Assembly: GCA_021201135.1 (NCBI GenBank)
Contig: JAJQGT010000006.1
Location: 715,710-779,709 of the forward strand
From: Oscillospiraceae bacterium
Lineage (GTDB): Bacteria > Bacillota > Clostridia > Oscillospirales > Ruminococcaceae
DNA: 64,000 bases
Direction of reading: 5' to 3'
Positions 1 to 64,000 of the stretch are shown piece after piece. The notes under the pieces were generated by a model. That model was given only the letters and a program-made list of their open reading frames with translations. It made no database searches and had not been told where the DNA came from. The position numbers were made by a program, and so were the translations under genes. Numbering within the stretch: position 1 is the first letter of the stretch; every line of letters begins with the position of its first letter.

Positions 1-1
1 G

Positions 2-895
2 CCCATAACAATCGGGCTGACGCTTCTTACTTTTACAAGCCTCGGCACCTCGGGACTTGAGGGCTCGGACGACCAGGCGTGGATAATGATAGGCTCATTC
101 AGCCTGCAGCCGTCGGAATTCTTAAAAATCGCATTCATACTCTCGCTGTCCTATCACTGCTATAAGACAAAGGACTTCTTCAATAATCCATTAAATATTC
201 TTGCCCTCTGCGCTCATGCCGCAATACCGATTGCTTTAATCATGCTACAGGGCGACGACGGCACGGCTATCGTTTTCGTCGTGATATTTTTGGCGATTGT
301 ATTCGCCGCCGGAATTTCGTGGAAATATATCCTGGGAGCGTGTGTTGCCACGCCGATTGTCTTCTATTTACTCTGGAACTTCTATCTGCAACCGGTACAT
401 AAGAACCGAATACTTGCAATCATCAATCCGGCGGAATACGCGACCGAGGACTCGCTCTATCAGGTCAACAAGTCGCTCATCGCCATCGGCTCGGGGCAGT
501 TGACGGGAAAGGGGCTCTTCGGCGGGGATTATTCCTACGTTCCCGTCTGCCACAGCGACTTTATCTTCTCCTATGCCGGACAGACGCTCGGCTATATCGG
601 GTGCCTCACGATAGTGATTCTTCTGGGGCTCGTGTGCTTCAGGATTCTTGGGAACAGCCTGAGGGCTTCCGATACTCTCGGCAGGTGCATCTGCATGGGA
701 GTCTTTGCCTATCTGTTCGTACACTGCGTTCTCAATATCGGCATGTGCGTCGGGGTTACGCCCGTCATTGGGATTCCCCTGCCCTTCTTCTCTGCGGGAG
801 GCTCGTCGATGCTCTCAATCACCGTCGCGATGGGGCTCGTGATGAGCGTACACTTCCACAGCGCCAAATATGATACCCTATTTAAAAAGAAATAA
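2..895 (+). CDS. RodA/FtsW/SpoVE-family cell-shape/division protein, 5' truncated by window edge
   Basis: Frame is open from base 2 (PITIGLTLLTFTSLGTSGLEGSDDQAWIMIGSFSLQPSEFLKIAFIL...); SEDS motifs QPSEFLK, GSGQLTGKGLFGG, GIPLPFFSAGGSS. Confidence 0.9.
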   Translation, partial: PITIGLTLLTFTSLGTSGLEGSDDQAWIMIGSFSLQPSEFLKIAFILSLSYHCYKTKDFFNNPLNILALCAHAAIPIALIMLQGDDGTAIVFVVIFLAIVFAAGISWKYILGACVATPIVFYLLWNFYLQPVHKNRILAIINPAEYATEDSLYQVNKSLIAIGSGQLTGKGLFGGDYSYVPVCHSDFIFSYAGQTLGYIGCLTIVILLGLVCFRILGNSLRASDTLGRCICMGVFAYLFVHCVLNIGMCVGVTPVIGIPLPFFSAGGSSMLSITVAMGLVMSVHFHSAKYDTLFKKK

Positions 896-912
896 GAAAC
901 GAGGAAACAAAC

Positions 913-2142
913 ATGAGTAAAACTTCTTTTGAACAGCTCTACCCAACAGACGCAAAGTCACGCTTCGAACACGTCGAGAGCGAATTCGAAGCACTCTTCA
1001 AGTATCCGGCGACCCGATTCTTCTCGGCTCCCGGACGTACGGAGATTTGCGGAAACCACACCGATCACAACCGTGGACGTGTCGTTGCGGCGGCAGTAAA
1101 CCTTGACGTCATGGCGGCTGTAAAGCCTCAGACCGACGGGGTTATCACAATCAAGTCGGAGGGCTTTCCGATTGACACGGTGGATACAAGAAATCTCGAT
1201 GTCCACGAAAGTGAAAAGAACACTTCGGCTTCGCTTATCCGCGGCGTCTGCATGGGTCTTAAGAACCGAGGCTACAAAATCGGCGGCTTCACTGCCTATA
1301 CCCAGTCGAACGTTCTAAAGGGCTCGGGGCTTTCTTCGTCGGCGGCTTTTGAGGTTCTTATCGTCACTATTCTCAGTCACCTCTATAACGACGGCTCAGT
1401 TTCCGACATCGAGGCGGCGCAGATTGCGCAGTATGCCGAGAACGTCTACTTCGGCAAGCCCTCGGGACTCATGGATCAGATGGCGTCTTCCGTCGGCGGG
1501 GTTGTAGGAATCGACTTTGAGGATCTCGAGAATCCCGTTGTCAAGGCGCTTTCACTCGACCTTAGCAAGTACGGCTACAGCATCTGCATAGTCGACACCA
1601 AGGGCAACCATGCTCACATGACCCCCGAATATGCCGCTGTTCCGGCTGAGATGAAGGCTGTTGCGGGAATGCTCGGCAAGGAAGTTTTAAGAGAGCTCAC
1701 AAGAGACGACGTTATAAACAATCTCCCGAAGCTCAGAGAGATTCTGGGCGACAGGGCGGTGCTCCGTTCGCTTCACTTCTTCGACGAAAACGAGAGAGTG
1801 GACGAGCTCGTCAAGGCTCTTGAAGAAGGCGACTTTGACAAATTCTTGAGTGTTATCAAGGCTTCCGGAAACAGCTCCTATAAGTATCTGCAGAATGTAT
1901 ATGCTTCCTCAGTTCCGACCGAGCAGGGCGTTTCTTTGGGGCTTTACATGAGCGAAAGGCTTCTTTCCGGCAAGGGTGCCACCCGAGTTCACGGCGGAGG
2001 CTTTGCCGGAACGATTCAGGCGTTTGTGCCGGACGACATGCTCGAAAACTACAAGACCGGCATGGAGAAGATTTTCGGCGAAGGAAGCTGTTATGCTCTT
2101 AAAATCCGTCCCGTCGGCGGAACAGAGGTATTGCTTAGATGA
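913..2142 (+). CDS. galK: Galactokinase (GHMP kinase)
   Basis: FFSAPGRTEICGNHTDHNRGRV, GSGLSSSAAFEV and GGGFAGTIQAF motifs. Confidence 0.93.
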   Translation: MSKTSFEQLYPTDAKSRFEHVESEFEALFKYPATRFFSAPGRTEICGNHTDHNRGRVVAAAVNLDVMAAVKPQTDGVITIKSEGFPIDTVDTRNLDVHESEKNTSASLIRGVCMGLKNRGYKIGGFTAYTQSNVLKGSGLSSSAAFEVLIVTILSHLYNDGSVSDIEAAQIAQYAENVYFGKPSGLMDQMASSVGGVVGIDFEDLENPVVKALSLDLSKYGYSICIVDTKGNHAHMTPEYAAVPAEMKAVAGMLGKEVLRELTRDDVINNLPKLREILGDRAVLRSLHFFDENERVDELVKALEEGDFDKFLSVIKASGNSSYKYLQNVYASSVPTEQGVSLGLYMSERLLSGKGATRVHGGGFAGTIQAFVPDDMLENYKTGMEKIFGEGSCYALKIRPVGGTEVLLR

Positions 2143-2828
2143 GAATGAGAAAAAAAGCACATCTTGAGGAAAGGCTCGAGAAGTGCATTGAAACCGGCAA
2201 GCTCATCATCCTTAACTGCGAGGACAGGAACTTTGTAACCTCTGTTGAAAAGAAAGAGTATCTCGATCTCCCCGCCCTTTTCGGAAACGACAACCCTATC
2301 ATCATGGAAATCGGTTGCGGCAAGGGGCAGTTTGCAAGGGAGCTCGCCAAGCGTGAGCCGGGGCTCAATATCCTCGCGATAGAGAAGACCTCGAACGTCA
2401 TCGTCGAAGCGGCTGAGAAGGCTATTGCGGAAGAGATTCCGAACCTGATTCTCCTTCGGGCTGATGCGAACTATCTCGAGAAGTTCATCCCTGATAATTC
2501 GATTTCGGGGCTATATCTCAATTTCAGCTGTCCGTATCCCAAGAAGAGCTATGCCGTTCACAGATTGACCCACCGCAACTTTCTTAAAATCTATGACAAG
2601 CTCTTAAAGCCGGATGCGGGAATATTCCAGAAAACCGACAATCGGGAATTCTTCGAGTTTTCGATTCAGGAATTCTCGGAATACGGGTTTATACTCAGGA
2701 ACGTGAGCCTCGATTTACATCACAGCGACTTCGAGGGGAACATCGTAACCGAGTATGAGCAGAGATTCTCGGAGATGGGGCTTCCCATCTATCGGCTCGA
2801 GGCTTGGAAGCGTCAGGGTCTTGTATAA
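2139..2828 (+). CDS. trmB: tRNA (guanine-N7-)-methyltransferase
   Basis: MEIGCGKGQFARELAKREP SAM motif, NFSCPYPKKSYAVHRLTH; start overlaps galK stop. Confidence 0.88.
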   Translation: MRMRKKAHLEERLEKCIETGKLIILNCEDRNFVTSVEKKEYLDLPALFGNDNPIIMEIGCGKGQFARELAKREPGLNILAIEKTSNVIVEAAEKAIAEEIPNLILLRADANYLEKFIPDNSISGLYLNFSCPYPKKSYAVHRLTHRNFLKIYDKLLKPDAGIFQKTDNREFFEFSIQEFSEYGFILRNVSLDLHHSDFEGNIVTEYEQRFSEMGLPIYRLEAWKRQGLV

Positions 2829-2835
2829 ATTTTCC

Positions 2836-2864
2836 TTGACAAGTTCCCCGCGACAGTGTATATT
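2836..2864 (+). promoter_or_regulatory. Sigma-70-type promoter upstream of tctCBA
   Basis: TTGACA (2836-2841) - 17 nt - TATATT (2859-2864). Confidence 0.75.
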
Positions 2865-2940
2865 TATATGTAGAAATATTGTCCATGATATGGGCATATT
2901 GTAATTTCAAAAACAAAAAAATCACCATGGAGGAAAGACA

Positions 2941-3894
2941 ATGAAGAAATTTATCTCACTGCTCTTAGCGGCAGTAATGCTCCTTAGCCTCGTCGGCTGT
3001 GGAAGCACATCGACAGGTGAGTATCCCGACGGGGATATCGAAATCATCATCCCCTATAAAGTCGGCGGAACAACCGATTTGGCAGTAAGAGGCGTTCTTG
3101 ACGCTATCCCCGATGATGTTCTCAGCGTTGACATCACCGTCACCAACACAGTCGGCGGCTCGGGTCTTATCGGGACCGAGGAGTTCATGCAGGCTGACGC
3201 TGACGGCTACACCCTGGGACTTCTTAACTGTGACCTCGTTCTCAACTACGTCACCGGCGCCACCGAAATCAACCCGATGGAAGACATGATTGCCCTCGGA
3301 TGCGTTGAGCAGGACCCCTATTTCCTCCTTGCCGCTCAGAATGACAAGTTCTCTACATTTGCCGAGTTCATCTCATATGCCGAGGCTAATCCCGGCGAGC
3401 TTGTTGTAGGCGTTACCGGCGTCGGAACCATTCCGAACCTTCTCGGAACTATCCTTACAACCGCAGGTCTTGACGTTCTCGTAGTTCCCTATGATTCCGC
3501 TCCCGACGCTATCGCCGCAGTTCTGGCGGGAGAGTCAGACATCTGCATCTCGGCTATGGCATCAGCCGCAGGTAACCTCGAGTCGGGCGACCTCATTGCT
3601 ATCGCCGCCACCTCTTCGGCACGCTCCGAGACCTTGCCCGACGTCCCCACAATGGCAGAGGTTGACGACAGATTCGCGGACGTAAACCTCCTGAGCTGGA
3701 TTATGATCGCCGTTCCTGCGGGAACCGACGACGAAATCGTCGATTTCTGGAAGTCGGCTATTGCGGACGCTGTCGCTTCTGACGACTACGCTGAAACAAG
3801 AGAGAGCTTCTATTTCGAGTCGATTACTCTTACTGCCAATGACCTCGACGACTTTGTAAACGAACAGGCTGATTACTACAAGACACTGACCTGA
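2941..3894 (+). CDS. tctC: Tripartite tricarboxylate transporter substrate-binding lipoprotein (TctC family)
   Basis: Lipobox LVGC, IEIIIPYKVGGTTDLAVR, followed by TctB- and TctA-like genes. Confidence 0.88.
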   Translation: MKKFISLLLAAVMLLSLVGCGSTSTGEYPDGDIEIIIPYKVGGTTDLAVRGVLDAIPDDVLSVDITVTNTVGGSGLIGTEEFMQADADGYTLGLLNCDLVLNYVTGATEINPMEDMIALGCVEQDPYFLLAAQNDKFSTFAEFISYAEANPGELVVGVTGVGTIPNLLGTILTTAGLDVLVVPYDSAPDAIAAVLAGESDICISAMASAAGNLESGDLIAIAATSSARSETLPDVPTMAEVDDRFADVNLLSWIMIAVPAGTDDEIVDFWKSAIADAVASDDYAETRESFYFESITLTANDLDDFVNEQADYYKTLT

Positions 3895-3895
3895 T

Positions 3896-4414
3896 ATGAA
3901 AAAGTATGATATCGGTGTCTCGATAGTTCTGATTTTAATTTCGATATATATGATGGTGACCGCCTCGGGCTATAACGAGGCGGTCAGCGGCACAGCTATG
4001 GGTCCGGGAGTCTGGGTTATCATCCTTTGCGTTATCATGATAATCCTTTCGGTGATTCTTCTTTTGAGAGCTCTTTTCGGGGACAAGCTGAAAAGCATGA
4101 TGCAAAAGAAGTCCGAGACTGCCGACACTTCGGAAGCGACGGCAGAAGCCGTTCCCGAAAAAATCTTCGACTTCAAGTCCCCCGGCATGAAGAGGCTTTA
4201 CATAACCTTCGGAGTGCTGGCAGTATTTATCCTGCTTCTTGAGCTCTTCGGGTTCTATATTGCGGTGGCGTTCTTACTGCCGGCGATAATGGCTATCTTC
4301 GGCGAACGAAGATGGTGGATGATGCTCGCAGTCACCGCAGGAGCCCTCGTATTCATATATGTCGTGTTCGTATTGTTCTTAAGCATCCGCCTGCCGCAAG
4401 GCATCATCTTCTGA
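3896..4414 (+). CDS. tctB: Tripartite tricarboxylate transporter small membrane subunit (TctB family)
   Basis: 4-TM-like hydrophobic pattern between tctC and tctA. Confidence 0.82.
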   Translation: MKKYDIGVSIVLILISIYMMVTASGYNEAVSGTAMGPGVWVIILCVIMIILSVILLLRALFGDKLKSMMQKKSETADTSEATAEAVPEKIFDFKSPGMKRLYITFGVLAVFILLLELFGFYIAVAFLLPAIMAIFGERRWWMMLAVTAGALVFIYVVFVLFLSIRLPQGIIF

Positions 4415-4431
4415 GCGCGTGAGGTAACATA

Positions 4432-5937
4432 ATGCTTTCATCTTTACTAACAGCAATTTCAACCGTCTTCACGCCATTCAATCTCCTGCTCACGTTTGTC
4501 GGGGCGTTTTTCGGAGTGTTTATAGGTGCGATGCCCGGGCTCACCTCGATTATGGGTCTGAGCCTTCTTTTGCCGCTTACCCTCACGTTTGAGGGCAACA
4601 GCGGAATCCTGATGCTACTCGGAGTCTTCTGCGGCTCCATCTACGGCGGTTCGATAACCGCCATTCTCATTAAAACTCCCGGAACGGCGAACTCAGCCGC
4701 AACCGTCCTCGACGGCTATCCATTGGCTCAGAAGGGCGAGGCGGCAAAGGCGCTCGGAGTTTCGACGTTCGCCTCGACCTTCGGTGGCATATTCAGCGCG
4801 ATTATGCTCCTCTGGACGGCTCCGCTTCTCTCAAAGGTTGCGCTGTCGTTCACGTCTCCCGAATACTTTGCTCTGGCGGTTTTCGGAATCAGCATGGTCA
4901 CCTCCCTTTCTTCGAAAAATATCCTGAAAGGGCTCATAAGTGCGGTTATAGGGCTCATGCTTGCGACCGTCGGAATGGACAGCCTGACCGGTGCAAAGAG
5001 GTTCACGTTTGATTCTACATATCTCCTCGGCGGAATTGCGATGGTTCCGGTCCTGATCGGGCTTTACGCTTTCTCGCAGGGGCTTTCGAATATCGTTGAG
5101 GGGAACAAGGTGCCCGTCAAGTCGAAGGAGAAAATCAAGCACACCTTCCCTACCCCGAAGATTATCAAGAAGATTATGCCGACGGTTCTTCGGTCGAGCA
5201 TTATCGGCACCGTAATCGGCGCAATTCCCGGCACCGGCGGCGACATCGCCTGCTGGACAGCTTATAACGAAACGAAGCGTTGGGACAAGCACCCGGAGGA
5301 GTTCGGCACCGGCAGAGTCGAGGGCGTTGCGGCTCCCGAAGCGGCAAACAACGCCATCTCGGGCGGCGCTCTGATTCCCCTTCTGACGCTCGGCATTCCC
5401 GGAGACGCCGGAACAGCGATTATGCTCGGAGCACTCATGATGCAGGGAATCGTCCCCGGACCGCTTCTCTTCACATCTGAGCAGGAGAAGGTCTATATCA
5501 TCATCGTCGGGCTCTTCGTCGCGAACATCTTCATGGGCATCATCGGCTTCAGCGGAATCCGGCTTTTTGCAAAGATTTCCGCCGTCAGCACACGATTCTT
5601 AACCCCGATTGTCTTCGTCTTCTGCATTGTCGGAACCTATGCCCTCAATTCAAACGTAAACGATATTTTCCTGATGTTCATCGTGGGAATACTTGCATAC
5701 TTCCTGCAGAAGCTTGACTTCCCGATGCCGCCGATTGTCCTTGGGCTCATTCTCGGCAGTACGCTCGAGAAGAACCTCCAGAGAACGCTTATCTTAAGCG
5801 ACGGAGACTTCTCGATCTTCCTTCAGAGACCGATTGCGCTGTGCCTCCTCATCGCCGCCTTTGCGTCGATATTTGTCCCGCCGGTTATAAGCTTCGTCAA
5901 GAAGAAAAGAGCGAAGAATGTGGCTGTGGCGGAGTAA
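4432..5937 (+). CDS. tctA: Tripartite tricarboxylate transporter large membrane subunit (TctA family)
   Basis: GAMPGLTSIMGLSLLLPLT, KTPGTANSAATVLDGYPLAQKGEAAKALG, GIPGDAGTAIMLGALM motifs. Confidence 0.93.
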   Translation: MLSSLLTAISTVFTPFNLLLTFVGAFFGVFIGAMPGLTSIMGLSLLLPLTLTFEGNSGILMLLGVFCGSIYGGSITAILIKTPGTANSAATVLDGYPLAQKGEAAKALGVSTFASTFGGIFSAIMLLWTAPLLSKVALSFTSPEYFALAVFGISMVTSLSSKNILKGLISAVIGLMLATVGMDSLTGAKRFTFDSTYLLGGIAMVPVLIGLYAFSQGLSNIVEGNKVPVKSKEKIKHTFPTPKIIKKIMPTVLRSSIIGTVIGAIPGTGGDIACWTAYNETKRWDKHPEEFGTGRVEGVAAPEAANNAISGGALIPLLTLGIPGDAGTAIMLGALMMQGIVPGPLLFTSEQEKVYIIIVGLFVANIFMGIIGFSGIRLFAKISAVSTRFLTPIVFVFCIVGTYALNSNVNDIFLMFIVGILAYFLQKLDFPMPPIVLGLILGSTLEKNLQRTLILSDGDFSIFLQRPIALCLLIAAFASIFVPPVISFVKKKRAKNVAVAE

Positions 5938-5977
5938 AGCCGAATATAAATATATAAATGTAAACATAAAGGAGAAC

Positions 5978-6009
5978 GCCGACCGGTTTTTAGAAACTGG
6001 TCGGCTTTT
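5978..6009 (+). terminator. Rho-independent terminator after tctA
   Basis: GCCGACCGGTTTttagAAACTGGTCGGC followed by TTTT. Confidence 0.8.
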
Positions 6010-6048
6010 GTGAAATGTGTATAAAAGTGGAGTGGCAATCGGTATGGC

Positions 6049-6159
6049 TTACACCGTGCGGCTCTTCGCAAGAGCTCCCCGGCAGAGCCGTTTTACTGAG
6101 CTTGTTGCAAGCAGAATTGCAGTAGAAATCACTGCGGCGGACAGAATGGTTATAATCAT
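6049..6159 (-). CDS. Putative 36-aa small membrane protein (below ORF-track cutoff)
   Basis: ATG at 6159, TAA at 6049: MIITILSAAVISTAILLATSSVKRLCRGALAKSRTV; AGGAG-type RBS upstream (gaaaggagagccgaaaATG). Confidence 0.5.
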   Translation of the reverse strand: MIITILSAAVISTAILLATSSVKRLCRGALAKSRTV

Positions 6160-6176
6160 TTTCGGCTCTCCTTTCG

Positions 6177-6241
6177 GTTAGCTTTGGCTAACTTGATGAT
6201 TTTATAGTAGCAGAGGCTGATTTGCGTTAGCCTCTGCTAAC
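6177..6241 (-). promoter_or_regulatory. Two GTTAGC-N4-GCTAAC inverted repeats (6177-6192, 6226-6241), candidate repressor operators
   Basis: GTTAGC TTTG GCTAAC and GTTAGC CTCT GCTAAC flank a TATAAA-like -10 on the minus strand, upstream of the 36-aa ORF. Confidence 0.6.
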
Positions 6242-6306
6242 TGTATATAGTATACACCATGCTTGGAGGTTTGTCAAGGGGTATTTTGCGGGATTTTGAA
6301 AAAAAC

Positions 6307-7614
6307 TCAGAAATCTATTGCCTGCTCATCCAAAAGGAAGTCTTCTATTCCCTCATACAATATTCCCTGCTCATCGTGCCACGGGACAATACTATCCTTA
6401 ACAAGCACAATCTTTTTGAATGAATCATCAATCCTGACAAGCGAGCTTCTTTCCTGCTGTTCCTTTTTCTCATCGGATATTGTCAATGCAGATTGAATAT
6501 AATATCTCCTGCTTCCTTTATTAGCAACAAAGTCTATTTCAAGCTGTGAACGTACACTGCTGCCATTCATATCCTTGTGGTTATACTCAACAACACCGAC
6601 ATCAATATCGAACTCACGGGCAAAAAGCTCGTTATAGATTACATTTTCCATTATGTGACTTTCCTCTTGCTGGCGGAAGTTAAGTCGAGCGTTGCGAAGT
6701 CCTATATCGGTAAAATAATATTTCAGAGGCGTTTCGATATATTTCTTACCCTTGATATCGTAGCGATATGCCTTATTCAAAATAAATGCATCAACAAAAA
6801 AGTCAAGGTATCTTGCAATAGTTGACGACTTTATACTGACGTTTTTGGCACTTTGAAAAGTTCGTGCAAGCTTGCTTGGGTTGGTCAGAGAGCCTATCGA
6901 CGAGGAAACAATATTGAGCAAATCTTCGAGCACGAATTGATCATTAGAAATGCTGTTATGCTCCAAAACGTCCGACATATAAGTTCTCGAGAACAAATCA
7001 CGAAGGTATTTGCTCTTGTCCTCATGGGTTTTCATTGACATAACAAGCGGCATTCCGCCATAGGTGAAATATCCGCTCAAAGCATATCTCTTGTCATCCT
7101 GATAGGCAGAATAGAATTCTTTGTAGGTAAGAGGATTAACCCTGATTTCGTCACCTCTGCCGCGAAATTCTGTCAGAATATCCGAAGAGAGCATTTTTGA
7201 ATTACTGCCGGTGACGTACAAATCAACATTTTTAAGTTTCATCAATCCCAGAAGCACATCGACAAAGCCTATTTTTGCATTCTTGTCATCAATATATGGA
7301 TTCTGAACATCAGAAACTTTCTGTATCTCATCTATGAACAGGTAGCACATTTCCGAATCGCCAACTTCATTAATGCGAGCTCTGAGATATCTGTCCAATT
7401 CAATCGGATTCCGATACTTTGCGTTAGCGATTTCATCAAGAGCAAGCTCTATTATATGCGATTCTGGAACCCCTGACGAGATAAGCCAATTCCTATATAT
7501 TTCAAACAGCAGATATGATTTCCCACATCGCCGGATACCGGTTATAACCTTAATCAGACCGTTTTCTTTTTTGGATATAAGTTTATTCAAATACCGTTCT
7601 CTCCCAATAACCAT
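6307..7614 (-). CDS. AAA+ ATPase with DUF4143-like C-terminal domain
   Basis: VITGIRRCGKSYLLFEI Walker A, YLFIDEIQKV Walker B, YVTGSNSKMLSSD, DFVANKGSRRYYIQSA. Confidence 0.88.
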   Translation of the reverse strand: MVIGRERYLNKLISKKENGLIKVITGIRRCGKSYLLFEIYRNWLISSGVPESHIIELALDEIANAKYRNPIELDRYLRARINEVGDSEMCYLFIDEIQKVSDVQNPYIDDKNAKIGFVDVLLGLMKLKNVDLYVTGSNSKMLSSDILTEFRGRGDEIRVNPLTYKEFYSAYQDDKRYALSGYFTYGGMPLVMSMKTHEDKSKYLRDLFSRTYMSDVLEHNSISNDQFVLEDLLNIVSSSIGSLTNPSKLARTFQSAKNVSIKSSTIARYLDFFVDAFILNKAYRYDIKGKKYIETPLKYYFTDIGLRNARLNFRQQEESHIMENVIYNELFAREFDIDVGVVEYNHKDMNGSSVRSQLEIDFVANKGSRRYYIQSALTISDEKKEQQERSSLVRIDDSFKKIVLVKDSIVPWHDEQGILYEGIEDFLLDEQAIDF

Positions 7615-7718
7615 AGCGTTTCTCCTTTTGTACTATATTTATCGGGATAAAATTGCGTCTATACGCATTTTTATCCCGTTGATATTATAACACCAATATG
7701 CGATATTGTCAAGTAAAA

Positions 7719-7741
7719 AGAGCGACTTTTGCAGTCGCTCT
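7719..7741. terminator. Bidirectional-looking terminator hairpin
   Basis: AGAGCGACttttgcaGTCGCTCT. Confidence 0.6.
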
Positions 7742-7751
7742 ATAGTGTTTG

Positions 7752-8315
7752 TCATAACGTCTTAACCATCGAAATCTCGTCAAGAAGTGTGCCGTCGGCT
7801 AATTTGACGGCGTTCGGCTTGTGGGCGACTTCTTTGAAGCCCATTTTTGTGTAGAGACCGAGCGCCCGGGTGTTGCCCTCGATATAGTCGAGCTCAATCT
7901 GCATGATGCCGCCACGCTCATAGGCATTCTTGATAAGCTCGTTGAACATCGCGGTTCCGATGCCGAGTCCCCAGTACTTTTTGATAAGACCGACGCCGAC
8001 AGTGGCACGATGGGCAGTTTTGAGGCGGGTGTTGTAGCTGATAGAGCAGTTCCCGGCAAGCTCGCCGTCGACGAAGCAACAAATCATCAGCTTGTCGGGA
8101 CTCGAGATATTGTCCCCGATAATCTCTTGCTCCCGCCGTAAGCCCTCCTCGCCTTCCCATCTTCCCGATTCCCTCGGGTCAGACATGAGAAAATCGGTCT
8201 CGGTGGCGGTGGTGAGGAGATAGTCAATCAAAGCCGGGCAATCGGAGAGCTCGGGACTGCGGAAAACGGCTTCGCGACCGTCTTTAAGGGTTATTGTTTT
8301 GGGTGGGAATGTCAT
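7752..8315 (-). CDS. GNAT-family N-acetyltransferase
   Basis: GVGLIKKYWGLGIGTAMFNELIKNAYERG ... IEGNTRALGLYTKMGFKEV. Confidence 0.88.
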   Translation of the reverse strand: MTFPPKTITLKDGREAVFRSPELSDCPALIDYLLTTATETDFLMSDPRESGRWEGEEGLRREQEIIGDNISSPDKLMICCFVDGELAGNCSISYNTRLKTAHRATVGVGLIKKYWGLGIGTAMFNELIKNAYERGGIMQIELDYIEGNTRALGLYTKMGFKEVAHKPNAVKLADGTLLDEISMVKTL

Positions 8316-8338
8316 AATAATCTTGTCCTTTCTTGCGG

Positions 8339-8500
8339 AAACCCCTCCACCACCGACTTCGTCGGCGGTCCCCCTCCCCTTTCAGGGGAGGCTTTTACTA
8401 CTTCTCTCAGAAGCTTTTGGCAGAGCAGCTATAGGCTCCCTCTGAAATGAAGTTCGCAAGCGAACTTCCGGAGCTGTCGCCGCAGGCGACTGAGGGGTTT
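8339..8500. repeat. Family A MITE-like palindromic repeat, full-length copy A1 (162 bp)
   Basis: AAACCCCTC ... GAGGGGTTT termini; shared arms CCTCCACCACCG..CGGCGGTCCCCCTCCCCTTTCAGGGGAGGCTT and GGCTCC..GGAGCTGTCGCC..GGCGACTGAGGGGTTT. Confidence 0.85.
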
Positions 8501-9210
8501 CACCTCTTCTGCCCGTAATACGCATTCGCTCCATGCTTTCTTAAGTAATGCCTGTCGAGGAGCTCCTGTTGCATGGGCTGAAGGTCGGGATTTAGGGCGT
8601 AGGCACGGATTGCCATCTTGGCACATTCCTCTAAGATCACGGCGTGGTGAACCGAGTCGACGGCATTCTTGCCCCAAGTGAACGGTCCGTGAGAATGGAC
8701 GAGGACGGCGGGGATGGCGTCGGGGTCTTTGTCCTTGAAGGTTTCGATGATGACAAGACCGGTGTTCTTTTCGTATTCGCCGGCGATTTCCTCGGGGGTC
8801 ATCTTCCTTGTGCAGGGGATTTCGCCATAGAAATAGTCGCCGTGGGTGGTTCCGAGTGCAGGGATTCCCCTTCCCGCCTGTGCAAACGAGGTCGCATAGG
8901 ACGAGTGGGTGTGGGTGACGCCGCCGATGTTCGGGAAAGCCTTGTAGAATTCGACGTGGGTCGGAGTGTCGGACGAAGGATTGAGGTCTCCCTCGACGAC
9001 TTTGCCATTGAGATCTACAACGACCATGTCTTCCGGCTTCATCACGTCATACTTAACTCCCGAGGGCTTGATGACGACGAGCCCGCTCTCACGGTCGATT
9101 CCCGAGACGTTGCCCCAGGTGAAGGTGACGAGTCCGTACTTCGGGAGGAGCATATTAGCCTCCCAGACCTCTTTTTTCAGTTGTTCCAGCATAACTAATC
9201 TTCCTTTCAA
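8500..9210 (-). CDS. araD: L-ribulose-5-phosphate 4-epimerase
   Basis: [67 protein letters not shown]; alternative start at MLEQLKKEV (9192). Confidence 0.9.
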
Positions 9211-9253
9211 TGGTTTTTATAAGTCAACATTTTGCTTTGATTCTCATATACTG

Positions 9254-9739
9254 TCAATAGTCAACCGTTGCGACGAGTATGCCCTTTTCGTTCGGGAAAA
9301 TGTCGATGGTGGCATAGGATGCCGGAAAACCGTCCTTCGGGAGAGCAAGGCTTCCCGGATTGACATAGTAGATGCCGTTGATGTAGTCGCAAGCCCGGCA
9401 ATGTGTGTGACCATAGACGACGACATCGGCACGGTTCTGGTATGCAAGCTCCTGCAGGCTTTCGAGCCCGTACTTGACGTGGTGGAGGTGACCGTGTGTG
9501 AGAATGATCTTCTTCCCGGCGGCTTCGACCACCTGAATCGGGACGTCATAGCAAGTATAGTCACAGTTACCGGGAACGGTGACGAGCTTGACATCCGGGA
9601 ACATCTCGGAAATATTGCGGACATCTTTCAGAACATCTCCCGCGAAGAGATAGATGTCGGTTGTGTCCTTGGTTCTATTTATCAGATCCTCGACCCGGGC
9701 ATGGAGACCATGGGAGTCGGAGAAGGCAATTATTCGCAT
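9254..9739 (-). CDS. YfcE/MJ0936-type metallophosphoesterase
   Basis: MRIIAFSDSHGL, VPGNCDYTCYD, LTHGHLHHVKYG, YGHTHCRA; start moved inside the ORF-track call to MRIIAFSDSH. Confidence 0.85.
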   Translation of the reverse strand: MRIIAFSDSHGLHARVEDLINRTKDTTDIYLFAGDVLKDVRNISEMFPDVKLVTVPGNCDYTCYDVPIQVVEAAGKKIILTHGHLHHVKYGLESLQELAYQNRADVVVYGHTHCRACDYINGIYYVNPGSLALPKDGFPASYATIDIFPNEKGILVATVDY

Positions 9740-9755
9740 TACAACACCTCTGGGG

Positions 9756-9811
9756 AAACCCCTCCACCACCGGCTTTGCCGGCGGTCCCCCTCCCCTTTC
9801 AGGGGAGGCTT
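9756..9811. repeat. Family A repeat, left-arm-only copy A3
   Basis: AAACCCCTCCACCACCGGCTTTGCCGGCGGTCCCCCTCCCCTTTCAGGGGAGGCTT. Confidence 0.85.
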
Positions 9812-9889
9812 AATTTCACGATTACACACTTTATAATAGCACAATATGAGGTTTTGTGCAACCTAAATTTTAGCACTTGGAGGTGCGAT

Positions 9890-10135
9890 ATGAATCTTAG
9901 TGACAGGCAGATTGAATATCTTATCAAGAACGCTTCGGCAAAATTGGGCGTGAGTGAGGAACAGCTTCGGACCGAGCTTAAAAACGGGACGTTTGACAGG
10001 CTCTTGGGCTCTCTTCCGAAAAACGAGGCGCAAAGACTGACGGCGGCGCTTTCGAACCCGGCGACGGCGCAGGCGGTGCTCTCGAGCCCGCAGGCGAAGG
10101 AGCTTATGAAAAAGCTCTTCCCCGACAACAAATAG
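9890..10135 (+). CDS. Hypothetical protein (81 aa)
   Basis: MNLSDRQIEYLIKNASAKLGVSEEQLRTEL...; RBS ggagg upstream; the longer ORF 8966..10135 is antisense to two genes. Confidence 0.75.
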   Translation: MNLSDRQIEYLIKNASAKLGVSEEQLRTELKNGTFDRLLGSLPKNEAQRLTAALSNPATAQAVLSSPQAKELMKKLFPDNK

Positions 10136-10165
10136 CACTCAGAATAAGCCAAAGGAGGTGGCGGC

Positions 10166-10519
10166 GTGGACGACTTTGCAGAGAAAATAAGTCAGGTGCT
10201 TTCGGACGAAGAGAGCATGAAGCAGATTGGCGAGCTTGCCGCCATGCTCGGGCTGTCTCCCGATGGGAGTCCTCAGCCGGAAGCTCCGAAGACTCCCGAT
10301 AATCTTGATATGAGCGCAATTTCGGGGCTGATGCAGAAGATGAAGGGCTTTCAGCCGGACGACGACAACACAAGGTTCCTTCTGGCGCTCCGTCCGCTTC
10401 TGGGCGAGGAAAAGCAGAATAAAATCGACCGTGCGGTGAAGGTTCTGAGGCTCTTGAATCTCCTGCCGCTCATCAGCGAAAGCGGTCTATTGGGAGGCGA
10501 TTTCTTTGCCGGACTCTGA
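10166..10519 (+). CDS. Hypothetical protein
   Basis: Co-directional with neighbours, good RBS (aaaggaggtggcg), overlaps next gene. Confidence 0.7.
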   Translation: MDDFAEKISQVLSDEESMKQIGELAAMLGLSPDGSPQPEAPKTPDNLDMSAISGLMQKMKGFQPDDDNTRFLLALRPLLGEEKQNKIDRAVKVLRLLNLLPLISESGLLGGDFFAGL

Positions 10520-10817
10520 GTTTTCGAGAATGCAACAGGAAGCCTTAGAGCGCATGCGGGAGATGCAACGCCGCTCAAGGACGGTAGTGAATCCACCGCC
10601 GGAGCCGGCTCCCGAGCCTCCACCGCCCCCTCCGCCCGCTCCTCCCCGATCAGCTTTTCAGCCAAACTTAAACGTCAACAACCTGTTTCAGAACATCTTA
10701 GGCGACGGCTTGAAGCTCGATTCGGAGAAGGCGCTTATACTTATGATGCTGTTTGTGCTGTATAAAAATAAGGCGGATATAAAGTTGCTTATTGCGCTTG
10801 GGTATTTGCTGCTGTAA
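10506..10817 (+). CDS. Hypothetical protein with proline-rich linker and C-terminal hydrophobic segment
   Basis: NPPPEPAPEPPPPPPPAPP linker, C-term IKLLIALGYLLL. Confidence 0.65.
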   Translation: MPDSEFSRMQQEALERMREMQRRSRTVVNPPPEPAPEPPPPPPPAPPRSAFQPNLNVNNLFQNILGDGLKLDSEKALILMMLFVLYKNKADIKLLIALGYLLL

Positions 10818-10975
10818 ACCCCTCCACCACCGCCTTCGGCGGCGGTCCCGGTTTGCGAAGCAAACTGTCTCCCCATTTCAGGTGAGGCTTTGACTGCCTC
10901 TTTCAAAGGCTTTTGAGAGAAGGAAAATAGGCTCCCCTGAAAGGGGAGCTGGCGCCGAAGGCGACTGAGGGGTTT
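10816..10975. repeat. Family A MITE-like palindromic repeat, full-length copy A2 (160 bp)
   Basis: AAACCCCTC/GAGGGGTTT termini; left arm and right arm (GGCTCCCCTGAAAGGGGAGCTGGCGCCGAAGGCGACTGAGGGGTTT) as in A1. Confidence 0.88.
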
Positions 10976-10979
10976 CCCC

Positions 10980-11008
10980 TTGACAAACTCTCCGATTGCA
11001 TGTACAAT
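10980..11008 (+). promoter_or_regulatory. Sigma-70-type promoter for the FTR-like/trx pair
   Basis: TTGACA (10980-10985) - 17 nt - TACAAT (11003-11008). Confidence 0.7.
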
Positions 11009-11045
11009 ATCCTTAAGGGCAAACTAAGATTATTCGCCCGAAAGG

Positions 11046-11252
11046 ATGTCGAAAATGAAGCTGTACTACAACAAGGACGAGAAGATTGTCGAGGCTATCA
11101 GGAAGGGGCTTCTCAAAAAAGAGGGTCATTGCCCCTGCAAGTTAGAGATGAGCGAGGACACCATGTGCATGTGCAAAGAGTTTCGCGAGCAGGTCGCCGA
11201 CCCTGAATTTGAGGGCTACTGCCACTGCAGGCTCTATTATAAGGAAAAGTAA
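11046..11252 (+). CDS. Ferredoxin:thioredoxin reductase catalytic-subunit-like protein
   Basis: GHCPCKLEMSEDTMCMCKEFREQVADPEFEGYCHCRLY, i.e. CPC/CMC/CHC cysteine pattern of the FTR beta family; alternative start MKLYYNK. Confidence 0.8.
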   Translation: MSKMKLYYNKDEKIVEAIRKGLLKKEGHCPCKLEMSEDTMCMCKEFREQVADPEFEGYCHCRLYYKEK

Positions 11253-11270
11253 AAGAAAGGATGATTCAAA

Positions 11271-11579
11271 ATGCTGACTGTTCTTACTAATGAAAATTTT
11301 GATGCTGAGGTTATGAGTTCCGAGAAGCCGGTTATTATCGACTTCTGGGCTGAATGGTGCGGACCGTGCAGAATGATGTCCCCCATCGTCGACGAAATCG
11401 CCGAGGAGCACGAGGAGTATAAAGTCTGCAAGTGCAACGTCGACGAAGCCGGCGAGCTTGCGAACAGGTTCAAAGTCACCGCCATTCCGACCATCGTCAT
11501 GATTAAAAACGGCGAACTTGCCGCAACCTCGGTTGGGTATATGGAAAAAGAGGAGCTTCTCCAACAGCTCACCAAGTAA
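11271..11579 (+). CDS. trxA: Thioredoxin
   Basis: VIIDFWAEWCGPCRMMSPIVDEIA, FKVTAIPTIVMIKNGE. Confidence 0.95.
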   Translation: MLTVLTNENFDAEVMSSEKPVIIDFWAEWCGPCRMMSPIVDEIAEEHEEYKVCKCNVDEAGELANRFKVTAIPTIVMIKNGELAATSVGYMEKEELLQQLTK

Positions 11580-11589
11580 AACCGCATTA

Positions 11590-11626
11590 AAAAAGCCGTC
11601 CCGATTGATTTCGGAACGGCTTTTAT
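11590..11626. terminator. Bidirectional terminator between convergent trxA and EF-G-like gene
   Basis: AAAAGCCGTcCCGattgatttCGGaACGGCTTTT. Confidence 0.8.
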
Positions 11627-11638
11627 TATTACTGAGAA

Positions 11639-13708
11639 TTACTCTTCATCCGTCTTAAACTCTGCAATAACTGCATCAACGAGGTTCGAGGGGAGCTGGT
11701 CATAGCGGAGCTTTTCGAGGGTGAATTCGCCCATGCCTCTGGTCATCTGGCGGACGACCATGGCGAAGTCGTGGGTTTCAGACTCGGGAATCTCGGCGGT
11801 GATGGTCGTTAAACCCTTCTTGCCGGCGGGGTTCATGCCGAGGACTCTGCCTCTTCTCTTATTGAGCTCTCCCATCATGTCGCCGGTGTTCTCATCGGGA
11901 ACTGTTACCTCGAGGCTGTCAATCGGTTCGAGGAGAACGGGGTTCGCCTGCTTCATGCCTTCCTTGAAGGCGATGGAAGCCGCCATCTTGAAGGACATTT
12001 CGGAGGAGTCAACCGGGTGATAGGAGCCGTCGACCAAAGTCGCCTTGACGCCGACAACCGGGAATCCTGCAAGGACGCCCTTCTTCATGCAGTCCTGAAG
12101 ACCCTTCTCGACTGCCGGGAAGAAGTTACGCGGAACTGCGCCGCCGAAGACGTTCTCTTCGAAGACAAGCTCGTCGCTGTCGCAGGGCTCGAACTCAATC
12201 CAGACGTCGCCGTACTGACCGTGACCGCCGGACTGCTTCTTGTGTCTGCCCTGAACCTTGCACTTCTTGCGGATGGTTTCCTTATAGGAGACCTTCGGAA
12301 CGGAGGTGATGACATCGACGCCGAAGCCGGTCTTGAGCTTCGAGAGGGTCGAATCTATATGCTGTTCTCCGAGACCGGAGAGAATCTGCTCGAAGGTGGT
12401 GTCGTCCTGCTTGTAGGTGAGGGAGAGGTCTTCCTCAAGGAGCCTCTGCATAGCGCCGGAAATCTTCGACTCGTCACCCTGGGTCTTTGCCTTGACGCAG
12501 ACGGAATAGCAGGGCTTCGGGAAGGAAATCTTCGGGAAGGAAACAACACGGGAAGCGTCGCAGATGGTGTCGTTTGTGTTTATCGACATCTTGGTTGCGA
12601 CGACGATATCGCCCGCAGTTGCGAACTGGACTTCAACCTGCTTCTTGCCGACGAGATTGAGGAGCTTGCCGACCTTTTCGGTTCCGCCGGTGGTGGCGTT
12701 GACAATTTCCTTGCCGCTTTCAAGCTTGCCGGATATAACCTTGATGAAGGACATCTTTCCGACGAACGGGTCGGCAACGGTCTTGAAGACGAATGCGGAA
12801 AGGGGTGCGTCGTTGTCGTGGGCAATGCTTACTTCGTTGCCGTCGGCATCGGTAGCCTTGACGTCGCCCAATTCATGAGGAGACGGGAGAAGCTTTGCGA
12901 TATAGTCTATAAGGATATCCACGCCTGCGAGGTCAAGAGACGAAACGCAGGTAACAGGGGTGATCATGCCGCTTGCAATGCCGTTGTGAATGCCGTCGAC
13001 GAGCTCTTCGTGGGTGAACTTCTCACCGTCGAGGAACTTCATCATCAGCTCCTCATCGGTCTCGGCGACTGCCTCGCTCATAGCCTCGATAAGACCGTCG
13101 ATACGGTATGTAGGCTCGGGCTCGCCGGCATCCATAAGCTCGCCCTTGGGACCGTACTTATAGTTCTTCATTGCAAGCAAATCATAGTAGGAAACAATCT
13201 TGTTGTCCTTGATGAGCGGAACGACAATCGGACAGACGGTCGAGCCGAATTCTGTCTTCAGGTTTGTAAGGACGTTCGAGAAGTTTGCATTCTCGTCGTC
13301 AATCTTTGTTACAACGAACATGTGCGGGGTCTTATGAGCCATTGCGTTGTCATAAGCCTTCTTTGTTCCGACATGAATACCGGACTTGGCGGATACCGTT
13401 ATGAGCATACAATCAGCGGCATATGCGCCCTCAACAACTCCTCCGGCATAGTCGAAAAGACCGGGGGTATCAAGGATATTTACCTTCACGCCATCCTTCT
13501 CATAGTAGGAAAGCGAAGTATAGATTGAGCACTTCTTGGAAATCTCTATCGGAGTATAGTCGGAGACGGTGTTGCCGTCCGCAACCTTTCCCAAACGGTC
13601 GGTTACGCCTGCTTTGTAGAGAATTGCCTCGCAAAGTGCGGTCTTGCCCGAGCCGGAATGTCCTGCCAAGGTGATATTTTTGATATGTGCGCTGTCGTAG
13701 GTTTTCAA
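11639..13708 (-). CDS. Elongation factor G-like translational GTPase (second EF-G type)
   Basis: NITLAGHSGSGKTALCEA (G1), ILDTPGLFDY (G3), VVTKIDDE (G4); EF-G domain IV/V motifs GGHGQYGDVWIEFEP, RRGRVLGMNP. Confidence 0.88.
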   Translation of the reverse strand: MKTYDSAHIKNITLAGHSGSGKTALCEAILYKAGVTDRLGKVADGNTVSDYTPIEISKKCSIYTSLSYYEKDGVKVNILDTPGLFDYAGGVVEGAYAADCMLITVSAKSGIHVGTKKAYDNAMAHKTPHMFVVTKIDDENANFSNVLTNLKTEFGSTVCPIVVPLIKDNKIVSYYDLLAMKNYKYGPKGELMDAGEPEPTYRIDGLIEAMSEAVAETDEELMMKFLDGEKFTHEELVDGIHNGIASGMITPVTCVSSLDLAGVDILIDYIAKLLPSPHELGDVKATDADGNEVSIAHDNDAPLSAFVFKTVADPFVGKMSFIKVISGKLESGKEIVNATTGGTEKVGKLLNLVGKKQVEVQFATAGDIVVATKMSINTNDTICDASRVVSFPKISFPKPCYSVCVKAKTQGDESKISGAMQRLLEEDLSLTYKQDDTTFEQILSGLGEQHIDSTLSKLKTGFGVDVITSVPKVSYKETIRKKCKVQGRHKKQSGGHGQYGDVWIEFEPCDSDELVFEENVFGGAVPRNFFPAVEKGLQDCMKKGVLAGFPVVGVKATLVDGSYHPVDSSEMSFKMAASIAFKEGMKQANPVLLEPIDSLEVTVPDENTGDMMGELNKRRGRVLGMNPAGKKGLTTITAEIPESETHDFAMVVRQMTRGMGEFTLEKLRYDQLPSNLVDAVIAEFKTDEE

Positions 13709-13890
13709 GTTAATCTCTCCATTCTGTTATACTGTCGGCTGCACAATGTTCGCATCGGTTAGTTCGAATTGAACAATAAAAACACGCTTCCCAACTATTA
13801 TATAACATTTTCGCACAAATAGCAATACCAAATTTCAGATTTGTTTTTTGTGCAACTTGCACAAGTGTGCAACTGCACAACTTTACAAAC

Positions 13891-13936
13891 AAGTTCGCCG
13901 ATGGCGAACTTCGGGAGATTTGCTTCGCAAACTCCC
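13891..13936. repeat. Pair of adjacent short palindromes (AAGTTCGCC-GAT-GGCGAACTT and GGGAG-a-TTTGC-TTC-GCAAACTCCC)
   Basis: Direct reading; same cores as those nested in repeat families A and B. Confidence 0.8.
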
Positions 13937-13944
13937 ACTGGGGT

Positions 13945-14961
13945 TTACCTTCGCTTGTTTACAGTGATTATTGTAGCCGCTATTGCCATCGGCAGGAGCG
14001 CAATAGCGACGCCGGTTGTCGGGTTTTCGGCGGCTTTAGCGTCTTCAGCGGTCGACGTTTCGGTTTCGGTCTCTGCTTCGGACGGGGCGGCGACGGTTTC
14101 ATAGGCGGACAGCATCGCCTCCGCAATGGTGGCGTGCCCGGTGGCGTTCGGGTGGAAGTCGAAGTTCATGGTGAGAAGATTGACATTCGTAGCAACTCCG
14201 GCGGAGTATACGTCCACAACAACGACATTGTCGCTCATAGCGTCAACCTGAGTGAGGAGCGCATTGAATGCGGTCACGGCGGTGTCAAACAGGGTGCTCA
14301 TCGCCGCATAATCCTCTAAGACAGCAAGAGACGCATACGGGTTATACTGGTTTGCGAGAAGAATAATCGCGTCGCTGTTCACCGAGAGAATGTGGGTGAT
14401 AATCGACTGGATATCCGCAATAGCGGTTGTTCCCGCTCCGGACACTGCGGCTACCGCCTCGGCGATTCCCTCGTCGGATGTCAGAAGCGACAAAACCGTC
14501 GAAATCTCTTCCTGATAGGAAGTGCCGTCGGTGAACCATGTCTGGACATCGGTGACGGTCAAATCCGTTCCGAAGGTGGCGTTATAGAGGTCCAAAAGAT
14601 ACTGATAGAAAGCGTGCAACAGATCGTTGCCGCCGATGGTGATGGTCACGACGTCGACCATCGAAAGATACGAGTCATACTCCCCGGTCTCAAGGGTTTC
14701 CGCAAGGGTCGCGGCAGTCAAGCCGGAGACGCCGTAGTTGATGGTGGTCGCGCCGATTTCCTCACCGAAAAGCGAGACAAAGCTCTCGGTGTCCGGGTCG
14801 GAAAGCCCGAAGCCCGCCGTGATACTGTCGCCGAGGGCGAGATATGTGGTCGTGTTCCGCGAGCTGATGAGCATATTCGACGCAAAAACTGTATTCGTCA
14901 GCATGCACCCGGCAAAGACCATCGCCAACGCTATGCTGAATATTCTTCTGATTGTTTTCAT
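13945..14961 (-). CDS. Secreted SGNH/GDSL hydrolase with C-terminal NPTTG-type sorting signal
   Basis: Signal peptide MKTIRRIFSIALAMVFAGCMLTNTVFA; YLALGDSITAGFGL; ITIGGNDLLHAFY; FHPNATGH; C-term NPTTG-hydrophobic-NKRR. Confidence 0.85.
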   Translation of the reverse strand: MKTIRRIFSIALAMVFAGCMLTNTVFASNMLISSRNTTTYLALGDSITAGFGLSDPDTESFVSLFGEEIGATTINYGVSGLTAATLAETLETGEYDSYLSMVDVVTITIGGNDLLHAFYQYLLDLYNATFGTDLTVTDVQTWFTDGTSYQEEISTVLSLLTSDEGIAEAVAAVSGAGTTAIADIQSIITHILSVNSDAIILLANQYNPYASLAVLEDYAAMSTLFDTAVTAFNALLTQVDAMSDNVVVVDVYSAGVATNVNLLTMNFDFHPNATGHATIAEAMLSAYETVAAPSEAETETETSTAEDAKAAENPTTGVAIALLPMAIAATIITVNKRR

Positions 14962-15039
14962 TGAAGGTACCTCCTTTTTATACGGGAGACAAAAAACAGA
15001 AAATCTCCCCACGTTTGTTTATCGGTCCGAACGCAGGCA

Positions 15040-16983
15040 CTACTCACCGTCTGTCCATATCTGATTGAATACTTCTTCGGTTATCGCTTTGTATGGGTTG
15101 CCGTCTGCATCAAACAGTGCTTCGTTGTAGCAAGCGCTTCCCTGTGCCTCCGATACGGTTGAATTTGCAAGGTCATATTCTGCGGCAGGGGTATTAATCC
15201 AGCCGGAGCCTTCGCTTGCCCATGTGTCAGACGACGTCAGTATCCATGCAGGCTCCCAATAGAAGGTTCCGATGCAGTAGTCAATCTGCGCCGCAGCTTC
15301 GTTCAAGACAGTTATCGCCTGAACCTGACCGTCCTCGCTCGGCGTGCCGAACACATCCTCAACTTCATCACCATAGGCACCGCTTGTGCCGTAGGAATAC
15401 TCTGCAATCATTGTGAGCTTTCCGAAAGCCTGAGCCACGCCGTTCAAAGATTCGGTCAGATTTTCAAGCGTTCCGTGCCAGAAAGGATAGTAGGAAGACG
15501 AGAAGATATCATAATCCGCACCTGCCGCTGCAAGCATATTTGCGTATCCGTAGTAGGTTGTCGGGTCGGGGCTTGTGAAACGCACAGCGATTAAAATGCT
15601 GTCGTCAAACTCCCTTACAGCCTCACAGCCTGCCGCAATAAGCTGAGCAATATTTTCCATTCCGCTTTCACCGGCAAGGTAACTGTTGGTCTCGTTTCCA
15701 ACCGAAACGATGCCGATATCAACACCGGTTGCGGCGATTTGCTCGAGTGCTTCCGTTGTGTATTCGGCAATAGCGGCTTGCTTTTCTTCAAGTGAATAAT
15801 CCGCCCACGCCTTGGGAGCATAGGAGCGGCTCGGGTCGCTCCAGAAATCGGAATAATGGAAATCAACATACAGAGTCAAGCCGAGCTCAGCGCATCTTTC
15901 GGCAATCTCGCATGTGTATGCAAGGTCACACACTCCGCCGCCGTAGCTGTTTTCGGGAGTCTTTTCTTCGCCTTCGGCATATGGGTCGTTCCACACTCTG
16001 ACACGGACATAGTTTACCCCCGCATCCTTCAGAATGGCGAGCAAATCTTCTTCCTCACCGTCTGCGTTATAGTAAACAACTCCGCTCTTTTCAAGGGAAA
16101 TAAGCGATGAGACGTCGACACCCTTAATCCAATCTCCGTCATTTATAACGGTTCCGTTGTATGTGATGCCGCTGAAGTCTATTGAGCCAGAACCCGTTGC
16201 GCCAACCTCCTGAATATCCCAGTTTGCTTCTTCAGGTGAAACGCCGTAATCCTCCGAAGCTCCACCCAATGGGTCATCACTTGAAGAATCTGAGGCACTT
16301 GCTTCGCCGCTCACACCGGCATTGCTTGCTTCAATCGAATCCTTTTCGCTTGCGGCTACAAATACCACATTATCAATGTCTCCCCAGTCATTGGCTCCGA
16401 GTTCACCGGAAATCCGAATCGTGACAACATCGCCCGCTTCAACAACGATTTCATCGGTAATCGCCGTCGTCCAAACGTCCCAGTCGAGAGTCGGCGTGAT
16501 ATCCAGAACGGCGACTTCTACATCATTGACGAGTACATAAAACGTCAGTGTTCCCTCAAAAGTGCTCGATCCTTCATAGTAAATTCCACCTACATATGTA
16601 CCCGCTTCTTCAACAAGTATATACTGCGACAGCGTAAACGAGCCTCCGGCATAGGAATACATCTTGGCGAAATACGAAGTGTTTACGGTCGCCCAATCAT
16701 CTGTCTGAACGTTCACAACGCCGCTCGACGATTCCTCGACCGTCCAGCCTTCAAAATCCTGTGTTTCGAAGTCGCCGTTTACCAGTTCTGAATGGTATTC
16801 GATTGTTTCAGCAATCGTTTCCGCAGACGCATCCGTGTCAGTGTCGGCAACTGCTTCAACAGTTGTTTCCTCCGTTGTAATCGCATCATCATTGCTTTGT
16901 GAGCCACAACCTGTCATCGTAAAAACAAGTACGAGCGATAGCATGAGAGCGATGATTCTATTAAGATTATTTCGTTTTTTCAT
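15040..16983 (-). CDS. Glycoside hydrolase family 53 (arabinogalactan endo-beta-1,4-galactanase) lipoprotein with N-terminal carbohydrate-binding-like domain
   Basis: Lipobox MTGCGS; GVDVSSLISLEKSGVVYYN...LLAILKDAGVNYVRVRVWNDPY, YVDFHYSDFWSDPSRSYAPKAW, VSVGNETNSYLAG, IAEYSYG. Confidence 0.9.
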   Translation of the reverse strand: MKKRNNLNRIIALMLSLVLVFTMTGCGSQSNDDAITTEETTVEAVADTDTDASAETIAETIEYHSELVNGDFETQDFEGWTVEESSSGVVNVQTDDWATVNTSYFAKMYSYAGGSFTLSQYILVEEAGTYVGGIYYEGSSTFEGTLTFYVLVNDVEVAVLDITPTLDWDVWTTAITDEIVVEAGDVVTIRISGELGANDWGDIDNVVFVAASEKDSIEASNAGVSGEASASDSSSDDPLGGASEDYGVSPEEANWDIQEVGATGSGSIDFSGITYNGTVINDGDWIKGVDVSSLISLEKSGVVYYNADGEEEDLLAILKDAGVNYVRVRVWNDPYAEGEEKTPENSYGGGVCDLAYTCEIAERCAELGLTLYVDFHYSDFWSDPSRSYAPKAWADYSLEEKQAAIAEYTTEALEQIAATGVDIGIVSVGNETNSYLAGESGMENIAQLIAAGCEAVREFDDSILIAVRFTSPDPTTYYGYANMLAAAGADYDIFSSSYYPFWHGTLENLTESLNGVAQAFGKLTMIAEYSYGTSGAYGDEVEDVFGTPSEDGQVQAITVLNEAAAQIDYCIGTFYWEPAWILTSSDTWASEGSGWINTPAAEYDLANSTVSEAQGSACYNEALFDADGNPYKAITEEVFNQIWTDGE

Positions 16984-17100
16984 GTCAGTCTCCTCAACTT
17001 TATTTTTGAATAATTTTTATTATAGCAAGAATTTGTGGAGAAGTCAACAATCTTTTATGCTGATATTGTGGATTTATAGAAAATTTTGCACAAAAAAGTA

Positions 17101-17188
17101 CGGGCGGATGATATCCGCCCGAAAAAGCATGTAAGAAAAGTAGGGGCGGATAAGTTCGCATAGCGAACTTGTATATCCAGCCCCTACA
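17101..17188. repeat. Family B palindromic repeat, copy B1
   Basis: CGGGCGGATGATATCCGCCCG ... TAGGGGCGGAT[hairpin]ATCCAGCCCCTACA. Confidence 0.75.
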
Positions 17189-17190
17189 AT

Positions 17191-18405
17191 TTACGCCATA
17201 AGTTTGCTGAGATTCTCCGCTATCGTCCCAATGAACTCCTCGGTCGAGACCGACTGCTTGTTCTCGAGGGTCGAGAGTGCCGCCATGTCGCCGGTCATGA
17301 TGCCGCTTTCGATGGTCGAGATGGTCGCTTTCTCAAGCTTGTCGGCATAGTCGCAAAGCTCGGGGATTTCGTCGAGCTCGCCGCGCTTGCGGAAGGCGCC
17401 GGACCATGCGAAGATGGTCGCAACGGGGTTGGTCGAGGTGCGCTCGCCCTTGAGATACTTGTAGTAGTGCCTCTGGACTGTGCCGTGGGCGGCTTCGTAC
17501 TCGTAAACTCCGTCGGGAGAGACGAGCACCGAGGTCATAAGACCAAGGCTTCCATAGGCTGTGGCAACCATGTCGCTCATGACGTCGCCGTCGTAGTTCT
17601 TGCAAGCCCAGATTACGCCGCCGTTTGAACGGACGATTCTGGCGACAACGTCGTCGATGAGGGTGTAGAAGTACTCGATGTCGGCGGCTTCGAACTTCTC
17701 TTTATACTCTGCTTCGTAAATCTCCGCAAAGATGTCCTTGAAATGGTGGTCGTAGGTCTTCGAAATAGTGTCCTTCGCCGCAAACCAGACGTCCTGATGG
17801 GTGTCGAGGGCGTAGGAAAGGCAGGAACGGGCAAAGCTCGCAATAGACTTGTCGAGGTTGTGGACGCCCTGAATGATTCCGGCGCTCGACTTAAAATCAT
17901 GAATAAGAGCCCTTGTCTCGTTGCCGTTCTCGTCGGTCACGACAAGCTCGGCTTTCGAGCCCTGCGGAACGGCGAGCTCGGTGTTCTTGTAGATGTCGCC
18001 ATAGGCGTGACGGGCAATCGTAATGGGCTTCGTCCATGTCGGGATGAAGGGCGTGATGCCCTTGACGATAATCGGGGTTCTGAAGACGGTGCCGTCGAGG
18101 ATGGCACGGATGGTGCCGTTCGGGGACTTCCACATCTCCTTGAGGTGGTACTCCTCAACTCTGGCGGCGTTCGGAGTGATGGTGGCACACTTGACTGCGA
18201 CGCCATACTTCTTCGTCGCCTCGGCACTGTCGATGGTGACCTGGTCGTCGGTTTCGTTTCTGTGAACGAGTCCCAGGTCGTAATATTCGGATTTCAGGTC
18301 GACGAACGGGGCGATGAGCTCGTCCTTGATCATCTGCCAGACAACCCTTGTCATCTCGTCGCCGTCCATTTCGACAAGCGGCGTTTTCATTTGAATTTTT
18401 GCCAT
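17191..18405 (-). CDS. icd: NADP-dependent isocitrate dehydrogenase
   Basis: [73 protein letters not shown]. Confidence 0.95.
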
Positions 18406-18429
18406 TTTCTTTGACCTCCCAATGTTGTA

Positions 18430-20361
18430 TCAGAGTTTCGATTTCGTGTAATCGAGAAGACCGCCTGCGAGGATGATTTCCCTGTCACGGGCGGAAAGCT
18501 CTATCTTAAGAGTGACCGATTCGCCGGTGGTGAGATTCTTGAGTTCGACGGTGTCGCCGGTTGCGACGGCATCCTTGAGACCGGTGAGGCTGAGCTTGTC
18601 GCCCTGAGAAATCTTTTCATAGTCGGATTCAGTCTCGAACGTAAGAGGCAGGATTCCGGCGTTGATGAGATTAGCCTTGTGGATTCGGGCGAACGACTGG
18701 ACGACTACAGCCTTGATGCCTAAGTAGAGAGGAGCCAGAGCGGCATGCTCTCTTGAGGAGCCCTGACCATAGTTCGAGCCGCCGACGATAATGCTTGTGC
18801 CGAGGCTCAGTGCTCTCGCCGGGAACTCTGTGTCGACAACCTCAAAGCAGTGCTTCGAGATTTCGGGGATGTTGGAGCGTAAGGGAAGAATCTTCGAACC
18901 TGCTGGCATGATGTGGTCTGTCGTGATGTTGTCACCGACCTTGAGGGAGCATTCTGCTTCGATTGAATCGGGAAGCGGAGAAGTCTTCGGGTAGCCCTTG
19001 ATGTTCGGTCCCCTCTTGATTTCGACAGCCGGAGCTTCTTCGGGAGTTGCCGGAAGCTCGACCATGTTGTCATTGATTACGAACTCCTCGGGCATCTTGA
19101 ACTCGGGCATGTCGCCGAGGGTTCTCGGGTCGGTTAGAACGCCCGTCAAAGCTGAAGCGGCGGCTGTTTCGGGAGAGATAAGATAAACCTGTGCGTCCTT
19201 GGTGCCGCTTCTGCCAAGGAAGTTACGGTTGAATGTTCTGAGCGAAACGCCCGCAGAGTTGGGCGACTGACCCATGCCGATGCAGGGACCGCATGCGGAC
19301 TCGAGAATTCTCGCGCCGCAGTCAATCATATCCGAAAGATACTCGCCCTTCGAGAGCATGTTGAGAACCTGCTTCGAGCCGGGAGCGATTGAAAGTGAAA
19401 CGTCGGGGTGAACGGTCTTGCCCTTCAAAATATAGGCGACCTTCATCATGTCGACAAACGAGGAGTTGGTGCAGGAGCCGATGCAGACCTGATTAATCTT
19501 CATCCCTGCAAGCTCGCTGACGGGCTTGACGTTGTCGGGAGAGTGAGGGCAAGCCGCCAGAGGCTCGAGGGCGCTGAGGTCGATTACGAGCTCCTCGTCA
19601 TAGACGGCGTCGGGGTCGGCTTTGAGCTCAACCCAATCGGCTTCTCTGTGCTGTGCCTTCATGAATTCATATGTCTTCTCGTCCGACGGGAAAATGCTGG
19701 TGGTTGCGCCGAGCTCTGCGCCCATGTTGGTGATGGTAGCGCGTTCAGGAACGCTGAGGGTCTTGACACCCTCGCCGGTGTATTCGATAATCTTGCCGAC
19801 ACCGCCCTTGACGGTGAGGCGTCTCAATACTTCGAGAATTACGTCTTTTGCCGAAACCCAAGGGCTGAGCTTGCCGGTGAGCTCGAATTTTACCATTTTC
19901 GGGTAAGTAATATAGAGCGGACCGCCGCCCATTGCGACTGCGACGTCGAGACCTCCCGCACCGATTGCGAGCATTCCCAAGCCGCCACATGTGGGAGTAT
20001 GGGAGTCGGAGCCGATGAGGGTCTTGCCGGGAATGCCGAAGCGTTCGAGGTGAACCTGATGGCAGATGCCGTTGCCCGGACGGGAGAACGAAATTCCCCT
20101 CTTCTTGGCGACCGAACCGATAAACAGGTGATCGTCGGCGTTTTCAAAGCCGGACTGGAGAGTGTTGTGGTCAACATATGCGACGCTCTTCTCGGTCTTG
20201 ACGGAAGGAATTTCCATCGCCTCAAGCTCGATATACGCCATCGTGCCGGTGGCGTCCTGAGTCAGAGTCTGGTCAATCTTAATTCCGATTTCGGAACCCT
20301 TTTTGAACTCACCGTCAACGAGGTGAGCCTTTAAAATTTTTTCAGCTACGGTATAGCCCAT
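18430..20361 (-). CDS. acn: Aconitate hydratase
   Basis: QDATGTMAYIELEAM, IGSDSHTPTCGGLGMLAIGAGGLDVA, QVCIGSCTNSSFVDM, GGSNYGQGSSREHAALAPLYLG. Confidence 0.95.
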   Translation of the reverse strand: MGYTVAEKILKAHLVDGEFKKGSEIGIKIDQTLTQDATGTMAYIELEAMEIPSVKTEKSVAYVDHNTLQSGFENADDHLFIGSVAKKRGISFSRPGNGICHQVHLERFGIPGKTLIGSDSHTPTCGGLGMLAIGAGGLDVAVAMGGGPLYITYPKMVKFELTGKLSPWVSAKDVILEVLRRLTVKGGVGKIIEYTGEGVKTLSVPERATITNMGAELGATTSIFPSDEKTYEFMKAQHREADWVELKADPDAVYDEELVIDLSALEPLAACPHSPDNVKPVSELAGMKINQVCIGSCTNSSFVDMMKVAYILKGKTVHPDVSLSIAPGSKQVLNMLSKGEYLSDMIDCGARILESACGPCIGMGQSPNSAGVSLRTFNRNFLGRSGTKDAQVYLISPETAAASALTGVLTDPRTLGDMPEFKMPEEFVINDNMVELPATPEEAPAVEIKRGPNIKGYPKTSPLPDSIEAECSLKVGDNITTDHIMPAGSKILPLRSNIPEISKHCFEVVDTEFPARALSLGTSIIVGGSNYGQGSSREHAALAPLYLGIKAVVVQSFARIHKANLINAGILPLTFETESDYEKISQGDKLSLTGLKDAVATGDTVELKNLTTGESVTLKIELSARDREIILAGGLLDYTKSKL

Positions 20362-20533
20362 GCTATCGCCCCTTTATTTAGTGTTAGGTTTATTTTAATA
20401 CAGTAACGAGCCGATGTCAATAGCACTCTCTCATCTTTGGATATTTTGCCGAATCGGACATCAAATATTTGCAAAAAAGGCGACATAAAGCCGCCTTTGA
20501 TTTGAAAAATGAATTTTTTGGGGTGGGAATCCG

Positions 20534-20929
20534 TCATGTTGCGAAATACGAGTTATAGAAATCAGCCACCGTAGATATGCACTTGTCCTCGGGATAATGC
20601 TTGATATTGCCGGTGACAAGAGTTGCATTGCAGAATTTTGCGACTTCGTAAAACTTGCGGTCGCTTTCATCTGTGAACCTGACATCCGGCAACGGATTCG
20701 CTATAACCGAGATGCCTGACAACGTCAGCTCCTCCAGAAGCCAGTCCACCTGCCATTTATCAAACTTAAACTTTGGTCTTGACAGAACCGAACGATATTC
20801 TTCGAGAAGCCGATAATCATAGCACAGTTTGAAGCGCCCCGCCAGGGTTGCGGAAACTATTGCCGACGGCTTGCTCCCCTGCGACCAGAGAGCGGAGACG
20901 AGTACGTTAGTATCCAGAACGATAAACAC
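20534..20929 (-). CDS. PIN-domain toxin of a type II toxin-antitoxin system
   Basis: MFIVLDTNVLVSALWS...; D..F.E.A....A.LVTGNIKHYP. Confidence 0.85.
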   Translation of the reverse strand: MFIVLDTNVLVSALWSQGSKPSAIVSATLAGRFKLCYDYRLLEEYRSVLSRPKFKFDKWQVDWLLEELTLSGISVIANPLPDVRFTDESDRKFYEVAKFCNATLVTGNIKHYPEDKCISTVADFYNSYFAT

Positions 20930-20933
20930 TTCC

Positions 20934-21209
20934 CTATTCTCCTCTTCTTGCCGCCTGAATTTCAGCCTCTATTTCTTCATCAGACATATAACCTTCGGAA
21001 GCCGCCCGGGAACGCATGCTGTTGAAGGCAATCATGGCTTTAGCCTGTCTGACTGCCAGAAGCATCAAATCAAGGTTGTCACCGGAAACATCCATCATCA
21101 GTGCGGCGGGCTTGCCGTTGTTTGTGATGACAACCTCATTACCTTTGGCAAGATTGTCCCACATGCTCTTCGATTCGGTTCTCAGATCTCTTACTGAATA
21201 GAAATTCAT
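20934..21209 (-). CDS. Phd/YefM-family antitoxin
   Basis: NFYSVRDLRTESKSMWDNLAKGNEVVITNNGKPAALMM; immediately upstream of PIN gene. Confidence 0.85.
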   Translation of the reverse strand: MNFYSVRDLRTESKSMWDNLAKGNEVVITNNGKPAALMMDVSGDNLDLMLLAVRQAKAMIAFNSMRSRAASEGYMSDEEIEAEIQAARRGE

Positions 21210-21242
21210 TTACAGCACCTCCTTGGTGTTCTTTCAATATTT

Positions 21243-21281
21243 GTGTACACTATTAGTGCACACTATTAGTATACACTATCG
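21243..21281. promoter_or_regulatory. Three 13-bp tandem repeats upstream of the antitoxin, candidate autoregulatory operator
   Basis: GTGTACACTATTA / GTGCACACTATTA / GTATACACTATCG. Confidence 0.75.
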
Positions 21282-21316
21282 TGTCCGTTTTGTCAACACA
21301 TTTATGTTCACAAAAA

Positions 21317-21345
21317 GAAAAGCCGAGCAAACCCGCTCAGCTTTT
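21317..21345 (-). terminator. Terminator hairpin downstream of yitT-like gene
   Basis: AAAAGCcGAGCaaacccGCTCaGCTTTT. Confidence 0.65.
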
Positions 21346-21351
21346 AATTCA

Positions 21352-22257
21352 TTATTCATCCACCGCTTCCGGGACTTTTCTCCTGCTCTTGAAGTACCCT
21401 ACCGTACTTGAGACTGTGGAGATGGTGGCGAAGGTGCCGGGGTACTTTTCGAGGATGTCCTTGAGGTTCACCATCTGGTCTTTATTTACGACGCAGATGA
21501 GGACGCTTCTGTCTTCGTGGGTATAGCCGCCCTTGCCCTCGACGATTGTCGCCGAGTGTCCGAGCTTGGTGATTATTTCCTCTGAGATTTCCTTCGGGGA
21601 GTTGGTGATAATCTCGAACTTCACCGCCTCGCGGTTGCCCTTGAGGATTCTGTCGCTCAGGGTGCTTGAGAAGTAGCTGTAGACGATGCAGAGGAGCACC
21701 GGCTCGATCTTATAATCATAGACGAAGTAGGACGATATCGCAACAACGGTGTTCAATGCGAACATGACCCACGCAAGGTTATACGCCGGGTGCTTCTTGT
21801 GGATGATGACGGCGATAAGGTCGGTTCCTCCGGAGCAGCAATTCGACATCATCGCATAGCCGAGGATTCCGCCGTTCAGAATTCCCGAGACGACCGGTCC
21901 CAGAATGGTACTTGTGCCGGTGTCGGTCTGATAGATGAATCTCGAAAGGTCGACATATGACGACTGCAAAACGATGAGCATCACCGAGAAAGTAGATATG
22001 TAGACGAGAGTCCGGACGGCGAACTGCTTGTCGACATAGAAAAATACTATTATTATAAGTGGGATGTTGATGAGGAGTGAAAGATATCCTACGTTGATGC
22101 CGAGTACATACTGAATCATTGTTGCGATGCCGTTGACTCCCGACGGTGCGAAGCTGTTCGGGAAGATGAACAGGACATACACGAGGGCGCAGGCGCTCGC
22201 CAATAAGGCTATAAAGACGTAGCTCCAGATTTTTCTCAATACTGTGACGAATGACAT
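21352..22257 (-). CDS. YitT-family membrane protein (DUF2179-type C-terminus)
   Basis: YVLFIFPNSFAPSGVNGIATMIQYVLGINVGYLSLLINIPL; SNCCSGGTDLIAVIIHKKHP; C-term TIVEGKGGYTHEDRSVLICVVNKDQM. Confidence 0.9.
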   Translation of the reverse strand: MSFVTVLRKIWSYVFIALLASACALVYVLFIFPNSFAPSGVNGIATMIQYVLGINVGYLSLLINIPLIIIVFFYVDKQFAVRTLVYISTFSVMLIVLQSSYVDLSRFIYQTDTGTSTILGPVVSGILNGGILGYAMMSNCCSGGTDLIAVIIHKKHPAYNLAWVMFALNTVVAISSYFVYDYKIEPVLLCIVYSYFSSTLSDRILKGNREAVKFEIITNSPKEISEEIITKLGHSATIVEGKGGYTHEDRSVLICVVNKDQMVNLKDILEKYPGTFATISTVSSTVGYFKSRRKVPEAVDE

Positions 22258-22273
22258 TTTTTATCTGCCTTTC

Positions 22274-23446
22274 TTATTTGCTTGCCGCATCTATAATATT
22301 GACATATTTCACGATTCTTCGCTTGTCAGGCGGAACGAGATAAAAGAGCCTCTTCTCGTAGTAGAGGTTGAACCAGCCGTTCGGCGTGTATGGTGCGCCG
22401 CCGATGTCCCGGGTCTTTTTGTGGAGCTCGACTGGCTCACCGTAAACAGAACCGACAAGGTCGAAGCTCTCCATGTCCACCCGCAAATGCGCTTCACCAG
22501 CTTCCATGTCCATGTGCCCGTGCTTATTCACGGCACCGATTTTTATGTCGTCCTCCATGACGGTGTCCAAGGGAAGCAGTCCCCGTTGGAGATAATACCA
22601 AGCGTTTACGGAGCGGACATACTCGTTATCGAAGCGATAGTCATCCGAGAGCGTCGTCTTGAATCCGCACGCCTCGCAACGGACTTCATTGCCTTCGGCT
22701 TTGATTTGGAACTCTTCGCCGCACTTGGGGCACTTATATAGAATAGTGTCGAGACCCTCAGCGGTCTTGCTTGTCTTATAGTGACAGCCTTTCATTTCCC
22801 ACTCGTCGTCATGATAAATAGCTTTGTCGATTACTTCGGAAATCTCATCGACAGATAGCTTTGCAATCTCATTTGCTGAGAATAGCTGTGCGGTTTTGAC
22901 TTTAATGTCACCCTTGCGGTACCTCTTGCCCCACTTCGGGAAGACGAGCGCCGAGCCGTTGCCGGTTATCGTATAGACCGGGAGCCCCAGCTTCTTCACG
23001 AGCTCGGGAGTGCCCTTTGTCACCTTCTGAGAATGTGCCACAGCGTTGAGCCTGCCCTCGGGGAAGAGGACGATTATGTTGCCCTCGTTCTTGGCTCTTA
23101 AGATTCCCCGGATGGTGCCGGTGTCGGGGCAGAACATCTTCTTTGTGACGGCGTGCCCGAATCTTCTTATGAACCAGCCTATCACCGGGCTATACATGAA
23201 GTGCTCGCTCAGAACAAAGGTCGGTCGGTACGGAAGAAGCGTCAGCCCGACTATTATGTGGTCCTTAAGGGAGATGTGCGGCGCTAAGATGAGCGACGGC
23301 TCTTTGATGCCATCCAATCCCGTGCGGTCGATGGTGAGGTGCACGCCTTTGATTTTGAAAATGAGAGCGGAGATCCATAGATAGAGATGATAAATCCCCC
23401 ACGTCGGCTTGCCAAGCTTCTTCGATTTATTATTTTCAGATGCCAT
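22274..23446 (-). CDS. PlsC-like 1-acylglycerol-3-phosphate acyltransferase with C-terminal zinc ribbon and extra domain
   Basis: ILAPHISLKDHIIVG (variant of H-x4-D), LFPEGRLN; YKCPKCGEEFQIKAEGNEVRCEACGFKT zinc ribbon. Confidence 0.8.
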   Translation of the reverse strand: MASENNKSKKLGKPTWGIYHLYLWISALIFKIKGVHLTIDRTGLDGIKEPSLILAPHISLKDHIIVGLTLLPYRPTFVLSEHFMYSPVIGWFIRRFGHAVTKKMFCPDTGTIRGILRAKNEGNIIVLFPEGRLNAVAHSQKVTKGTPELVKKLGLPVYTITGNGSALVFPKWGKRYRKGDIKVKTAQLFSANEIAKLSVDEISEVIDKAIYHDDEWEMKGCHYKTSKTAEGLDTILYKCPKCGEEFQIKAEGNEVRCEACGFKTTLSDDYRFDNEYVRSVNAWYYLQRGLLPLDTVMEDDIKIGAVNKHGHMDMEAGEAHLRVDMESFDLVGSVYGEPVELHKKTRDIGGAPYTPNGWFNLYYEKRLFYLVPPDKRRIVKYVNIIDAASK

Positions 23447-23592
23447 TTTATATTTTCACCGCCAACAGTTGTCTTTCAGTGGAGGGCACTTATATATTAA
23501 ATGTCCTTCCGGTAAACTATTGTAGCATATAATAATCAAAATAGCAACAGGATTTTGCGCGCATTTTGGTAAAATTTAAACTGCATCAAAAC

Positions 23593-23621
23593 TTGACACT
23601 TTGACTTTAACATGATATAAT
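23593..23621 (+). promoter_or_regulatory. Perfect consensus sigma-70 promoter for the glutamate synthase operon
   Basis: TTGACA (23593-23598) - 17 nt - TATAAT (23616-23621). Confidence 0.85.
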
Positions 23622-23631
23622 TTTTCGTAAT

Positions 23632-23698
23632 GAGCAAAGGCGTTCATATAGGGGATAGTCTACCCTTTTGAAGGAAACGTCTTTGCTTTTTTTCTTAA
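23632..23698 (+). promoter_or_regulatory. Compact leader RNA: hairpin with U-tract, candidate glutamine-riboswitch-like or ANTAR-target attenuator
   Basis: agcaaaggCGTTCAtataggggatagtctacccttttGAAGGAAACGtctttgctttttttctt: 12-bp outer stem, inner GGG/CCC hairpin, CGTTCA/GAAGG-AACG pairing as in glnA-type motifs, immediately after predicted TSS. Confidence 0.55.
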
Positions 23699-23716
23699 AC
23701 GAAAGGAAGAGAAGTC

Positions 23717-24808
23717 ATGAAGTTGGAAGGTCAGGTACGCATACCTTCGGGCTGTGCAATATCCGCCGTAATTTCAAAGGACGGCAGAAAGATGAGCGGA
23801 GACGCCATTATCAAGAGCATGGTACCTATGCACGACCGCTCAAACGGTCTGGGAGGCGGATTTGCCGCATACGGTATTTATCCGGAATATAAGGAATTCT
23901 TCGCCCTGCATATTTTCTACAACGACAATAACGTCAGGATGGAATGCGAGAATTTACTCAAGGATGGATTCGAGATTATCAAATCCGAGAGCATCCCGAT
24001 AAGAAAGACTCCGAAAATCTCGGACGTTCCGCTTATCTGGAGATACTTCGTTGCTCCGATGTCGTCGGTGCTGTCAAGATTGCATGTCGACGAAAAAGAA
24101 TATGTTGCGGAAACGGTCATGAAGATTAACTCCCAGATTAACGGCGCATATGTCTTCTCATCCGGAAAGAATATGGGCGTATTCAAGGCTGTCGGCTACC
24201 CCGAGGATGTCGGCTATTTCTACAGGCTCGACGAATACGAGGGCTACTGCTGGACGGCTCACGGAAGATATCCGACGAACACCCCCGGCTGGTGGGGCGG
24301 CGCTCACCCGTTTGCGCTCCTTGATTACACAATCGTCCACAACGGCGAGATTTCTTCATACGACGCCAACCGCCGCTATATAGAAATGTACGGCTACAAG
24401 TGCACACTGCAGACCGATACCGAGGTTATCACATATATTGCCGATTATCTTCTCAGAAAACAGGGCTTGACCCTTGAGGAGACCGCCTCGGTTATCGCGG
24501 CTCCCTTCTGGTCGACCATTGAGTCGAAATCGGAAGAGGAAAAGAAGAAGCTGAGCTACCTAAGAACCGTTTACTCGAGCTTACTCGTCACGGGACCTTT
24601 CTCGATAGTTTTGGGGTTCGAAGGCGGACTGATGGCTCTTAATGACAGACTGAAGCTTCGGTCGATGGTAACGGCAGAGAAGGACGATCTCGTGTTCGTA
24701 GCAAGCGAGGAATCGGCGATAAGGGTTATGTGCCCCGATGCGGAGAATGTTTATGCTCTGTCGGGCGGCGAGCCGATTATCGTCAGAGTTGAGGAGGGGA
24801 AATACTGA
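23717..24808 (+). CDS. Glutamate synthase glutamine-amidotransferase subunit (GltB1-like, class II GATase)
   Basis: SGCAISAVISKDGRKMSG; GYCWTAHGRYPTNTPGWWGGAHPFALLDYTIVHNGEISSYDANRRYIEM. Confidence 0.88.
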   Translation: MKLEGQVRIPSGCAISAVISKDGRKMSGDAIIKSMVPMHDRSNGLGGGFAAYGIYPEYKEFFALHIFYNDNNVRMECENLLKDGFEIIKSESIPIRKTPKISDVPLIWRYFVAPMSSVLSRLHVDEKEYVAETVMKINSQINGAYVFSSGKNMGVFKAVGYPEDVGYFYRLDEYEGYCWTAHGRYPTNTPGWWGGAHPFALLDYTIVHNGEISSYDANRRYIEMYGYKCTLQTDTEVITYIADYLLRKQGLTLEETASVIAAPFWSTIESKSEEEKKKLSYLRTVYSSLLVTGPFSIVLGFEGGLMALNDRLKLRSMVTAEKDDLVFVASEESAIRVMCPDAENVYALSGGEPIIVRVEEGKY

Positions 24809-26313
24809 TGGCTATAAATTATGTAAACCCCGAATTTGAGGTAGTAAGGAATCCCAACCGCTGTATAGCGTGCAGGGTCTGCGAGCGTCAGTGCTCAAAC
24901 GGCGTTCACAGCTTCGACCCCGAAACGGGTACAATGATGTCGGACGAGACAAAGTGCGTCGACTGCCAGAGATGCGTGGCACTTTGCCCGACAAGAGCTT
25001 TAAAAATTGTCAAGAACGAGTGCCAGCTCCGTGAAAACGCCAACTGGCAACAGGACACTATCTATGAAATTTACAAGCAGGCGGGAAGCGGAGGAGTTCT
25101 TCTTTCGTCTATGGGCAACCCGAAGCCGCTCCCTGTTTACTGGGACAAAATTCTTATAAACGCTTCGCAGGTTACGAATCCCCCTATCGACCCGTTAAGA
25201 GAGCCGATGGAGACAAAGGTATTCCTCGGCAAGAAGCCGACAATGCCCGAAAGAAACCCCGACGGAAGCCTCAAGACCGATCTGGCTCCTCAGCTCGAGC
25301 TTTCGATGCCGGTCATGTTCTCGGCGATGAGCTACGGCTCCATCAGCTACAACGCACACGAGAGCCTTGCAAGAGCCGCAGAAAATCTTGGCATCTACTA
25401 CAACACCGGTGAGGGCGGACTTCACGAGGACTTCTATAAGTACGGCGCCAACACCATTGTCCAGGTTGCATCCGGTCGTTTCGGCGTTCATGAGGATTAC
25501 CTCAGTGCGGGTGCCGCAATCGAGATTAAGATGGGTCAGGGTGCAAAGCCGGGCATTGGCGGACATCTTCCCGGAAAGAAGATCGTCGGCGACGTCTCGA
25601 GAACAAGAATGATTCCCGAGGGCTCGGACGCTATCTCCCCCGCCCCGCACCACGATATCTACTCTATCGAGGACCTGAGACAGCTTGTCTACTCTCTGAA
25701 AGAAGCGACTCAGTACACAAAGCCGGTTATTGTAAAAGTAGCGGCTGTACATAACATCGCCGCAATCGCAAGCGGTATCGCAAGAAGCGGTGCCGACATC
25801 ATCGCAATCGACGGCTTCAGAGGCGGAACCGGTGCGGCTCCGACAAGAATCAGAGACAACGTCGGTATCCCGATTGAACTGGCTCTTGCTTCCGTTGACC
25901 AGAGGCTCCGTGACGAGGGAATCAGAAACAACGTATCATTGGTTGTCGGCGGAAGTATCCGCTCGGCTTCGGACGTTGTAAAGGCTGTAGCCCTCGGCGC
26001 TGACGCCTGCTATGTTGCAACCGCCGCACTTCTGGCTCTCGGATGCCACCTCTGCAGAACATGTCACACCGGCAACTGCAACTGGGGCATTGCAACCCAG
26101 AAGCCGGAGCTCGTCAAGAGACTTAACCCGGATATCGGCTCACAGAGGCTTATCAATCTCATGACCGCATGGCAGCACGAGATCAAAGAGCTCATGGGCG
26201 GTATGGGTATAAACTCGATTGAGGCTCTGAGAGGAAACAGACTGATGCTCAGAGGAGTAAACCTCAACGAGAAAGAACTCGAGATACTCGGTATCTCGCA
26301 TGCGGGAGAGTGA
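24808..26313 (+). CDS. Archaeal-type glutamate synthase FMN domain (GltB2-like) with N-terminal ferredoxin domain
   Basis: CIACRVCERQC / CVDCQRCVALCP; MSYGSISYNAHESLARAAENLG; IAIDGFRGGTGAAPT; LGCHLCRTCHTGNCNWGIATQ. Confidence 0.93.
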   Translation: MAINYVNPEFEVVRNPNRCIACRVCERQCSNGVHSFDPETGTMMSDETKCVDCQRCVALCPTRALKIVKNECQLRENANWQQDTIYEIYKQAGSGGVLLSSMGNPKPLPVYWDKILINASQVTNPPIDPLREPMETKVFLGKKPTMPERNPDGSLKTDLAPQLELSMPVMFSAMSYGSISYNAHESLARAAENLGIYYNTGEGGLHEDFYKYGANTIVQVASGRFGVHEDYLSAGAAIEIKMGQGAKPGIGGHLPGKKIVGDVSRTRMIPEGSDAISPAPHHDIYSIEDLRQLVYSLKEATQYTKPVIVKVAAVHNIAAIASGIARSGADIIAIDGFRGGTGAAPTRIRDNVGIPIELALASVDQRLRDEGIRNNVSLVVGGSIRSASDVVKAVALGADACYVATAALLALGCHLCRTCHTGNCNWGIATQKPELVKRLNPDIGSQRLINLMTAWQHEIKELMGGMGINSIEALRGNRLMLRGVNLNEKELEILGISHAGE

Positions 26314-26747
26314 CGGATATGAAAAGAGTTTATGTAAACGAAAAATGGTGCCTTGGATGTCATCTCTGCGAGTATAACTGCGCTTTTGCAAACTCGGGAC
26401 TCAAGGATATGGCAAAGCTCAAGGGCAAGGAAATCTACCCGAGAATCAGGGTTGAGGGCGACGACAAGATTACTTTCGCAATCTCCTGCCGCCACTGCGA
26501 GGACCCGATATGCATAAAGAGCTGTATTTCGGGCGCACTCTCGAAGACTCCCGACGGAATGGTCGAAATCGACAAGTCAAGATGCGTCGGTTGCCTCACA
26601 TGCGTCCTCGTCTGCCCCTATGGCGCCGTTATTCAGGACGGCGACGGAGCGGTTCAGAAGTGCGAGCTCTGCCTTAAGAACTCATCGGGTGCTCCGGCAT
26701 GCGTTGCCGGTTGCCCGAATAACGCGATTGTTTACGAAGAGAGGTGA
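26310..26747 (+). CDS. 4Fe-4S ferredoxin-type electron transfer protein
   Basis: CLGCHLCEYNC, CRHCEDPICIKSC, CVGCLTCVLVCP, CELCLK. Confidence 0.9.
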   Translation: MTDMKRVYVNEKWCLGCHLCEYNCAFANSGLKDMAKLKGKEIYPRIRVEGDDKITFAISCRHCEDPICIKSCISGALSKTPDGMVEIDKSRCVGCLTCVLVCPYGAVIQDGDGAVQKCELCLKNSSGAPACVAGCPNNAIVYEER

Positions 26748-27988
26748 GCGAAATGGCAAAGAAGTATGTTATCATCGGCAACGGAACCGCCGCTGTCGGC
26801 TGTATAGAGGGCATCAGGGCTAACGACAAAGAAGGCTCTATCACCGTTATTTCGGCTGAGAAGCACCCCGCTTATTGCCGTCCGCTTATCTCCTATTATC
26901 TTGAGGGCAAGGCTGTTCCCGAAAGAATGAGCTATCGCCCCGACGATTTCTATGACAAGAACGGCGTCAAGGTCATCTATGGTGAGACCGCCGAGAAGAT
27001 TGACTCTGACAAGAAGCAGGTAGTTCTCGGAAACGGAGAAAAAGTGGCTTATGACAGCGTATGCGTTGCCGCAGGCTCGAGACCGCTCGTGCCGCCTTTT
27101 GAAGGGCTCGACACTGTTCCAAAGAAGTTCCCCTTCATGACGCTTGACGACGCACAGAACCTCGAGAGTGCAATCTCCGAAGACAGCGATGTCTTCATCG
27201 TCGGTGCGGGACTTATCGGGCTTAAGTGCGCCGAGGGTCTTTACGGCAGGGTTAAATCCATCACCGTATGCGATCTGGCGGACAGGGTTATGCCGAGTAT
27301 TCTCGATGCCGAAACCGCCGAAATGATGAAAAAGCGCCTCGAAGACAACGGCTTGAAGCTGATGCTTTCCGACACCGCCACCAAGTTCGACGGCAACACC
27401 GCCTATATGAAGAGCGGGGCGGAGGTCAAGTTTGACGTTCTCGTTCTTGCTGTAGGCGTAAGAGCCAACATCTCTCTTGTAAAAGATGCGGGCGGCGACT
27501 GCGGAAGAGGCATAACGGTTGACAACCACATGGCAACGTCACTCCCCGACATCTATGCCGCAGGAGACTGCACGGAATCAATGGACTACTCCAGCGGAAC
27601 TGTAAAAGTAATGGCAATCATGCCGAACGCCTATATGCAGGGTCACTGTGCCGGCGAGAATATGGTGGGTAAAGATGTCACATTCGACAACGGCATTCCG
27701 ATGAATGCAATCGGGTTCTTCGGATTCCACGTTATGAGCGCCGGCACTCCCGACGGAGAACTCTATGAGGAGAAAACCGAATCGACCTCGAAGAAGCTCT
27801 TCACGAAGGACGACCGACTTGTAGGGTTCATTCTGGCGGGTGACACGACCCGTGCCGGAATTTATACAAATTTGATAAGAAACGGTATTTCTCTTAGCTC
27901 TATTGACTTTGATACCATAAAAACAGCTCCAAATATCTTTTCTTTTGGTCAAGAATACTGTAGAAATTCTCTCGGAGGTGTGGTATAA
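26744..27988 (+). CDS. NAD(P)/FAD-dependent oxidoreductase
   Basis: YVIIGNGTAAVGCIEGIRAN, VFIVGAGLIGLKCAEGL, PDIYAAGDCTE. Confidence 0.9.
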   Translation: MSEMAKKYVIIGNGTAAVGCIEGIRANDKEGSITVISAEKHPAYCRPLISYYLEGKAVPERMSYRPDDFYDKNGVKVIYGETAEKIDSDKKQVVLGNGEKVAYDSVCVAAGSRPLVPPFEGLDTVPKKFPFMTLDDAQNLESAISEDSDVFIVGAGLIGLKCAEGLYGRVKSITVCDLADRVMPSILDAETAEMMKKRLEDNGLKLMLSDTATKFDGNTAYMKSGAEVKFDVLVLAVGVRANISLVKDAGGDCGRGITVDNHMATSLPDIYAAGDCTESMDYSSGTVKVMAIMPNAYMQGHCAGENMVGKDVTFDNGIPMNAIGFFGFHVMSAGTPDGELYEEKTESTSKKLFTKDDRLVGFILAGDTTRAGIYTNLIRNGISLSSIDFDTIKTAPNIFSFGQEYCRNSLGGVV

Positions 27989-27989
27989 T

Positions 27990-28706
27990 ATGTTGATAGA
28001 TGTTTCAGGCTTGGGATTCAGCGAAATAAATTCCCTGATAAGAGCTCAAGGCGAGAGCTGTCACCTCACCGGATGCCTCAGCCAGAGGTTCATCGGTGCC
28101 GGTATGTCATACCGCGAAATCACGATTGACGGCACTCCCGGAAATGCGCTCGGCGCTTACCTCAACGGTGGCGAAATCACCGTCAACGGCAACGCCCAGG
28201 ACGCAGTCGGCGACACAATGAACGACGGCAAGATTATAATCAACGGTCACGTCGGCGACGCTGTCGGCTATGCTATGCGTGGCGGCGAGATCTACGTCAG
28301 GGACAGTGCGGGCTACCGTGCGGGAATCCACATGAAGCAATACAAGAAAAAGAGACCGGTTATGGTCATCGGCGGAAGAACCGGAAGCTTCCTCGGCGAA
28401 TATCAGGCAGGCGGCTTGATAATCGTTCTGGGACTTCACAAGGACGGCAAGCCCATCGTTGGCAACTTCCCGGGCACGGGAATGCACGGAGGCAAGCTGT
28501 TCTTAAGAAACGCAGAGGGTCTTTCGTTCCCGGCGCAGGTCAATGTGAACGATGCAACTGACGAAGACATGGCGGAAATTACGCCGTATGTCGAGAACTA
28601 CTGCAAGTACTTCGGTGCGGACATCTCGGAGATAATGAGTTCCCCGTTCACGGTTGTAACTCCTAACTCGAAGAACCCATACAAGCAGCTTTACGTTAAT
28701 AACTGA
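27990..28706 (+). CDS. Glutamate synthase GXGXG domain protein (GltB3-like)
   Basis: GNALGAYLNGGEITVNGNAQDAVGDTMNDGKIIINGHVGDAVGYAMRGGEIYVRDSAGYRAGIHMK; start MLIDVSG (27990). Confidence 0.88.
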   Translation: MLIDVSGLGFSEINSLIRAQGESCHLTGCLSQRFIGAGMSYREITIDGTPGNALGAYLNGGEITVNGNAQDAVGDTMNDGKIIINGHVGDAVGYAMRGGEIYVRDSAGYRAGIHMKQYKKKRPVMVIGGRTGSFLGEYQAGGLIIVLGLHKDGKPIVGNFPGTGMHGGKLFLRNAEGLSFPAQVNVNDATDEDMAEITPYVENYCKYFGADISEIMSSPFTVVTPNSKNPYKQLYVNN

Positions 28707-28732
28707 TTGGCATAGATAAAGGACGGTGCAAA

Positions 28733-29941
28733 ATGAGCTATACTCCCGACGAAATTCTCCAGTATATCGAGGAAGAGGATGTTAAGTTCATCCGCTTGGC
28801 GTTCTGCGATGTTTTCGGAACACCGAAAAACATTTCCATCATGCCGAACGAGATGAGGCGTGCCTTCGAGCAGGGTATCTCGATAGATTCCTCCGCAATC
28901 GCCGGCTTCGGCGACGAAAGCCGCTCGGACATGCTCCTTATCCCCGACCCTTCGGAGATATCCATTCTCCCCTGGAGACCGGAGCACGGAAGAGTCGTAA
29001 GAATGTTTTGCACCGTTTGCAACCCCGACAAAACGGTCTTTGAAGCGGACGCAAGAAGCTTGCTCAAGAAGACTGCGGAAGAGCTCAAAGCCGAAGGGTT
29101 CGAGTTCAATTTCGGTCCCGAGACGGAGTTTTATCTCTTCAAGCGTGACGAAAACGGCGAGCCCACGAAGATTCCCTATGACCATGCGGGCTATATGGAC
29201 ATAGCGCCCGAGGACAAGGGCGAAAACGTCCGCCGTGAAATCTGCTTAACACTTGAGCAGATGGGCATCGTGCCGGAGTCTTCCCACCACGAGGAGGGTC
29301 CGAGCCAAAATAAAATCAGCTTCAGATATTCCGACGCCCTCAAAGCCGCAGACCATGCGATTACATTCCGCTCTGTTGTAAAGACCATCGCCGCAAGGAA
29401 CGGGCTTGTTGCGGACTTCTCACCGAAGCCGCTTGACGGTCTTCCCGGCAACGGAATGCACATAAATATCTCCGCCGTATATAACGGCGAGGATGTCCTT
29501 CCTTACGCAACAGCGGGAATACTCAAACATATTTCCGAAATAACGCTGTTTTTAAATTCCCATCCCGATTCATACAAAAGATTCGGTGCAAACAAGGCAC
29601 CCCTCTATATATCCTGGTCGGAGCAGAACCGCTCCCAGCTCATAAGAATTCCCGCAACAAAGCGTGAATACAAGAGAGCGGAGCTAAGGTCTCCCGACCC
29701 GATGTGCAACCCTTATCTCGCACTTTTACTTCTCATGAAGGCTATGGCAGACGGAATCAGGAACAAGCTTCCCCTCTGCCCGCCGACAGACATAAATCTC
29801 TTCAAGGCATCGCCCAAGGAGCTTTCGGGCTTCGAAATGCTCCCAAGAAGCCTCAGCGAAGCCGTTACTGCGGCTCAGGACTCCGATTTCGTCAGAGCCT
29901 CGGTTCCGCAGTCGATAATCGACAACTACTCTTCAAGGTAA
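28733..29941 (+). CDS. glnA: Glutamine synthetase type I
   Basis: VKFIRLAFCDVFGTPKNISI, NFGPETEFYLF, HHEEGPSQNKISF, GNGMHINIS, ELRSPDPMCNPYLALLLLMKA. Confidence 0.95.
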   Translation: MSYTPDEILQYIEEEDVKFIRLAFCDVFGTPKNISIMPNEMRRAFEQGISIDSSAIAGFGDESRSDMLLIPDPSEISILPWRPEHGRVVRMFCTVCNPDKTVFEADARSLLKKTAEELKAEGFEFNFGPETEFYLFKRDENGEPTKIPYDHAGYMDIAPEDKGENVRREICLTLEQMGIVPESSHHEEGPSQNKISFRYSDALKAADHAITFRSVVKTIAARNGLVADFSPKPLDGLPGNGMHINISAVYNGEDVLPYATAGILKHISEITLFLNSHPDSYKRFGANKAPLYISWSEQNRSQLIRIPATKREYKRAELRSPDPMCNPYLALLLLMKAMADGIRNKLPLCPPTDINLFKASPKELSGFEMLPRSLSEAVTAAQDSDFVRASVPQSIIDNYSSR

Positions 29942-29983
29942 ACCAGTCCATATAATTTGTAACGCCATATTAAACCGGGGGTC

Positions 29984-32206
<2,223 letters not shown>

Positions 32207-32208
<2 letters not shown>

Positions 32209-32255
32209 ACCCCTCCACCGGCTACGCCGGTCCCCCTCCCCTTTCAGGGGAGGCT
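32207..32255. repeat. Family A repeat, left-arm copy A4
   Basis: AAACCCCTCCACCGGCTACGCCGGTCCCCCTCCCCTTTCAGGGGAGGCT. Confidence 0.85.
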
Positions 32256-32301
32256 ATAAGTGACCAAATGAAACTTTGTATATTCAAAGGGATTGATTAG
32301 A

Positions 32302-33759
32302 ATGAATGAAATTCACGAGGAGTGCGGGATTTTCGGGGTTTATGCTCCGGATACAAGACGACTCTCGGATATGGTTTACTATGGGTTGTATGCTCTTCAG
32401 CACCGTGGGCAGGAAAGCTGCGGCATGGTCGTTTGCGACGACGGGCTTTTCTATTCCCATAAGGATTTGGGACTCGTGGGCGAAGTGTTTACAAAAGAGG
32501 CTATCGCTTCGCTTCCCACGGGACAGATGGCTGTCGGGCACGTCCGCTACGGCACCACCGGCGGCACAAGCAGAGCTAATTGTCAGCCTATCGAAGTAAA
32601 CCACTGCAAGGGCAGACTTGCTCTTGCACATAGCGGAAATTTAACGAACGCCTATGAGCTTCGGGCTCGTCTCGAGCTCTCAGGCGCCATATTCCACACC
32701 ACCAGCGACACCGAAACCATAGCTTATATTGTCACGCAGGAGCGATTGACCGCACCCTCGATTGAGGAAGCGGTGAACCGCGCCGCTTGGCGTTTGGAGG
32801 GTGCTTATTCCCTCGTATTCATGTCGGCTACGAAGCTGATTGCCATGCGAGACGCGCACGGCTTCCGCCCCCTTTGCTACGGCAAAACGCCCGACGGATG
32901 CTATGTCGTCACGTCGGAAAGCTGTGCCTTGGCGGCTGTGGGAGCTGAATTCATAAGAGACATTCTCCCCGGCGAAATCGTCGTCTTCGACGAGAACGGG
33001 GTCTACTCAATCACCGACCACTGCGGCAAGAAGCCGGAAAGGCTCTGCGTTTTCGAGTATATCTACTTCGCGCGCTCCGATTCCGTAATCAACGGTGTTT
33101 CGGTTCATGCGGCAAGAAGAAAAGCGGGCGAGCTTCTCGCCAAAAGCCACCCGGTCGAGGCTGACGTCGTCATCGGTGTGCCCGATTCGGGGCTCGATGC
33201 GGCACTCGGCTATTCGATGGCTTCGGGGATTCCGTATGAATTAGGATTTATCAAGAATAAATACGTCGGCAGGACATTTATCTCGCCGACACAGAGCGAC
33301 AGGCTCGACCAGGTCCGAATCAAGCTTAGCCCAATCAGCGAGGCGGTCACGGGAAAGCGCGTTATAATGATTGACGACTCAATCGTCAGAGGCACGGCCA
33401 GTGCACAGATAGTAAAGCTTCTCCGCAACGCCGGTGCTACCGAGGTTCACGTCAGGATTTCGTCGCCGCCGTTCCTTAATCCCTGCTACTACGGCACGGA
33501 CATCGATTCCGAAAACGGGCTCATCGCATGCAGTCACACGGTCGAGGAAATCGCCGAAATCATCGGTGCGGACAGTCTCGGGTATCTTCCCACAGAGGAC
33601 TTAAAAATTCTCGCTGAGAGCGAAAACATCTGCACATCCTGCTTCACCGGCGATTATCCTACAGGTATTCCCGTCCACACAGACAAGGGTCGCTTCGAGG
33701 GAAAGCTCTCCGAAGCGAAGCCGCAAAAATCTCGTTTATACAAGTCAAAATCTAAATAA
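32302..33759 (+). CDS. purF: Amidophosphoribosyltransferase
   Basis: EECGIFGVYAPDTRRLSDMVYYGLYALQHRGQESCGMV; PDSGLDAALGYS; MIDDSIVRGTASAQIV. Confidence 0.96.
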   Translation: MNEIHEECGIFGVYAPDTRRLSDMVYYGLYALQHRGQESCGMVVCDDGLFYSHKDLGLVGEVFTKEAIASLPTGQMAVGHVRYGTTGGTSRANCQPIEVNHCKGRLALAHSGNLTNAYELRARLELSGAIFHTTSDTETIAYIVTQERLTAPSIEEAVNRAAWRLEGAYSLVFMSATKLIAMRDAHGFRPLCYGKTPDGCYVVTSESCALAAVGAEFIRDILPGEIVVFDENGVYSITDHCGKKPERLCVFEYIYFARSDSVINGVSVHAARRKAGELLAKSHPVEADVVIGVPDSGLDAALGYSMASGIPYELGFIKNKYVGRTFISPTQSDRLDQVRIKLSPISEAVTGKRVIMIDDSIVRGTASAQIVKLLRNAGATEVHVRISSPPFLNPCYYGTDIDSENGLIACSHTVEEIAEIIGADSLGYLPTEDLKILAESENICTSCFTGDYPTGIPVHTDKGRFEGKLSEAKPQKSRLYKSKSK

Positions 33760-33787
33760 ATTCAAACACTTTTAGGAGGACATTATC

Positions 33788-34489
33788 ATGAACAAGCTTT
33801 ATGAAGGAAAGTCGAAAATCGTTTACGAGGGCACAGACCCCGGCACTTGCGTAATCAAGTACAAGGACACCGCCACCGCCGGAAACGGCGTCAAGAAGGA
33901 AGATCTCCCCGGCAAGGGAATCCTCAATGCGAAAATCTCGAACCTCATCTTCGAGTATCTTGCAAAGAACGGTGTAAAGACCCATCTTATCGAAGTGCTC
34001 AGTGAGACTGAGGTTTTGGTCAAGAAAGCCGACATCGTTATGGTTGAGGTAATAGTCAGAAACGTAGCCGCAGGAAGCTTCTCGAAGAAGTACGGCGTTC
34101 CGGAGGGCACTAAGTTCCTTAACACCGTTACGGAATTCAGCCTCAAGAGCGACGAGCTCGGCGACCCGATGATTAACGACTGCCAGATTACCGCTCTTGG
34201 CGTTGCTACTCAGGCTGAGCTTGACGAGCTCAAGGCAGTTTCACTCAAGGTTGACGAGCTTATGACCGAGCTGTTCCTAAAGTGCGGCATCAAGCTTATC
34301 GATTTCAAGCTCGAATTCGGCAGAGTTGACGGCGAGCTCCTCCTCTGCGACGAAATCTCCCCCGACTCCTGCAGACTCTGGGATGCCGAAACAGACGAAA
34401 AGTTAGACAAAGATAGATTCCGCAGAGACCTCGGTAACGTCCTTGACGGCTACAGAGACGTTCTTGCAAGACTTGAAAACGCAATCTAA
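33788..34489 (+). CDS. purC: Phosphoribosylaminoimidazole-succinocarboxamide synthase
   Basis: LYEGKSKIVYEG, VEVIVRNVAAGSFSKKYG, LIDFKLEFGR, LCDEISPDSCRLWD. Confidence 0.95.
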   Translation: MNKLYEGKSKIVYEGTDPGTCVIKYKDTATAGNGVKKEDLPGKGILNAKISNLIFEYLAKNGVKTHLIEVLSETEVLVKKADIVMVEVIVRNVAAGSFSKKYGVPEGTKFLNTVTEFSLKSDELGDPMINDCQITALGVATQAELDELKAVSLKVDELMTELFLKCGIKLIDFKLEFGRVDGELLLCDEISPDSCRLWDAETDEKLDKDRFRRDLGNVLDGYRDVLARLENAI

Positions 34490-34512
34490 AATAATCGGAG
34501 GTTTAAACCCCT

Positions 34513-35937
34513 ATGACAGATAAATACGAAAACCCGCTGTGCAAAAGATATGCGGGCGAGAAGATGCAGAAAATCTTCTCGGACGACACGAAGTTCTCGA
34601 CATGGCGCAAGCTCTGGGTTGCTCTCGCTGAGAGCGAAAAGGAGCTCGGGCTTGACATCACGGACGAACAGATTGCCGAAATGAAAGAGCACATCTACGA
34701 CATCGACTATGAAGCGGCAGCGGCAAGAGAAAAAGTCGTCAGGCACGACGTCATGGCGCACATCTATGCCTATGGCTTGGTCTGCCCGAAGGCGAAGCCG
34801 ATTATCCATCTCGGCGCAACAAGCTGTTATGTCGGAGACAACACGGATATAATCTTGCAGAGAGATGCTCTGCTTCGCATCAGAAGCCTGCTCGTAACAG
34901 CCATCTCGGCACTTTGTGACTTTGCGGAGAAGTATAAGGATCTCCCCTGCCTCGCATATACCCATTTCCAAGCGGCACAGCCGACAACCCTCGGCAAGCG
35001 TGCTACTCTCTGGCTTCAGGATTTGGTAATGGACCTCGAGAGACTCGACTTCACACTCTCGAATCTCAAGCTCCTCGGTTGCCGTGGCACCACCGGAACG
35101 GGCGCAAGCTTCCTTGAACTCTTCGGCGGTGACAAGGAAAAGGTCAGAAAGCTTGAGAAGCTTATTGCGGAGAAGATGGGCTTTGAGGCGGCTTATTCCG
35201 TAAGCGGACAGACTTATACCAGAAAAGTGGACTATTACTCGCTGTCGGTTCTTTCGGGAATTGCGCAGAGTGCCCACAAGTTCTCGAACGATATAAGGCT
35301 TCTTTCTCACTTAAAGGAAGTCGACGAGCCCTTCGAAGAGGGACAGGTCGGTTCCTCGGCTATGGCTTATAAGAGAAACCCGATGCGTTCGGAAAGAATT
35401 GCGTCGCTTGCGAGATACGTCACAGTCGATGCTCTTAATCCGGCTCTTACTGCGAGCGAGCAGTGGTTCGAGAGAACCCTTGACGACTCGGCTAACCGCA
35501 GAATCAGTATTCCTGAAGCGTTCTTAGCTGTCGACGGTATTCTTAGTCTTTATATCAACATCATCAGCGGCTTGAAGGTTTATCCGAAGATAATTGCGAG
35601 ACACCTGCAGGCTGAGCTTCCGTTCATGGCGACCGAGAACATCCTTATGTACTGCGTCAAGAAGGGCGGCGACCGCCAGACCCTCCACGAGGCAATCAGA
35701 ACCCATTCTGTTGCCGCGGCGACCGACATCAAGGAAGGCGGAGACGGAAATCTTATCAAGAGAATCGCCTCTGATCCGATTTTTGGGTTGACAGAGGACG
35801 AAATCCAGAGTATTATAGATGAAGGCGGCTTCACAGGTCTCGCTTCCGATCAGGCGGCGGAGTATGTCAACTATGTCAGAACAGAGATACTTCCAAACGA
35901 GGGAGAAAAAGCCGACGACGTCACTATAAACGTTTAA
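34513..35937 (+). CDS. purB: Adenylosuccinate lyase
   Basis: IHLGATSCYVGDNTDI, TGTGASFLELFGGD, GSSAMAYKRNPMRSERI. Confidence 0.95.
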   Translation: MTDKYENPLCKRYAGEKMQKIFSDDTKFSTWRKLWVALAESEKELGLDITDEQIAEMKEHIYDIDYEAAAAREKVVRHDVMAHIYAYGLVCPKAKPIIHLGATSCYVGDNTDIILQRDALLRIRSLLVTAISALCDFAEKYKDLPCLAYTHFQAAQPTTLGKRATLWLQDLVMDLERLDFTLSNLKLLGCRGTTGTGASFLELFGGDKEKVRKLEKLIAEKMGFEAAYSVSGQTYTRKVDYYSLSVLSGIAQSAHKFSNDIRLLSHLKEVDEPFEEGQVGSSAMAYKRNPMRSERIASLARYVTVDALNPALTASEQWFERTLDDSANRRISIPEAFLAVDGILSLYINIISGLKVYPKIIARHLQAELPFMATENILMYCVKKGGDRQTLHEAIRTHSVAAATDIKEGGDGNLIKRIASDPIFGLTEDEIQSIIDEGGFTGLASDQAAEYVNYVRTEILPNEGEKADDVTINV

Positions 35938-35981
35938 AAGCGTTTTCAGCAAAAGCTTTAAAATAGAAAGGACAAAGGCAT

Positions 35982-37250
35982 ATGCTTACAGCAATAGTTG
36001 GAATCAACTGGGGCGACGAGGGAAAAGGCAGAATGGTTGACCTTCTGTCGAAGGACTTCGACATCATCTGCCGCTATCAGGGCGGCAACAATGCAGGACA
36101 CACCGTCATAAACGAGAGAGGAAGCTTCGTTCTGAATCTTCTTCCTTCGGGAATCTTCCATGAGACGGCTGTCAACGTCATGGGCGGAGGAATGGTCGTT
36201 GACCTTGAGCACCTTTGCCACGAAATGGCTTCACTGCGTGAAAAAGGGATTGAGATAAGCCCAGAAAATCTTAAAATCAGCGACAAAGCTACCATATGCC
36301 TGCCCTATCACAAGGAGCTTGACATCATGGAGGAGGAGCGCCTTGCGGACAAGAAGTTCGGCTCGACTCGTCGTGGCATCGCTTCCGTTTATGCGGACAA
36401 GTACATGAAGAAGAGCCTCCGAATGAGCGATCTTCAGAACCCTGACACTCTCGAGGAGAAGGTCAAGGACATCGTCGAGTGGAAGAACCTGACGTTCAAG
36501 GGCTATGGCCACGAGCCCATCAATGCCGACGAAATTTTGGCATGGCTCAAGAAGTACGGCGACGAGATTCTCCCGTATGTCACCGACGTTTCCTCTTACC
36601 TCGAGAAGGCTGCCGACGACGGAAAGAACATCATGTTCGAGGCACAGCTCGGAGCTCTCCGTGACATCGACTACGGAATTTATCCCTACACTTCTTCTTC
36701 GCAGACCCTTGCTCACTATGCACCCATCGGCGCCGGAATCCCCGGAAGAAAGCTTGACTGCTCGATCGGCATCATGAAGGCATATTCGACCTGCGTCGGT
36801 GAGGGACCGTTCACTTGCGAGATGTTCGGCGAAGAGGCTGAAGCCCTCAGAGCCGCAGGCGGAGAATACGGCGCCGCCACCGGAAGACCGAGACGCGTCG
36901 GACCCTTCGACGTTCCCGCTTCGAAGTACGGCGTAAGAGTTCAGGGCGCAGATTATCTCGTTCTTACCAAGTTAGATGTTCTTTCCTATATGGAGAGGAT
37001 TCCCGTTTGCGTTCACTACGACGTTGACGGCGAAATCACCGACACCTTCCCGACGGGCGACAAGCTTGAGCGTGCAAAGCCGGTTGTTGAATATGTCAAG
37101 GGCTTCGGCGACGTTTCTAAGTGCCGCAAAAAGGAAGACCTCCCCGAGGACGCCCTCAACTACATCCGTCTCATCGAGCACGCAGTCGGTTGCCCGATAA
37201 AGTACGTTTCCGTAGGCGCGGAAAGAGACGAATACATTACAATGTTCTGA
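35982..37250 (+). CDS. purA: Adenylosuccinate synthetase
   Basis: AIVGINWGDEGKGRMVDLL, CRYQGGNNAGHTV, GSTRRGIASVYADK. Confidence 0.96.
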   Translation: MLTAIVGINWGDEGKGRMVDLLSKDFDIICRYQGGNNAGHTVINERGSFVLNLLPSGIFHETAVNVMGGGMVVDLEHLCHEMASLREKGIEISPENLKISDKATICLPYHKELDIMEEERLADKKFGSTRRGIASVYADKYMKKSLRMSDLQNPDTLEEKVKDIVEWKNLTFKGYGHEPINADEILAWLKKYGDEILPYVTDVSSYLEKAADDGKNIMFEAQLGALRDIDYGIYPYTSSSQTLAHYAPIGAGIPGRKLDCSIGIMKAYSTCVGEGPFTCEMFGEEAEALRAAGGEYGAATGRPRRVGPFDVPASKYGVRVQGADYLVLTKLDVLSYMERIPVCVHYDVDGEITDTFPTGDKLERAKPVVEYVKGFGDVSKCRKKEDLPEDALNYIRLIEHAVGCPIKYVSVGAERDEYITMF

Positions 37251-37326
37251 TAAACTACAGCAAGCGTTTATCGGCTTTATTGCCGGTAAACGCCTAACTG
37301 AAACATAAGGAGGCAAACTCTAAAAA

Positions 37327-38430
37327 ATGAGAGAGTATGACCGCAAGCTAATTACGGAGGACGGAAGCGAATACTTAGGCTATGGTTTCGGAAGCTCGGA
37401 CGAACGAGTGCTGGAGCTTGTATTCAACACTTCCATGGTCGGCTATCAGGAGATAGTTTCCGACCCGTCCTATACCGATCAGATGGTCGTTATGACCTAT
37501 CCTATTATCGGAAGCTACGGAATTAACGACGACGACTTCGAGACGAAGTACCCGTCAATCGGTGCTTTGGTCGTGAGAGATTACAACGATATGCCGTCGA
37601 ATTTCCGTTATATAAAGACACTTTCGGAGCTTCTGGAAGAGAACAATATCCCCGGCATCAGCGGAGTTGACACCCGTAAACTCACCCGCAGTATCCGTGA
37701 CTATGGTTCCCGCAGAGCTCTTATTACAAATATTTCTACAACCCTTGAAGATGGTCTTGAAATCATCAGGAACACACCTGTTCCCCACGATGCCGTTTCG
37801 AGAGTAAGCACCAAGAAGCGCTGGTATTCGAGAACGTCGAACCCGCAGTATAATGTCGTTGCACTCGACTGCGGAATTAAACTCAACATTGTTCGCTCCC
37901 TGAATCGTAAGGGCTGCAACGTCACCATTGTCCCCTACGACATCACTGCCGAAGAGGTCATTTTCATGAAGCCCGACGGAGTCTTCCTTTCGAACGGTCC
38001 CGGCGACCCGGAGGACGTCACCCCGGCGGTCGAGCTCGTCAAGGGGCTTCGGGGCAAGTATCCGATATTCGGAATCTGCCTCGGGCATCAGGTTATATCT
38101 TTGGCATACGGCGCGAAGACATATAAACTCAAGTTCGGGCACCGTGGCGGAAACCACCCGGTCAAGAACCTTTCGACCGGAAAGCTCGAAATCACTTCCC
38201 AGAACCACAGCTATGCCGTCGACCCGAGTAGCCTTGAAGGCACGGGGCTTGAAGTCACGCACATTAACCTCCTTGACAACACCATCGAGGGCGTTGAATG
38301 CAAGGAAGACAGAGTTTTCAGCGTTCAGTATCATCCGGAGAGCGCTCCGGGACCCGAAGATTCCGGGTACCTGTTCGATAAATTCCTTGATTACATGAAG
38401 GAGGCGAAGCTAAATGCCGAAGAGAACTGA
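37327..38430 (+). CDS. carA: Carbamoyl-phosphate synthase small subunit
   Basis: [50 protein letters not shown]. Confidence 0.95.
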
Positions 38431-41400
38431 TATAAAGAAGGTTCTGGTTATAGGCTCGGGACCGATTGTAATCGGACAAGCCGCGGAATTTGACTACGCC
38501 GGAACTCAGGCGTGCCTGGCTCTCAAAGAAGAGGGCTATGAGGTAGTGCTTGCCAACTCGAACCCCGCCACCATCATGACCGACACCCTGATTGCGGACA
38601 AGGTTTATATGGAGCCGCTGACGCTCGAGTACCTCGCCCGTATCTGCCGCTACGAAAGACCCGACGCTATCGTCCCCGGAATCGGCGGACAGACGGGACT
38701 CAACCTTGCAATGCAGTTAGCGAAAAAGGGCGTTTTGCAGGAGTGCGAAATCGAGCTTTTGGGCACAGATGCCGAAAGCATCGAATGCGCCGAGGACAGA
38801 GAAAAGTTCAAGGAGCTCTGCGAGAGCATCGGCGAGCCGGTCGTTCCCTCCGAGATTACATATTCGATCGAGGAGGGCTTGAAAGCCGCTGAGGATATCG
38901 GCTACCCCGTTATCTTAAGACCCGCATTCACACTTGGAGGCACAGGCGGAGGATTCGTCAATAACCCCGAAGAGATGAAGGTTATGATGAAGAACGCTCT
39001 GGCGCTCTCCCCCGTTCATCAGGTTCTTGTTGAAAAGAGCATAAAGGGTTACAAAGAGATTGAGTACGAGGTAATGCGCGACGCGAACGACACCGCAATT
39101 ACTGTATGTAACATGGAGAACCTCGACCCGGTCGGAATCCACACCGGCGACTCTATCGTTGTGGCACCGAGCCAGACGCTTACCAATAAAGAGTACCACA
39201 TGCTAAGAAACAGTGCTCTCAAGATTATAAGAGCTCTGAAGGTCAAGGGCGGATGCAACGTCCAGTTTGCTCTCGACCCTCAGTCATTCAGATATTACGT
39301 TATAGAAGTAAACCCGAGAGTTTCGCGCTCCTCGGCACTCGCTTCCAAGGCGAGCGGTTACCCGATTGCGAGAGTTTCGGCGAAGATTGCAGTCGGCATG
39401 AACCTTGACGAGATTCAGCTTGTCAACACTCCCGCATGCTTCGAGCCGTCTCTCGACTATGTCGTCACGAAGATGCCCCGCTTCCCGTTTGATAAGTTCG
39501 CAAGCGCTTCGAACGTCCTTTCAACTCAGATGAAGGCGACCGGAGAGGTCATGAGCGTCGGAAGAACGATGGAGGAAAGCCTTCTCAAGGCTATCCGCTC
39601 CCTCGAGGACGGCAAGAACCACATCCACATGGCGAAGTTCGACTCGGAGCACATGACGACAGACGAGCTTCTTGACTACATCCGTGAAGGCACGGATGAC
39701 AGAATCTATGCCATTTCACAGCTGATGTGGATGGGCGTCGACCACTCAAGAATCTGCAACATCACCGGAATAGACATGTTCTTCCTCGATAAAATCAAGA
39801 ATATTGTCGACTTTGAGAAGGAGCTCGAGGCTTCTCCTCACTCGGAAAAGCTCTTGAGAGCAGCCAAGAAGATGGGCTTCTCCGACTCCTATATAGCGGA
39901 GCTTTGGAAGACCACCGAGGACGACGTCTACGAAGAGCGTTGCAATGCCAATATCTATCCCGTCTACAAGATGATAGACACCTGTGCGAGCGAGTTTGAC
40001 AGCTATGTTCCCTACTTCTATTCGACCTACGAGGACGAGGAAGAGTCGATCGTCTCCGACAAAAAGAAGATTATAGTCCTCGGCTCCGGTCCTATCCGAA
40101 TCGGTCAGGGCGTTGAGTTCGACTATTCGACCGTTCACGCAATCAAGACCATCAGAGATGCAGGCTACGAAGCTATCGTTATCAATAACAACCCCGAAAC
40201 GGTTTCCACAGATTACACCACAGCGGACAAGCTCTATTTCGAGCCGCTGACCGTTGAGGACGTTATGAACGTCATCCACCACGAGAACCCGATTGGAGTT
40301 ATCGCAACCCTCGGAGGTCAGACGGCGGTAAATCTGGCGGCTCCCCTTGCGAAGAGAGGCGTTAAGATTATCGGAACCGACTGCGACGCCATCGAAAAGG
40401 CGGAGAACAGAGACGCATTCGACGCGGTCATCCGCAGTTTAGGAATCCCGAACCCGACGGGAGACGCCGTTACAAATATTGAGGATGGCGTGAAGGTCGC
40501 CGAAAGAATCGGCTATCCCGTTCTTGTCAGACCGTCGTTCGTTCTCGGCGGAAGGGCGATGGAGATTGTTGCGACAGAGGAAATGCTCCGGCACTATCTC
40601 AAGAACGCCGTTGAGGTCGACGTTGACAAGCCGGTGCTCGTTGACAAGTACGTCATGGGCAAGGAGGTCGAGGTCGACGCTATCTGCGACGGCGAAGAGG
40701 TCTTCATCCCCGGAATTATGGAGCTGGTCGAGAGAACCGGCGTCCACTCGGGCGACAGCATGAGCGTTTATCCGCCGTTCAGCATTTCACAGACGGTTAA
40801 AGATACGATTAACGACTACACAACCCGTCTGGGGCTCGGCATCGGCATAAAGGGACTCTTCAACATCCAGTTCATAGTCGACAAGGACGACAACGTCTCG
40901 GTTATCGAGGTGAACCCCCGTGCATCAAGAAGCGTGCCGTTCCTCTCGAAGTCGACCGGCATAAATCTCGTAAGCGTTGCGACGAAGGTTATGCTCGGGC
41001 AGAGCCTCAAGGAACAGGGCATCACCGACATGACCCCGAAGGAAAAGAGCCGCTGGTATGTCAAGGCTCCGGCGTTCTCCTTCGAGAAGCTCACGGGCAT
41101 GGATTCCTACCTTTCGCCTGAGATGAAGTCGACCGGCGAAGCTATCGGCTATGACGACAAGCTCAACCGTGCCGTCTACAAGGCACTTCAGGCTTCGGGC
41201 ATCAAGATGAAGGAATACGGCACCGTTATCGTGACGGTTGCCGACGAAGATAAAGAAGAGGCTTTGCCGCTTATCAGGAGATTCTACAACCTCGGTTATA
41301 ATATCGAGGCGACCGCTGGCACTGCCAAGTTCCTGAAAGAGCACGGCATCAGAACCCGTGTCAAGGGCAAGATAAGCGAAGGAAGCGACGAGATTCTCGA

Positions 41401-41599
41401 CTCAATCCGAGCCGGCTACGTCAGCTACATTATCAACACCCGTGCGGTTCTCTCCGGCGTCCACTATGAGGACGGCATCGAGATAAGACGTTGCGCCATC
41501 CAGAACGGCGTCACGACGTTTACGTCGCTCGATACGGTAAGGATTCTCTTGGATGTTCTTGAGGACATGATTCCGCCGATTTCGACGATTGATGCATGA
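38414..41599 (+). CDS. carB: Carbamoyl-phosphate synthase large subunit
   Basis: [49 protein letters not shown]; duplicated ATP-grasp halves. Confidence 0.97.
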
Positions 41600-41601
41600 T
41601 C

Positions 41602-41672
41602 TGTAGGGGCGGATATCATCCGCCCGTTACGGGCACCTGCGATAGGTTCGGGTGGATAATATCCGCCCCTAC
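41602..41672. repeat. Family B palindromic repeat, copy B2
   Basis: TGTAGGGGCGGATATCATCCGCCCG ... TTCGGGTGGATAATATCCGCCCCTAC. Confidence 0.85.
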
Positions 41673-41703
41673 TTTTATACCCTCACAACCCATGATTTGG
41701 CTA

Positions 41704-41732
41704 TTGCATTTCCCGACACAGCGTGGTATAAT
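41704..41732 (+). promoter_or_regulatory. Sigma-70-type promoter for the dehydratase activase-like gene
   Basis: TTGCAT (41704-41709) - 17 nt - TATAAT (41727-41732); GGGTATTGTC-tgaaaat-GACTATACCC hairpin follows in the leader. Confidence 0.7.
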
Positions 41733-41813
41733 GATATAGTAAAAATGGGTATTGTCTGAAAATGACTATACCCTATTAAAATGACACTTTTTACTTGGAG
41801 GAGTCCAACGGAA

Positions 41814-44800
41814 ATGAACATCTATCGTGCAGGTATAGACATTGGCAGCACGACCATAAAACTGGTCATTTTGGATGATGACAACAAAATAATTTTCGGC
41901 GAATACCGTCGCCATCAGGCACGGATTCAGCCTGCAATGAGCGAGCTTCTGACTGAGGCGAAAGAAAGACTTGGCGATTTCAAACTTCGGTTCAAGATTA
42001 CCGGCTCGGGCTCAATAAATCTCGGCAAGGCGCTTAATATCGGTTTCGTTCAGGAGGTCGCGGCGGTCGCTTCGGCGCTCGAGCTTGTCGCACCCCAGAC
42101 TGACGTCGCAATCGAGCTCGGTGGCGAGGACGCAAAGATTATCTACTTCAAGGGCGGACTCGAGGAGAGAATGAACGGCGTTTGCGCCGGCGGTACCGGC
42201 TCATTTATAGATCAGATGGCGGCGCTTCTGCAGACCGATGCGGAGGGGCTTAATAATCTCGCCGCAAATTACCAGAGGCTCTACCCCATCGCCGCCCGGT
42301 GCGGAGTTTTCGCGAAAACCGACATCCAGCCGCTCATAAACGAAGGTGCGGCGAAGGAAGACCTGGCGGCTTCTATTTTCCAAGCCGTCGTTACCCAGAC
42401 CATCTCGGGTCTTGCATGCGGCAAGCCGATAAGAGGATGCGTGGCGTTCCTCGGCGGACCTCTGCACTTCCTTCCGGAGCTCAAGAAAGCGTTTATAAGA
42501 ACGCTTAAGCTTACGCCCGAAAACGTCGTCGACCCGGACAATTCGCACTTATTTGCCGCCATGGGCGCGGCACTGGAAGCCGGAGACGAAGTTCTCACCG
42601 ACCCGGACGTCTTAATCGAGCGTCTGAAATCGGGAATCGAGATGGCGTTTGAGCTCAAGAGGCTCGACCCGCTCTTCAAGGACGAAGAGGATTTCAGAGA
42701 ATTCACCGAAAGACATGCCAAGGCGATCGTCAAGAAAGAGAAGCTCGAAGACTACTCGGGTAACTGCTACTTGGGAATAGATGCCGGCTCGACCACGACG
42801 AAAATCGCCCTCATCGGCGAAGAGGGTCAGCTCCTCTATTCATACTATACATCAAATCAGGGCTCGCCCGTCAAGAGCTCCATCGAAGCCGTTTCGGATA
42901 TGGGTAAGCACATGCCGAAAACCGCGAAAATCGTCAGAGCTTGCTCGACCGGCTACGGCGAATCGCTCTTAAAGTCGGCATTCAACCTTGACGACGGCGA
43001 GGTCGAGACTATTGCGCACACCACTGCGGCGGCGTTCTTTAACCCTTCGGTCGACTGCGTCCTCGACATTGGCGGGCAGGACATGAAGTGCATAAAGCTC
43101 AAAGATGGCTCGGTCGATACTATCCTTCTTAACGAAGCCTGCTCCTCCGGTTGCGGCTCGTTTATCGAGAACTTCGCGCAGTCCTTGGGCTACACGGCGC
43201 AGGAATTCGCCGAAAAGGCACTTTATGCGAAGCACCCGATTGACTTGGGCACTCGGTGCACCGTCTTTATGAACTCGAACGTAAAGCAAGCCCAGAAGGA
43301 GGGCGCAACCGTTGAAGACATCTCAGCGGGACTCGCCTATTCCGTAATCAAAAACGCTCTCTTCAAAGTAATCAAGCTTTCAAGCGCACAAGAGCTGGGT
43401 TCCTCGGTCGTTGTTCAGGGCGGAACGTTCATGAACAAGGCGGTACTCCGGGCTTTCGAGAAGATTTCCGGTGCAGACGCAATCTGCCCGGACATTGCCG
43501 GAATCATGGGCGCATTCGGCGCGGCTCTTATCGCAAAAGACCGCTATGACGGCACCGAGAGTTCGATGCTCCCTATCTCGGAAATCGAGAACTTAACATA
43601 TAAGACCGCCACGACCCACTGCCGCGGATGCTCGAACAGCTGTATGCTCACCATCAACACCTTCTCGGGCGGAAGACGGCACATCACCGGCAACCGTTGC
43701 GAAAAGGGGCTCGGGAACACGGCATCGACCGACAAGGGTCCCAACATGATGGAATATAAGTACGAGAGGATTTTCGGCTATGAGCCGCTCGAGAACCCGA
43801 CCCGTGGCGTCATCGGCATCCCGAGAGTACTCAACATGTACGAAAACTACCCGTTCTGGGCGATGTTCTTTACAAAATTAGGGTTCAGGGTTGAGCTTTC
43901 GCCGAAATCGAGTCACAAGATCTACGAGCTCGGAATGGAGAGCATTCCCTCCGAATCGGAGTGCTACCCGGCGAAGCTGTCGCACGGGCACGTCCAGTGG
44001 CTGATAGACAACGGAATCAAGACCATCTTCCACCCCTGCGTATTCTATGAGCACATGGAGTCGAAGACGGCGCAGAACCACTATAACTGCCCTATCGTCA
44101 TCTCCTATCCTGAGAACCTGAAGAACAACGTCGAGGGAGTTGTCGACGGTGACGTCCGGCTCATCCGTCCGTTCATCGCTTTCACGAGCGAGAAGACCGC
44201 CGCTGACAGACTTGTAGCCGTATGCCGCGAAGAATGGAATATCTCCGAAAAAGAAGTAAGAGCCGCCGTTCACGAGGCTTGGGAGGAACAGCACAAGGCG
44301 AAGGCTGATATAAGAGCCAAGGGCGCTGAGATACTTAAGTGGATGGAGGACAACCACCGCAAGGGCGTTGTCCTCGCAGGGCGACCCTATCACGTCGACC
44401 CGGAAATCAACCACGGAATCCCCGAGATGATTGCTTCATATGGCTTGGCGGTTCTGACGGAAGACAGCCTCCCGAACGACTTCATGACCGACAGCCCGCT
44501 CCGCTCGAACGACCAGTGGGTGTTCCACTCGAGGCTCTATGCCGCCGCCGAGTACATAAGAAATCGCGACGACCTCGAGCTCATTCAGCTCAACTCGTTC
44601 GGTTGCGGACTCGATGCGGTCACGACCGACCAGGTTCAGGAAATCCTCAACGGCTCGAACAAGCTTTATACTGTATTAAAAATAGACGAGGTTTCCAATC
44701 TGGGAGCCGCCCGAATCAGAATAAGAAGCCTGCTTTCTGCCATGAACCAGCGCGACAGAAGCGGAATCAAGGCTATTCCCCGAACTGCCGCCTATAACAG

Positions 44801-46061
44801 GGCTACCTTCACGAAGAAGATGCGCGACGAGGGCTACACCATCATTGCGCCGCAGATGAGCCCGATTCACTTTGACATAATCGAACCGGTTGCGAAGAAA
44901 CACGGCTACAACCTGGTTGTCCTTGACAACGACAACCGCTCGGCTATCGACATGGGCTTGAAGTTCGTCAACAACGACGCCTGCTTCCCCTCTATCACCG
45001 TTGTCGGGCAGATTATGGAGGCGGTGCTTTCCGGAAAATACGACACCGACCACCTCGCCATCATCATGACCCAGACGGGCGGATGTTGCAGAGCGAGCAA
45101 CTACGTTGGATTCATAAGGCGTGCTCTTGAAAAAGTAAACCTCGGGCACATCCCTGTTATCTCGCTCAACGCGAACGGCATGGAGACGAACGAGGGCTTC
45201 AAGCTGACCCTGCCGTTTGTCCTCGACATGGCGAAGGCTATCGTCTATGGCGACCTGTTCATGAGGTGCTTATACCGCACAAGACCGTATGAGCTCGAGG
45301 AGGGCTCGGCGAACAAGCTCCACAAAAAGTGGCAGAAGATCGCCATCGACTCCCTCATCGACAACGAAAACGGGATGTCCTATAAGAAGGTCTGCCAGGG
45401 CATTGTCGATGCCTTCGACAACCTTCCGCTCGACCCGACAATAGTCAAGCCGAGGGTCGGCATCGTCGGCGAAATCTTGGTCAAATATATGCCGCTTGCG
45501 AACAATCATCTTGTCGACCTTCTCGAAAGCGAGGGCGCAGAGGCGGTTGTCCCCGACCTCATGGACTTCATGAACTACAGCCTTTATAACGCCGTCTACA
45601 AGCACAAGTATCTCGGTACTCCCTATCGTTCGCAATTTGTGAACGAAGCGGGCATCAAGGCGATAAAGATGCTCCGTAAGCCCGCAACCGATGCGCTCGA
45701 GAAGAGCAAGCGGTTCGAGGCTCCGAGCGATATCAGGCACGTTGCCGAGCTTGCGAAGCCGGTTATCTCAATCGGCAACCAGTACGGCGAGGGATGGCTC
45801 CTGACCGGCGAAATGGCGGAGCTCATCGAGATGGGCGTCCCGAATATCGTCTGCATTCAGCCGTTTGCATGTCTTCCGAACCACGTCGTCGGCAAGGGCG
45901 CGATAAAAGCTTTGAAGAAGCTTTACCCCGAGGCGAACATCGTCGCTGTCGACTACGACCCCGGAGCTTCCGAGGTCAACCAGTTCAACCGCATCAAGCT
46001 GATGCTGACGTCTGCGCAGAAAGAAGCGGCGAAGAAGCAAGCTGAAAAAATCAAAGCATAA
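41814..46061 (+). CDS. Large 2-hydroxyacyl-CoA dehydratase activase-like protein (two BcrAD_BadFG ATPase domains, DUF2229-like and D-component-like C-terminus)
   Basis: AGIDIGSTTIKLVILDDD; GVCAGGTGSFIDQMA; second copy LGIDAGSTTTKIALIGEEG; EACSSGCGSFIENFA; MTQTGGCCRASNYVGF; start MNIYRAG with RBS ggagg. Confidence 0.9.
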   Translation: MNIYRAGIDIGSTTIKLVILDDDNKIIFGEYRRHQARIQPAMSELLTEAKERLGDFKLRFKITGSGSINLGKALNIGFVQEVAAVASALELVAPQTDVAIELGGEDAKIIYFKGGLEERMNGVCAGGTGSFIDQMAALLQTDAEGLNNLAANYQRLYPIAARCGVFAKTDIQPLINEGAAKEDLAASIFQAVVTQTISGLACGKPIRGCVAFLGGPLHFLPELKKAFIRTLKLTPENVVDPDNSHLFAAMGAALEAGDEVLTDPDVLIERLKSGIEMAFELKRLDPLFKDEEDFREFTERHAKAIVKKEKLEDYSGNCYLGIDAGSTTTKIALIGEEGQLLYSYYTSNQGSPVKSSIEAVSDMGKHMPKTAKIVRACSTGYGESLLKSAFNLDDGEVETIAHTTAAAFFNPSVDCVLDIGGQDMKCIKLKDGSVDTILLNEACSSGCGSFIENFAQSLGYTAQEFAEKALYAKHPIDLGTRCTVFMNSNVKQAQKEGATVEDISAGLAYSVIKNALFKVIKLSSAQELGSSVVVQGGTFMNKAVLRAFEKISGADAICPDIAGIMGAFGAALIAKDRYDGTESSMLPISEIENLTYKTATTHCRGCSNSCMLTINTFSGGRRHITGNRCEKGLGNTASTDKGPNMMEYKYERIFGYEPLENPTRGVIGIPRVLNMYENYPFWAMFFTKLGFRVELSPKSSHKIYELGMESIPSESECYPAKLSHGHVQWLIDNGIKTIFHPCVFYEHMESKTAQNHYNCPIVISYPENLKNNVEGVVDGDVRLIRPFIAFTSEKTAADRLVAVCREEWNISEKEVRAAVHEAWEEQHKAKADIRAKGAEILKWMEDNHRKGVVLAGRPYHVDPEINHGIPEMIASYGLAVLTEDSLPNDFMTDSPLRSNDQWVFHSRLYAAAEYIRNRDDLELIQLNSFGCGLDAVTTDQVQEILNGSNKLYTVLKIDEVSNLGAARIRIRSLLSAMNQRDRSGIKAIPRTAAYNRATFTKKMRDEGYTIIAPQMSPIHFDIIEPVAKKHGYNLVVLDNDNRSAIDMGLKFVNNDACFPSITVVGQIMEAVLSGKYDTDHLAIIMTQTGGCCRASNYVGFIRRALEKVNLGHIPVISLNANGMETNEGFKLTLPFVLDMAKAIVYGDLFMRCLYRTRPYELEEGSANKLHKKWQKIAIDSLIDNENGMSYKKVCQGIVDAFDNLPLDPTIVKPRVGIVGEILVKYMPLANNHLVDLLESEGAEAVVPDLMDFMNYSLYNAVYKHKYLGTPYRSQFVNEAGIKAIKMLRKPATDALEKSKRFEAPSDIRHVAELAKPVISIGNQYGEGWLLTGEMAELIEMGVPNIVCIQPFACLPNHVVGKGAIKALKKLYPEANIVAVDYDPGASEVNQFNRIKLMLTSAQKEAAKKQAEKIKA

Positions 46062-46067
46062 TAAAAC

Positions 46068-46101
46068 AACCGTAAGGATTTGCCCTTACGGTTGATTTTT
46101 T
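46068..46101. terminator. Terminator between convergent genes
   Basis: CAACCGTAAGGatttgCCcTTACGGTTG followed by T-run. Confidence 0.8.
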
Positions 46102-46670
46102 TACTCTTTCTCTATTTCGTAATGATTTCCGATTGTGGTTATCAGCAGCTCAGCGAGGTCTTCGCTGTATGATTCGTGCTGCAGAGTGTAGCCGGAGTCG
46201 TCAAGGAGTCCAAGCAGCGACTCATCCGTCGGGTCGGCGACTATTTCTTCTATAGACCCCACAACCGAATTCCAGCTCTCCTCTAAATCCTCATAATCCC
46301 AGTCATAACCGTTCCACTCCGCAAGAAGCTCCTCGAGAGTTTCTTCGGTGAGCATGTCGCTGTGGTTCTCAGCCCAGTCGAGGAGGCTTCCCGCCGCCGA
46401 AACCGACCGAAGCGAGCTTCCCGCAGACCCGGGACCGACACCGAAGCAGGCATCCATCAGGTCGCAGAACTCGGAGATTTCGGAGTCGGTGAACGTAACC
46501 TCCGATTCGGTGTCGTCTTCCATTCCTTCTTCTGAAACAGGCTCCTTGGCTTCAGTTTCGTGTGAATCGCTGTAGTTGGTTTCAACGAAGTCGCTTACGT
46601 TAACTCCGGCACAGCCGGCAAGGCTCAATAGAACCGCGATGCAAGTTAAAATCATTAAAAATCTTTTCAT
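46101..46670 (-). CDS. Hypothetical acidic lipoprotein
   Basis: MKRFLMILTCIAVLLSLAGCAG lipobox; Glu/Ser-rich. Confidence 0.75.
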   Translation of the reverse strand: MKRFLMILTCIAVLLSLAGCAGVNVSDFVETNYSDSHETEAKEPVSEEGMEDDTESEVTFTDSEISEFCDLMDACFGVGPGSAGSSLRSVSAAGSLLDWAENHSDMLTEETLEELLAEWNGYDWDYEDLEESWNSVVGSIEEIVADPTDESLLGLLDDSGYTLQHESYSEDLAELLITTIGNHYEIEKE

Positions 46671-46690
46671 AGAAAGTGCTCCTTTCTTTC

Positions 46691-46768
46691 ATGTAGGGGG
46701 CGGATATTATCCGCCCGTTTTTGGGTCGAATCGAGATAATTCGGGCGGATGATATCCGCCCCCTACAT
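46691..46768. repeat. Family B palindromic repeat, copy B3 (78 bp)
   Basis: ATGTAGGGGGCGGATATTATCCGCCCG ... CGGGCGGATGATATCCGCCCCCTACAT; 27-bp arms match at 26/27 positions. Confidence 0.9.
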
Positions 46769-46844
46769 AGCTTCTATTTATAATACAATTTACGCGCCAT
46801 TATTATTGCAAAAATCCCGCAAAAATTTTCTTGCGGGACTTTTT

Positions 46845-49517
<2,673 letters not shown>

Positions 49518-49528
49518 TAAGAGTCTCC

Positions 49529-51040
49529 TTATTCAGCAGAATATCTCACTGCAATCTCTTCAAGTGCTGTCTTTAGCTCGCTCTCGGTTTCCGGCTCAAG
49601 CTTTCCTGTTGAGCGGATAGTCTCAAGAACACCATTATGGTGATTCAGCATATGCTCCTGCAAATCTGCCTCATAGTCGGGAATCTTCCCGACGGGAACG
49701 TTCTTCAGGTAGCCGTTGGTGGTGGCATAGAAGATACAGACCTGCTGGGCTACGTCGATAGGCGAGTTGTTCTTCTGCTTCAAGACCGCGACAATTCTCT
49801 CGCCCAGATCGAGCTGAGCCTTCGTGTCGGCATCAAGGTCGGAGCTGAACTGCGCGAAGCTCTGGAGCTCGCGATACTGCGAATAGATGAGCTTCAAAGA
49901 TCCCGAAACCTTCTTCATCGCCTTGATCTGTGCGTTGCCGCCGACACGGGATACCGAGATACCCGGGTTGATAGCCGGCATTACGCCTGCGTTGAAGAGC
50001 TCGGTCTCGAGGTATATCTGACCGTCTGTGATTGAAATTACATTTGTCGGTATATATGCGGAAACGTCTCCCGCCTGTGTTTCGATTATCGGAAGAGCTG
50101 TCATGCTTCCTCCGCCTTTTTCTTTGGAAAGGTGCGCCGCTCTCTCAAGAAGTCTTGAGTGGAGATAGAAAACATCTCCGGGGTATGCCTCACGTCCCGG
50201 CGGACGGCGGATGAGGAGCGATATTGTTCTGTAAGCAACTGCGTGCTTACTGAGGTCGTCATATACCACGAGGACATCCTTGCCGTTATACATGAAGTAC
50301 TCGCCCATGGCACAGCCGCTGTAGGGCGCGATATACTGCATTGTCGGGAGCTCCGAAGCGGTTGCCGAAACGACTATTGTATAGTCCATAGCTCCGCCGT
50401 CGGTGAGGTTCTTTACGACCTGCGCAACGGTTGAACGCTTGAGCCCGATTGCGACATAGACGCAGATAACGCCCTTGCCCTTCTGATTGAGGATGGTGTC
50501 GGTCGCTATTGTGGTCTTACCAGTCTGGCGGTCGCCGATGATGAGCTCACGCTGACCACGACCGATAGGAATCATCGAGTCGATGGCTTTTATACCCGTC
50601 TGAAGCGGCACCGTTACCGGTTCACGTTCGATAATGCCCGGTGCGGGAGATTCGATGGGTCGGGTTTCTGTCGTTTCAATCGGTCCCTTGCCGTCAATCG
50701 GCTGTCCGAGGGCATTTACGACTCTTCCGATAAGAGCTTCGCCGACGGGAACAGAGACGACATTGCCGGTAATCTTTACCGAGTCGCCCTCTTTTATTCC
50801 CTGATCGTTATCCATTATAACGATGGAGACGGTGTCCTCTTCGAGGTTCTGCGCCATTCCGTGAGCGCCGTTCTCGAACTCGACAAGCTCGCCGTACATA
50901 ACGCCGTCGAGACCTGTTGCCTTGGCTATGCCGTCACCAACCGAAACCACGGTTCCGACATTGACCTGTTCAAGCTTCGTTTCGTAGTTCTTGATCCGGT
51001 CGCTGATTATTTTTACAATTTCATCAGATTTTATATCCAT
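49529..51040 (-). CDS. atpA: ATP synthase alpha subunit
   Basis: [29 protein letters not shown]. Confidence 0.98.
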
Positions 51041-51058
51041 TGGCTTCTTCCTTTTAAA

Positions 51059-51607
51059 TCATGTCGTCCCCGAAGCGTCTTGCTTCAGGAGCTCCGAGAC
51101 CTCTTTAAGACGGTGTGAAACGGTGCCGTCAATCTGCTTCGAATCGTAGCTGAGTTTAACTCCGCCGAGGCAGGACGGGTCGACCTTGTTCGTGAGAATT
51201 ATCTTCTTGCCGCTAAGCGACGCTATCTTCTCCGTGAGCTTCTTCGACTGCGAATCACTCAGGGGCACAGCGGTCACAGCCGTAACCGGCATGATGCCGT
51301 TGTCGAAGTAGTATCTCTCGCGATAAGCCTTTACGCAATCAGAATAATGCGTGGCGATTGACTTCTCCGCAAGTATCTTCATAAAGTTCAGAACATAGGG
51401 GTGAACCTTGCCGCCGAGGCAATCGTCAACAAGCTTGAGCCTCTCCTCCTTTGCGACATTCGCCGCCGAAAGAAGCTTCAAATATTGGGGCTCTTTTGCA
51501 AACGCATCTTCAAGCTCGGTAAGCTCGTTATAAATCCGCTCAGTAAGGTTCTCGCTCATCGCCGCCGAATAGAGAGCCGAGCCGTAGTCACCTGCAAGCC
51601 CGCTCAT
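51059..51607 (-). CDS. atpH: ATP synthase delta subunit
   Basis: Position between atpF and atpA; C-term GGVKLSYDSKQIDGTVSHRLKEVSELL. Confidence 0.9.
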   Translation of the reverse strand: MSGLAGDYGSALYSAAMSENLTERIYNELTELEDAFAKEPQYLKLLSAANVAKEERLKLVDDCLGGKVHPYVLNFMKILAEKSIATHYSDCVKAYRERYYFDNGIMPVTAVTAVPLSDSQSKKLTEKIASLSGKKIILTNKVDPSCLGGVKLSYDSKQIDGTVSHRLKEVSELLKQDASGTT

Positions 51608-52110
51608 GACAAATCACCAAGGTCGTCGATAAAGCTGTCGACAAGGCGGCTCTGATCAGCCGAAGTGAGTTCCCTTTCGACAACTCTTCCTGCAATGCTT
51701 ACAGCGATTACGGAGATGTTGTCCTTGACCTCGCCCATGGCTTTCTTCTTTTCGAGAGCGATATCTTCCTGAGCCTTCTCAAGGATTGCGCTCGCCTCTT
51801 TGTTAGCCTTCGAGACGATTTCCTCTTCTCTGCTCTGGGCTCTGGTTACGGCATCGGAAATAATCTTGTCGCCGGTTTCACGGGCTTCTTCAAGCTTCTT
51901 CTGATACTCGTCGCGCATCTCGTCTGCCTCAGCCTTGGCTGTGTCGGCACTGTTATAGAGGTCATCTATTTCCTTCTGTCGGTCGTCGATTATTTTCATA
52001 ACCGGCTTGAACAGAAATTTCTTCAGGACAAAGAACAAAAGAAGAGTGTTGGCGAGCGTGAACAGAGCTGTCCACACGTTGACCCCCAAAATACTCTCGT
52101 ACAATGTCAA
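51604..52110 (-). CDS. atpF: ATP synthase b subunit
   Basis: Single N-terminal TM plus long charged helix; operon position. Confidence 0.92.
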   Translation of the reverse strand: MTLYESILGVNVWTALFTLANTLLLFFVLKKFLFKPVMKIIDDRQKEIDDLYNSADTAKAEADEMRDEYQKKLEEARETGDKIISDAVTRAQSREEEIVSKANKEASAILEKAQEDIALEKKKAMGEVKDNISVIAVSIAGRVVERELTSADQSRLVDSFIDDLGDLS

Positions 52111-52140
52111 TTCCTCCCTTCGGAAATACCGGTACCTGTC

Positions 52141-52407
<267 letters not shown>

Positions 52408-52443
52408 TTAAATATTTTTTGTCAGAATGAAGTTCTGACGTGT

Positions 52444-53352
52444 TTACTTAGTTTCGACTGCCGTCTCGGGAGGCGGGCAAGCCTGTCCAATATATATCAT
52501 GCTAAGCAGGCTGAATACGAACGCCTGAACAAAGCCTGAAAACAAATCAAAGTACACCGATAACAGTGCGGGTATGCCTAAAGACAATATCGGGATGCCC
52601 GATAATAATCCGAGAGCTTCCAAGATTCCGCAAGCTCCGAATGCTATGAAGATTCCAAGAAGAATCCCCTTGAAAACGCCTATCTTCTTTTTGCGGAACT
52701 TCTGATAGATTATGATTCCTGCTCCCAACAAGACAATCACAATCGGGATTATGACGGTTCCGGAAACAAGGTTCAGAAGCATAGAAGAAAGAAGGCTCAG
52801 TGCGGTATAAACAATAGCCGTGATGATGCTCCCGCCGAAGACGTTGCCGAAGTGACGGAACGCCATCGAAATCGGCTGTGCAATCTCGGAGATGATGTTC
52901 ATCGGGGTCATGACAAAGATCGGCTCGGTGAAGCCCTTGAGCCAGCCTAAGAAGCCGTTGCGCTTGATGTTGTTATACCAGATTATCGCCGTCGTCATCA
53001 GCGCCCACGTCAAAACCACGCTTAGGTCCGCAGTTGACGAGCGGAAGAAGCCGAACATGCCGATAAGCGAACCGCAGATTGACGAGAGGAATATTGTCCC
53101 TATGTAGGGAGTCCAGCCGACGTTGTGCTCACCCATCGAGGATGTGACGAGGTTTTTAAGCATCTCGACGCCCTTTTCGACAAGAACCTGCAGCTTTCCG
53201 GGATGGGTTTTAAGATTCCTTCCAAGCAGAACCCCGGCAACACACAAAAATATCGTCACAAGAAGAAGTGACAGAGTTGTCTGCGTCACATTGATTCCGC
53301 CGAAAATCGGAATTGTGAAGTATATATATGCGCCATTTATTTCTATGTCCAT
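52444..53352 (-). CDS. atpB: ATP synthase a subunit
   Basis: FGFFRSSTADLSVVLTWALMTT; ISMAFRHFGNVFGGSIITAIVYTALS; operon position. Confidence 0.92.
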   Translation of the reverse strand: MDIEINGAYIYFTIPIFGGINVTQTTLSLLLVTIFLCVAGVLLGRNLKTHPGKLQVLVEKGVEMLKNLVTSSMGEHNVGWTPYIGTIFLSSICGSLIGMFGFFRSSTADLSVVLTWALMTTAIIWYNNIKRNGFLGWLKGFTEPIFVMTPMNIISEIAQPISMAFRHFGNVFGGSIITAIVYTALSLLSSMLLNLVSGTVIIPIVIVLLGAGIIIYQKFRKKKIGVFKGILLGIFIAFGACGILEALGLLSGIPILSLGIPALLSVYFDLFSGFVQAFVFSLLSMIYIGQACPPPETAVETK

Positions 53353-53813
53353 CAGGTTTCACCTTCTTTATCAGAATCCTCTCCGGAAGTCGTTTCCGCA
53401 GTCGTCTCAACGACCGCAGGCGTCCCCTTCTTGCGGAAGAATTCCCAGACCGTTATAGTCGGTCTTACAAACACTATCGGGAGAACGAGTGCAAAGACAT
53501 TGCAAAGCCCGCTCACGGCTCCCGCTACCCATACTATGAATATGACGACGTACCTAAGAACCATCGAGAAGGTCATGAGGCTTTTGCCGCCCTTGACGTC
53601 CTGAGCGACGGCTCTGTCGGATGCCACGCAGACTGAGATTGCCATGAACAGGAAGTTCAGGATTGCTAAGATTCCGCCCAGAATTCCGCCGAAAACCACG
53701 GTGCTGTCGAAAAGCCCGAGCAAAGCGAAGATTCCGAACATTGCGGCAATACAGATTACCTGCCCTATTGTTATAATCAAGGTTTCGTGCAAAACTTCCT
53801 TACGGGAATCCAT
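53352..53813 (-). CDS. ATP synthase subunit I-like membrane protein
   Basis: Four hydrophobic segments, adjacent and overlapping atpB. Confidence 0.65.
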   Translation of the reverse strand: MDSRKEVLHETLIITIGQVICIAAMFGIFALLGLFDSTVVFGGILGGILAILNFLFMAISVCVASDRAVAQDVKGGKSLMTFSMVLRYVVIFIVWVAGAVSGLCNVFALVLPIVFVRPTITVWEFFRKKGTPAVVETTAETTSGEDSDKEGET

Positions 53814-53825
53814 TTCTTCTCCTAT

Positions 53826-54089
53826 TTAATCGTGATTATTGAAGCCGGTTACGGGAGGCTTCCCACCCTTGTCGTCATCCCGGCTTGAGATGTTCTCCAT
53901 CGTTTTGAGAGTGGAGCGGAAGCCGCTGATTGCGAGGATTCCGCCGAAGATTGCTCCAACGAATATCACCCAGATACCAAGCGAGAACTTGTTCTTGAGC
54001 CAAGCCGCAAGGATTATGCAACCGGCAAGCGGAACGGCGACCGAAAGCCCGAGCTGTCCTATCATTACAAAAAGACTGACGTCTTTCAC
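53826..54089 (-). CDS. AtpZ/AtpI-like F0F1 assembly protein
   Basis: Two-TM small protein (MIGQLGLSVAVPLAGCIILAAWLKNKFSLGIWVIFVGAIFGGILAISGF), first in the atp operon. Confidence 0.7.
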   Translation of the reverse strand: MKDVSLFVMIGQLGLSVAVPLAGCIILAAWLKNKFSLGIWVIFVGAIFGGILAISGFRSTLKTMENISSRDDDKGGKPPVTGFNNHD

Positions 54090-54221
54090 GGTTCAATCCT
54101 CACTTTCCGGCAGTTTAACTTATACAAATTCAATTCTACCATGATTATAGCAGAAAGTCAAATCAAATTCTACCGCAAAGATTTTAAAATGTCCCACAAA
54201 AAAGAGCGAAATATGAGAAAA

Positions 54222-55577
54222 TTATCTCTCAGTAATATCCTGATAAACCTTCGGCTTGCCGACCGCCTTGTATGCGGGACGGATGATTCTGCCGCCGGTG
54301 ACCTTCTCCTCGAATCTGTGTGCGGACCAGCCCGCCATTCTTGCGGTTGCGAAGAGCGCGGTTGCAAGCTCCTCGGGGATGCCGAGCATACGGTAGCAAA
54401 GTCCCGAGTACATATCGACGTTGGCGCAGAGAGCCTTCTCGAGACCGGTTTCACGGTGGAAGACCTCAGGTGCAAGCCTTTCGATGGAGTTGAGAAGCGA
54501 GAACTGAGGCTCATATTCGGTTCCCTTCGCCATCTGAAGAGCGGTTTTCTTGAGGATTACGGCTCTCGGGTCGGAAAGAGTATAGACAGCGTGACCCATG
54601 CCATAGATAAGACCGGTTCTGTCGGAGGCTTCCTTGCGGACAATCTTCGTCAGCATATCCGCAACCTCGCCGTCGTCCGACCAGTTCTTGACGTTCGCCT
54701 CGATATAATCGAGCTGTTCGAGAACCTTGAGGTTGGCGCCGCCGTGGCGGGGACCCTTCAAAGAGCCGACAGCCGCCGCATATGCGGAATAGGGGTCGGT
54801 GCCGGAGGAAGTAAGTACACGGCACGCAAATGTGGAGTTATTACCGCCGCCGTGCTCTGCGTGAAGTAGAAGAATCAAATCAAGAAGCTTTGCTTCGTCA
54901 TATGTGTATTCTCTGTCGGGTCTCAGAAGAGAAAGAATCGTCTCGGCGGTGCGCTCCTCGGGGCGAACCTGGTGCATATACATGCTTCCGCCGTCATAAG
55001 CTCTGCGCTTGACCTGATACGCCGACGTCATGATGACAGGCATTTTCGCAAGGATTGAAAGAGCGCAATAGAGCTCATCCTCGGGGGTCTTAGCCTCGGG
55101 GTCCTCCTCATAAGAATAGAGCGCGAGAATCGAGCGTGAAATCTTGTTCATGATGTTCTTCGAGGGTGCCTTGAGAATCATGTCCTCAAAGAAGCCGGAA
55201 GGGAGCTCACGGTTTTGCGAAAGAAGTCTCTCGAAGCCTGCCAATTCATCCATCGACGGAAGCTTGCCCATTATAAGAAGGTAGGCGACCTCCTCATAGC
55301 CGAAGCGGTCTGCGCCCTGAATGCCGGCGACGATGTCCTTGACGTTATAGCCGCGATAATAGAGCTCGCCCTCGATGTTCTGCTTTTCGCCTTCGTTCAT
55401 GACGTAGCCGTGAACGTTACATATATTTGTAAGCCCTGCCAGAACACCGGTGCCGTCGGCGTTACGGAGTCCCCTCTTCACGTCGTAGCGGTTATAATAC
55501 TTCGGGTCAATCCGGTTATTTTCCAAAAATGTTTGTCTGAACCGATCCCTTGTTGTGTCATCAATTTTTAATTTCAT
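54222..55577 (-). CDS. gltA: Citrate synthase
   Basis: LYYRGYNVKDIV; LHAEHGGGNNSTFACRVLTSSGTDPYSAYAAAVGSLKGPRHGGAN; MGHAVYTLSDPRA; start MKLKIDD at 55577. Confidence 0.94.
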   Translation of the reverse strand: MKLKIDDTTRDRFRQTFLENNRIDPKYYNRYDVKRGLRNADGTGVLAGLTNICNVHGYVMNEGEKQNIEGELYYRGYNVKDIVAGIQGADRFGYEEVAYLLIMGKLPSMDELAGFERLLSQNRELPSGFFEDMILKAPSKNIMNKISRSILALYSYEEDPEAKTPEDELYCALSILAKMPVIMTSAYQVKRRAYDGGSMYMHQVRPEERTAETILSLLRPDREYTYDEAKLLDLILLLHAEHGGGNNSTFACRVLTSSGTDPYSAYAAAVGSLKGPRHGGANLKVLEQLDYIEANVKNWSDDGEVADMLTKIVRKEASDRTGLIYGMGHAVYTLSDPRAVILKKTALQMAKGTEYEPQFSLLNSIERLAPEVFHRETGLEKALCANVDMYSGLCYRMLGIPEELATALFATARMAGWSAHRFEEKVTGGRIIRPAYKAVGKPKVYQDITER

Positions 55578-55841
55578 GATAATCTCCTCTATTCTGAAAG
55601 TTGTCCTGACTCTAAAATCTATTATTACACAGTGTAATTTTAGCACATGAAATATTGAAAGTCAACCAAAATGAAGCTTTTGAAAACCCAAAATTTCATT
55701 TTTCGCCCTTTTGCACTGAACATTGAAGTTTTTGAGAAGAAAAATTGAAGCTCTCGACGAAGAAAAAATGCAGTTTTGAGACAGAATCAGAGCGTGGTGA
55801 CGGGAATTTTGCGGGAGTGAAGAAAAAATCGCTTTTAGATA

Positions 55842-55870
55842 TTGACAAACCCGCTCGCTTTTGATATAAT
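55842..55870 (+). promoter_or_regulatory. Consensus sigma-70 promoter for tRNA-Lys
   Basis: TTGACA (55842-55847) - 17 nt - TATAAT (55865-55870). Confidence 0.85.
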
Positions 55871-55885
55871 AACGTAGTTGTGAAT

Positions 55886-55961
55886 GAGCCATTAGCTCAG
55901 CTGGCAGAGCATTTCACTTTTAATGAAAGGGTCTGGAGTTCGATTCTCCAATGGCTCACCA
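55886..55961 (+). tRNA. tRNA-Lys (anticodon UUU), CCA encoded
   Basis: GAGCCAT/ATGGCTC acceptor, D-arm AGCTCAGCTGGCAGAGCA, anticodon loop CTTTTAA, T-arm GAGTTCGATTCTC, ACCA end. Confidence 0.97.
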
Positions 55962-56038
55962 AACAACGAATTAGTCGAACTTGTATTGCTCACAAATGGC
56001 TTCGCTATTACGTTTGAGCTAAAACCCGACTAACAAAA

Positions 56039-56073
56039 AACGGCGTTCCTTTTGGTTCGCCGTTCTTTTTTTA
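56039..56073 (+). terminator. Rho-independent terminator downstream of tRNA-Lys
   Basis: AACGGCGttccttttggttCGCCGTT followed by CTTTTTTT. Confidence 0.85.
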
Positions 56074-56885
56074 TTTTCGCCGTCTGAATGCCAACAAATC
56101 CAGTATTAAAGCGGTTTCTCGGGCTTTTCTCGGGTTCGTTTGATTTTTGAGTTTATAGCGGGTTTTCAACAATATTTTTATCAGATAAAAAGAGCGGGCT
56201 TAACGGTGTTAACAATCAGCTTTGCGGATGATAAAATATACATATCGCCTGTTGCTCTATGCAACAATCCTTTGTAAACTGAGATTTTCGTTGTTGGTAG
56301 CTGCCGAAAGTCTCGGTTTTCTTTTTGTCTACGTTCCTAATATAATTTATGTAGGAACATTCGTTATATTTCATACATATGTTCGTAAAGAAATAGGCTT
56401 CCGGCTCAAAAAAATGCCTACTTTGTCTTTCTTGTTTATTTATTCTTATTTCTTATAGTCTTATATTGGTTGCAAATTTTGCATAGAGCGAAATGCAAAT
56501 TTTGCACCGATAAAAGCATTTTTTGCATTTCGGTACACAACAAATCTTGTACCTATAAGCCTGATTCAGAGCTCGGGCTTGCTGTATCACTCATTGACAA
56601 ATTAAGCCCGACAGAGTATAATATAAATATCGCTATTGTTCGCTGTCTTTGCAATATGTGATATTCTTCACCGCCGGTGCCGTTGTTGTGCGCCGGTCTT
56701 TTCTTTATGTGTTCTTCATAAAACAAAGAAAAGCCACTTTTCCGGCGTTTTCTGCCTCTCAGCGTTTAATTTGCCGCCGAAAGATTAAAAGCCCGCCTGC
56801 GTGTGATTTTGAACGTCTGAGTGCATTTGATGTGAGATATAGAAAAAAGCAGGGTTTTCGCCCTGCCTTCTTTCGTGGGTTCTTC

Positions 56886-57377
56886 TTAGAAAACGTGCTT
56901 TTTTCGGGGACTGGTTCCCACTGAGTCGTACCTCTCACCGTCAATGTCTATGAAGTAATCCCATATCATGCTATTTAGCCTATACTGAAAAGCGTCGTCA
57001 TGCCCGTTAGCTTTACCGTCAACATGTGCTATCTCATGGATAAATACATAGTTGATGAAGTTGTCGGGCTCATTGTCTATAATCTCAATCGAAATTCCTA
57101 TTACACAATGCTTTTTCCCGCCTTCTTCCCACCAAATATTTATGCCGTTTGTATCTTGGTTTTCTTTGGGCTGTTCGCACTGTCTAAATAGGAATAGTCC
57201 CTCGACTGGTATGTCTCCCGGCTCGGGATAATAAAACTTAGCGCAATAGTCCGCCGTGTCTAACAGTTTGTAAAGCTCTTTCTTTGTTATCCCCTTTGTT
57301 TCTGGTATTAAGTCGGGACAATACTTTTTGACTTTCTCCACTGTTTCAAGGTAGCTCAATTTGAAATAGTCAAGCAT
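56886..57377 (-). CDS. Hypothetical zinc-metallopeptidase-like protein (HEXXH)
   Basis: NYVFIHEIAHVDGKANGHDDAFQYRL; start MLDYFKLSYLE preceded by gagaggaggcgaaag. Confidence 0.65.
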   Translation of the reverse strand: MLDYFKLSYLETVEKVKKYCPDLIPETKGITKKELYKLLDTADYCAKFYYPEPGDIPVEGLFLFRQCEQPKENQDTNGINIWWEEGGKKHCVIGISIEIIDNEPDNFINYVFIHEIAHVDGKANGHDDAFQYRLNSMIWDYFIDIDGERYDSVGTSPRKKHVF

Positions 57378-57529
57378 TCTTTCGCCTCCTCTCTGCAAAT
57401 GCTTTGTGCTTCTTTTTCTCTTTTTCTCCTGATTCCTGCCTTGATGAGTTCGCCCAACTGTTGCGAGTAGTAAGCGTTGAATTCCTTTATCAGTGCAAGG
57501 CTTCTTTCGCTTATTCTTTCGTCTGTCAT
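57356..57529 (-). CDS. Hypothetical small protein (57 aa, below ORF-track cutoff)
   Basis: MTDERISERSLALIKEFNAYYSQQLGELIKAGIRRKREKEAQSICREEAKECLTISN; RBS aggaggtttacaag; overlaps next gene start. Confidence 0.65.
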   Translation of the reverse strand: MTDERISERSLALIKEFNAYYSQQLGELIKAGIRRKREKEAQSICREEAKECLTISN

Positions 57530-57586
57530 CTTGTAAACCTCCTAACGTGTCAAGCCTGCTCTTTGGCTTGCTTTTTTACCTTCCAG

Positions 57587-57766
57587 TCAATCTATAACCC
57601 ATTTTTCGCTATCCGGTACGCCCCAGTCGCCGGGCGTGTCATCATCCCATTCAAGAGCTTTTGCATCATCTTCCAACGCTTTGACGGCTTTCATGAATGC
57701 TTCCGGGTCTTTCTTATATGCTTCTATAATCATCTCCATTGTTTCTGTGGGGTCTTTGCCCTTCAT
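57587..57766 (-). CDS. Hypothetical acidic small protein (59 aa)
   Basis: MKGKDPTETMEMIIEAYKKDPEAFMKAVKALEDDAKALEWDDDTPGDWGVPDSEKWVID; RBS gaggtg; the ORF-track start lies in tandem repeats. Confidence 0.65.
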   Translation of the reverse strand: MKGKDPTETMEMIIEAYKKDPEAFMKAVKALEDDAKALEWDDDTPGDWGVPDSEKWVID

Positions 57767-57789
57767 TCTGTCTTCACCTCTCTTTTTTT

Positions 57790-57887
57790 GGAATATTCCA
57801 AATTCTGTTTCACACTTTTTGGAGTATTCCAAATTCTGCTTCATACTTTTTGGAATATTCCAATTTCTTTTTTCCACTCTTTGGAAT
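57790..57887. repeat. 31-bp tandem (iteron-like) repeats, three units plus partial fourth
   Basis: GGAATATTCC / GGAGTATTCC / GGAATATTCC / GGAAT.. begin at 57790, 57821, 57852, 57883; spacing exactly 31 bp. Confidence 0.9.
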
Positions 57888-57898
57888 GCTTTTTAAGT

Positions 57899-58345
57899 TT
57901 ACTTATAGGAATTTTCGGGCGGTTCGTCTGAGTTTTCAGATGCAAGTACCGCATAAAACCAATCTTCTACAATAGAGCTTGACTGTGGCGGGGTTCCTGT
58001 CATAGAACCCTTAAATGCTCCCTCAGTTTTTGCAAGCAATTCGGAGGCTTTCAAGCGGTCGGTCGGTCTTTGTGCGTCATCTCTGAATAGGTCGCTCCAG
58101 AATGCCTGAATTTCGGAGATGTCCGCTATCTTGTCTTTGTCTATTTCCTCTTGTATTTCCTGCAAGTGATTCTGAATATCAACATTTTTCAACAATCTTT
58201 GCCCGATGCTCCCGGCGGTTCTCTGTGAGTAACCGGCGGAAATTGCCGCTTTCGTGGCATTCCCGCTCTTTGCATATTCAAGGCAAAATAGCTCTTGTCT
58301 TCGATTCATCCCCTTAGTTCTCCCTTTTTCTTTTCCGTTTCTCAA
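57899..58345 (-). CDS. Phage terminase small subunit-like protein
   Basis: NRRQELFCLEYAKSGNATKAAISAGYSQRTAGSIGQRLLKNVDIQNHLQE...DISEIQAFWSDLFRDDAQRPTDRLKASELLAKTEGAF. Confidence 0.85.
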   Translation of the reverse strand: MRNGKEKGRTKGMNRRQELFCLEYAKSGNATKAAISAGYSQRTAGSIGQRLLKNVDIQNHLQEIQEEIDKDKIADISEIQAFWSDLFRDDAQRPTDRLKASELLAKTEGAFKGSMTGTPPQSSSIVEDWFYAVLASENSDEPPENSYK

Positions 58346-58710
58346 TCCGTTATCTTATACCATGTTGTTGAGCTCTTCAGCGTGTTTTCGTCCCGATAGC
58401 CTTCAGTTTCCGGCGGTTCCGTCCCTCTGTAGGTCTCAATCAGACCGACGGCTTCAAGCTCTCTTTTCCAGTTCCTGACCGCCTCTATAGAGCACTCCAG
58501 ACCCCGGCTCAATTCCCGGCTTGTCTTGTAAAACCAACAATCACACACGGTGCCGTCTTCTCGACTGTAGCTATTGGTTCCGCTTTTCCGCTCGATACTT
58601 AGCAAGTAACAGTAGAAACAGAATGCGCCCTGCGATATTCGCTTCAGCCGTACGGCTTCAAGAGCTTTCGCCGATACTTTGATATAGTTTTCTGTTGTGT
58701 GTCTGCTCAT
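58342..58710 (-). CDS. Winged-helix replication initiator/regulator-like protein
   Basis: TSRELSRGLECSIEAVRNWKRELEAVGLIETYRGTEPPET...TTWYKITD. Confidence 0.6.
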   Translation of the reverse strand: MSRHTTENYIKVSAKALEAVRLKRISQGAFCFYCYLLSIERKSGTNSYSREDGTVCDCWFYKTSRELSRGLECSIEAVRNWKRELEAVGLIETYRGTEPPETEGYRDENTLKSSTTWYKITD

Positions 58711-58721
58711 GCTCTCACCCC

Positions 58722-59036
58722 CTATAGCAGATGATACCATGTGACCGGCTTTTCACCGATGATTTTGTGTGTCTCGGGGTTCTCAATACCGACTCTTGTC
58801 TCAATCAGACCGGCGGTCTTGAGCTCTTGCTTTGCGCTGTTGATTGTCCGCTTGCTTAGTCCCGTATCATTTGCAAGGTCGCTTTCGGCTCGATAAAACC
58901 ATTTCCCGGCTTTGCAATACTGAAATTCGGCTTTTTTTAAAACCGTATATAGGGAAAGACTCGACGGCTTGATTTTTTTGCTTTCAAGTGTTTCAATCAC
59001 ACCGAAAGGAACCTTGACGAATTTTTCGCCGTTCAT
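58722..59036 (-). CDS. Winged-helix replication initiator/regulator-like protein (related to the preceding gene)
   Basis: AESDLANDTGLSKRTINSAKQELKTAGLIETRVGIENPETHKIIGEKPVTWYHLL. Confidence 0.65.
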   Translation of the reverse strand: MNGEKFVKVPFGVIETLESKKIKPSSLSLYTVLKKAEFQYCKAGKWFYRAESDLANDTGLSKRTINSAKQELKTAGLIETRVGIENPETHKIIGEKPVTWYHLL

Positions 59037-59051
59037 AGCGATTTCCCGCCT

Positions 59052-59360
59052 TTACAATGATATTTGCGTTTTGGCTTCTTCCTCTTGAGCAAGGGCGGTT
59101 TTTGCGGCTCGAATAACTGCGAAAGTTGTGTAACCCCGCCGCTCCATAAGTTGGATAAACCGTCGGAGCTCGGGGAGGTCGCCCGGCTCATGTCTGAAAT
59201 AGCCCTTAGAGCAGGCAAGAATTAAAGCACCGTCTCGCCGTTCGCTCTCAATCTCTTTTCTTAGCTCCCGGAGTGATACACCGGCGATATGTGCCAGTTC
59301 TTCAGCGTGAATAGCGTTGACTTCTCCAGTCGGTAAAATATCATATATCCGATGTATCAA
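59052..59360 (-). CDS. Phage-like hypothetical protein with HTH-like segment
   Basis: EELAHIAGVSLRELRKEIESERRDGALILACSKGYFRHEPGDLPELRRFIQLMERRGYTTFAVIRAAKTAL. Confidence 0.65.
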   Translation of the reverse strand: MIHRIYDILPTGEVNAIHAEELAHIAGVSLRELRKEIESERRDGALILACSKGYFRHEPGDLPELRRFIQLMERRGYTTFAVIRAAKTALAQEEEAKTQISL

Positions 59361-59503
59361 GGGCTTTCACCTCCCTTTTGTAGAGCCTGCTCGGAGTGGG
59401 CATTTTCTTCTCTGCGTGCCTTTACATACTCGATAAGCTCGGGGTATAAAGCCGCCGCCAGAGCTCGGGCTTGCTCTTTGGTTAGTAACTCTTCATCATT
59501 CAT
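59357..59503 (-). CDS. Hypothetical small protein (48 aa, below ORF-track cutoff)
   Basis: MNDEELLTKEQARALAAALYPELIEYVKARREENAHSEQALQKGGESP; overlaps neighbours at both ends. Confidence 0.6.
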   Translation of the reverse strand: MNDEELLTKEQARALAAALYPELIEYVKARREENAHSEQALQKGGESP

Positions 59504-59685
59504 GAGCAAGCCTTGAGTTCTTCGATTGCCTTTGTAAGTATTGCCCGGTGTTCCGGCGTTAGGTCGGTGCGTAACCAGCGGTATATTGTAATCTCTTTAA
59601 TACCCGCCTGTTCGGCGACTTCCCATTGTGTCAAGCCGTTTCTTTTGATTTCGTCCCGGATGTCTGCATTTTTAATTTCTCTCAT
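59500..59685 (-). CDS. Small HTH DNA-binding protein
   Basis: MREIKNADIRDEIKRNGLTQWEVAEQAGIKEITIYRWLRTDLTPEHRAILTKAIEELK. Confidence 0.75.
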   Translation of the reverse strand: MREIKNADIRDEIKRNGLTQWEVAEQAGIKEITIYRWLRTDLTPEHRAILTKAIEELKACS

Positions 59686-59874
59686 GTTTACCTCTCTTTT
59701 CTCTTGATTTAGTGTTTTGATGATGGTATAATAATATTGTCGGGTTATCTTCTCCCGCAACTTCTACATCAATTATAAGGCATTTAGAGGGAGCACTCAA
59801 CGGGTCGATTTTGGAACTCAAAAATCGAAAAATAGGGCGGAAAAGTTTTCTAATATTTTACAGAAAAGAGGGCA

Positions 59875-60783
59875 ATGGTGGAAAATTTAGGCTTTGGATA
59901 TAATCTTGAAATTTACAATTCAGAGATAAAGTACGATGGCAAAGATTATAAATTACCTTTGGTGTGTTCTGCATACGATGATAGGGATAGGCTCTATACT
60001 ACACGACATAGCGCAATTTTAATAGATGCAAGTATTTTAGATATGAGCTTATATCATGATGATTATATCGCATACGGTGAGCCTTTGCTTTTGAATACGC
60101 TGTATGAGTCTGGTTATAATGGAATGTTTCGCACCGGGATTATAAGTGATAAAGTCGTTATAGAGGATAGACTCGCAAAGGCTGGTGTCGCATTCTGTGA
60201 TGGCTCGAATGAATTAACCCGAAAATGGAATAGCTCTTTTTACTTGAAAGTCTTTGTGCCTGATGTGGATTATAGCAAAGTTACGATTTATAAGGGCGTT
60301 CCGTCCGCTTATGCAGTGTGTGATTGTATAGAACATTATGCAATCGCCCATAAATTGAGCATAAAAAAATGTGCATATTGCGGCAAGCCTTTTTTAGCTA
60401 CACATGGAAACGGAAAGTTTTGTAGCCGTATTGGATTTGATGACGAATACCCGGATGAATCGTGCAAAGTTGCATTTCAAAATAAAAAGTCCAAATTGCG
60501 CAAACGGTGTGACAGTTTGATTGAGAAATACGGTAAAAAAGCAAATGATTTCTTTGTAGACGAAAATACCGCAAGTACAATGGCAAGGAAACGTGAGCTT
60601 CACAAAATCGCTTGTGAATATGCAGATTTGCAATTCAGAGTTGAAGAACTGCGAGACAAATATTTAAATAATAATCCCGACCCCTTCGACCTTGAATGGC
60701 TTGAGTTTGAACTTGACTATAGATATAGTGATTTTTCCATGAAAGGCGAAAGTAAAGAAAATATAATCTTGAAAGAGGTCTAA
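59875..60783 (+). CDS. Hypothetical protein with Cys-rich zinc-finger-like segment
   Basis: IKKCAYCGKPFLATHGNGKFCSR ... CKVAFQNKKSKLRKRC. Confidence 0.75.
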   Translation: MVENLGFGYNLEIYNSEIKYDGKDYKLPLVCSAYDDRDRLYTTRHSAILIDASILDMSLYHDDYIAYGEPLLLNTLYESGYNGMFRTGIISDKVVIEDRLAKAGVAFCDGSNELTRKWNSSFYLKVFVPDVDYSKVTIYKGVPSAYAVCDCIEHYAIAHKLSIKKCAYCGKPFLATHGNGKFCSRIGFDDEYPDESCKVAFQNKKSKLRKRCDSLIEKYGKKANDFFVDENTASTMARKRELHKIACEYADLQFRVEELRDKYLNNNPDPFDLEWLEFELDYRYSDFSMKGESKENIILKEV

Positions 60784-60786
60784 CAG

Positions 60787-60969
60787 ATGATAGAAGTATA
60801 CGAAACGAAACACGAAACCCCGGCTTGCTCGATAGATGGCAAAGAGTATGAGGCTATCTTATTAAGGGCATACAGAGCGGGCGCGATTGAGCAGAAATTC
60901 CAGATTATACAGTACTGCATGAATGTATTAGAGCCGTACAACAAAATAACAGTTGAGCATACAGAGTGA
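60787..60969 (+). CDS. Hypothetical small protein
   Basis: Short ORF between 59875..60783 and recombinase, same direction. Confidence 0.55.
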   Translation: MIEVYETKHETPACSIDGKEYEAILLRAYRAGAIEQKFQIIQYCMNVLEPYNKITVEHTE

Positions 60970-60991
60970 ATTTTATAGTGAGGTCTAACCG

Positions 60992-62527
60992 ATGAATGTT
61001 GTTATATACGCCCGATACTCTTCACATAACCAAACAGAGCAGAGCATAGAGGGACAACTCGACTATTGCTACAGATACGCCGAAAGAGAGGGGCACACCG
61101 TTATTGAAGAATATATTGACAGAGCTTTAACGGCTACGTCTGATAAACGCCCGGAGTTCCAGCGGATGATTGCGGATAGTGAGGACAAGAAGAGCAAGGT
61201 TAAATTTGAGGCGGTACTTGTATATCGTTATGACAGATTCAGCCGGAACCAAATTGACGATATTCTCTACACGAAAAAGCTTGCTCAAAACGGCGTTGTT
61301 GTTATCAGCGTAACAGAGCCGATGTCTGATAACCCAGATGACCCGACGGCTCAATTTATGCGTGGTATTATACGGGAAATGAACGCTTTTTATAGCGCGG
61401 AATTAGGGCAAAAGGTTACAAGAGGCATGAATATAAACGCCGAAAAGCACTTATCGAACGGCGGAACAATCCCCTTAGGATTCAAGACGGTTGACAAGGT
61501 CTATGTGATTGATGAAGAAACCGCCCCGATTATTCGGGAAATATTCGATAGAGCTATAAGCGGTGATAGTTATACAGAGATTGCGGATTCGTTAAATGCT
61601 CGGGGTATCAAGACAATTAAGGGCGGAACGTTCGCAAAGGGTACAATCCCGAAAATTCTGCAAAATGTCAAGTACAAGGGAACGTATAAATTCGGCGACG
61701 TTCAAATCCCGGATGCAATACCCAGAATTATTGACGATGAAACATTTAGGAGGGCTCAAGAAGTGATAGAGCGGAACGGCAAAGCTCGCACCCATAGCAA
61801 GGCGAAAGGCAAGGATGAATATTTACTAACTACTAAACTATTTTGTGGTTATTGCCGGGATATGATGGTAGGAATGAGCGGACGCTCTCAGACGGGAGCC
61901 GTTCACCGTTACTATGCGTGTAAAAATGCAAGAAAAGGGACGTGTCACAAAAAACACGTCCGCAAAGAGTATATAGAAGATTTAGTAATCAGTGCGTGCA
62001 AAAAGCTTTTGACAGAAAGCAGAATAAAGCAGATTTCAAGGGAGCTCGAACAATTCGGAAAACGCAATTTTGAGTCAACCTGCCTTTATTCTTTACAGAA
62101 ACAGCAAAAAAAGCTTGAAAAGCAAAAGAACAATCTTTTAGATTCTATTTCAGACTCTGACCTGCCGGAACTGCGAAAACCGTATCAAGAAAAGCTATTG
62201 CAAGTAATGCAAGAAATAAAAGTGATAGAGCAGGCTATAGAAGAGGAAAAAGAAAACGATGTCAATCTATCAGCCGATGAAATATCAGATTTCCTGCATA
62301 AGATAAAAAGCGACTGCACAAATTCCATGAAGTCGAAAAAAGCCTTGATTTCAACATTCGTGAATAGGATATACCTATACGATGACAAAATAACGATTGT
62401 GTTCAATTCAAGCGATAAGGATGCTACAATCGATTTCACGGAATTTGAAGAGCCCGAAAAGCCCGATGAAACCTTGATTTCGGGCAAAAGTTCGACTTTA
62501 AAAATTGATGCTTCACCACAAATGTAA
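60992..62527 (+). CDS. Large serine recombinase (resolvase/integrase)
   Basis: MNVVIYARYSSHNQTEQSIEGQLDYCYRYAEREGHTVIEEYIDRALTATSDKRPEFQRMI; YRYDRFSRN; zinc ribbon KLFCGYCRDMMVGMSGRS...YYACKNARKGTCHKK. Confidence 0.95.
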   Translation: MNVVIYARYSSHNQTEQSIEGQLDYCYRYAEREGHTVIEEYIDRALTATSDKRPEFQRMIADSEDKKSKVKFEAVLVYRYDRFSRNQIDDILYTKKLAQNGVVVISVTEPMSDNPDDPTAQFMRGIIREMNAFYSAELGQKVTRGMNINAEKHLSNGGTIPLGFKTVDKVYVIDEETAPIIREIFDRAISGDSYTEIADSLNARGIKTIKGGTFAKGTIPKILQNVKYKGTYKFGDVQIPDAIPRIIDDETFRRAQEVIERNGKARTHSKAKGKDEYLLTTKLFCGYCRDMMVGMSGRSQTGAVHRYYACKNARKGTCHKKHVRKEYIEDLVISACKKLLTESRIKQISRELEQFGKRNFESTCLYSLQKQQKKLEKQKNNLLDSISDSDLPELRKPYQEKLLQVMQEIKVIEQAIEEEKENDVNLSADEISDFLHKIKSDCTNSMKSKKALISTFVNRIYLYDDKITIVFNSSDKDATIDFTEFEEPEKPDETLISGKSSTLKIDASPQM

Positions 62528-62601
62528 GAAGTATCCAGTTATGGGTACTTCTTTTTTATAAAAAATAAAAATGGGTCTGTACAGGATGAGTGTCAGACGA
62601 A

Positions 62602-62919
62602 GTGTTAGAAAAGCCCTGCAAAAATAGACAAAAAGGTAAAAGAAAAAGCCCGAAGATGGCTTGCCTTCGAGCTTTGTAAGGTGGTGGAGCATACGGGATT
62701 CGAACCCGTGACCTCCACACTGCCAGTGACCTGGGATAAAAATTATTTCATCTTTTTTGTAACCTTTTCTTCCCTTTTAAATCCTCGTAAAACCGCAGTA
62801 AATCAAGGTTTTATCGATTTATCTGCGTAAAAATCCGCAGTTCAATGCAAATCCTCAAAATTTCATCAACCCAGAAAAAGTGTTAGAAAAGTGTTAGAAA
62901 CTTTACCGTGTTAAAAAAG
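62602..62919. repeat. Four dispersed GTGTTARAAA direct repeats (62602, 62880, 62891, 62908) flanking the tRNA-Ala fragment
   Basis: GTGTTAGAAAAG / GTGTTAGAAAAG / GTGTTAGAAACT / GTGTTAAAAAAG. Confidence 0.7.
62682..62727 (-). pseudogene. 3' fragment of tRNA-Ala(GGC), probable att-site remnant
   Basis: Minus strand: CTGGCAG-TGTGG-AGGTC-ACGGGTTCGAATCCCGT-ATGCTCCA-CCA: anticodon loop through CCA; D-arm and 5' acceptor missing. Confidence 0.8.
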
Positions 62920-63165
62920 AAGTTACAGAGGAAGAATAATATATAAGCTAACTTTCAGAAATCATGAACATAGTGTCTCAAAAGCTTGCTTTATTTTCGG
63001 CGGTGTTGTATAATATTTGATGGGTAGTTTTACATGAATGATTGAACCGTCAGGATGGCGGATTGAATTTTGAACTAATCAGACGATTTTTGATAAGATT
63101 GAAAACAGGAAATAATTGTGCTATAATATATTTCAAGGCTAATCATAGAAAAGAAGGTATCCCAA

Positions 63166-63684
63166 ATGGCTATGCTGCAAGATTTAATTGCACAGATTGA
63201 AGACCCGGATTTACGGGAGCGGTTTGCAAAGGAAACAGACAAGCTGACGAAGCAGAAAAAGTTTGGGCTTGTATTCGAGGAACATCTGCCTGAATGCACG
63301 TCTCTTTACGAAGTGCCGGTTAAGGTAGGCTCGGTTGTTGCAAAGAAGCTCGGTGCCGTCAGCGATACTTACGTTGTTTTATCCATCCGGGATGGCATGG
63401 CAAAGTGCATCCGCAAGGAATCAAAAGAGCTTGAAGAAATACCTTTATGCGACCTTGTTTCCGTTGCGGAATTCGGCGAGCCGATTTATCCATATCTCAA
63501 GCCGGTTGACAGTGTCTGCAATGCGCCCGACAGCGACCTCTGGCACACGTTGATTGAGGCGGACAACTACCATGCCTTACAGTTACTCGAATATCTTTAT
63601 GCCGGCAAGGTAGATTGCATCTACATTGATATTTATCCCGCATATTTGATACAATCCAACGGAACTGTGCGCGAGTGTGCATAG
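63166..63684 (+). pseudogene. N-terminal fragment of a DNA adenine methyltransferase (Mod-like), disrupted at the catalytic DPPY motif
   Basis: ...LWHTLIEADNYHALQLLEYLYAGKVDCIYID then IYPAYLIQSNGTVRECA* where DPPYNTG would be expected. Confidence 0.7.
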
Positions 63685-63898
63685 GGGTGTGCAAAGAGAT
63701 TTTAGGGTGTGCAGGAAGGGTTCAAGGTGTGCAGGTGGTCGGGAGTTCCCGGCTTTTATTATGCAGACACATACTTGCTCGTGCGGTCGCCGTAATCGCG
63801 GAGTGCCTGATACATACGGGTGTTGTCCATGAATGTCCAGACCATTATCTCTTTGCCCCTTGAGTAAATCCACTATAATCACCTCCAGATGGACATGA

Positions 63899-63928
63899 AA
63901 AAAGAGCGGCTGGTTAAGTCGCTCTTTT
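63899..63928. terminator. Terminator-like hairpin
   Basis: AAAGAGCGGCtggttaaGTCGCTCTTT. Confidence 0.6.
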
Positions 63929-64000
63929 ATAAAGTTATAAAGTTAAAAAACAGGACTTTTGCGGGTCAGGCATTTAATTGCTCAACTACATTTAAAATGA

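Follow-up and report, generated by a model that had tools for sequence, protein, structure and literature searches.

The window, a stretch of 64,000 nucleotides from an Oscillospiraceae bacterium, carried a glutamate synthase/glutamine synthetase operon on the forward strand, preceded by a short leader. Glutamate synthase was split here into several subunit genes: the glutamine-amidotransferase subunit (GATase_2; 23717-24808), a catalytic (FMN) domain protein with 4Fe-4S (24808-26313), a 4Fe-4S protein and FAD/NAD oxidoreductase of the glt operon (26310-27988) and a GXGXG domain protein (27990-28706). These genes were followed by glnA, encoding glutamine synthetase (28733-29941), and by a gene for a NitR/AmiR-like ANTAR protein with a pseudo-receiver and a C-terminal ANTAR domain (29984-30595). 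The same gene string continued with pyrG, encoding the glutamine-hydrolysing CTP synthase (30595-32208), and a purF-type gene lay beyond it. The earlier note, made from the letters of the window, had described a glt/glnA operon with an ANTAR gene downstream of the leader; we found these genes on the same strand, with an ANTAR protein of 203 amino acids. Upstream, on the reverse strand, a small PIN-domain toxin-like gene (20534-20929) and an adjoining small Phd/YefM-like antitoxin-like gene (20934-21209) were recognized by eye from their translations.

The promoter scan revealed a sigma-70 promoter at 23593-23621 on the forward strand, with TTGACA (23593-23598), a 17-nt spacer, TATAAT (23616-23621) and an extended -10 TG. 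It matched the consensus at 12 of 12 positions, exactly as the earlier note had it, and was the top promoter-like match across the 11 kb scanned. The transcription start region was predicted from the -10 spacing to be 23627-23629. Homologous leaders were gathered from the same genus and family with the first operon protein (gltA-like) as the query, and a promoter-like pair matching at least 9 of 12 positions was present upstream of 74 of 75 of them, compared with 26% of shuffled controls. Most of the gathered leaders shared the block [A/G]TGARCAANGGCGTTCA a few bases 3' of the promoter; a variable loop came next, and then a complementary arm ending in a U-run. The conserved loop started 13-16 nt past the -10 element in 54 of 74 homologous leaders, which places its hairpin at the extreme 5' end of the RNA and leaves no space upstream for a second hairpin.

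The conserved hairpin, AUGAGC[AAAGGC]GUUCAU (23630-23647, forward strand), consisted of a 5-6 bp stem closing the hexaloop AAAGGC, whose first base is A and whose fourth is G. The family consensus was UGAGC or UGAAC paired with GUUCA around the loop AANGRY. An A at position 1 and a G at position 4 constitute the ANTAR signature in a hexaloop (PMC3369931), and the leader carried two elements of that published target definition, the A1/G4 hexaloop and a stem of 3 bp or more that overlaps an intrinsic terminator. From this conservation and the minimum free energy (MFE) fold, we propose the hairpin as an antiterminator and a candidate ANTAR binding site. Its anatomy also matched the minimal single-hexaloop ANTAR site, defined as one hexaloop bound by an ANTAR dimer (PMC8934654); such binding is predicted for the leader. 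The earlier note had likewise suggested an ANTAR antiterminator target; its kind was supported by covariation and genomic association, but the proposed target is the outer UGAGC[AAAGGC]GUUCA, not the inner loop chosen in the note.

Some of these bases also belonged to a strong intrinsic terminator. As the earlier note had stated, the promoter was followed by a 12-bp hairpin, formed by AGCAAAGgCGTT (23633-23644) and AACGtCTTTGCT (23676-23687), and then by seven U residues. The terminator 5' arm (23633-23648) overlapped the hexaloop and its 3' stem arm, and the terminator 3' arm (AACGTCTTTGCT) with the U-run occupied 23676-23693; between them lay a variable, unconserved apical hairpin (23650-23666), the one whose loop the earlier note had taken as the ANTAR hexaloop. 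The leader from 23626 to 23700 folded at -22.8 kcal/mol (z = -3.5 relative to shuffles). Since the terminator 5' arm is built from the hexaloop and its 3' arm, the two folds exclude each other. In the window transcript, the hexaloop hairpin was the MFE fold at lengths of 21-54 nt and the terminator displaced it from about 57 nt, which corrects the earlier idea of a terminator that folds as soon as the RNA emerges. Among the leaders of relatives, the hexaloop was present in the MFE fold of 53 of 55 partial transcripts and of none of the 55 complete ones. In its geometry, this predicted folding order corresponds to a switch that could be held by a protein.

Covariation in homologous leaders, on which the earlier note had made its reading depend, was present, and both helices showed compensatory changes. 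In a 38-sequence alignment, 94% of the cells of the hexaloop helix were paired, with double changes in three pairs, and sliding the partner reduced pairing to 44% or less. The terminator helix was paired in 95% of cells (at most 60% in slid controls), and 39 cells had changed on both sides, compared with 9.2 +/- 2.9 in shuffles. Since the first search pattern had required some of the conserved letters, we recounted on 74 loci outside the seed, with a covariance model that contained the terminator structure alone and none of the hexaloop stem pairs. The inner five hexaloop stem pairs were paired in 95% of cases there, compared with 28-47% when slid. A1, A2 and G4 were each present in 74 of 74 of these best model hits while N3, R5 and Y6 varied, although the model was trained on pattern-found leaders and its letter preferences therefore depend partly on the pattern. 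The partners of loop and terminator arm were AACGGC-GCCGTT, AATGGC-GCCATT, AAAGGT-ACCTTT and AAAGAC-GTCTTT; thus, loop positions 3, 5 and 6 co-vary with the terminator arm and A1, A2 and G4 stay fixed. Two leaders from the same genus (L028 and L017) had a 3' arm reaching a GCTCATTTTTT ending, which pairs with the 5' stem arm AATGAGC and not with the loop; the terminator register appears to be shifted in this sub-clade.

In published surveys, ANTAR targets are by definition dual stem-loops (PMC3369931; PMC8164766), with two hairpins separated by a short linker (PMC3369931). We found a single hexaloop in the leaders studied here. When stems of 3 bp or more were counted, a second A1/G4 hexaloop occurred in 9 of 55 leaders, compared with 8.2 expected from shuffled middles; for stems of 4 bp or more, the count was 5 of 55, compared with 3.6 expected. 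The frequency is that of chance. The leader could nevertheless be one of the published dual-hexaloop targets, with a second hairpin too degenerate to have been noticed. An example would be the inner GGGG-AUAGUC-UaCCC, in which A1 and G4 are present once G.U closure and a bulge are permitted. The earlier note had proposed this inner hairpin (GGGG-ATAGTC-TaCCC in DNA letters) as the ANTAR hexaloop. We consider this improbable, given the chance frequency of second hexaloops, the lack of space 5' of the first hairpin, and the inner hairpin itself, which is unclean and differs even among 95%-identical relatives. The leader of one locus (L179, reverse strand, near 1719) contained adjacent A1/G4 hexaloops, aaggc[AAAGGC]gtctt and then gagc[AAGGGG]gctc at the terminator apex, with a further AAAGGC hexaloop about 60 nt beyond; it lies upstream of a gene starting with MGTVTEYFGSMVFDD, probably a type III glutamine synthetase, and may be a dual-hexaloop ANTAR target divergent from a single-hexaloop one.

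A minimal glutamine riboswitch (glnA, Downstream-peptide or a new aptamer) that controls the terminator without a protein would suit the glutamine-centred regulon described below and the local CGUUCA...GAAGGAaACG resemblance. The earlier note had raised such an aptamer on account of this resemblance, but the Rfam 15 search of a 261-bp stretch gave no glnA or Downstream-peptide match at E <= 10, and across 20 related loci no riboswitch reached the gathering score. Below threshold, ncr982 matched best (22.7 bits, cut-off 50), a match that followed the promoter and terminator composition. Moreover, GAAGGA and the aptamer-like 3' side (GAAGGAAACG) were unconserved in relatives, conservation is confined to a hairpin of 18 nt, which is small for an aptamer, in an otherwise variable leader, and the motif tracks ANTAR genes. 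We therefore regard a riboswitch as very unlikely. Equally slight is the chance that TGARC-N6-GTTCA works as DNA, as an operator at +1 to +20 recognized by a repressor or activator, and that the terminator is incidental. The motif does form an imperfect dyad immediately 3' of the promoter, but in about 58% of distinct family leaders the DNA symmetry is broken by a retained G.U pair, the invariant A1, A2 and G4 of the central loop are not dyad-symmetric, and the same bases keep pairing with the distant terminator arm through compensatory changes. The LexA box is GAAC...GTTC, and the N6 spacing and the G.U asymmetry speak against a LexA-like operator. A short leader peptide (ATG AGC AAA GGC...) was also rejected, as its start codon is missing in many leaders (GCGAACAAAGG, GGAACAACGAC, CGAACAAAGG) and the RNA 5' end is too near for a ribosome site.

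Using a covariance model built on the terminator structure alone, we found the motif in 99 of 199 genomes of the family, in 69 of 388 sampled from the class and in 15 of 299 sampled from the phylum, with thresholds that differ among the three sets. Of 100 family hits of the model at E <= 1e-3, 67 had an ANTAR homologue encoded within 10 kb. The motif was present in 76 of 144 genomes with an ANTAR homologue compared with 5 of 55 without one (p = 5e-9, uncorrected for phylogeny). Two observations count against control by an ANTAR protein: some family members with glt and an ANTAR homologue had a motif-less leader (e.g. L054, L068 and L070), and two genomes about 98% complete had a motif hit and no detected ANTAR domain. 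In one of these two (G065), the contig that carries glt stops within the operon, before the ANTAR position. A second match in the window's own genome (contig 26, 28.4 bits, before pyruvate:ferredoxin oxidoreductase) had a stem of about 3 bp and no clear promoter, and we attributed it to chance.

The genes 3' of the motif were called by eye and by signature from recognizable protein starts. They comprised glt (gltA)/gltB, glnA followed by ANTAR, pyrG, carA-carB, asnB, purA, gdh and amtB; one motif-led purA was followed by a guaA-like gene, and nadE and dapF lay downstream in single cases. As called in this way, most motif-led genes serve to produce or consume glutamine, glutamate or ammonia; the regulon loci were partly picked for the absence of glt, and the gene tally is therefore not a frequency. 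The motif was also found upstream of a short unknown protein (GKPV..PCL.PV...) at two loci (L176 and L185). At L176, this gene lies after gdh and before a gatC-like reading frame, a context in which Glu-tRNA(Gln) amidotransferase may belong to the regulon. One 49.5-bit match (L166, genome G108) lay upstream of a glycoside hydrolase-like gene of the alpha-mannosidase type, an outlier among the nitrogen genes.

The protein encoded at 29984-30595 matched the ANTAR profile PF03861 at 45.3 bits (Pfam cut-off 27.3), and a genome search revealed it to be the only ANTAR domain protein of its genome. Its profile matched AmiR, Rv1626 and EutV (1qo0, 1s8n and 6wsh), with which it shares a receiver-like N-terminus, a coiled coil and the ANTAR fold. 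We compared it with the RNA-contact residues of EutV given in PMC8934654. Lys149, Glu160 and Met172 were kept and were invariant among 30 relatives, and Tyr164 was replaced by His, as in AmiR; Arg142 was replaced by Ile, which counts against our preferred explanation. In contrast to AmiR, Rv1626 and EutV, the protein has Asn in place of the receiver phosphoacceptor Asp54, as in at least 90% of the 30 relatives, and thus lacks the phosphoacceptor Asp of phosphorylation-driven regulators of the EutV type. This makes classical phosphorylation, and with it a two-component signal, unlikely; a ligand or a partner protein would be the better guess. Glutamine, 2-oxoglutarate and contact with glutamine synthetase or PII are candidate signals.

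Taken together, these features suggest that the leader attenuates transcription under the control of the ANTAR protein encoded in the operon itself, through single-hexaloop antitermination, a reading from sequence to which we assign a probability of roughly 0.85; within it, we infer the protein binding, the direction of control and the signal. While polymerase is leaving the promoter, the nascent RNA would fold at its 5' end into the small AAAGGC-hexaloop hairpin. The ANTAR protein, presumably active when glutamine or nitrogen is short, would bind the loop by A1/G4 recognition and hold the hairpin. Because the hexaloop and its 3' arm provide the bases of the terminator 5' arm, the held hairpin would block the terminator, and polymerase would read into glt-glnA-ANTAR-pyrG. 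When the protein is inactive, the 3' arm would emerge, the hairpin would unzip, the terminator would form and an RNA of about 65 nt would be released.

The wider proposal is somewhat less secure, but we think it probable from the comparison of genomes: a widespread, Clostridia-type ANTAR regulation in which a single 5'-terminal hexaloop seeds the terminator, a non-phosphorylatable NitR-like protein acts on it, and a glutamine regulon (GS, GOGAT, amidotransferases, ammonium transport and gdh) is controlled. Such leaders would indicate that many anaerobes, as a large group, share a regulon centred on glutamine. EutV antitermination was reported to need both hairpins, though each can be bound singly (PMC8934654), and loss of one hairpin weakened or abolished function (PMC3369931, PMC8934654); under the current model, a single hexaloop is therefore not expected to suffice. 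With the EutV-RNA structure of 2022, its authors redefined the minimal ANTAR site as a single hexaloop and urged further work on sites of this type, leaving open why antitermination needs two hairpins and whether single-hexaloop sites exist (PMC8934654). If our reading is true, the two-hairpin requirement inferred from EutV would not be general. The leader and its relatives are natural, compact, covariation-supported single-hexaloop candidates that can be tested by a one-round transcription assay.

ANTAR antitermination of nitrogen genes is already known, and the system described here belongs to that known kind. We did not find the single-hexaloop, loop-in-terminator architecture or its breadth in the literature searched, most subscription journals being outside its scope. 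A 2012 study had predicted ANTAR targets before nitrogen genes, among them glutamate synthase in Desulfotomaculum (PMC3369931). The review passage on NitR of Clostridium saccharobutylicum in PMC6316151, citing Stutz et al. 2007, reports that this protein induces GS/GOGAT genes through antitermination under nitrogen limitation; the likeness is an ANTAR protein acting on GS/GOGAT genes, and the passage does not mention pyrG, carAB, asnB, purA, amtB or gdh, which form the wider set here. The glutamine riboswitches Glutamine-I (glnA) and Downstream-peptide share only a short local resemblance and the physiological theme, and differ in the Rfam result and in the conservation of the aptamer-like bases. 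The dual-hexaloop ANTAR targets of EutV/eut, AmiR/ami and NasR/nas (Ramesh et al. 2012, PMC3369931; Walshe et al. 2022, PMC8934654) have in common with our leader the A1/G4 hexaloop, the short stem and the C-G closing pair, together with terminator exclusivity, nitrogen genes downstream and an ANTAR protein encoded nearby. Whereas those targets have two hexaloops, the leader here has one, at the RNA 5' end, and the loop itself, not just a stem arm, lies within the terminator 5' arm.

Follow-up and report, generated by a model that had tools for sequence, protein, structure and literature searches.

A phage satellite organised like a phage-inducible chromosomal island (PICI) very probably occupies the 3' end of a tRNA-Lys gene in an Oscillospiraceae bacterium. 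The window, meaning the whole 64,000-nucleotide stretch that was analysed, is the end of a contig (C9) of a 2.3-Mb genome, and the element within it carries a large serine recombinase (LSR) and a small terminase (TerS). A reading from the sequence alone had proposed a satellite. This proposal is supported by compact kin of the TerS that are devoid of a large terminase (TerL), by independent recurrence of the LSR arrangement in loci L124 and L181, and by precise ends with an empty site. The element would most likely spread by hijacking other phages.

Integration site and neighbouring DNA

The element is inserted at the 3' end of the tRNA-Lys(TTT) gene that ARAGORN predicts on the plus strand at 55886-55961. 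A 6-bp identity, TCACCA, is common to both ends and forms the attL core (55956-55961, plus strand) and the attR core (62513-62518, plus strand). In nucleotide comparison with sister species G666, homology of the left flank stops at 55961 and picks up again at 62513, and the empty site of G666 reads ...GGCTCACCACAAATGTAAGAAGTATCC. Flank homology to genome G273 likewise stops at the left end of the element. Alignment of the junctions with the empty site gives an element of 6557 bp (55956-62512) and corrects the earlier bounds of 55962-62640 to 55956 and 62512/62518, the right end having been placed about 125 bp too far. Integration is credited to the LSR because it is the only recombinase inside the element; by recombination inside TCACCA, it evidently put a 6557-bp circle into the tRNA-Lys 3' end, which is evidently restored by the element's own ACCA.

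The attP site rebuilt in silico by joining the ends is CTTTAAAAATTGATGCTTCACCAAACAACGAATTAG. Its arms, AAGTTCGACT and AGTCGAACTT, are perfect 10-bp inverted repeats equidistant from the TC inside TCACCA, a symmetry equalled in 2 of 5000 shuffles. The integrase gene (60992-62527, plus strand) spans the att junction, and its final codons and stop are host DNA. The integrated gene encodes a protein of 511 aa, whereas the circle is predicted to encode one of 532 aa; that this shortening on integration is relevant to the control of direction is speculation. The tRNA-Lys terminator, identified from the empty site and a terminator scan, is host DNA displaced by the insertion to 62526-62553 (plus strand) within a host stretch from 62519 to about 62557. 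An inverted repeat with a T-run inside the left end (56037-56072, plus strand), read from the sequence and absent from the terminator-scan predictions, is a candidate replacement.

About 900 bp at the left end contain no convincing genes. This stretch includes a perfect 12/12 match to a sigma-70 promoter (56594-56622, plus strand) with a terminator-like hairpin downstream (56849-56866), and it is possible that a small RNA or a short transcript antisense to the HEXXH gene described below is produced. Rfam matches within the element are all below threshold.

The tRNA-Ala fragment that was earlier taken as a border of this element belongs to a neighbouring one. The fragment (62682-62728) corresponds to the final 47 nt (3' end) of a tRNA-Ala(GGC) gene that is intact in sister genomes, and 62682-64000 is, on comparative evidence, the start of a second integrative element running off the contig end. 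A 139-bp copy of 62590-62728 occurs in the same genome at C26:6298-6436 and is probably the other end of this second element, which also carries a truncated gene, possibly for a DNA methylase (63166-63684). A tmRNA match at 62682-62900 was rejected, as it is weak and truncated and overlies the tRNA-Ala 3' end.

Gene content and proposed life cycle

ORFs and profiles bear out a minus-strand operon that diverges from a plus-strand pair. In order of transcription, the minus strand encodes a small HTH protein in a Cro/AlpA/Xis-like position (59500-59685; profiles and relatives), a 48-aa ORF with relatives in the L124, L139 and L333 satellites (59357-59503), a phrog_2113 protein common to many small Clostridia elements (59052-59360; profile and genome comparison), two winged-helix proteins (58722-59036 and 58342-58740), TerS, a 59-aa acidic protein with no family by profile (57587-57766), a 57-aa ORF with no family (57356-57529) and a HEXXH protein (56886-57377). 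The plus strand encodes a DUF6076-like Cys-cluster protein (59875-60783), a 60-aa ORF (60787-60969) and the LSR, which matches phrog_95 at 5e-114, a score far beyond chance.

TerS is the only packaging gene detected by profile in the element. It matches Pfam Terminase_2 (3e-22) and phrog_51 (2e-28), scores that are also far beyond chance. Its identity therefore stands as first proposed; its start does not, because ATG 58309 is most likely and TTG 58345 had been given, so that the gene covers 57899-58309 (minus strand). As noted earlier, structural genes are absent: profile searches between the ends matched no TerL, portal, capsid, tail or lysis family, and thus none of the TerL, portal, capsid and tail genes that a serine-integrase prophage has between its att sites. 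Profiles recognised no capsid-size gene, and neither a relaxase nor a transfer gene is present in the element. Three 31-bp direct repeats with the palindromic core GGAATATTCC are located at 57785-57885 and are candidate origin iterons, an operator or a TerS-binding site. Repeats resembling these are found in locus L187 (6700-6818), where a palindromic 17-nt repeat occurs three times (TGTTCAGAAATTGAACA and a variant).

The two winged-helix proteins are paralogues (28%, 3e-9) and match the N-termini of phage replication initiators with weak profile scores, which weakly suggests that they might act in replication; a scan of viral contigs with a winged-helix protein gave no match. The DUF6076 match of the divergently transcribed plus-strand protein is below cut-off, and its AlphaFold model has a pLDDT of 37. 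Relatives of this protein adjoin LSRs (L139, L333) and tyrosine integrases (L370, L371), and because its divergent place is kept beside both integrase types, it is, by position only, likely to be the master regulator. The HEXXH protein, whose earlier assignment was upheld by profile, is zincin-like (SprT/WLM-like), with a weak fold match to minigluzincins (E 0.02). It is conserved beside TerS in related satellites, and among the loci compared its matches are confined to TerL-less, satellite loci. It is the least understood part of the element.

By analogy, we infer that the element would be packaged by a helper phage. The PICI model (PMC6092414) is followed here for repression, helper-driven release, replication from the repeat region and TerS-directed packaging. 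The DUF6076-like regulator and the divergently transcribed small HTH protein would hold the element silent until a helper phage lifts repression, whereupon the LSR would excise the element, aided by a directionality factor that comes from the satellite itself or from its helper. The replication-initiator-like winged-helix proteins would then copy the element from the repeats at 57785-57885, and TerS would partner the helper's TerL and bring satellite DNA into helper particles. What the HEXXH protein does is a guess: it probably hinders the helper or targets a regulator.

The element might be a genuine satellite that has lost its activity, a sub-case of the satellite reading and not another origin. 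The gene-poor left end and the occurrence in a single genome are consistent with decay. However, neither att site is damaged, the genes for the integrase, TerS, the HEXXH protein and replication are all intact, and their starts and stops overlap; decay is rather unlikely.

Relatives among Clostridia

Relatives were collected in two ways: 394 genomes of the order were searched with a composite query, and 84,980 species genomes were scanned with a TerS alignment. Genes on related loci were called with a simple script that takes the longest ORFs; the relatives come mostly from metagenome assemblies, and the hosts are named as in the records. Nucleotide searches of 398 family genomes for further copies of the exact element or for spacers returned mainly LSR-gene matches and a few short, chance-like ones, and the exact element is known as one copy in one genome only.

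The expectation that the same gene set would occur elsewhere without structural genes is borne out by L124/L181 (Oscillospiraceae SIG636), in which LSR and TerS recur independently. Here the LSR is 47% and TerS 43% identical; the TerS and integrase proteins of the nearest full relative are 43-47% identical to those of the window element. The genes comprise the LSR, an HTH regulator, a small HTH protein, an ArpU/RinA-like activator (phrog_36), a glycosyltransferase, TerS and a HEXXH protein, with no TerL. No empty site for L124 was found in its genus, and where L124 ends on the right is unsettled, since L180/L223 share cargo genes located beyond TerS. The TerS-HEXXH block of L124/L181 is also present on a short contig (L179). 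In Lachnospiraceae, L187 and L188 combine TerS, HEXXH, ArpU-like and glycosyltransferase genes with a tyrosine integrase. The family 2 glycosyltransferase gene lies between the ArpU-like activator and TerS (L124 10584-11495, L187 9034-10007, L188 5400-6401) and is possibly surface-altering cargo.

L180 and L223 carry a tyrosine integrase, an ArpU-like gene, TerS and then a Phage_portal_3 protein (9e-64 in L180), again with no TerL, and may represent a satellite that brings its own portal. TerS is directly 5' of the portal gene in both (L180 4624-5973, L223 4853-6208), and an AAA ATPase is also encoded.

A second TerS type (phrog_2538) accompanies an LSR in two related genomes. L333 has an LSR, DUF6076, a VapE-type primase-helicase and this different TerS (6e-8), and L139, from the same genus as the window element, has an LSR, a DUF6076-like protein, an AAA_25 protein and a phrog_2538 TerS. 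L370 joins a TerS of the phrog_2538 type to a tyrosine integrase (by motif), a DUF6076-like protein, a small HTH protein and a phrog_2113-like protein. Thus, the combination of a compact integrative layout, a packaging gene and a lack of virion genes recurs independently in L124/L181, L333, L370 and L187/L188.

Integrase type varies within a single genus, where L139 has an LSR and L371 a tyrosine-type integrase adjoining tRNA-Ser. The terminal 101-aa protein of L371 is 95% identical to that of L139, and therefore integrases have been exchanged between satellites that are otherwise related. Judged from these comparisons, the LSR of the window element is a swapped module and does not mark a new class; the swap within one genus makes integrase type a poor criterion for classing satellites. 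An LSR search of viral contigs found mostly unrelated LSR elements.

Many related LSRs in these genomes lie in elements with no detected TerS. This could mean that the element is an ordinary LSR-borne genomic island or a transposon-like element whose TerS has a regulatory role or is a passenger, with another transfer route, such as conjugative mobilisation, or none. However, such an island sits poorly with the lack of relaxase and transfer genes, with the grouping of TerS with replication-initiator-like genes and its conservation in relatives whose integrases have changed, and with the filling of one role by two unrelated TerS types. We consider it very improbable.

The nearest relatives of TerS might have been expected inside full prophages, but they lie in compact TerL-less elements instead. 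In a ranking by similarity to the window TerS, satellites come first, and most lower loci have a TerL-sized or TerL-matching gene beside TerS. L125 was excluded from the TerL-less count because its contig ends right after TerS. On the TerS tree, the satellite label requires 2 changes versus 7.6 in shuffles and is thus clustered; a single clade of satellite TerS proteins including that of the window is not rejected (p-AU 0.43), but is also not demonstrated. A single TerS protein used as query had no matches in viral or genome contigs, whereas a three-member TerS alignment did. TerS matches in 60 family genomes were set aside, as they are mostly weak and the best occur in phage-like contexts without the other genes of the element.

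These relatives bear on what had been held to be the main alternative, a remnant left when deletion stripped an LSR prophage of its structural and lysis genes but spared the integrase, the early genes and TerS. LSR phages do exist, as a fragment in the same genome (L317) and among related viral contigs (L233), and the TerS belongs to a phage family. However, neither end is damaged and each lies at a clean att core, the sister species has the empty site, all main ORFs are open, the nearest TerS proteins have no TerL neighbours, and other genera harbour the compact layout with other cargo (L124/L181, L333, L139). A deletion would need to have been repeated with the same outcome, so a remnant is quite improbable.

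The satellite reading can be widened, tentatively and with somewhat less than even confidence, to a widespread undescribed family of Clostridia satellites built of exchangeable modules, in which the HEXXH protease is satellite-specific. The modules would be an LSR or tyrosine integrase, a DUF6076-like or HTH regulator, a winged-helix, AAA or VapE replication gene, and one of two TerS types. In the window element, the location of attP in the integrase gene, with its cut from 532 to 511 aa, could bias against excision until a helper appears. If active, such satellites would provide Clostridia with a hidden means of transferring genes and of interfering with phages. TerS without TerL, the HEXXH protein and the DUF6076-like regulator provide a marker set for finding them.

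Described satellites, CRISPR evidence and possible helpers

The element resembles PICIs and SaPIs, which are known from Gram-positive cocci, in having an integrase at one end, divergent regulators, a replication module, TerS, a specific att site and no structural or lytic genes. SaPI integrases are of the tyrosine type, whereas that of the element is an LSR. The element also differs in its size of 6.6 kb against about 15 kb, in the lack of a capsid-size gene by profile and in its Clostridia host. PICIs are defined by a conserved organisation (integrase, replication module, master regulator), a unique att site that prophages never occupy, a size of ~12-15 kb, genes orthologous to known PICI genes, and phage-dependent induction, packaging and high transfer (PMC6092414). 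ORFs and profiles reveal this organisation in the element, with the replication module assigned from weak scores and the regulator from position. Because of its size of 6557 bp, the element is called PICI-like and is not filed as a PICI.

The PLE satellites of Vibrio cholerae also use a large serine recombinase, and a protein of phage ICP1 serves as directionality factor in their excision (PMC6002521). They are about 18 kb (PMC10803314). In contrast to PLEs, with their V. cholerae host and ICP1-specific gene set, the element has a Clostridia host and TerS kin in Clostridia elements, where the nearest proteins found lie. PICMIs of Vibrionaceae are likewise very small satellites with few genes, but the type PICMI carries int, alpA and prim beside genes whose function is unknown (PMC10803314), whereas the element has TerS and a serine integrase. 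Candidate Mycobacterium PICIs are also computationally predicted islands with phage-type integrases, some of them missed by SatelliteFinder, but they are defined by an integrase and a capsid gene (PMC10654092), and the element has no capsid gene.

The combination of TerS and a serine integrase was initially put forward as an unusual or undescribed layout. An LSR in a satellite is already known from PLEs (PMC6002521), but a literature search found no account of Clostridia satellites with serine recombinases or TerS, although such elements may already have been detected in the main survey (PMC10085698). The satellite literature found deals with cocci, Enterobacteria, Vibrio and Mycobacterium.

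A CRISPR array in the sibling genome G670 (L161, about 7187-9865 of G670:C6) has 38 exact copies of the repeat GTCTCCCTCCCCACGGAGGGAGTGGATTGAAAT, and one of its spacers, 35 nt long, matches the element at 100% (55980-56014, minus strand). Therefore, a relative of the element has been met as an invader within the genus. The motif adjoining the protospacer is CTC (array strand as read), which fits the YYC motif reported for type I-C systems. The remaining spacers of the array could point to helpers and further satellites.

The genome that carries the element contains possible helpers of the satellite. One is a compact block on contig C4 (L316, about 20.0-27.7 kb) in which genes for TerL, a portal, a capsid and scaffold-like and lysin-like proteins are accompanied by few tail genes; this block may be a remnant or a small phage-like element. 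The other is the LSR phage fragment L317, located on contig C13.
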